From NCBI GenBank assembly GCA_030692375.1, contig JAUYCD010000213.1:1-32469 (forward strand): a stretch of DNA of 32,469 nucleotides, in the 5' to 3' direction. The translations under genes and the position numbers were made by a program. This document shows positions 1-32,469 of the stretch, piece after piece. Origin of the DNA: Candidatus Latescibacter sp. GTDB taxonomy: Bacteria; Latescibacterota; Latescibacteria; Latescibacterales; Latescibacteraceae. Position 1 is the first letter of the stretch. Each line of letters opens with the position of its first letter. The notes beneath the pieces are model-generated. The model had not been told where the DNA came from. It saw only the letters and a list, made by a program, of their open reading frames with translations, and made no database searches.

Positions 1-2
1 GG

Positions 3-128
3 CATGAACTCCGGCGAGTTACTACTCATACAAAACGATTCCAATCCAGCGACGAATGCTTTCAGGCGGTAAGCGAACACTTCAAATCAAGAATCGGTAA
101 AAATACCATGTATCGTCAACATATTTAA
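3..128 (+). pseudogene. Possible 3' end of a truncated gene, perhaps IS630-type transposase
   Basis: The third plus-strand frame is open from the window edge to a TAA at 126-128 and gives about 41 residues with mixed, protein-like composition, beginning HELRRVTTHTKRF and ending MYRQHI. The pattern of a Thr-His-Thr stretch, an aromatic residue and then a helix ending in a Phe-rich segment is loosely like the tail of IS630-family transposases. This is a weak impression without any catalytic motif in view. It could equally be the end of an unrelated gene, or a chance open frame. Sequence to the left of the window is needed to decide. Confidence 0.3.
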
Positions 129-469
129 GGGATTATATATAGGTTATGGTGGAAAAGAAAGATATTGTACCTCAACAGAAAGGATATGAACGAATGTCAA
201 AATGGAAGTTAACGGCATGTTTAAATTTTTAAGCACAATATATTAATACTCTATAGTCTGTCAAGATAAAAAGTATAATTTTTAGCATTTTTCACTAAGT
301 AGACTATTATATAACTATCTGTTTATTAGTGTTCTCTAAACAGCTACACATATACATACAGGGATGAGTATGAATAACCGTGTCATGCCGAACTTGTTTC
401 GGCATCTATACAATAAAAAAGGGCAGGTTTCTCCCCCACCTCTTTTTTTCTCTTCCACTTTTATTTCAC
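129..469. other. AT-rich intergenic region
   Basis: This stretch is markedly AT-rich and has no convincing gene. A 28-codon frame opens at 146 but has no ribosome binding site and no recognisable product. The only distinct element is the palindromic repeat at 382-405. No clear terminator for the leftward glyS transcript is visible, although short T-rich runs occur around 441-450. Confidence 0.6.
382..405 (+). repeat. Palindromic intergenic repeat, family A, copy 1
   Basis: This 24-nt sequence contains an interrupted palindrome, ATGCCGAA and TTCGGCAT arms around a short centre. The identical sequence occurs in reverse orientation at 4351-4374 and 24403-24426. All three copies are intergenic, so it is a dispersed REP-like element. 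Read as protein it gives MPNLFRHL or SCRTCFGI, which produces spurious N-terminal extensions on adjacent genes. Confidence 0.85.
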
Positions 470-1840
470 TCACTCCACATACGTCGATTCCAAACTGTCC
501 ACTGTTTCGGGACGCCGGTAATTGAGGATGGATTCGCGGATCATGGTTTTAAGCTCGCCGATCTTGACCCGCACCTGCTGCATGGAGTCGCGGTCGCGGA
601 CAGTGACTGTGTCGTCCTCTTTAGTTTGAGAGTCAACGGTCAGGCAGTAGGGGGTTCCGGCCTCGTCCATACGGCGGTAGCGGCGTCCGATGGTGCCGCC
701 CTCGTCGTAGAAGACGGGGAATTCGGGTTTTATCTCCTGATAGATTTCACGGGCGCGCTCAGGCATGCCGTCACGGCGCACCAGGGGCAGCACCGCGGCT
801 TTGATGGGCGCGATGAGCGGCGAAAGGCGCATGACCACCCGCGTTTCGTTCTCGAGCGGCTCCTCCTCGTAGGCGTCGCAGAGGACTTCGAGCATGGTGC
901 GGTCGCAGCCGGCGGAGGTCTCGATGATGTAGGGAATGAAACGCTCGTTATTCTCCTGGTCGAAATAGCTCATGTCCTTGCCGGAGTATTCGGCGTGGCG
1001 CTTGAGGTCGAAATCGGTGCGGTCGTGAACGCCCTCGAGCTCTGACCAGCCGAAGGGGAAAAGGTACTGGATATCGTAGGCGGATTTGGCGTAATGCGCC
1101 AGCTCCCCGGGGCCGTGCTGCTGCCAGCGGAGACGGTCCGGACGGATGCCGAGGCGCATGTGGAAGTCCCATCGTTTCTGCCGCCAGAAATCCATCCAGT
1201 AGTCATCATCGCCGGGCTTGATGAAGAACTGCATCTCCATCTGCTCGAACTCACGGGAGCGGAAGATGAAATTCCCCGGGGTAATCTCGTTGCGGAAGGC
1301 TTTGCCGATCTGGGCGATGCCGAAAGGAATTTTCTGGCGGGTAGAATTGACCACATTCAGGAAATTCACATAGATGCCCTGCGCCGTTTCGGGACGGAGG
1401 TAGGCGATGGAAGCAGAATCCTCGACCGGGCCGATATGGGTATTGAACATGAGGTTGAACTGGCGGACATCGGTCAGTTCGCCGCCGCACTCTGGGCAGA
1501 CCGGGGTGTCGATGTGATCGAACCGGAAGCGCCGCTTGCATTCCTTGCAGTCAACCATGGGATCGTGGAAACCCTCCACATGCCCTGAGGCCTCCCAGAC
1601 CCGCGGGTGCATGATGATGGCGGCGTCCAGCCCCACGATGTTCTCGTTCTCATGCACCATGGCTTTCCACCAGAGCTGCTTGATGTTGTTCTTGACCTCC
1701 ACCCCCAGGGGACCGTAATCCCAGCAGGCGGCCTGCCCGCCGTAAATCTCGGACGAAAGGTATATGAATCCCCGGCGTTTGCAGAGACTCGCGAGCTTAT
1801 CCATTTTTTCGGGCGCTTTGTTCCTGGTCGGCTTTGCCAT
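470..1840 (-). CDS. glyS: Glycyl-tRNA synthetase, single-chain (alpha2) type
   Basis: This class II aminoacyl-tRNA synthetase charges tRNA-Gly in the cytoplasm. The 456-residue protein is the dimeric single-polypeptide form found in archaea, eukaryotes and some bacteria, not the alpha2-beta2 glyQ/glyS form. It shows the N-terminal YGGQAACWDYGPLG block, a zinc-finger-like set of cysteines (about 98, 101, 115 and 118), the RPETAQGIYVNF block near 149-160, the motif 2 loop FRNEITPGNF near 182-191, and a motif 3 region with SAGCDRTMLEVLCDAYEEE, followed by an anticodon-binding domain. The ATG at 1840 is chosen because GGAGG lies just upstream and homologues begin here; the reading frame continues 40 codons further upstream into repeat sequence. 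recO lies upstream on the same strand, a neighbour pair also seen in Bacillus. Confidence 0.95.
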   Translation of the reverse strand: MAKPTRNKAPEKMDKLASLCKRRGFIYLSSEIYGGQAACWDYGPLGVEVKNNIKQLWWKAMVHENENIVGLDAAIIMHPRVWEASGHVEGFHDPMVDCKECKRRFRFDHIDTPVCPECGGELTDVRQFNLMFNTHIGPVEDSASIAYLRPETAQGIYVNFLNVVNSTRQKIPFGIAQIGKAFRNEITPGNFIFRSREFEQMEMQFFIKPGDDDYWMDFWRQKRWDFHMRLGIRPDRLRWQQHGPGELAHYAKSAYDIQYLFPFGWSELEGVHDRTDFDLKRHAEYSGKDMSYFDQENNERFIPYIIETSAGCDRTMLEVLCDAYEEEPLENETRVVMRLSPLIAPIKAAVLPLVRRDGMPERAREIYQEIKPEFPVFYDEGGTIGRRYRRMDEAGTPYCLTVDSQTKEDDTVTVRDRDSMQQVRVKIGELKTMIRESILNYRRPETVDSLESTYVE

Positions 1841-1918
1841 GTAACCTCCGTAAAAGTGGTGATGCGAAAAATTATGTATATAATAAAGCTCTGATTTTTC
1901 CTTTTCTGAACATAAACT

Positions 1919-2033
1919 ACAGCCCCCTATCCCTCTATCCCTTTCCCCCGAAGGGGGCAAGGGAAGTCATTACTAAACGGTCTCCTGCCCCCTCTGGGGG
2001 AAGGATGTCCGAAGGACAGAAAGGGGGGCAGCC
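1919..2033. repeat. Nested inverted-repeat element (about 115 bp), copy between glyS and recO
   Basis: Outer arms AGCCCCCT (1921-1928) and AGGGGGGC (2022-2029) enclose inner hairpins: TCCCCCGAAGGGGG near 1944-1957, CCCCCTCTGGGGG near 1988-2000 and GTCCGAAGGAC near 2007-2017. The outer arm ACAGCCCCCTA resembles that of the element at 26261-26398, and the layout of outer arms with inner hairpins is shared with 4501-4610. It carries no coding capacity and could fold into a stable RNA structure between the two genes. Confidence 0.6.
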
Positions 2034-2079
2034 TCCAACAATCTCGACTTATGCAAGAGGCTCTCCTGGATTCCTTCCC

Positions 2080-2892
2080 TCATCCTTCATCCTTCATCTT
2101 TTCAGAGAAAAGTGAGTTCTCTTTTTCAAATGCCTCCAATTTCCGTAGGAATGCCAGAGAGCGCGGGGGCCGTGATGTTCCGGTATGGTAGGAAAAGAAC
2201 TGGAGTACCGCGTTTTCGATCTCCGCGCGCTGACGGGGGCCGATGCTGATCCGCGAAAGCTCATCATACCGGGCGCTTAACAGGCTTTTCATCACCATCA
2301 GCGCTCCGGGGCTTATCCAGAATCCGTACCTTTCACCGCTGCTTGTGCAGGAGCAAATGAGGCCGCCGTCCGAATAGCTGAAAAATACCCGCTCTGACAT
2401 GGGTTTCTTGCCGCAGACCACACAGCGGTCGAACACGGGCTGGTATCCTGCCGCGTTCACCAGTTTCAGCATGAAACGCCAGAGATGCTTGTCCACGTCC
2501 TTTTCTGTACTCCTCTCCAGATCCTCGAGAGATTCCTTAAGTAGCATGAATGTTCCGGCGGCCGGGTCCTCCGGCATGGTGACTGTCTGAGCGGCTTCCA
2601 CCATGCACGAAGCGGTGGTGAGCATCCGTATGTCCGATTTCACCCGGGAAAATGCTTCGATAAGCTCAACACTTCCGAGCGTTTGAATCTCACGGTTGTC
2701 ACGGTGATAGTAAATGCCGTCGATGAGAGTTACCGGCTCGAGAGCGGCGCCATACCGGCTTTGTGGTCGGCGGGCGCCCTTGGCCATCACTTTGACAAGG
2801 CCGTACTGCTCGGTTATGAGGGAGACCAGCTTGGAGGAGTTTGACATTCGCATGGTGTTGGACACCACGGCGCGAGTGGAACGAAGTCCCAT
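2080..2892 (-). CDS. recO: DNA repair protein RecO
   Basis: RecO works with RecR (and RecF where present) to load RecA onto SSB-coated single-stranded DNA during gap repair and recombination. The 270-residue protein has the N-terminal OB-fold pattern TRAVVSNTMRMSNSSKLVSLITEQYG followed by the family hallmark VMAKGARR. A helical core comes next, then a CVVCGKK and LICSC cysteine pair set typical of the RecO zinc module. The start at 2892 keeps the complete OB-fold, and no better downstream methionine exists. It lies 11 nt after the DUF502 gene and is followed by glyS after a repeat-containing gap. Its presence matters because recF is missing from the dnaN locus, and the RecOR pathway can work without RecF. 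Confidence 0.93.
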   Translation of the reverse strand: MGLRSTRAVVSNTMRMSNSSKLVSLITEQYGLVKVMAKGARRPQSRYGAALEPVTLIDGIYYHRDNREIQTLGSVELIEAFSRVKSDIRMLTTASCMVEAAQTVTMPEDPAAGTFMLLKESLEDLERSTEKDVDKHLWRFMLKLVNAAGYQPVFDRCVVCGKKPMSERVFFSYSDGGLICSCTSSGERYGFWISPGALMVMKSLLSARYDELSRISIGPRQRAEIENAVLQFFSYHTGTSRPPRSLAFLRKLEAFEKENSLFSEKMKDEG

Positions 2893-2903
2893 GGAAAAAA
2901 ACC

Positions 2904-3560
2904 TTACATGATTTTGGGCACAGTAGCTTCATCCGGTCCCACAAATCCGGCGCTGATGATGAGTTTCATAACATCTTCTGATGTTATATCGAGAGGAATG
3001 AGTTCATCCTCGGGGACATATATAAGCATACCGGAAGTAGGATTCGGGGCTGTGGCGAGATACACGCCCAGCACCTTTTTCCCCGCTTTATCCGAAAAAT
3101 GCCTGGTGCGCTCGTTGGTTATCCATCCGATGGAAAATATACCCCGGCGGGGATACTCCACCATAACCGGTTTGCCGAGATTCATCTTGCTGGAATCTTT
3201 AAACACATCTGAGAGCTGACGGGTGGCTATATATATTTTATTCAGGAGCGGGATACGGTGCATCAACCCCTCCCACAATCCGAAAAACTTTTTCCCCACA
3301 TAGAAACGTACGAAAAATCCGAACAGGGTGATAAAAATGACCAGTGTGAGGGCGCCCAGTCCCGGGATGTGAGTCACCGAATATCCCAGGTATTCGAAGA
3401 GCCGGGTATAGAGCTTTCCAAAAATGCCATCGAACATGCGGAAGAGAATCACCAGCACCCATATTGTTACCGCAGTCGGCGTCAGAATCAGAAGACCGGT
3501 GGTAAAATAGTTCCGCAGTTTGTGAAACCGTGATTTTTTCTTTTCTTCTTTATTTACCAT
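2904..3560 (-). CDS. DUF502 family inner-membrane protein
   Basis: This 218-residue protein matches the DUF502 family, whose function is not established. A basic N-terminus (KEEKKKSRFHKLR) precedes two predicted membrane helices at roughly residues 20-40 (TGLLILTPTAVTIWVLVILF) and 66-86, connected by an amphipathic segment, LYTRLFEYLGYSV. A soluble domain follows with the characteristic VEYPRRGIFSIGWITNE stretch and the NPTSGMLIYVPEDELIPLDI block. Its start overlaps the end of the upstream FtsB-like gene by 11 nt, so translation is probably coupled. It sits in a run with hisI, ftsB-like, recO and glyS; the run looks like an operon of convenience and does not reveal the function. Confidence 0.88.
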   Translation of the reverse strand: MVNKEEKKKSRFHKLRNYFTTGLLILTPTAVTIWVLVILFRMFDGIFGKLYTRLFEYLGYSVTHIPGLGALTLVIFITLFGFFVRFYVGKKFFGLWEGLMHRIPLLNKIYIATRQLSDVFKDSSKMNLGKPVMVEYPRRGIFSIGWITNERTRHFSDKAGKKVLGVYLATAPNPTSGMLIYVPEDELIPLDITSEDVMKLIISAGFVGPDEATVPKIM

Positions 3561-3885
3561 TCTTTTTAATCCCTGATGTGTCGGGCGAAGATATCAGGAA
3601 TACCTCCCACCCTTTTTTTATCATTCCGTACTCCTTACGGGCTATTTCTTCCATGTAGGTCGAATCTTTCTCTAGGCGGTATAACTCCATGAGAAGCTTC
3701 CTCTTTTCATCGAGAGCAGAATCCCGGGCCTGAATTTCCTTTTTTTTTATTCTGCTGAGCTGATGGATCTTTATGAAGCTGCGGCTCGAAATAAGAATCC
3801 CGAACGCCACAACGATAAGGATACAGGCAATTATGATCCTGCCCGGCTTTAATTTCTTCTTTCGCCTGTTGACTAGGGCGGCCAC
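3550..3885 (-). CDS. Septum formation initiator (FtsB/DivIC-like)
   Basis: FtsB and DivIC are small bitopic division proteins that join FtsL and FtsQ/DivIB at the septum. The 111-residue product has a basic cytoplasmic tail (RRKKKLKPGR), one membrane helix at about 16-34 (IIIACILIVVAFGILISS), a charged coiled coil at about 42-75, and then the family signature YMEEIARKEYGMIKKGWEV, in which the motif AR.EYGM.K.GE is nearly complete. The start is a GTG at 3885; an ATG ten bases upstream is in another frame. It lies 15 nt after hisI and overlaps the DUF502 gene. No dcw-cluster genes are nearby. Assignment to FtsB rather than DivIC is not possible from sequence alone. Confidence 0.85.
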   Translation of the reverse strand: MAALVNRRKKKLKPGRIIIACILIVVAFGILISSRSFIKIHQLSRIKKKEIQARDSALDEKRKLLMELYRLEKDSTYMEEIARKEYGMIKKGWEVFLISSPDTSGIKKNGK

Positions 3886-3900
3886 ACGAAACCATCTTTT

Positions 3901-4281
3901 CTATTTGTCTTCCGGCTGGAAAATTCTTTCGCCGATTACAATAAATTCAATATCAGAGGGGTCGATTTTACGGTAGAAACAGGAGCGGTAACCGTCATGA
4001 CAGGCGGCGCCGTCACCCTTCGGGGTGACCTTGAAAAGGAGACAGTCTGCATCGCAATCCACATACACTTCATTGACCACCTGGAGATTCCCCGATGTTT
4101 CCCCCTTGACCCAGAGCTTCTGGCGTGATCTCGACCAGTAGGTCATGACGCTGGTTTCCAGGGTCTTTTTCAGACTTTCGCTGTTCATCCAGGCGAACAT
4201 CAATATCTCTCCTGTCACGGTATCCTGGGTTATTGCCGGCACCAGCCCCTTCTCGTCATACTTTATGTCATCGATATTCAC
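3901..4281 (-). CDS. hisI: Phosphoribosyl-AMP cyclohydrolase
   Basis: HisI opens the adenine ring of phosphoribosyl-AMP, the third step of histidine biosynthesis, in the cytoplasm. The 126-residue protein is the stand-alone cyclohydrolase without a HisE domain. It carries the substrate-binding block [18 protein letters not shown] (residues 48-65), the magnesium aspartates in DCDADC (75-80) and zinc cysteines at about 76, 94 and 101 ([12 protein letters not shown]). The GTG at 4281 is chosen because GGGGAG lies about 7 nt upstream and the family begins here; the frame extends 36 codons further, but that extension is encoded by the palindromic repeat. No other his genes are present, so this is an isolated pathway gene at the head of the ftsB-like/DUF502/recO/glyS run. 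Confidence 0.95.
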
Positions 4282-4350
4282 AAGAATCTCCCCAAAATTG
4301 AAGTAAAAAAACAATGATAATTTGACGTTTTGTAGTTGTTTTAAAGATAG

Positions 4351-4374
4351 ATGCCGAAACAAGTTCGGCATGAC
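4351..4374 (-). repeat. Palindromic intergenic repeat, family A, copy 2
   Basis: This is a 24-nt exact copy, in reverse orientation, of the element at 382-405, located upstream of hisI. Read leftwards it supplies an in-frame ATG that would extend hisI with MPNLFRHL, which explains the false longer frame. Confidence 0.85.
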
Positions 4375-4500
4375 GTCATCCGATGTCACACTTTAATCAC
4401 CGGAGCAATATATAGGCTTTAATACTTTTCATCCTTCAGATTTCAGATTTCATTCTTGATGATCCGTCAAAAAGTGTTACAAAGTCTTCAGTTCTGTCGA

Positions 4501-4610
4501 AACCTCACCCGGCCTGTGGCCACCCTCTCCTAGTCAGGAGAGGGTAAAGACTTGGCTCGCCGTGAGTTACCCCCTCTCCTGACTAGGAGAGGGGGACAGG
4601 GGGTGAGGTT
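4501..4610. repeat. Nested inverted-repeat element (110 bp) between hisI and the Omp85 gene
   Basis: Perfect 10-bp terminal inverted repeats AACCTCACCC (4501-4510) and GGGTGAGGTT (4601-4610) enclose two strong hairpins: CCCTCTCCT/AGGAGAGGG with loop AGTC (4523-4544) and CCCCTCTCCT/AGGAGAGGGG with loop GACT (4571-4594). The two inner hairpins are near copies of each other. The element lies downstream of the Omp85 gene and may also stop its leftward transcript. Together with the rest of 4282-4654, which holds no gene, it makes this gap purely repeat and regulatory sequence. Confidence 0.85.
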
Positions 4611-4654
4611 TATAAAGCAGAGTAGGAGGTAATATTTCCTTTTTTGCCACAGCA

Positions 4655-6421
4655 TCAAAATTCCGTGCTCAGCCGTACATGGAGTTTCCCCTCCCCAGGG
4701 CTGTCGCCCCGTCCGAGACCGTAATCGAAACCGAGCATCCCCGCCCGCGACTGGAGCCGCAGCCCGAATCCGTAACCGGTCCGGGTGAGCGACCGGGTAA
4801 CAATCCCCCCGCCGGACTGCACTCGATCCTGAAGGTAGCCGGTATCGACAAACACGAATACACGCGAGGTCTCCCCGGTGAGAAAACGGTACTCCACAGT
4901 TGAGATAAGCGCCCGCACCGCCGGGAATATCCGCTCACGGTATCCGCGGAGAGTGGAAGCGCCTCCCAGCCACCAGCGGTCGGAGGGATCGAGCAGGCCG
5001 TTTCCGGCGGTCACATCACGGTAGCTCAACAGTATGGCGACACTCTGATGCAGCGCAGTGGGGATATAATTATCCAGACCGAGTTCGGTTCGCGTCAGGC
5101 TCGTTCGCGCTCCACCCCCGAACCGATAGTTTTTCACAACCGTGGACCAGGCGGCGGCATACCTCGCACCGCTTCGGGGATTGGCGGGATTATCAACTGC
5201 GTTCCAGGATATTCCCGCTTCGATGCCGGTCGCGCCATAGCTCCGTGTGGAATCGGAGCTTACTTTTTCGTACCGGAATCCCGCGTTTGCCTGGAGTCTT
5301 CCCAGGGTATGCCCGATTCCTGCGGAAAAAAGCGTGCGAGTGTAGCCCTGCGCCTGACGGTCTTCCTGGGAAAAGACGCCGCTTGCGTTCACCGGAAATC
5401 CAAACGCCCAGGGTTCCTCGTAGCGAAGCTCCAAGTCAGAGCTTTTATTGCCCAGGTTTTCCCACCGGACACGTGCCGAGCGCCCGCTTCCGAACAAATT
5501 GGCAAGCCCCAGGTCAACTTTTCCCACCAGCTCTCCGGAACCGCCGCCGCCCGCCGGCTGGTATCCAATGACGCCGTCGAAGGTTCCCTGGCTTCCCTCC
5601 TCCATATTCACCAACAGAAGACCTTTTCCGGCGTCGGTATATTCTATGGATGGATCGCTGGAGAGGCGCAGAAACCGCATTCTTCCGACCGCCGAGCGGA
5701 CTTCGGAAACCATTTCCGGGGAGATATCTCTGCCCCTGAAACGTACAAGCTCACGCCGCACTGTTACATCTTTTGTCACTGTCAAACCCTGGATTACTAT
5801 TGAATCCACATGGGCTTTTGCGCCGGGCTGGACTTGCAGGACAACGTCGATAGTGTCGCCGTGGGCAGTCAGTTTCGGGCCGACCGACGCGCCGGGAAAA
5901 CCGTTATCGGCGAGTCCAATTACGATTGCCTGTGCGAGCGAATCGAGCGCCCGGCGGGTGAATGGTTTCCCGTATAGATCCTGGGGCGGTTCTTTCACCA
6001 CGCTCCTAATCCCTTCCGGAACGGTGAGAATAATAGTACCGAACAGCACAGGCGCGCCGGCTTCGATGCGGAAGATGAGAAGAGTACGCTCTGCCTTCGT
6101 GGAATCAACCGAAGAGGCGACAGAGGCGCTCCACCAGCCCTGCTCATGGAGATAGTCGGCGAGTGCGGCGCGGTCATGCTCGATGAGGCCGTCGTTCAGG
6201 ATGCCGCCGGGCCTGGAAAGGATAATACGGTCAATATCCGCGCGGGGTATTCTTTCAATTCCGGTGACCAGAACGGAATCCAGCCGTGCATCGTAAGCCG
6301 CAGCGCGGTTTTTCTGCTCCCCCGGAGGACGGACGGTTTGCGCAAAGACCGTAAAGTTTCCCGGTAATGCCAGGAGAATCAATAGCAGCAATAAGGGGAA
6401 GATGCTAGTATGCTTTTTCAT
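4655..6421 (-). CDS. Omp85-family outer-membrane protein (TamA/BamA-like)
   Basis: Omp85 proteins insert or secrete proteins through the outer membrane. The 588-residue product has a signal peptide (KKHTSIFPLLLLLILLALPG with a cleavage region near AQT at 27-29), then about three POTRA-like beta-alpha-beta domains (near 48-122, 123-205 and 206-277; for example VDSIVIQGLTVTKDVTVRRE), and a C-terminal barrel with WWLGGASTLRGYRE, which matches the family's conserved GG...LRGY segment. It ends in phenylalanine (VRLSTEF), the usual outer-membrane barrel terminus. Length and POTRA number fit TamA better than the five-POTRA BamA. It lies 9 nt after the large outer-membrane protein gene, so the two are almost certainly co-transcribed. 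No TamB-like DUF490 gene is present. Confidence 0.88.
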   Translation of the reverse strand: MKKHTSIFPLLLLLILLALPGNFTVFAQTVRPPGEQKNRAAAYDARLDSVLVTGIERIPRADIDRIILSRPGGILNDGLIEHDRAALADYLHEQGWWSASVASSVDSTKAERTLLIFRIEAGAPVLFGTIILTVPEGIRSVVKEPPQDLYGKPFTRRALDSLAQAIVIGLADNGFPGASVGPKLTAHGDTIDVVLQVQPGAKAHVDSIVIQGLTVTKDVTVRRELVRFRGRDISPEMVSEVRSAVGRMRFLRLSSDPSIEYTDAGKGLLLVNMEEGSQGTFDGVIGYQPAGGGGSGELVGKVDLGLANLFGSGRSARVRWENLGNKSSDLELRYEEPWAFGFPVNASGVFSQEDRQAQGYTRTLFSAGIGHTLGRLQANAGFRYEKVSSDSTRSYGATGIEAGISWNAVDNPANPRSGARYAAAWSTVVKNYRFGGGARTSLTRTELGLDNYIPTALHQSVAILLSYRDVTAGNGLLDPSDRWWLGGASTLRGYRERIFPAVRALISTVEYRFLTGETSRVFVFVDTGYLQDRVQSGGGIVTRSLTRTGYGFGLRLQSRAGMLGFDYGLGRGDSPGEGKLHVRLSTEF

Positions 6422-6430
6422 AATCCCTTC

Positions 6431-9400
6431 TCAAAAGAGCGCCCGAAGCTGCATCGAGGCGAAGTTCTCGAATCCACGGTCGGCGAATTTGCGGCCTGTA
6501 TACGAGGCGATAGCGTTCATCCGCTGGGACAGGCGGTAGTCATACAAAACCTGGATATCGTGATTCTTGCCTTCCTTGCGGCCGCGCGCCATGGTATAGG
6601 GAAGCTGCGCTCCCGGCTGTGCGCCCTTTAAGCCGACTGAAGTGAACGTATACCGGGCTTCCACTTTTCCCCGCCCGGAGAACCGGTAAGTCAGGCCGGG
6701 TTTCAGCAGATAATACTGCGCCCGGAGTGCTGTAACCGCATCACGGTCATACCCGCCGCCGCCGCTCAACGACAGGGTAACCAGGGGCTTGGGATACAGG
6801 GAAACTCCCGCCTCGCCGGAGAGCGACCGGACATTGAAATCACCCGACTGATGGCCTTCCATGAACCGCGACCATGCCGCCCGGGTGAGGGTCAGCTCGC
6901 CGTCGCTTGCGCCGCTCTCAATAGGGAGGCGTAAACGGACCGACTGCTCCTCCTCCCCATTCCTCTCGCCCCCGGTCACAAATTCGGCGTTATATGCATC
7001 CCTTCGAAACAGCCGCAGCCGGATCGATCCCTTGTCGCCCGAAACCGGAAGGATGATATCCTGTTGTATCCGTGAATCGCCGGAAAGAGTTGTTCCTTTT
7101 TTTCGGAAAGAGCCCAGTTTCAAGAGGAATAGCTCTGATGCGGGGGCGGAAGATTTTTCATTGATTTCCACAGAAGTCTCTGAGCTGATTTTACCATTTC
7201 CGCAGAGCCGTGCGAGCAACGCGCCGGGAATATCCAGACCGAGCTTCCCGTATGCGTGCACCATGTTCACCGGACGGTAGTCATCCAGCGTTTCTACAAA
7301 GAGAATGTATGAGCCGTGCTCGTCGGGGATGAATTCATCCGGGTCCCGGATACCGTCGTGATTGGCGTCTTCCCAGCGGTAGGCGCCCCTTCCCGCGCCT
7401 GTGTAAATGTAATTCTTGCGCTTGGAAGCCTCGCGGAGCCTTCCCGCCTGATAGGAGCCGTCAAACCGCAGGAATCCCTTCTCCGGCCGGTAATAGCCTT
7501 CCACCAGGGCCTGGTCGGTGGAGGTACGGGATGATCCGGCCAGAGAATACTCACGGCGGGAATAGGAGGTTTTCAACGTTCCGAGAATTCCCTTTCCGGC
7601 GGTGAGCTCGATACTCCCCCCCCGCGCCAGAGCGCTGTCCTCCCAGGCTGTATTCTTAGCCCGGTCATTCCGGTAGAACCATTCAAGGCCGCCCTTTATC
7701 CCGCCCACATCCGGCGTTTTGAGACGGGCGCGAAGATCGTTGTATGTTTCCCCGTGTGTGAATATCCCATGGCCTTCAGCACGTTCGCCTTCATACGCGA
7801 GAGAGGGGGCGAAACCACCCAGGCTCGTTTCCATACCGCCGAGAATGCGGCTGATGCTCTCGTCCGGCAGGCCGGGGACTGCTTCGCGGCTGATGTTGTC
7901 CACAGCCAGGCGGCTCCTGAAAAGATCGCCCCAGGAAAACATGCCTGATACACCATCACGGTTCGATGACGCCGAGCCGCCATACTCTGCGCGTCCGCTC
8001 CGGATGGCAAGCCCTGTTCCGCTGAATCTTCCTGACGGCAGAGAAAATCCTCCCGAATACTCCGACACCGTCTCCTGTCCGGTCTGGGTAATGAGCGGGA
8101 GGCCCCACCGGCGGTTCTCTTCGGCTGACCGGTCACGGTCGAGCGGGCTGAACGTCTTTCCCTGGGAGCGGCGGCTGCCGGCAAATTCAAGCCGTACAGG
8201 CATTCCGATCTGCACCGTGGGCGCCGCTTTCAGCTCGAAACGATAAGCCCCGCCGGTGTTATCGGCATCGTTCAGCCGGGAAAGGGTATTACGGTCAAAG
8301 GACGAACCGGCGATCTCCGATTCAAAGCTCACCCCGGAAAAGGGTGTTATGGTCAGTCTCATTCCGGTCAACTGATGGGAAACGGGGGCCGAAAGGACGG
8401 TCACCGGGTCAAACGATGCGCCGGAGCCGGGTCCGGCTTTCCCCGGGGGAACATACTCGTAGACGCCTCCGCCCAGATAGCGGTAATGGCCTATATCCTG
8501 TCCGATCCAGGAAAACGTTGCATTATACGCGCCCTTGCCCCGGGGATTGTAGACGAGGATCCCGCCGATCATATCGTACGCTCCGGTGGAGTCTCCGAGC
8601 GCCGGGCGGATTCCGCCGGTCACCGCGAGCGAGTCTCCGGCCTGGGCCAGCGCGCTCCGGGCGGCATCGTTCAGAGTCCCCAGCACAGGCCGTGAGGGGT
8701 CATCCGCCTCCCGCGCCGCAGACACGGAAAGTTTCACCCGACCGTTCAGGAAGGAACCGTCCGCGCCTGTGGAATAAAAGGTGCGGCGGAAGCTTTCGCT
8801 CGTGTATTCGTAATCGGCCACAATGCGCATGTCAGAGCCGATGATACGGGCAGCGGTGAAAGTGACCTCTCCGGTGGTGTAATCGATGATGTAATCGTAA
8901 TTGTTCCCCCGGGTGAGTTGGATTCCGTTGATCCAGATTTTTTCGGTGCCCGGGATGATGGAGATGTCACGGTTGCCGTTCTGTGCAATGAGGCGGTAGG
9001 GGCCCTGGTTGCCTTCCACCGGGGCAATGGTCGTGCTCATGTACCGCCCGTCCGAAACAGCGCCCGAACCGAACATGGAGAATCCGCCGCCGTTCACTGT
9101 GACTTTCGCCCCGGAAAGCCGCCGCGACCAGGTATCCCACCGCCCTCCTTCATGACGGAGATCGTTGTCGCCCATGTCGGCGCTGAAATGCTTCCCTCTG
9201 AGCTCGATCAGCACCCGGTCCAGTTCCTCAAGCTCGCGGGTGTCGCCCTCAGGACTGATGGGGACATTCTGGTCGGAGACAGCGGCGTTCAGAGTAATGT
9301 CTTCGGTCAGCTTCCCGGAGATGTTGAGGCGCAGGCTCTGGTTCAGCGCCGTCTCCTGCCCGGCCCCAACATTGACATCGAAAGTCTTCGAGCCGCCGAA

Positions 9401-9829
9401 GTTCAGCCCCGGAAACGGCTTGGGGGTCTTTTCCCTGTAGCTCTCATACGAGGTAATAATGCCCGGCCCGCCGCTGCTCCATTGTGAGGCAGGCCGGCTG
9501 TACGTCCTGGAAAGCCATTCCGGCACCGGCGTGAGCAGCACCGCGACCGAATCTCCCGGCGTAAGGGCGCGGTTGAAGGTCAGGGCGTCTTCATTGCCGT
9601 TCGCAGCGCTCACCGTGAGATTCGGCGGGTTGAAAGATGAGGAATCGACAGCGACGGTTCCCTCGACGAATCGCACCCCGGTGTTGTACGGCCCAGCAGT
9701 CCCGTCGCCGTGGAGAACCACCCGTTTTTGGGGAAAAGCAGACCCGCCCTCGGCGCCGGCGTTACCGTGCGGAGAAAGAAAGGCCGTCAGCAGGTAAAGC
9801 GAAAATACATGGAGCGCAGCGGATTTCAT
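6431..9829 (-). CDS. Very large outer-membrane beta-barrel-like protein
   Basis: I do not recognise a named family for this 1132-residue protein. It begins with a signal peptide (about residues 1-26, MKSAALHVFSLYLLTAFLSP) and ends in ALF, with alternating aromatic and glycine-rich strands over its last two thirds, as in outer-membrane barrels. Around 294-325 it has GTEKIWINGIQLTRGNNYDY followed by an acidic Tyr-Thr-Thr-Gly-Glu strand, a motif also seen in SprA-like and other large outer-membrane proteins of FCB bacteria. Segments GKGAY...GGGVYEYVPPG (432-463) and GAGRGAYRWEDANHDGIRDP (811-830) repeat a Gly-rich/Tyr pattern; the second contains a DANHDGIRDPDE loop resembling a calcium-binding EF-hand or dockerin loop. 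It precedes the Omp85 gene by 9 nt. A role as a barrel whose assembly or export depends on its Omp85 partner is inference. Confidence 0.75.
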   Translation of the reverse strand: MKSAALHVFSLYLLTAFLSPHGNAGAEGGSAFPQKRVVLHGDGTAGPYNTGVRFVEGTVAVDSSSFNPPNLTVSAANGNEDALTFNRALTPGDSVAVLLTPVPEWLSRTYSRPASQWSSGGPGIITSYESYREKTPKPFPGLNFGGSKTFDVNVGAGQETALNQSLRLNISGKLTEDITLNAAVSDQNVPISPEGDTRELEELDRVLIELRGKHFSADMGDNDLRHEGGRWDTWSRRLSGAKVTVNGGGFSMFGSGAVSDGRYMSTTIAPVEGNQGPYRLIAQNGNRDISIIPGTEKIWINGIQLTRGNNYDYIIDYTTGEVTFTAARIIGSDMRIVADYEYTSESFRRTFYSTGADGSFLNGRVKLSVSAAREADDPSRPVLGTLNDAARSALAQAGDSLAVTGGIRPALGDSTGAYDMIGGILVYNPRGKGAYNATFSWIGQDIGHYRYLGGGVYEYVPPGKAGPGSGASFDPVTVLSAPVSHQLTGMRLTITPFSGVSFESEIAGSSFDRNTLSRLNDADNTGGAYRFELKAAPTVQIGMPVRLEFAGSRRSQGKTFSPLDRDRSAEENRRWGLPLITQTGQETVSEYSGGFSLPSGRFSGTGLAIRSGRAEYGGSASSNRDGVSGMFSWGDLFRSRLAVDNISREAVPGLPDESISRILGGMETSLGGFAPSLAYEGERAEGHGIFTHGETYNDLRARLKTPDVGGIKGGLEWFYRNDRAKNTAWEDSALARGGSIELTAGKGILGTLKTSYSRREYSLAGSSRTSTDQALVEGYYRPEKGFLRFDGSYQAGRLREASKRKNYIYTGAGRGAYRWEDANHDGIRDPDEFIPDEHGSYILFVETLDDYRPVNMVHAYGKLGLDIPGALLARLCGNGKISSETSVEINEKSSAPASELFLLKLGSFRKKGTTLSGDSRIQQDIILPVSGDKGSIRLRLFRRDAYNAEFVTGGERNGEEEQSVRLRLPIESGASDGELTLTRAAWSRFMEGHQSGDFNVRSLSGEAGVSLYPKPLVTLSLSGGGGYDRDAVTALRAQYYLLKPGLTYRFSGRGKVEARYTFTSVGLKGAQPGAQLPYTMARGRKEGKNHDIQVLYDYRLSQRMNAIASYTGRKFADRGFENFASMQLRALF

Positions 9830-9970
9830 AAACTTTTATACTCACGCCGTGGGCAAAGGAAGCAAAAAATGTTTTCGGGATAAGATAGGGGATTTTGTGA
9901 GGATAGGTAAGAAAAAGGTGAGAGAACTCACACAGAATATAATTAGACGTAAAAGCAGAGCCGGGGAATT

Positions 9971-11947
9971 TCAAATTTTTCTTCCATGCTGCACCCGCCA
10001 CCACGCTATCCCGTGCAGTTCATCGTGCAGTTTTTTCAGTTTCCGCACATCCGGGAGCGGTGAAGGAAGAGGCCGGTTCGGAAGAGGGTATACTGTTAAA
10101 CGGCTGCCAAGGTCGATGATGCAGTCTCCGGTGATGGCTTTACTCCGGCCAAAACCGACATGGCGGCTGCCTTCGGCCAGGATGTTCTCACCCAGCGAAT
10201 GATAGGCAAATCCTTTAGGCGCGGCCAGCTCTACAAGGGTGGGAGTGATGTCCAGGTGGCTTCCCGCCGCCCCTGGCGGGAGCACAATACTTTTTAGCGC
10301 CTCTTTGCCGTAGAGAACCAGCGGGACCGCGGATCTCTCGAAAAATCCGGGATTGGCATTGATATACCGCCGGGAATAGTGATCGCCGGTGATGGCGAAT
10401 AGCGGCAGCGAAACCTTTTTCTCCATTGCCCGAACAAAATTCCCTATACAGTGGTCTGTATACCAGCTATGTCCCACCATTTTCAGGGTCATGGTATCCT
10501 TCCAGAGCGGGGCGATGTCATCCGGAACTCTGTCAAGAGTGAAACCTTTGGCTTTGATATCGATATGGTAGGGAGGATGATCGTTCGTGGTCAGGATCAC
10601 ATTCAGGCTTGGCCGGTCGTCGCTTGTTTTGTCCTCCGTCATTTGAAAGAGCGCGGCATCATCGACTCCCCAGGCGTTATCGGAGGTGCTGGGGGAAATG
10701 AAAGTGGCGTCGTAAACTTCATCGAAACCCTGCGCGGCGGTGAAATCCACTATCCTCTGCCAGGTCGGATAGCCGCCGTAGAAGAACCGCGTACGGTAGC
10801 CGAGTTCCCGGAATATCTGTCCGAGGGAGGTAGGGAACAGTTTCCGGGAGGCTATGTGGTAGTTGATGAGAATCCCCGAATCGGGCAGACCGGTCAGAAT
10901 CACTCCCAGCGAGGACATGGTGGCGCTTGAACCGGGCAGGAAATTTTCCACGTAAATTCCGTTCCGGGCGAACTCTTTCAGGTTGTCCATGATGTGCAGG
11001 GACTTATACTGCTCGAGCATGGGCCAGGAATTGTAACTTTCTCCGATGATGAGAAAGATGTGCCGGGGCGGGCTGACGGCAGGCCCTGGAGCGTGTTTCA
11101 GGAAATAATCGTCGAGGTTTCCGAGGGTTTCGCCGGTGGAGGATACGTCTTTCGCCGCTTTGACGATGTCACGGTCGGGCAGGTACGCGTCGATGCCGTT
11201 CACGGAACTCTCCATGGTGGTGTAATCGAGAATGGCATACCGGAGCGCATGGTAGGGGTTCATGATCGACTTGTTCAGGAATTGATCGTTCGTTTTATCA
11301 ACATAGCGGAGCTTGGCGGGCTTTGATCCGGCAGAGCCGCGCAGGGAAACCACCAGGGAAACGAGAATGAGGGCGCTGATCATGATCTTTCGTGAAAGAG
11401 ACGAAATCCACGGCGCAAAGGTTTTCTCTGGAACGAATTCATTCCTGATCATCTTACGGACGATGAAGACGCCCACGGTTATCACTCCCGCCGAAATGAG
11501 GATAGCGCGGAAGAGATGGTATTCCTGCCAGATGGTGGAAAACACCGCCCTCGTATCGTCAAAGTACACCTGGAAAAGGAAGGCGTTGAGCGGTTCGTCG
11601 AATTCGCCGAAAAACCCGTGGTTCACAATACCCAGGATGGTGGAGGCCGCGACAAACAAAACTCCGAATGAGGCTCTCACCCTTTCCGCTGCCTGTCTCA
11701 GATCGGTGAACACGTTCGCCACGCTCAGGAGAAAGGGAATAAGCACGAAATATCCGGCCACCATGATATCGAAACAGAATCCGTAGGAAAGGACGGCTGC
11801 AAAATCGGAAAAACGGGAAGAAGGATTAATTTTTTGATGGTAGGCGGCGATAAAAATCAGGCGGTAGAGCATCAGATACGCAACGGAGAAAAGCCACAGC
11901 TTAACATCTTTCTGAAACTGAATAAAAAAACGATTCCAACTCCTCAT
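9971..11947 (-). CDS. Membrane-bound LtaS/OpgB-type sulfatase-fold transferase
   Basis: This 658-residue protein belongs to the alkaline phosphatase/sulfatase superfamily branch that includes lipoteichoic acid synthase and the phosphoglycerol transferase OpgB. In diderms such enzymes transfer phosphoglycerol or phosphoethanolamine to periplasmic glucans or lipids. About five membrane helices fill residues 15-206. The catalytic domain follows, with metal ligand Glu in HIFLIIGESYNSW (about 296-308), the likely nucleophile Thr in PGSSATMSSLGVILTG (about 343), TNDHPPYH, and the metal-binding ITGDHYSRR near the C-terminus. The ATG at 11947 has AAAGG upstream. It lies 25 nt after the methyltransferase gene. 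The exact head group and acceptor cannot be told from sequence. The 141-nt gap to the next gene (9830-9970) shows no gene and probably holds the promoter of the outer-membrane pair. Confidence 0.85.
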   Translation of the reverse strand: MRSWNRFFIQFQKDVKLWLFSVAYLMLYRLIFIAAYHQKINPSSRFSDFAAVLSYGFCFDIMVAGYFVLIPFLLSVANVFTDLRQAAERVRASFGVLFVAASTILGIVNHGFFGEFDEPLNAFLFQVYFDDTRAVFSTIWQEYHLFRAILISAGVITVGVFIVRKMIRNEFVPEKTFAPWISSLSRKIMISALILVSLVVSLRGSAGSKPAKLRYVDKTNDQFLNKSIMNPYHALRYAILDYTTMESSVNGIDAYLPDRDIVKAAKDVSSTGETLGNLDDYFLKHAPGPAVSPPRHIFLIIGESYNSWPMLEQYKSLHIMDNLKEFARNGIYVENFLPGSSATMSSLGVILTGLPDSGILINYHIASRKLFPTSLGQIFRELGYRTRFFYGGYPTWQRIVDFTAAQGFDEVYDATFISPSTSDNAWGVDDAALFQMTEDKTSDDRPSLNVILTTNDHPPYHIDIKAKGFTLDRVPDDIAPLWKDTMTLKMVGHSWYTDHCIGNFVRAMEKKVSLPLFAITGDHYSRRYINANPGFFERSAVPLVLYGKEALKSIVLPPGAAGSHLDITPTLVELAAPKGFAYHSLGENILAEGSRHVGFGRSKAITGDCIIDLGSRLTVYPLPNRPLPSPLPDVRKLKKLHDELHGIAWWRVQHGRKI

Positions 11948-11972
11948 GAAAATACCTTTAACCGGGGTGAGT

Positions 11973-13637
11973 TTACAATAAACTTGTTTGATTCGACTCG
12001 TTCCCCTCTTTCCTCACCCGGCCTGCTTTCTTTATTGTGGATTCCAGCGCCCACTGGGGAAATTCCACGAATTTCCCTTCGAGAAGCTCCCCGATGGTAA
12101 AAATCTGTAGCCGGGGATAGCGCATCGCCCGGTGGCTGGCGGCGATTTCCGTTTCGTAGAATCCTGCGGAAGCGGCTTCCGTCTTCATGGGGCCGGTCGG
12201 CTCAAAGAGGGTGATAAATACCCCGATGGCGGCTTTCTCCCTTTCCACTGCGCCATTCAAATCCCGTACCTGGGCAGCGGAGACATGCCCGCTTTTGACC
12301 TGCACCACGATCTTCTTCGCCTGCCCGCTCTCATCGTCCATGAAATAGATGTAACCGTCCACCCCGCGGTCGGCGCCCTTTTTCTTGTCCTGTGCGGGAC
12401 GGGCGTCCACCAGGCTGAGCGCCCACCACTCGAACTGGTACTTGTCCGCATCGGCAAGCGCCTTCGCGCTCTCCAGGTCCTTCGGGTCGCCGATGATCTC
12501 GTAGGGGGCAAGCTCCTGCCCGAATGAATCCTCAAGGCGGTGCTTGATCAGGGTGATGGCCAGGTGGGTGATGTCAATGCCGATCCAGCGGCGGTTCAGC
12601 TTCTCCGCCGCGGTGACCGTGGTTCCGCACCCGCAGAAGGGATCGAGCACGAGATCGCCTTCGTTCGAAGAGGCGCGGATGATGCGCTCGAGGAGGGCTT
12701 CGGGTTTCTGTGTCGGGTAGCCGAGACGCTCGGAGGCTTGGGAGCTGACCATTTCTATATCATCCCAAAGATTTTGAACTGTTTTCCCTTTGAGTTCGTC
12801 AAGGTACCTTTTCCTTCGAATTCTCCTTGATTTGTTTTTTGGGAAGTACAACTTTCCTTCCTCATCCCATTTCTCCATATTTTCTTGGGAAATTGCCCAT
12901 CCATATTTTGGAGGTTTATAACCCTTATATTCATATATAAGATTTGGTCTTGGAGAAGGACTTGCAAGGTTGTCTGCCATGAAACGGCGGCCATTCTCAT
13001 CTATATGTCGAAAGAATTTATCTACATACTCTTTATAACTAGGTGCGTCAAAATTGTACTGAGTATTAAATATATTTCTATCTGTTTTTGAATAGAAAAG
13101 AAGAATATCAGTACAAACACCATATTTATTTGACTTATGATTCGTTTCACCCCGGCCAGTTTTTCTTTTCCAGGTTATTTCATTTCGATAATTATCTACT
13201 CCAAACACCCCGTCCATCAATATCTTCAGATAATGGCTCGCGGTCGGGTCGCAATGGAGGTAGATGCTGCCGGTCGGTTTGAGCACCCTTCGCATCTCCA
13301 CGAGCCGCACTGCCATCATGGTGAGGTAGGCCATCATGTCGTTCCGCCCGAGAAAACCGCGGAATGCCTGCATGAGGTCGGCGAGCTTGGGCGGCCCGGA
13401 GGTAACAAGATCGCTGTAGGTTTCTTCGGCGTTCATGTCCCAGTGCCAGGTGTCATCGAATGCGGTGATCTGCGCGGCGGAATCGGAGCCGTTCTTCTCC
13501 CGGAAGAGGACATTGTAGGTCGCCTTGGAGTTGAACGGCGGGTCGAGGTAGATGAGGTCGACACTCTCGTCTGCGAGATTATCACGCATGATCGGAAGAT
13601 TGTCGCCGTAATAGAGCCTGTTTTTCCAGGGGGTCAT
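11973..13637 (-). CDS. DNA methyltransferase (beta-type order) fused to Mrr-like nuclease domain
   Basis: The 554-residue protein begins with an amino-methyltransferase domain. Catalytic motif IV is LIYLDPPFNSKATYN (28-42) and the S-adenosylmethionine motif I is LDPFCGCGTT (331-340), with the target-recognition segment between them, the beta-class order for N6-adenine or N4-cytosine methylation. From about 420 to 500 a second domain reads RGVDGYIYF and then IVVQVKSGHVSAAQVRDL: the D...QxK arrangement of Mrr-type restriction nucleases. It might therefore both modify and cut DNA, or the second domain may only bind DNA. The gene starts 6 nt after the gyrA stop and its ribosome binding site (AGAGGA) lies within the end of gyrA, implying coupled translation. 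The recognition segment (12750-13210) is visibly more AT-rich than the rest, suggesting a swapped specificity module. No separate restriction gene is adjacent. Confidence 0.85.
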   Translation of the reverse strand: MTPWKNRLYYGDNLPIMRDNLADESVDLIYLDPPFNSKATYNVLFREKNGSDSAAQITAFDDTWHWDMNAEETYSDLVTSGPPKLADLMQAFRGFLGRNDMMAYLTMMAVRLVEMRRVLKPTGSIYLHCDPTASHYLKILMDGVFGVDNYRNEITWKRKTGRGETNHKSNKYGVCTDILLFYSKTDRNIFNTQYNFDAPSYKEYVDKFFRHIDENGRRFMADNLASPSPRPNLIYEYKGYKPPKYGWAISQENMEKWDEEGKLYFPKNKSRRIRRKRYLDELKGKTVQNLWDDIEMVSSQASERLGYPTQKPEALLERIIRASSNEGDLVLDPFCGCGTTVTAAEKLNRRWIGIDITHLAITLIKHRLEDSFGQELAPYEIIGDPKDLESAKALADADKYQFEWWALSLVDARPAQDKKKGADRGVDGYIYFMDDESGQAKKIVVQVKSGHVSAAQVRDLNGAVEREKAAIGVFITLFEPTGPMKTEAASAGFYETEIAASHRAMRYPRLQIFTIGELLEGKFVEFPQWALESTIKKAGRVRKEGNESNQTSLL

Positions 13638-13643
13638 GGAAGG

Positions 13644-16178
13644 TTATTCCTCTTCTCCTTCGAACGGTTCCTCCACGGTATTCGTTTCTTCCCTGGCAGC
13701 AGCTTCCTCTTCTTCCCCGTTCTCAGTATCGCCGTTTTCAGTAACGCCGTTCTCTCCGGCGGGGACACGCTCGACATCGACCAGGCAATCTTCGGGAGCG
13801 AGATTGATCAGACGCACCCCCTGGGTGACCCGCCCGATGGGGCGGATCTCATGCACCGGGAGCCGGATCATAATGCCGTTCTGTGTAATCATTATGAGCT
13901 CGTCATCGTCCACCACTTCCATGAGGGTAACCGCGCCGCCGTTGCGCTCTGTTGTTTTAATGGAGATGATTCCCTTGCCGCCGCGGTGAGTGATACGGAA
14001 GGCGCCCAGATCGGTGCGCTTCCCGTAGCCGTTCTCACACACCACGAGGAGAGTGGCTTCCGGATGCTTCACCGCCACCATTCCCGCCACAAAATCATCT
14101 TTATTGAGCTTGATGCCTTTTACCCCCTGGGAGGTGCGTCCGACCGGCCGGATTTCACGTTCGTTAAACCGTATCGCCATGCCGTCATGCGTCTGGATAA
14201 CAATGTCCTGAATACCGTCGGTAAGACTTGCAGAGATAAGTGCGTCCCCCTCAACTATGTTGATTGCGTTGATGCCGTTGCGGCGCGGCCGTGAATATTC
14301 GGAAAGCGCCGTCTTCTTCACCAGCCCCTTGCGTGTAGAAATGAGAACGTAATGTTCTTCGTCGAATTCACGGACCGGGAGAAACGCCGCAATCTTCTCG
14401 TTCTTCTGGATCTCGAGCATATTCACGATGGGACGGCCTTTTGCTGAACGCCCACCCTGCGGGAGCTCGAACACCTTGAGCCAGTAGCATCGTCCGAAGT
14501 CAGTGAAAAACAGGATGTAGGAATGGGTTGAAGCCACAAAGAGATTTTTCACAAAATCCTCTTCCTTGGTGCCCATGCCGGTAATCCCTTTGCCGCCGCG
14601 GCGCTGACGGTGATAGGTGCCGATGGGTATACGTTTTATATATCCCTGGTGGGAAATGGTTACCACCATATCTTCTTCAGCGATGAGGTCCTCGATCTCG
14701 ATGTCCTGGCTTTCATCGATGATTTCTGTACGGCGCCCCTCCTTGTACCTGGATTTCAGTTCTTCAAGCTCCTCCTTGATAATATTCATCCGCAGCTCGC
14801 GTGAGGCGAGGATATTACGAAGTTTTTCCATAAGCTCGATGAGGTCACGGTATTCATCCTCGATTTTCTGACGCTCAAGGCCGGTGAGACGCTTGATCTG
14901 CATATCGAGAATGGCTACTGCCTGTTTTTCCGAAAGCCCGAAGGTTTCCATCAACTCGCCCCTGGCGGTATCGGCGCTCTCGGAATTCCGAATCAGAGTA
15001 ATGATGGCGTCGATGTTGTCCAGCGCGATTTTCAGCCCCTCGAGGATATGCGCGCGGGATTCTGCCTTGTTCAATTCGAATTTCGTGCGGCGCACCACCA
15101 CCTCGTGACGGTGCTCGATGTAGTGCCGGATTATCTCGACGATGGACATGATTTTTGGCTGGTTTTCCACCAGCGCCAGGTTGATTATCCCAAACGTAGT
15201 GGAAAGCTGGGTATGCTTGTAGAGGGTATTGAGCACCACCTCCGGGAAGGCGTCCTTCTTCAGCTCGATTACAATGCGCATGCCGTCACGGTCGGATTCG
15301 TCGCGGAGGTCGGAGATTCCTTCCACTACCTTGCTGCGGACCAGGTCTGCTATTTTTTCCAGCAGGTTGGACTTGTTGACCATGTAGGGAATCTCTCTGA
15401 TCACGATTCGTGACCGGTCTCCCTTGTGTGTTTCGATATTAGCCCGCGCGCGCAGGGTAATTTTTCCCCGGCCGGTTTCATAGGCATCGACAATTCCCTT
15501 GCGTCCATAAATAATCCCGCCGGTGGGGAAATCCGGCCCTCTCAGGTGTTTCATGATCTCACGGGGAGTTATGTCCGGCTTTTCAATGAAGGCTTTGCAT
15601 GCGGCGACCACTTCACCCAGGTTGTGCGGCGGGATATTGGTTGCCATGCCCACAGCGATTCCCGAAGAACCATTGCAGAGGAGATTAGGGAATTTTGCCG
15701 GAAGGATGTCCGGCATCATGAGCGTTTCATCGTAATTGGGGGATTTGCTGACCGTTTCCTTGTCCAGATCGGCCAGCATGTCCATCGCCGCATGGGTCAT
15801 GCGGGCTTCGGTGTACCGCATCGCCGCCGCCCCGTCGCCGTCGATAGAGCCGAAGTTCCCCTGCCCGTCGACCAGCGGATAGCGCATGTTGAAATCCTGC
15901 GCCATGCGCACGAGGGTGGGATACACCACCTGTTCGCCGTGCGGGTGATAGTTACCGGAGGTGTCGCCGGCGATCTTGGCGCATTTCCGGTGCTGACGGC
16001 CGGGATAGAGATTGAGGTCGTTCATGGCGGTGAGAATACGGCGCTGCGAGGGCTTGAGGCCGTCGCGGACATCCGGGAGCGCCCGTGAGATGATGACCGA
16101 CATGGAATAATCCATGTAGGATGTCTGCATTTCATCCTGTATGTCTATGGGGATTATTCGTTCCTGTTTACCGAGCAT
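13644..16178 (-). CDS. gyrA: DNA gyrase subunit A
   Basis: GyrA is the DNA cleavage and rejoining subunit of gyrase, which introduces negative supercoils with GyrB. The 844-residue protein has [19 protein letters not shown] (31-49), the catalytic tyrosine in [11 protein letters not shown] (Tyr122), and the GyrA-box QRRGGKG in the C-terminal beta-pinwheel, which distinguishes it from ParC. The quinolone-binding loop reads [17 protein letters not shown]: position 83 is Gln and position 87 is Pro, where E. coli has Ser and Asp. The C-terminus is a strongly acidic tail with repeated T/V-E-N-G units. The ATG at 16178 has AAGGAG upstream. It is split from gyrB by four small genes and followed directly by the methyltransferase gene. 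Confidence 0.97.
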
Positions 16179-16248
16179 TATGACTCCTTGTTATTTACAT
16201 TCTATACAAAAAATTCCACTTTCAATATCTATCCGTTTTTCTTTAAAA

Positions 16249-16596
16249 TCAGGAGTTCAAATTGTCAAGAATATTCATAACTTCCAGCTTGAGTTTTTTT
16301 ATCTGAGATTTCGCAATTTGAAAAATTTCTTCTGCGTCAATACCAAAATAATCATGCGCGATAAGGTTACGTACTCCTTTAATTTTGTTCCAGTTAATAT
16401 AATTATGTTTTTCTTTTAAATGACCGGATAACCTATCAACCATTTCACCGATTATGATAAAATTCATCATTACTGCATCATAATTTACCTTGTTTTGAAA
16501 GAAATCATCAGCGCTTATAAAGGGAGAAGTATATTCTTCAATATTTTCAATTGCTTCCAATATCCCCATGAGAGAGGTTTTATCTTTATTCAACAC
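16249..16596 (-). CDS. hepT: HEPN-domain toxin, HepT-like (DUF86)
   Basis: HepT toxins are HEPN-fold RNases that cut RNA, reported for tRNA in the Shewanella system. The 115-residue all-helical protein has the family's active-site motif R-x4-H-x-Y in RNLIAHDYFGID (Arg76, His81, Tyr83). In the known system the partner MntA transfers AMP groups to the tyrosine of this motif. The start is a GTG at 16596, 6 nt after GAGG, and overlaps the mntA-like gene by 11 nt, so the two are co-translated with the nucleotidyltransferase first. Base composition is much more AT-rich than flanking gyrase genes, consistent with horizontal arrival. The motif is intact, so the protein is probably active. The toxin label is by family. 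Confidence 0.9.
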   Translation of the reverse strand: MLNKDKTSLMGILEAIENIEEYTSPFISADDFFQNKVNYDAVMMNFIIIGEMVDRLSGHLKEKHNYINWNKIKGVRNLIAHDYFGIDAEEIFQIAKSQIKKLKLEVMNILDNLNS

Positions 16597-16900
16597 TTAC
16601 TGCCTCATTGAGTATCATTTCTTTCGCATAGGATTTCAGATATTTTCCCCGTGCGATATCAACATTTCGGTTAAAGTGTTTGCTGATATATTGTTTCAGT
16701 TCATTTTTCAGCTCAAATAAATTCTGGGTATTTTCTTCAAGTTCGATCAGAAGATCGATATCACTATTGACATTTTGTTCATCACGAGCGAAAGAACCAA
16801 AAATTGCGATTTTATTAATATGAAAATGTTCTCTAAGGTAGTTCTTATTTTGCCTCAGGAAAGAAATGATTTCCTCTTTTGTCAATTGTTTGTTTATCAT
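16586..16900 (-). CDS. mntA: Minimal nucleotidyltransferase antitoxin, MntA-like
   Basis: MNT-domain proteins of the DNA polymerase beta fold pair with HEPN toxins and neutralise them by adding AMP. The 104-residue protein has the G-S-x10-D-x-D catalytic signature in IAIFGSFARDEQNVNSDIDL (Gly35, Ser36, Asp47, Asp49) and a third likely acidic ligand in RNVDIARG (Asp81). It overlaps the downstream hepT-like gene by 11 nt. AT-rich composition matches its partner. The upstream 93 nt separate it from the DUF2442 gene and could hold a promoter, but I see no clear one. Confidence 0.9.
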   Translation of the reverse strand: MINKQLTKEEIISFLRQNKNYLREHFHINKIAIFGSFARDEQNVNSDIDLLIELEENTQNLFELKNELKQYISKHFNRNVDIARGKYLKSYAKEMILNEAVSVE

Positions 16901-16993
16901 TCGACTTATTCCTGTTTCTAAAAATCATACCGCATGATCGATTCTGTACCCAAACCCCAGGAGGCATTTCAATGGGTCTATCAATGTCTCTAA

Positions 16994-17284
16994 TCAGATG
17001 TTTCCGATTCTCGTTACTCTTTCTGAACAATCATCCGACAATTTTCCTGTCGCCAATCGGTATACCGTCTCCGGTGCAATATCCACATCTCCGGGCCAGC
17101 AGAGCACTCCCCATACAGGATCGATGGAGACACACTTAAAATACTCGATATTGGCAAAACCGCTGAATACACCCCCACGTTTTGCATATTCGCTGAAGTC
17201 AATTGTCCCTTTATCGCCATTATCGAAAGTGATTTCAAGAATGTAGTCTGCTTTATACGCTACCTTTATTGCTTTCATGTGCAT
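16994..17284 (-). CDS. DUF2442 family protein
   Basis: This small protein of about 96 residues matches DUF2442. It reads KAIKVAYKADYILEITFDNG, then a DFSEYAKRGGVF segment and the family's W.GDVDIAPETVYRLATG block. DUF2442 genes are usually found paired with DUF4160 genes, as here, and the pair is often discussed as a possible toxin-antitoxin module, although the biochemical activity is not established to my knowledge. I chose the ATG at 17284, about 9 nt after GAGG. A GTG at 17299 would give a GTGA overlap with the stop of the DUF4160 gene, and an ATG at 17278 is also possible. Confidence 0.82.
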   Translation of the reverse strand: MHMKAIKVAYKADYILEITFDNGDKGTIDFSEYAKRGGVFSGFANIEYFKCVSIDPVWGVLCWPGDVDIAPETVYRLATGKLSDDCSERVTRIGNI

Positions 17285-17295
17285 TTTTAAAAACC

Positions 17296-17556
17296 TCACC
17301 GGAGCGGTTCGATAGGAAACAAGGGCTTATCCTGACGCACCGCTTCCCATTCAGAAAATAATTCCTGTTTATGAATTGTCGCCCATTCCATAACCAACCC
17401 AGTTGCCCGAGGAGGGAGCCAACCCTTTAAAACAGTTAAATCTGCAATACTTATCTTGGCAAAATCATCACCGTACATGACATGAAAATGTGGCGGGTCG
17501 TGATCATCATAAAACATCCTGATTATCAATCCATAGAATCGACTTATTTCAGGCAT
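17296..17556 (-). CDS. DUF4160 family protein
   Basis: The 86-residue protein is a clear DUF4160 member: MPEISRFYGLIIRMFYDDHD followed by PPHFHVMYGDDFAKISI, with the conserved His-x-His after the double proline, and a C-terminal helix WATIHKQELFSEWEAV. It precedes the DUF2442 gene with almost no gap (shared GTGA if the upstream GTG is used), an arrangement seen in many genomes. The pair sits between gyrB (stop 43 nt upstream) and the HepT-MntA pair, so it forms part of an accessory island in the gyrase locus. Function is unknown; the conserved histidines might bind metal. Confidence 0.85.
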   Translation of the reverse strand: MPEISRFYGLIIRMFYDDHDPPHFHVMYGDDFAKISIADLTVLKGWLPPRATGLVMEWATIHKQELFSEWEAVRQDKPLFPIEPLR

Positions 17557-17599
17557 TTGGCAAACTCATTTACTATAATGATTTTATCACTAATACTCC

Positions 17600-20440
<2,841 letters not shown>

Positions 20441-20448
<8 letters not shown>

Positions 20449-21556
20449 TCAACCTCAGCGGCATGATAAGATAATAACATTCCTGCGATGTTTTTTCTCC
20501 GACAGGCCTTATAATACAGGCTGCGGTTGGTGTTTCAAGCTCCAAAACAAGCTCTTCGGTATCCACTGCGCGGAGTATCTGGGAAAGAAAATCCGCATTA
20601 TAGCCGATCACAATCGGTTCTCCGCTGTAATTGACCGGAAGCGTTTCTCTCGCCTCACCGCCGATATCCATATTCGATGTGGTTACTTCCATCTCGCCCG
20701 GGTTGATGGACATACGAATCTGATGAGTTATAGCGTTTGAAAGAACAGACACTCTTCGGACAACATCGGCGAATTCATCTGTGGATATATATACTTTCTT
20801 GGAATTTCCCAAAGGGATTACCTGTCTGAAATTGGGATAGGGTCCTTCGATAAGCTTTGAAAAGATAATGGTCGTTCCAAAATCGAACAGGATTACACCT
20901 TTTCCAAAAATCACATTCTTCAACTCCACACCAACAGAATGATACCGTACCACCTGGGCAAGAGTCTTAGGCGGAACGATCGACTCCATGGTATTTTCAC
21001 TTTCAATCCCCATTTTCTTTTCAAAAATTGCCAGACGGTGTCCATCGGTAGCCACCATCGACATACCTTCGGAATTAACCTGCCAATATACTCCTGTCAG
21101 AGCAAGCCTTGTTCTCTCGGAAGCTACTGAAAAACTGGTCTTATCCACCATTTCTACAAAATCAGCGCCGGAGAGTGCAACAGATATACCGTCAATAGTT
21201 TCCTTGAGAACAGGATAATCAGATGCGGATATCCCCATGATGCTGGCTTCTCCCTGTTTAAAACTAAGGCTGACACGCTCTTCATCTGTAGAAAGCGTCA
21301 CATCCTGTTCCGGCAGCTCGCGGATGATATTGAAAAACCTCTTGGCATTCACAGTTACCGCACCTTCTTCAAGAACAGTACAATCAAGAGAGGTGATGAT
21401 GGAGATATCCATATCCGTTCCGGAAACTGTGAGCATATTCCCTTCTGCTTTCATGAGAAAATTACTGAGAACAGGCAAAGTAGGTTTTTGAGGAACAACA
21501 TTAAAAACCCCTTGCAAACCATCAAAAAGTGACCCCCGACCGATTACAATTTTCAC
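20441..21556 (-). CDS. dnaN: DNA polymerase III beta subunit (sliding clamp)
   Basis: DnaN forms the ring that holds DNA polymerase III on DNA and binds many repair proteins. The 371-residue length is standard for three clamp domains. Recognisable segments include VVPQKPTLPVLSNFLMKAEG, TVNAKRFFNIIRELPEQDV, MVATDGHRLAIFEKKM, EGPYPNFRQVIP and the C-terminal peptide-binding-pocket end YYLIMPLRLND, close to the common MPMRL ending. The start is a GTG at 21556, preceded by AAGGAG 7 nt away. It overlaps dciA and is separated from dnaA by the 346-nt origin candidate, so it may have its own promoter there. Confidence 0.97.
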
Positions 21557-21902
21557 AGGAAATCTCCTTAAAATTTGTTTTATGTAATATATTATATATT
21601 ATGGTTAATTTCCAAGAAAAATATCGGTTTTTCTGTATGAAAAAAATGGTTGAAAACAAGATATAAACCTGATTAAAACTTCTTAAGAACTTGTTCAAAA
21701 ACCATTCTTTTTCCATAGCATTTTATTATATACCTTCATTCTTTTCTTTTTTAACCAATGAAAGCACAGAATATTCCATAAGAATAAACATTTTTTATTT
21801 TCATAACTACTTTAAAATTAATAACTTACATTATTATCAACATTATCAACACTTCTAGTACTATAGCTAGAAATAAAATACATATATATACTTAAGAAAG
21901 CC
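21557..21902. other. oriC: Candidate chromosomal origin (oriC) between dnaA and dnaN
   Basis: This 346-nt non-coding gap is the most AT-rich long stretch of the window. It carries two directly adjacent DnaA-box-like sites TTATCAACA (21834-21842 and 21843-21851), each one base from the TTATCCACA consensus. They are followed without spacer by triplets CTT-CTA-GTA-CTA-TAG-CTA-GAA (21852-21872), whose opposite strand reads as DnaA-trio-like repeats, then an AT-rich stretch (21873-21896) suited to unwinding. A second AT-only patch lies at about 21575-21600. The dnaA-dnaN interval is a common origin site. The call rests on motif and context; no strand-composition calculation was made. Confidence 0.65.
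21834..21851 (+). promoter_or_regulatory. Tandem DnaA-box variants
   Basis: Two abutting copies of TTATCAACA form an 18-nt direct repeat. The C-to-A change at the fifth-sixth position from TTATCCACA still leaves eight of nine consensus bases in each. Tight tandem spacing is typical of origin-proximal boxes that anchor DnaA filaments. Confidence 0.7.
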
Positions 21903-23312
21903 TTAAAAATCTGGATTCTTTGCTTTTTCAATTAAAGTGTGAACTTGTTTTTCAAGAGAAGAATCAGAAAGAATTTTTTTCTCCATGAACCGAATGGAAT
22001 GAATTACTGTGGAGTGATCGCGTCTTCCAAAATGCAGTCCGATGGTTTTCAGAGAGGAAGCAGTAAGTTGTTTAGAGAGATATATGGCGACATGACGAGC
22101 TATGGCGACTTCCTTATGACGGGATTCTCCGATTATTATGTTTGTGGAAAGAGAAAAATGGTCTGCAACCAATTTTTGGATATATTCTATCGTGATAAGT
22201 CTGGATGTTTTACGAATAGTGTCCCCAAGGATATTAACGGCCATATCGAGGGAAATATCCTGCCCGTGGAGAGAGGAATATGCAAGAAGACGGATCAGAG
22301 AACCTTCAAGTTCCCTGATATTGGAGGTAATATGTTCTGCTATAAACTCAGCTATGGAAGTATCTAGAATTACACCGTCGATTGTCGCTTTTTTCTGAAG
22401 AATGGCGATCCTGGTTTCAAAATCGGGAGGCTGGATGTCGGTTACCAGTCCCCATTGAAACCGGTTGATCAGACGATCTGCAAGACCTTTGAGCTGGGAG
22501 GGAGGACTATCCATGGTCAGAACAATTTGTTTGCCTTTCTGATGAAGGTCGTTAAATATATGAAAGAATTCTTCCTGAGTGCGTTCCTTGTTATTAAAAA
22601 ACTGTATATCATCAACGAGAAGAAGAGTGGCAGTGCGATAGTATTTAGAATATTGAGTAGTAAGCTTGTTTTGGATGGAAAGAATGAAATCCATGGTGAA
22701 CTTTTCACTCGACACATAAATAACACGGTTCATGTTACGGTTACTATTAACGGAGTTAAGGTAGTGATGCGCAATAGCCTGGAGAATATGTGTTTTGCCG
22801 AGACCGACGCCGCCATATATGACCAGGGGATTAAAGGCAGTGGTCCCGGGGGAATCTGCCACTGCTTTAGATGCGGCATAGGCAAACTGGTTGGAGTTAC
22901 CTACCACAAAAGTATCAAAGGTAAAACGGGAATTGAGAGTCAACTGATCCAGAAAGGCGTTATTGCTCTTAGATATAGTGTCGAAAGAAAATTCTGAAGA
23001 TTGAGGTTCTTCGGACAAAGATAAAGGAAGAAGAGATGATTCTTCATTTTTGTTTGAGGAATCTGTAAAAGAAAAATGAATCTGGACATCGTATCCGAGT
23101 ATGGAGCGACTGAGCGAAGTGATAAGAGGAAGATAGTGCTCCTCAAGCCAGCTTGAAAAATAAGGTTGTGGAACAGAAATAACTATAGTATTCTCAGTGA
23201 GTTCCTTGAGGGTAAGCGGTTTAAACCACGTGGTGAAGCTCTGTATGTTTACTCGTTCTTCAATGGCTTTAAGTAAACGGTCCCAGAATATGTTTTTCTC
23301 AATTAAGTTCAT
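21903..23312 (-). CDS. dnaA: Chromosomal replication initiator DnaA
   Basis: DnaA binds DnaA boxes, melts the origin and recruits the helicase. The 469-residue protein has domain I at the N-terminus (FWDRLLKAIEERVNIQSFTTWFKPL), a variable serine-rich linker, an AAA+ domain with Walker A GGVGLGKTHILQAIAHHY (about 167-184), Walker B LLLVDDIQFF (about 231-240) and arginine-bearing helices (RLINRFQWG). Domain IV has the DnaA signature VAIARHVAIYLSKQLT and LKTIGLHFGRRDHSTVIHS. I chose the ATG at 23312 because the protein then starts at domain I; the frame continues 14 codons upstream with a hydrophobic extension and no ribosome binding site. It is transcribed away from the divergent tRNA genes. 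Confidence 0.97.
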   Translation of the reverse strand: MNLIEKNIFWDRLLKAIEERVNIQSFTTWFKPLTLKELTENTIVISVPQPYFSSWLEEHYLPLITSLSRSILGYDVQIHFSFTDSSNKNEESSLLPLSLSEEPQSSEFSFDTISKSNNAFLDQLTLNSRFTFDTFVVGNSNQFAYAASKAVADSPGTTAFNPLVIYGGVGLGKTHILQAIAHHYLNSVNSNRNMNRVIYVSSEKFTMDFILSIQNKLTTQYSKYYRTATLLLVDDIQFFNNKERTQEEFFHIFNDLHQKGKQIVLTMDSPPSQLKGLADRLINRFQWGLVTDIQPPDFETRIAILQKKATIDGVILDTSIAEFIAEHITSNIRELEGSLIRLLAYSSLHGQDISLDMAVNILGDTIRKTSRLITIEYIQKLVADHFSLSTNIIIGESRHKEVAIARHVAIYLSKQLTASSLKTIGLHFGRRDHSTVIHSIRFMEKKILSDSSLEKQVHTLIEKAKNPDF

Positions 23313-23480
23313 AAAAATTACGATATTTAGGAAAAGAATGAGAGATTTGCACAATGTGAGAGAGGCAAGAAATAGCGGTCAAGCATCAAACCTTTCATAG
23401 CACAATAAATGCTTTTAAAAACTGACTGTCAAGTGAAAACAGAACCCTTTGAATTACTCTTTGTCTATTCTAAAAAAAAC

Positions 23481-23509
23481 TTGCATACAAAGTTTCGATA
23501 CTGTATAAT
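23481..23509 (+). promoter_or_regulatory. Sigma70-type promoter for the tRNA-corrinoid transcript
   Basis: A -35 hexamer TTGCAT (23481-23486) and a perfect -10 hexamer TATAAT (23504-23509) are separated by exactly 17 nt. The predicted start is about 7 nt downstream, roughly 15-20 nt before tRNA-Phe. No other promoter is visible before the corrinoid protein gene. Confidence 0.8.
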
Positions 23510-23533
23510 AACGTTCTTAAAAGAATGTATAGT

Positions 23534-23609
23534 GGCACCCTAGCTCAGTAGGTAGAGCAGTGGACTGAAAATCCATGTGTCCCCAGTTCAATTCTGGGGG
23601 GTGCCACCA
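23534..23609 (+). tRNA. tRNA-Phe (anticodon GAA)
   Basis: A complete 76-nt cloverleaf can be folded: acceptor stem GGCACCC/GGGTGCC, D-arm GCTC...GAGC, anticodon stem GTGGA/TCCAT with loop CTGAAAA (anticodon GAA), T-stem CCCAG/CTGGG with loop TTCAATT, discriminator A and an encoded CCA end. It lies 24 nt after a strong promoter and 22 nt before tRNA-Lys. Confidence 0.96.
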
Positions 23610-23631
23610 TTTTCGAATTTTCACGGATAGT

Positions 23632-23707
23632 GCGCCCATAGCTCAACTGGTAGAGCAGCAGACTCTTAATCTGTTGGTTCAAGGTTCGATTCCTTGTGGG
23701 CGTACCA
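23632..23707 (+). tRNA. tRNA-Lys (anticodon CTT)
   Basis: A 76-nt cloverleaf: acceptor GCGCCCA/TGGGCGT (first pair G-T wobble), D-arm GCTC...GAGC, anticodon stem GCAGA/TCTGT with loop CTCTTAA (anticodon CTT), T-arm CAAGG/CCTTG with loop TTCGATT, discriminator A, CCA encoded. It is the CUU-reading lysine species. Its 3' end is only 13 nt before the ribosome binding site of the corrinoid protein gene. Confidence 0.95.
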
Positions 23708-23732
23708 AAAATATGTCCTCCAGGAGGTGGGA

Positions 23733-24365
23733 ATGGCTGATTTTCAGGCGATTGCCGATGCTCTGATCAAGGGGCAGGCACCGAAGGTGAAAGAACTGGT
23801 CAGCGCCGCTATCAATGAAGGAGTAAAACCCGGGGAAATTCTTTCCGGGGGTTTGATAGCAGGCATGGCAGTAGTGGGTGAACGTTTTAAAAAGAACGAG
23901 ATTTATGTCCCTGAGGTACTGATCGCCGCTCGCGCCATGCATGCAGGTATGGATCTACTCAAACCGCTTCTTGCGGCAGCCGGGGTAAAACCAAAGGGCG
24001 TATTTGCGATAGGGACGGTGAAAGGAGATCTTCATGACATCGGAAAAAACCTGGTCATGATGATGATGGAGGGCGCAGGTTACCAGATCATGGATTTGGG
24101 TGTGGATGTAACGCCGGAAAAATTTGTACAGGCCATCAAGAACGGCGCCCAGATGATCGGATTGAGCGCCCTGCTCACCACAACCATGCCCTCCATGCGA
24201 AACACCATCGATGCAGTGAAAGCAGCAGGATTGAGAGATAAGGTGAAAATCCTGGTAGGAGGAGCGCCGTTGACACAGACCTATGCTGACGAAATAGGCG
24301 CTGACGGCTATTCTCCGGATGCTGCGACTGCCGTTGATATAGCGAACGAGATGATGGCAAAATAA
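23733..24365 (+). CDS. Corrinoid (cobalamin-binding) methyltransferase protein, MtaC/MtbC type
   Basis: This 210-residue protein carries a methyl group on a bound corrinoid cofactor in one-carbon transfer, passing it between a substrate-specific methyltransferase and an acceptor-methylating enzyme. An N-terminal helical cap (about 1-85, with GEILSGGLIAGMAVVGERFK and EVLIAARAMHAGM) precedes the Rossmann-like B12 domain with the DxHxxG motif GDLHDIGKN (98-106; His101 is the expected cobalt ligand), the SALLTTTM stretch and GGAPLTQTYADEIGADGYSPDA. AGGAGGTGGGA lies before the ATG at 23733. No partner MtaB/MtbA, methyltransferase or reductive activase is in the window, so the substrate is unknown. 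It seems to share the tRNA promoter and to end at the hairpin terminator at 24507. Confidence 0.92.
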   Translation: MADFQAIADALIKGQAPKVKELVSAAINEGVKPGEILSGGLIAGMAVVGERFKKNEIYVPEVLIAARAMHAGMDLLKPLLAAAGVKPKGVFAIGTVKGDLHDIGKNLVMMMMEGAGYQIMDLGVDVTPEKFVQAIKNGAQMIGLSALLTTTMPSMRNTIDAVKAAGLRDKVKILVGGAPLTQTYADEIGADGYSPDAATAVDIANEMMAK

Positions 24366-24402
24366 AAGTTCGGGCAGTGCGCGATTATACATGACGACAT
24401 AG

Positions 24403-24426
24403 ATGCCGAAACAAGTTCGGCATGAC
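24403..24426 (-). repeat. Palindromic intergenic repeat, family A, copy 3
   Basis: A 24-nt exact copy, in the same orientation as 4351-4374, immediately before a family B repeat. The two families lie 7 nt apart here, so this gap is a composite of two palindromic elements. Confidence 0.85.
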
Positions 24427-24433
24427 ACGTGTC

Positions 24434-24482
24434 ATCCTGAACTCGTTGCCGCTTCGCGGGAACGATAAAACCGTTTCAGGAT
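24434..24482 (+). repeat. Palindromic intergenic repeat, family B, copy 1
   Basis: This 49-nt imperfect palindrome is bounded by ATCCTGAA and TTTCAGGAT and has GCCGCTTCGCGGGAACG in its centre. It matches 32303-32351 in reverse orientation with about four mismatches. Confidence 0.85.
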
Positions 24483-24506
24483 CTATATATCAGCTAACTA
24501 GTACTG

Positions 24507-24533
24507 AAAGGCTCCGTTTTCGGAGCCTTTTTT
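24507..24533 (+). terminator. Rho-independent terminator, possibly bidirectional
   Basis: A perfect 10-bp stem AAAGGCTCCG/CGGAGCCTTT with loop TTTT is followed by further T residues, giving six in a row on the plus strand. It closes the tRNA-corrinoid transcript. In the other direction it lies just after the stop of the AI-2E transporter gene and ends in a shorter T run, so it may serve both. Confidence 0.9.
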
Positions 24534-24539
24534 GTGAAA

Positions 24540-25622
24540 TTAAAGGTTGGTATCGAGCTTGCGGTATAGAGAAAAAGAAGGTTTCGGAGGGCGGGAGAGT
24601 TCCGAATACAGGATTTCCAGAATCACTTTGAGGAGACTCACCGCCGGCACAATGAGGAACATGCCGAGAATACCCCCGATAACGGAACCCAGAGCGATGA
24701 GAAAGAGTACGAAGAGAGGATGCAAATTAGTTGATTTGGAAAAAACAATAGGCTGAATGAGGATATTGTCAACAAGGTGGATAACGAGAGACACCAGGAG
24801 AATGTAAATGTAGAGTATCTGGGGTGCTCCGGTCATGACGGCGATCAGAAAGGCAAACACGGTACCGAAGATGGGACCAATGTAAGGAACAAGATTGGTC
24901 GCCCCGGATAAAAAACCAACAATGATCGGATATTTGAGTTTTATAATCCAGAAACCGGCAGATGTTACGATGGAAAGAATCAAAACCCGGATAAACATCC
25001 CGCGGAGTATGAGACCAAACTGCTGATTGAGATTGAATATGAGATTGAGTGCCACCTCAAAATACCGGTTTGGGACATATTCGATCAGCTTTTTTTGCAT
25101 TCTCTGTTCATCGAGAAGGAAGAAAAAGGTGGCGAAAGGAATAATAAGCAGAAATGCAACGATTATGGAGAGGAAGGAAGGCACCTGGTTGATAAGGGAG
25201 AAAACATACACTCTCAGATTGTTTTCAGCGCCAGCAAATATTTCTTCCTGAGGAGCGAAAGAGAAAAGAAAGCTGGTATAACGGGAAAGAAATGCTTTTA
25301 CAGAAGAAATGGATGCACTGAAAACCTGGGAATATTTGTTGAAATTCTCCCGTACACCATAGAATTCATTCACCATCGCCGGTATGAAAAGAATGAAAAG
25401 CAGAACGGCTCCCCCGAAAGCTCCGATGAAAACAAGGGAAACCGCCAGGGTATGATTCATGCCGCGCTGTTCAAAGAAATTTACCGCAGGCTTCAAAACA
25501 AAAAGCAGGATGTAGGCAATGAGGAAAGGGGTAATAACCTCCCAAATATGCATGGATATATAAATAACAGCAAGGAGAATTACTCCTGCCAGAGAAAGTT
25601 TCAGAAGAACCCGCATACCCAT
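24540..25622 (-). CDS. AI-2E family transporter (PerM/YtvI-like membrane protein)
   Basis: The protein of about 360 residues belongs to the AI-2E transporter family (UPF0118), integral membrane proteins of roughly eight helices; characterised members export autoinducer-2 or act as ion or antiporters, so the substrate here is open. Visible features are two N-terminal helices (LSLAGVILLAVIYISM; ITPFLIAYILLFVLKPAVNFFEQRG), a long soluble segment, and the conserved C-terminal half with NLVPYIGPIFG, LVSLVIHLVDNILIQPIVF and LHPLFVLFLIALGSVIGGILGMFLIVPAVS. I chose the ATG at 25622, 4 nt after the stop of the cyclic-nucleotide-binding gene; 25646 and 25616 are alternatives. It forms a two-gene unit with that protein. 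Confidence 0.88.
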   Translation of the reverse strand: MGMRVLLKLSLAGVILLAVIYISMHIWEVITPFLIAYILLFVLKPAVNFFEQRGMNHTLAVSLVFIGAFGGAVLLFILFIPAMVNEFYGVRENFNKYSQVFSASISSVKAFLSRYTSFLFSFAPQEEIFAGAENNLRVYVFSLINQVPSFLSIIVAFLLIIPFATFFFLLDEQRMQKKLIEYVPNRYFEVALNLIFNLNQQFGLILRGMFIRVLILSIVTSAGFWIIKLKYPIIVGFLSGATNLVPYIGPIFGTVFAFLIAVMTGAPQILYIYILLVSLVIHLVDNILIQPIVFSKSTNLHPLFVLFLIALGSVIGGILGMFLIVPAVSLLKVILEILYSELSRPPKPSFSLYRKLDTNL

Positions 25623-25626
25623 TGTA

Positions 25627-26121
25627 TTACTTTCCGGGAATTTCATTGTAAATACGGAGCCTTTCCGCTACGATCTGCGAAAGGCGATATACGAGATGAA
25701 GCCCCAGACGGGGATCCGATTTCATAAGCTCAAGAAGATCATGACGGAAAAGGCCGAGCAGCGTGGTCTCTGTGGTCGAAACAACTGTCGCCGACCGTGG
25801 CGAATCATTGAGAAGAGATATTTCTCCAAAAAAGTCGCCGGTATTCATGGCCGCGATTTTTTTGCAGGTCAGATCCGGATATTCGCCATATACTTCACAA
25901 TTCCCTTCACGGATAATATAGAGACCTACGCCGGGGTCTCCCTGACGAAAAACTATTTCATCCTTGGAAAAATTTCTCACGTGCAGGAGAGCATGTATTT
26001 TACGCTTCTCACGGTTGCTGAGAAGGTCAAATACCGGCACCGTACTGAGGAAATCGATCTCATTCGCAAGATCAGAGCGATATTTTTTGAAAGGATTTCC
26101 CCAAAATGGATTACTGTCCAT
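25627..26121 (-). CDS. Cyclic nucleotide-binding domain protein
   Basis: The 164-residue protein consists of one cNMP-binding beta-barrel domain (about 25-150). It shows FSKDEIVFRQGDPGVGLYII and the phosphate-binding cassette GDFFGEISLLNDSPRSATVV, with Glu and Arg in the positions that contact ribose and phosphate. No helix-turn-helix follows, so it is not a CRP/FNR-type regulator; the C-terminal helix ends at LRIYNEIPGK. The ATG at 26121 has GAGGAG upstream. It is followed after 4 nt by the AI-2E transporter, so it may sense a nucleotide signal and modulate that membrane protein. That link is inferred from gene order only. Confidence 0.87.
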   Translation of the reverse strand: MDSNPFWGNPFKKYRSDLANEIDFLSTVPVFDLLSNREKRKIHALLHVRNFSKDEIVFRQGDPGVGLYIIREGNCEVYGEYPDLTCKKIAAMNTGDFFGEISLLNDSPRSATVVSTTETTLLGLFRHDLLELMKSDPRLGLHLVYRLSQIVAERLRIYNEIPGK

Positions 26122-26260
26122 GATTTGATCTCCTCTATTTTGGTGTATACTGTATTTTACAGTGAATTTGTAATTAAAACAAATTATTTTTATAAGAAAA
26201 AGGTTTTTTTACCAAATTATGCATGTAAAAGGGATTTTAGTCTCTGTGAGCGTTAAAACT

Positions 26261-26398
26261 ACAGCCCCCTAAATCCCCCAAAGGGGGACTTAAAAGACTG
26301 CAAGACAAGGCTTAATTGGTTTTTTTTAAAAAAGTTACACTTTCGCATTTTCTTCTTTACCACGAAAAGTCCCCCTTCGGGGGATTTAGGGGGCTGCC
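26261..26398. repeat. Nested inverted-repeat element (about 138 bp), CAGCCCCCTAAATCCCCC type
   Basis: Arms CAGCCCCCTAAATCCCCC (from 26264) and GGGGGATTTAGGGGGCTG (to 26396) are inverted copies of 18 nt. Each arm also closes its own hairpin (CCCCCAAAGGGGG on the left, CCCCCTTCGGGGG on the right). The AT-rich centre of about 75 nt has no coding capacity. The architecture, terminal inverted repeats around an AT-rich core, is MITE-like. The remainder of the gap 26122-26506 holds no gene that I can support. Confidence 0.85.
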
Positions 26399-26506
26399 TT
26401 CAAGAATTAATAATAAGTATTTGTTTAAAAAGAGTTAAGAAAATGCCATAGTAAGTTTGTGAATAATTTGGGTTACAAAGGGATTTTTAAAAAAAGGAGA
26501 AGTACA

Positions 26507-26836
26507 ATGGCTTCGATAAAGGAAATTCTTACAAAAAAAGATTTGGATGAGATGTTCCAGGATGAAAAGGCGCTGGTTTTTAAAAACAGTACCTACTGCG
26601 GTATCTCAAAGAATGCTATACGGGAATTCGAAAAATTCGTGGAAACAATAAAAGACACTTTTAAAGTTTATATCGTAGATGTCAATAAAAACCGTGACTT
26701 GTCAAAAGAAATTGCCGAAAGGACACAAATTAAGCACGAATCTCCGCAGATCATCCTTTTGGAAAAAGGAAAGGTCAAATGGAATGCATCTCACTGGACT
26801 ATCACATTTGACGCATGCAAGAAAGCGACGGAATAA
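26507..26836 (+). CDS. ytxJ: YtxJ-like bacillithiol-system thioredoxin-fold protein
   Basis: This 109-residue protein matches the YtxJ/monothiol-bacilliredoxin family, thioredoxin-fold proteins linked to bacillithiol redox chemistry. The active-site strand is LVFKNSTYCGISKNAIREFE (23-42) with a single cysteine, Cys31, followed by Gly-Ile-Ser, as in monothiol family members. The cis-proline loop is HESPQIILL (77-85), and the conserved C-terminal Ser-His-Trp reads WNASHWTIT. The ATG at 26507 has AAGGAG 7 nt upstream; the longer frame starting at 26459 lacks such support. Its stop codon directly touches the stop codon of the convergent tmk gene. The family implies, but does not prove, that the organism makes bacillithiol or a related thiol. 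Confidence 0.85.
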   Translation: MASIKEILTKKDLDEMFQDEKALVFKNSTYCGISKNAIREFEKFVETIKDTFKVYIVDVNKNRDLSKEIAERTQIKHESPQIILLEKGKVKWNASHWTITFDACKKATE

Positions 26837-27457
26837 TTAAAAACGTTTCAGTACTGTATTCACCTTTTGAAAAATTTCCTCTTCAATGACAGAAACACCC
26901 CTTGCGCCGTCGATGATAATAACCCTTTCAGGTTCCTCGCCGCCAAGCAGCAGGAACCCTTCACGCACCCGGTTCATGAATTCAACTCCTTCGACTTCAA
27001 GCCTGTCCGGGAGAGAAGTATGCCTCGTGAGAGCGACAAGAGGGTTACAGTCAATTACAAAGGTCATATCAGGCAAAAGTCCCCCAGTGGCGATCAGGTT
27101 CAATTCGCGTAAACGCTCAATTCCAAGGCCGCGGGCATATCCCTGATAGGCAATGGTGGAATCTATATACCGATCCATGAGGACAATGAAACCATCGTTG
27201 AGAGAAGGAACTATCCATTGAGCGGTAATCTGGGCCCGCGCAGCGAGATAAAGGAACAGCTCGGTAAGCGGAAACATGTCGGAATGCCCGTTGTCCAGGA
27301 GAATGGAACGAATCTTTTCACCAATGGCTGTACCGCCCGGCTCACGGTAAAGGCGGACCGGGTACCCGTGTGTTTCCAGACGTTTCTGCAAAAGAAGCGC
27401 CTGGGTTGATTTCCCGGAACCGTCAATTCCCTCAAATGTTATCAGAAGACCCTTCAT
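26837..27457 (-). CDS. tmk: Thymidylate kinase
   Basis: Tmk phosphorylates dTMP to dTDP in the cytoplasm. The 206-residue protein has the P-loop FEGIDGSGKSTQALLL at the N-terminus, the DR motif in VLMDRYIDSTIAYQGYARG and the LID-proximal segment near LPDRLEVEGVEF. The ATG at 27457 is chosen because AGAGG lies 6 nt upstream and homologues begin MKGLLITFEG. It overlaps the end of rsmI by 26 nt, so the two are translated from one message. In many bacteria tmk is followed by holB; here it ends against the convergent ytxJ gene with no space between the stop codons. Confidence 0.95.
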   Translation of the reverse strand: MKGLLITFEGIDGSGKSTQALLLQKRLETHGYPVRLYREPGGTAIGEKIRSILLDNGHSDMFPLTELFLYLAARAQITAQWIVPSLNDGFIVLMDRYIDSTIAYQGYARGLGIERLRELNLIATGGLLPDMTFVIDCNPLVALTRHTSLPDRLEVEGVEFMNRVREGFLLLGGEEPERVIIIDGARGVSVIEEEIFQKVNTVLKRF

Positions 27458-28154
27458 GTCTGCCTCTCTTACCGATTCCATTTATAACCACAGTGTATTC
27501 ACCGCGGGGTTTACGTTCCTTGAGATGGGCAAGAACCTCTGAAACCCTGCCGCGAATCGTTTCTTCATGAAGTTTGGTGATCTCGCGTGAAACTGATATT
27601 GCACGGTCTCCCATAATAGAGTGTACCTGCTCCAGGAGATTACTGATACGGTGCGGCGATTCATAAAGGACTATGGTCCGGGGCTCGTCCTTGAGAGCTT
27701 CGATGCTTTTCACACGCTTCATTCCCCTTGGCGGCAGAAAACCCTCAAAGACGAAACGATCCAGGGGAAGCCCGGAGACAACAAGAGCCGCAAGAACCGC
27801 AGATGGTCCGGGAATACTAAAGACAGCATATCCGGCACAAGCGGCGGCATGAACAATACGGTACGCCGGATCGCTGATCCCCGGAGTTCCCGCATCGCTG
27901 ACCAATGCGACATCACTGCCCTCGGCCAGCGTTTTCATAATTAGGGATGTCCTGGAACGCTCATTCTGGTCATGGTAGGAAACCAGCCGTTGCTTTATTT
28001 CCAGACGGGAAAGGAAAAGACCGGTATGACGGGTGTCCTCACACACGACAAGCTCAACCGAACGCAGGTGTTCGAGCGCTCTTGTGGAAAGATCGCCCAT
28101 GTTTCCAATTGGTGTGGAAACAATGAAAAGAGAACCGGGTGTAATTTCTAACAT
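27432..28154 (-). CDS. rsmI: 16S rRNA (cytidine-1402 2'-O) methyltransferase RsmI
   Basis: RsmI methylates the ribose of C1402 in 16S rRNA. The 240-residue SAM-dependent protein shows GSLFIVSTPIGNMGDLSTRA at its start, then CEDTRHTGLFL, the family motif VSDAGTPGISDPAYRIV and IPGPSAVLAALVVSGLP, as in the tetrapyrrole-methylase fold. I start it at the ATG at 28154 because known members begin just before this block; the frame runs 53 codons further into AT-rich intergenic sequence with no conservation. Its message continues into tmk. It lies where parA/parB often follow rsmG. Confidence 0.95.
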   Translation of the reverse strand: MLEITPGSLFIVSTPIGNMGDLSTRALEHLRSVELVVCEDTRHTGLFLSRLEIKQRLVSYHDQNERSRTSLIMKTLAEGSDVALVSDAGTPGISDPAYRIVHAAACAGYAVFSIPGPSAVLAALVVSGLPLDRFVFEGFLPPRGMKRVKSIEALKDEPRTIVLYESPHRISNLLEQVHSIMGDRAISVSREITKLHEETIRGRVSEVLAHLKERKPRGEYTVVINGIGKRGRHEGSSDNI

Positions 28155-28341
28155 GATGAAAAATTGTTGAAAAGTTTTGAGCGGTTTACACCTTGAGACA
28201 TACAGAAACGTATGTGTCACAGGCAGTAAAATAATGTTGATACTATGTTGAAAAACGTGTAAAAATGAAATATACAACTTGTAATATAATGCAAGACAAT
28301 ATGTTATGAACAATAATCAAAATGTCAGGTTTTGTGGATAA
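28155..28341. other. AT-rich rsmI-rsmG gap with DnaA-box-like sites
   Basis: The 170-nt non-coding gap and the last codons of rsmG contain a perfect DnaA-box complement TGTGGATAA (28333-28341). Three further sites differ by one base from TGTTGATAA, the complement of the box variant found beside dnaN: TGTTGAAAA (28165-28173), TGTTGATAC (28235-28243) and TGTTGAAAA (28246-28254). All four have the same orientation. This may be a secondary DnaA-binding locus or an accessory part of the origin; in AT-rich DNA single-mismatch sites also arise by chance. Confidence 0.4.
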
Positions 28342-29005
28342 CTTTTAATTTCGTAATGATCACCACATACCCGGTACGCACATGATTTACTGCCGGAGGT
28401 TTGTTTATAGATATGTTGAAAAGTCTTGAATCAAGATAGTTCGAGAGATCATCAAGCTCGTGTTCTATATGTTCGCCTTTGATCGAAACCATCATTCCCT
28501 CCGGACGGATAAAACGCGCGGTGAAAAGAAAAAACTGGCACAGGCTGACTGTAGCGCGTGTGATAACCATGTCAAACGAACCATTGTGAGAAGACGGAAG
28601 CTCTTCAACCCGTGATCGCATGACGGATACAGAAGGAAGAGGAAGCGTAGCAACAACCTGGGAAAGGAAATGAACCTTTTTTGCAATGGAATCGACCAGG
28701 ACTGTTTTCAGATGAGGAAAAGCTATTGTCAGAGGAATGCCGGGGAGTCCGGCGCCGGAACCGAAATCCATCAAAGTTTCCACAGACAATAAATCCACAC
28801 AGGAGGAAACCTTGAGCGAATCGAGGAGATGATACTCGACAAAACGAGACATGTCGCGACGGGATACCAGGTTCATATTCCGGTTCCATAGTAAAAGAAG
28901 ATCGGTATATTGCGCAAAGAGAGACAAAGCATCGTCTTCCAGGTGAATTCCATAGGCTGCAGCGCCGCCTGTGAGAGTGAGAAAAAAATCATTCGGCACG
29001 GGCAT
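28325..29005 (-). CDS. rsmG: 16S rRNA (guanine-527 N7) methyltransferase RsmG
   Basis: RsmG (GidB) methylates N7 of G527 in 16S rRNA; loss gives low-level streptomycin resistance in several species. The 226-residue protein shows [21 protein letters not shown], the SAM motif [20 protein letters not shown] and the [12 protein letters not shown] block, followed by [12 protein letters not shown]. Its ATG at 29005 lies inside the end of mnmG (17-nt overlap), a conserved coupling. The last codons contain a perfect DnaA-box sequence. Downstream follows rsmI, not parA/parB. Confidence 0.95.
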
Positions 29006-30878
29006 GTGAGGATCTCTTACGTTTCAAACGCTCCGATTCAATCATAAGAATAGAAATATGGGAAGAGCTGATACCCGGTATCCTCCGGGCCTGACCGAGG
29101 GTTGCGGGATGAATGAGATTGAATTTCTCACGAGCCTCCAGGGAAAGCGCACCGATAGAGAGATAATCAATGGAATCGGGTATATTCATATTCTCGGAGG
29201 CCTGCTGGCGGCTGATCATATCATTCTGACGGCGGATGTAACCTCGATACCTGATTTCGATATCCAGACGGCGGCCGATTTTATCGGAAATATCCAGGCG
29301 CTGACGGATGAACGGCGCCACATCAAACCAGGTAATATCCATACGGCTGAGAAGCCGGGAAATTTTTTTGCTCCCCTGTACAGGAGGCCTGCCATCGGCG
29401 GAGAGAACGGTATTGATGATGTTCTCTTTTATAGCGGTACTGTCTGCGATGGCAATGGCTTTTTCGAGAATGGAAATGTCTGTTTCACGTGAAACAATAT
29501 CATCTTGCAAAATTACCCCAATTCTTTTCGTATACGGAAGCAGTCTTGAATCGGAATTCTCTTCACGGAGAAGGAGACGGTATTCTGCCCGTGAAGTAAA
29601 CATACGGTATGGCTCATCGGTGCCCTTGGTAACGAGGTCATCGATAAGTACCCCGATATAGCCATCCCACCGATTAATGCAGCAGGGCGGCTCAAGGCGG
29701 ATGTAAAAAGCGGCGTTTATCCCGGCCATGATTCCCTGCGCAGCCGCTTCCTCGTAACCGGAGGTGCCGTTGATCTGCCCGGCCAGAAAAAGACCGGATG
29801 TAGTCTTGGATTCGAGAGAACTTTTCAAGAATCGCGGATCGAAGACATCATACTCTATGGCATACCCCATCTGTGAAATCTCGACACGTTCCATTCCCGG
29901 AATGGTCTGTAAAGCTGCGATCTGGATATCTTCGGAAAAACCGGTGAAAAAGCCGTTGACATACATTTCAGGATGATTCCTTCCCTCCGGTTCAAGGAAG
30001 ATTAGATGAGACTGGTGATCGGGGAAATGGAATATCTTGTCCTCGATAGAAGGACAGTATCGGGGGCTTTTTCCTTCAATGGTTTTGGAAAGGAACGGAG
30101 TCTTGTCCGGGTTATCGAGAATAATACGGTGCGTAGCCTGATTGGTTTTGGTAAGATAGCAGGGTTCCTGGATAACCTTGGTATCGGGAGGAGTCCTGAA
30201 GGAAAAGAAATTCGGAATTATATCTCCGGGCTGCTCATCGGTCTTATCCAGGTCGAGGGATTCCCGCCATACACGCGGCGTGGTGTCCGTATTATACCTT
30301 TCTGTGGGATGCCCGAGTTGAATAATGGATTGAGTGAGGTGGTCAGCGGCTTTTTCATTCCGTCTGCCGCCCCAGATCTTACGGAGTCCTATATACATTA
30401 TTCCACGGAGAAAAGTCCCGGATGTTACCACCACGGCATCTGTGGTCAGTAATCGTCCGTCGCCCAGTTTTACCGCCTGGACTGCGCCCTGGTCGGCTAC
30501 AATACCGACCGCTTCGCCTTCCACAATGGAGAGAGTGGGAATTGCAGAAAGAATTTTTAGCACCTCGACCGGGTATTGGGCGCGGTCCGCCTGAGCTCTT
30601 GAGGACCAGACTGCCGGGCCTTTCGAAGTGTTGAGGACCTTGAACTGGATTCCTGCACGGTCTATGGCCAGCCCCATGACCCCTCCGAGCGCATCGAGCT
30701 CGCGGACCAGATGTCCTTTTGCAAGTCCGCCGACAGCGGGGTTGCAGGACATGAAACCGACTTTCTTTTGGTCAAAGGTAACGAGGGCGGTGCGATGACC
30801 CATGTTGGCTGCAATGGCCGCAGCTTCCACACCGGCATGTCCTCCGCCTATGACAATGACCTCAAAATCTTTTTCCAT
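28989..30878 (-). CDS. mnmG: tRNA uridine-34 5-carboxymethylaminomethyl modification enzyme MnmG
   Basis: MnmG (GidA) is the FAD- and NADH-dependent partner of MnmE in building the cmnm5 group on wobble uridine 34 of several tRNAs. The 629-residue protein has the FAD-binding [14 protein letters not shown] at its N-terminus, the family signature [16 protein letters not shown], and [20 protein letters not shown]. The ATG at 30878 has AAAGG upstream. Gene order yidC-mnmE-mnmG-rsmG is the conserved origin-proximal cluster. The codons for VSRET, around residue 462, coincide with a perfect parS palindrome, and a second parS lies just before the gene. Confidence 0.97.
29481..29496. promoter_or_regulatory. 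parS: parS centromere site inside mnmG
   Basis: The perfect 16-bp palindrome TGTTTCACGTGAAACA equals the consensus ParB-binding site. It is embedded in the mnmG reading frame (Val-Ser-Arg-Glu-Thr), as parS sites often are in origin-proximal genes. An identical copy lies about 1.4 kb away. Confidence 0.93.
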
Positions 30879-30890
30879 ACGTACCTTTAG

Positions 30891-30906
30891 TGTTTCACGT
30901 GAAACA
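30891..30906. promoter_or_regulatory. parS: parS centromere site between mnmE and mnmG
   Basis: A second perfect TGTTTCACGTGAAACA fills most of the 30-nt gap between the mnmE stop and the mnmG start. Its intergenic position shows that the sequence is kept for its own sake and not for a protein. ParB bound here could also affect mnmG transcription or translation. Confidence 0.93.
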
Positions 30907-30908
30907 AT

Positions 30909-32282
30909 TCATTTCCCGATGCAGAAATTTTTGAAAATATCATCGAGCACATCGAAACTTATATTTCTTCCTATAATTTCTTCTAATTTGCTCTGTGCTT
31001 CTCTCAACTCCAGAGCGGTGATTTCTTCCGACCATTCATCAAGGCTCAGTAGAGCGCCCAGGAGATGATCCCGCGTCTCTGCGAGCAGCAGGCGGTGACG
31101 TTCCACCATGACCAGTGAATCGCTGTCCCCGGTATTGATTAACGGCGATGCCAGGGTAATAATTGCATCGAGAAGGGTCTCTATTCCTTCTCCCGTAAAC
31201 GATGAAATATAAAGTATCTCTTTGTTTTTACTGCGTTTATCCAATATATCCGATTTGCTGACAACCGGAATTATTTTCGGTGATTCACGGGGTGTGTTTT
31301 CAACCGGCCGGTGTTCTTCGTCAGGTTCCTCCAGGGAGATAACGATATCGGCGTCACGGAGAAAACGTTTCGCCTCGTCAACGCCTTCCCGCTCTATTTC
31401 GTCATCCGTTTCGCGAAGACCGGCGGTGTCGATCAGATTGATCGGCAGCCCGGATAGTTCGATTTTTTCCTCGATCCAGTCGCGTGTCGTACCGGGTCGT
31501 TCATTGACAATCGCCCTTTTTCGTCCGAGTAGTGTGTTAAAAAGGCTTGATTTTCCTGAATTTACCTTTCCTGTTATCGCAACTCTCAATCCGTTTTTTA
31601 TTCGCTGTGCGGCAGTATATGACTCAAGCATAGTATCGAGAGTTTTCATGGTATATTCAATAGAATTTTTCAATTCTTTCCTGGGTATGGCTTCGAGTCC
31701 CTGGTCGAGAAAGTCAATGTTCAGCTCGGTGAGGGAAGCGGAATGAACCAGCTCATCGAGCAGTTTCTCGATCCTCAGGGAAAAGGCGCCCTCCATGAGT
31801 TTTTCGGCACGTCTCAGGTGCTCCTTTCCCTCTGCTGCTACGATCTCCATCACTGCCTCGGCCTGGGTAAGGTCGATTCTCCCGTTGAGAAAAGCCCTCC
31901 GGGTAAATTCTCCCGGTTCGGCAGGCCGCGCTCCTTTCTCGATGACAAGAGCGAGAATGGCGCCTGCAGCGGCATATCCGCCGTGACTCTGGATTTCAAC
32001 TACATCTTCTCCGGTGTAGGAATGAGGGGCTTTCATAAGAGAGACAAGAACTTCATCCACTGTTTTGGAGGAGTCGGTAATGCAGCCGTGAATCATGCGG
32101 CGGGGAAAGAATGCCGGATTTTTTTTTCCTCGGAAGAGGGATTGAAGAATGGCGGGCGCTTCCGGGCCGCTGAGTTTAACGACTGCAATTCCTGCGCGCC
32201 CCGGGGCTGTAGCAATGGCGGCAATGGTGTCGTTTTCCGGGTAATTTACGGAATGGTCTGGTGTAACGGTTAATGATAACAT
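30909..32282 (-). CDS. mnmE: tRNA modification GTPase MnmE
   Basis: MnmE (TrmE) is a dimeric GTPase that works with MnmG on wobble uridine 34. The 457-residue protein has the N-terminal folate-binding domain (DTIAAIATAPGRAGIAVVKLSG), a helical domain, and an inserted G domain with ITGKVNSGKSSLFN (P-loop), NERPGTTRDW (switch), DTAGLRETDD and SKSD. It ends in the catalytic C-terminal FCIGK. I chose the ATG at 32282; the frame extends 20 codons upstream into the palindromic repeat (LPLRGKDKTVSG), which is not conserved protein. The gap to yidC is filled by that repeat. Confidence 0.96.
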   Translation of the reverse strand: MLSLTVTPDHSVNYPENDTIAAIATAPGRAGIAVVKLSGPEAPAILQSLFRGKKNPAFFPRRMIHGCITDSSKTVDEVLVSLMKAPHSYTGEDVVEIQSHGGYAAAGAILALVIEKGARPAEPGEFTRRAFLNGRIDLTQAEAVMEIVAAEGKEHLRRAEKLMEGAFSLRIEKLLDELVHSASLTELNIDFLDQGLEAIPRKELKNSIEYTMKTLDTMLESYTAAQRIKNGLRVAITGKVNSGKSSLFNTLLGRKRAIVNERPGTTRDWIEEKIELSGLPINLIDTAGLRETDDEIEREGVDEAKRFLRDADIVISLEEPDEEHRPVENTPRESPKIIPVVSKSDILDKRSKNKEILYISSFTGEGIETLLDAIITLASPLINTGDSDSLVMVERHRLLLAETRDHLLGALLSLDEWSEEITALELREAQSKLEEIIGRNISFDVLDDIFKNFCIGK

Positions 32283-32302
32283 GAGGGTAGAATGTTGGTT
32301 AG

Positions 32303-32351
32303 ACCCTGAAACGGTTTTATCTTTCCCGCGAAGCGGCAACAATTTCAGGAT
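32303..32351 (-). repeat. Palindromic intergenic repeat, family B, copy 2
   Basis: A 49-nt imperfect palindrome with CCTGAAACGG and TTTCAGGAT ends, about 92 percent identical to the reverse of 24434-24482. It sits between the yidC stop and the mnmE start and could act as a transcript-stabilising or attenuating hairpin in this operon. Confidence 0.85.
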
Positions 32352-32353
32352 TT

Positions 32354-32469
32354 TTATGCGGTTTTCCGTACGGTTTTTTGGTAGAATCTGATTATTGCAG
32401 GCATTTCCTGCTGCATATAAGAGAAAATGTTGAACATCAGCCAGTATAAGGTGAGTCCCGCGCTGAAAT
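32354..32469 (-). CDS. yidC: Membrane protein insertase YidC, C-terminal fragment
   Basis: The last 37 codons of a minus-strand gene run off the right edge of the window. The peptide FSAGLTLYWLMFNIFSYMQQ is the conserved last membrane helix of YidC/Oxa1 insertases (typical S.GL.LYW...N), followed by a short basic tail, IIRFYQKTVRKTA. YidC inserts proteins into the inner membrane. Its place directly before mnmE matches the common yidC-mnmE-mnmG-rsmG cluster, which supports the call despite the short fragment. Codon phase puts the first full codon at 32467. Confidence 0.9.
   Translation of the reverse strand, partial: FSAGLTLYWLMFNIFSYMQQEMPAIIRFYQKTVRKTA

Follow-up and report, generated by a model that had tools for sequence, protein, structure and literature searches.

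A putative duplex-opening module between dnaA and dnaN in an uncultured Latescibacterota bacterium

The dnaA–dnaN neighbourhood

The window, that is, the whole stretch of 32,469 nucleotides analysed here, holds a conserved origin gene neighbourhood composed of dnaA, dnaN, a DUF721 gene, gyrB, gyrA, rsmG, mnmG, mnmE and two parS sites (Table 1). The genes gyrB and gyrA lie downstream of the DUF721/DciA-like gene, and rsmI, rsmG, mnmG and mnmE are found on the other side of dnaA. In the four genomes of the family, wherever contigs let the order be read, it is mnmE-(mnmG)-rsmG-rsmI-tmk-...-dnaA-dnaN. Sites of the parS type are expected close to an origin; neither parA nor parB was seen among the window proteins examined. 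In relatives, parS occupies similar places upstream of rsmG. A gene for an MtgC/MtbC-type corrinoid protein (23694-24365, + strand), placed right after tRNA-Phe and tRNA-Lys, is located between dnaA and the rest of the origin-side genes. A conserved AT-rich block (about 21577-21600) precedes the dnaN start; it is TATACAATATATTGTATA-like in relatives and could represent a dnaN promoter or operator.

Table 1. Positions of the genes and sequence elements considered in this work
Feature	Position	Strand	Remarks
DUF721/DciA-like protein	20095..20448	-	DUF721 model E=2.6e-8, well below the model's own cut-off; candidate replicative helicase operator (putative role)
dnaN, DNA polymerase III beta clamp	20441..21556	-	TIGR00663, 288 bits vs cut-off 137.65
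dnaA-dnaN intergenic gap	21557..21902		346 bp, GC 0.22; predicted oriC inside
Upstream DnaA box TTATCAACA	21834..21842	+	Direct sequence; G003 retains an abutting box, TTTTCAACATTTTCAACA
Trio-proximal DnaA box TTATCAACA	21843..21851	+	Direct sequence; equivalents TTATCAACA (G001), CTATCAACA (G002), TTTTCAACA (G003)
3-nt spacer CTT	21852..21854	+	Exactly 3 nt in 4/4 family genomes
DnaA-trio run CTA GTA CTA TAG CTA	21855..21869	+	Trios read on the - strand, 3'-GAT CAT GAT ATC GAT-5'
AT-rich putative DNA unwinding element	21867..21899		Adjoins the trios, stops just short of the dnaA stop codon
dnaA	21903..23315	-	TIGR00362, 511 bits vs cut-off 343.9; ORF 21903-23354, likely ATG start at 23315
DnaA-box cluster, rsmG 3' end and rsmG-rsmI gap	28165..28422	-	TTTTCAACA at 28165-28173, 28246-28254 and 28414-28422; TTATCCACA at 28333-28341; one-mismatch box at 28234-28242
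Perfect parS TGTTTCACGTGAAACA	29481..29496		Inside mnmG
Perfect parS TGTTTCACGTGAAACA	30891..30906		Between mnmG and mnmE

An earlier note on this DNA had proposed cumulative GC skew as a check. At the scale of the 32 kb window, the genome being assembled in 273 contigs, the cumulative minimum falls at position 21911, beside the AT-rich run and 42 bp from the last trio. This change of sign does not simply follow gene orientation, since replication genes to either side of it are encoded on the - strand. At third codon positions the genes to the left do not uniformly carry the expected sign beyond dnaN and dciA, and strand switching is weakly marked there. For G009 and G051, which belong to distant families and are each assembled as a single contig, skew was sampled at 20 points; neither curve has its minimum at dnaA, and they are not counted in favour of the site. 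In G051 the minimum lies at about 4.4-5.0 Mb, dnaA being at 5.55 Mb, and the G009 profile is noisy.

Sequence and conservation of the box–trio site

The two abutting boxes, the triplets behind them and the AT-rich DNA that follows are exactly as the earlier note had described them, and the series CTT CTA GTA CTA TAG CTA (21852-21869) is followed by gaaataaaatacatatatatac. The polarity is correct, with the boxes reading 5' to 3' on the + strand and the trios 3' to 5' on the - strand. These two boxes are the only exact ones in the dnaA-dnaN gap. When 30-bp segments of the 32 kb window are compared by nearest-neighbour energy, the second least stable place starts at 21867.

The site can be set against published rules for a basal unwinding system (BUS), which ask for a DnaA box with at most two mismatches followed within 16 bp by at least three NAN trios (Pelliciari et al., 2021). 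The word TTATCAACA differs from TTATCCACA at one position and is present in two exact copies, the abutting identical copy providing the tandem box, which is the commonest arrangement under these rules (57%). Three successive 3'-NAN-5' trios, CTA GTA CTA or 3'-GAT CAT GAT-5', lie within 16 bp, and AT-rich DNA, a further BUS feature, is present beside them. Only TAG departs from the pattern, interrupting the run after three trios and making it the most eroded among the four genomes of the family. The polarity given in the earlier note thus stands, but its count of four fitting units out of six does not, because GTA (3'-CAT-5') also obeys the 3'-NAN-5' rule. Neither does the reading of CTT as the first trio: the register of the relatives has exactly 3 nt between box and triplets, so CTT is better read as a spacer, the remaining triplets being retained. 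The upstream box is therefore 12 nt, and the proximal box 3 nt, from the first trio, and the former distance is inside the published peak of 10-13 nt (Pelliciari et al., 2021). It had further been remarked that a GC-rich spacer is missing. A short spacer does exist, yet it is indeed not GC-rich here (CTT; TGG, CCT and TTT in relatives). The BUS search rules limit the spacer by its maximum length only; a GC-rich stretch is typical of models without being a search criterion, and in H. pylori it was reported to be dispensable for unwinding.

The window genome and three others (G001, G002 and G003) make up family f1, and the conservation of boxes and triplets, the second check proposed, was found in all three of the others. 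Within the gap and in the same orientation, the site reads TTATCAACA-TTT-CTA TTA CTA CTA in G001, CTATCAACA-CCT-CTA GTA TTA CTA in G002 and TTTTCAACATTTTCAACA-TGG-CTA TTA CTA TTA CTA in G003, with the same strand polarity. A box, 3 nt and CTA-NTA triplets running in the same direction are thus common to 4/4 family genomes, among which DnaA identity is about 68-70%. By dnaA, the nearest named genomes are Candidatus Latescibacterota MAGs with 70% and 67% identity. The basal unwinding reading advanced in the earlier note gains support both from this shared layout and from the position of the window skew minimum.

Searched across the 3.91 Mb genome with up to two mismatches, the 18-nt tandem box is found once, against 0 for the reversed-pattern control. 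Isolated copies of TTWTCAACA are not uncommon (138 genome-wide, against 62 for the reversed control), so that the weight of the argument rests on the tandem, the trios and their conservation. A scanner scoring each box together with its spacer (0-16) and the trios that follow was applied to both strands of the window, and the site ranked first with 21.2-21.5; the next-best window site scored 11.2 with the AT-rich composition of the gap and 15.6 with genomic composition. When the gap was resampled 300 times under a first-order Markov model, no resample scored as high as the site (p=0.003, the floor). The gaps of the relatives had already been viewed when trio weights and permitted box letters were chosen manually on the basis of the published consensus, so these scores describe the site and are not a blind test.

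The box was called non-standard in the earlier note. This holds with respect to TTATCCACA, but the word matches TT(T/A)TCAACA, which has been put forward as the mollicute motif and considered for phytoplasmas as well, and a TTATCAACA box is listed for the origin of the Cyanothece linear chromosome. Boxes of family f1 are TTATCAACA or TTTTCAACA almost throughout, and those of other families are mostly of the TTWTCCACA type. The DnaA protein retains Walker A K178, the hydrophobic ISM residue (I) and the R285 arginine finger (E. coli numbering). A change in its helix-turn-helix was sought as the cause of the C-to-A change in the box, and no determinant is claimed. The residues checked, which align with R399, D433, H434 and T436, show no substitution, and just two places, E. 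coli positions 416 and 456, have residues private to the family. With those four residues retained, a new DnaA specificity and tolerance of A at box position 6, or AT drift, are equally likely.

Orientation across the phylum and the rsmG cluster

The same scan (p<=0.01) detects a box–trio module downstream of dnaA in f1 (4/4), f3 (7/9), f5 (3/3), f7 (1/1) and f8 (8/14). In family f4 no module was found in the scanned region, and most f2 and f9 genomes together with several f8 genomes have none above threshold. Regions downstream of dnaA from other phyla served as an independent control for the scanner: 8/75 lie at about the p threshold in either direction, mostly with weak scores and at best 17.7.

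The best trios aim at dnaA in f1 and f3 and at dnaN in f5, f7 and the majority of f8 genomes. Orientation calls are less certain for four genomes, two of f3 and two of f8, which score both ways. In B. subtilis and C. difficile the trios point toward dnaN. The DnaA tree places f1 with f2, f4, f5 and f7, and f3 with f8 and f9, the dividing branch having a support of 98/94, and parsimony on this tree requires at least two changes of orientation. Two genomes assigned to f3, G056 (L123) and G028 (L122), sit on long separate branches of the tree and come without the trio module of other f3 genomes. A BUS is a known kind of element and the box word is a variant; the new part of the module is its orientation, with trios directed toward dnaA. 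No prior description of this box word, of Latescibacterota origins or of BUS orientation was found in the openly licensed literature.

A second group of DnaA boxes, with four exact copies, is located 6.3 kb from the dnaA-dnaN site at the end of rsmG (Table 1). It is not a product of chance, given a genome density of about one such box per 14 kb, and same-strand boxes at rsmG are kept in 4/4 family genomes, with 2-5 in each. Families f7 and f8 also carry TTWTCCACA boxes downstream of rsmG. A trio run at this cluster was sought in the window scan and rejected, none extending beyond two units. The cluster is likeliest a DnaA reservoir or a remote origin partner.

This second cluster bears on how the origin may be built. 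In a bipartite arrangement, compatible with the BUS reading, the dnaA-dnaN module would open the duplex and the rsmG-rsmI cluster would act as its remote DnaA-binding partner, either a loop anchor or a DnaA reservoir. We regard this as possible, though doubtful. The strand conservation throughout the family and the boxes of f7 and f8 favour it, as does the distal DnaA box of B. subtilis, which acts from several distances and whichever way it is turned, apparently through looping. In the passage describing it, however, that movable box was tested up to 462 bp, as against 6.3 kb here, and the rsmG cluster could be a simple titration site.

It is improbable that the boxes between dnaA and dnaN are instead a DnaA-responsive regulatory site of this region, with CTA triplets present by chance and the origin lying elsewhere, for example at the rsmG box cluster. 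Such a reading could draw on the existence of that second conserved same-strand cluster, which is accompanied by AT-rich DNA, and on the known action of DnaA as a transcription factor. Across four diverged genomes, however, the triplets stay in the same register relative to the box, the score exceeds that of all resamples and the module recurs in other families; moreover, the rsmG cluster lacks an extended trio run and the window skew minimum is at the dnaA-dnaN gap. Chance alone, meaning an AT-rich gap with a pair of box-like words and a handful of CTA triplets, is hardly credible: the gap is 78% A+T, CTA and TTA triplets are common in such DNA and the genome has 282 exact TTWTCMACA words, but the resampling result, the uniqueness of the exact tandem and the conservation of the module throughout the family all speak against it.

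Proposed mechanism and comparison with known systems

Chromosome copying in this uncultured Latescibacterota bacterium very probably begins with duplex opening at the dnaA-dnaN site. Judged from its sequence, the element is in all likelihood a duplex-opening module of the chromosomal origin, that is, a DnaA-box/DnaA-trio BUS. Layout, polarity, the register in four genomes, the local skew minimum and the conserved DnaA residues are direct observations; DnaA binding, oligomerisation, unwinding and helicase loading are proposed by analogy with work on B. subtilis and H. pylori. As in other species, domain IV of DnaA would bind both abutting TTATCAACA boxes, and ATP-bound DnaA would polymerise from them over the 3-nt spacer onto the - strand. 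The AAA+ domains would then grip the 3'-GAT/CAT/GAT...-5' triplets and stretch this strand, and the duplex would open in the AT-rich DNA that separates the trios from the end of dnaA, melting running toward dnaA. This predicted direction is opposite to that of the arrangement in f5, f7 and f8. Helicase loading would come next, and gene content suggests that it is probably aided by the DciA-like protein encoded two genes downstream.

For a phylum without cultured model organisms, this amounts to a well-supported origin prediction, built on a comparative register and not on a single sequence. Of these results, the switching of orientation and the conserved second cluster most deserve follow-up. 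The position of the trio strand of B. subtilis, and that of the strand opposite, which DnaD recognises, is fixed with respect to dnaA and dnaN, whereas the module described here is turned round; models of strand-specific helicase loading could be tested naturally on such a change of orientation within one phylum. We tentatively suggest, as a combined reading that is rather improbable, that the module was turned round relative to dnaA at least two times in the phylum, that the strand gripped by DnaA is evolutionarily switchable, and that in f1 the shifted box word TTWTCAACA and the conserved partner cluster near rsmG, about 6 kb off, belong to a long-range bipartite origin.

Among the closest known counterparts is the B. 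subtilis incC BUS (DnaA-boxes 6/7 and DnaA-trios), which also has two adjacent same-strand boxes, a short spacer, 3'-GAT-5'-like triplets on the complementary strand and AT-rich DNA beyond the trios, and which is likewise located in the dnaA-dnaN gap. The Latescibacterota site differs from it in its TTATCAACA boxes, in a 3-nt spacer that is not GC-rich (GGCC in B. subtilis), in trios that run toward dnaA and not dnaN, and in a shorter, interrupted run. H. pylori oriC2 (ts1/ts2, GC-rich, DnaA-trio, AT-rich) shares the succession of boxes, short spacer, trios and AT-rich region, and its melting proceeds from the 3rd residue after the proximal box. Its box consensus is different, however, and the H. 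pylori origin is split around dnaA and includes a GC-rich stretch. The mollicute and phytoplasma motif TT(T/A)TCAACA is the same degenerate word as the f1 boxes TTATCAACA and TTTTCAACA, but it comes from an unrelated phylum and the passage describing it gives no trio context; there the phytoplasma motif is rare and partly inside genes, and the authors doubted its validity. Within the phylum itself, the BUS-like sites of f5, f7 and f8 likewise have a box or boxes, a short spacer and CTA/TTA triplets downstream of dnaA, whereas their boxes are mostly of the TTWTCCACA type and their trios aim at dnaN.
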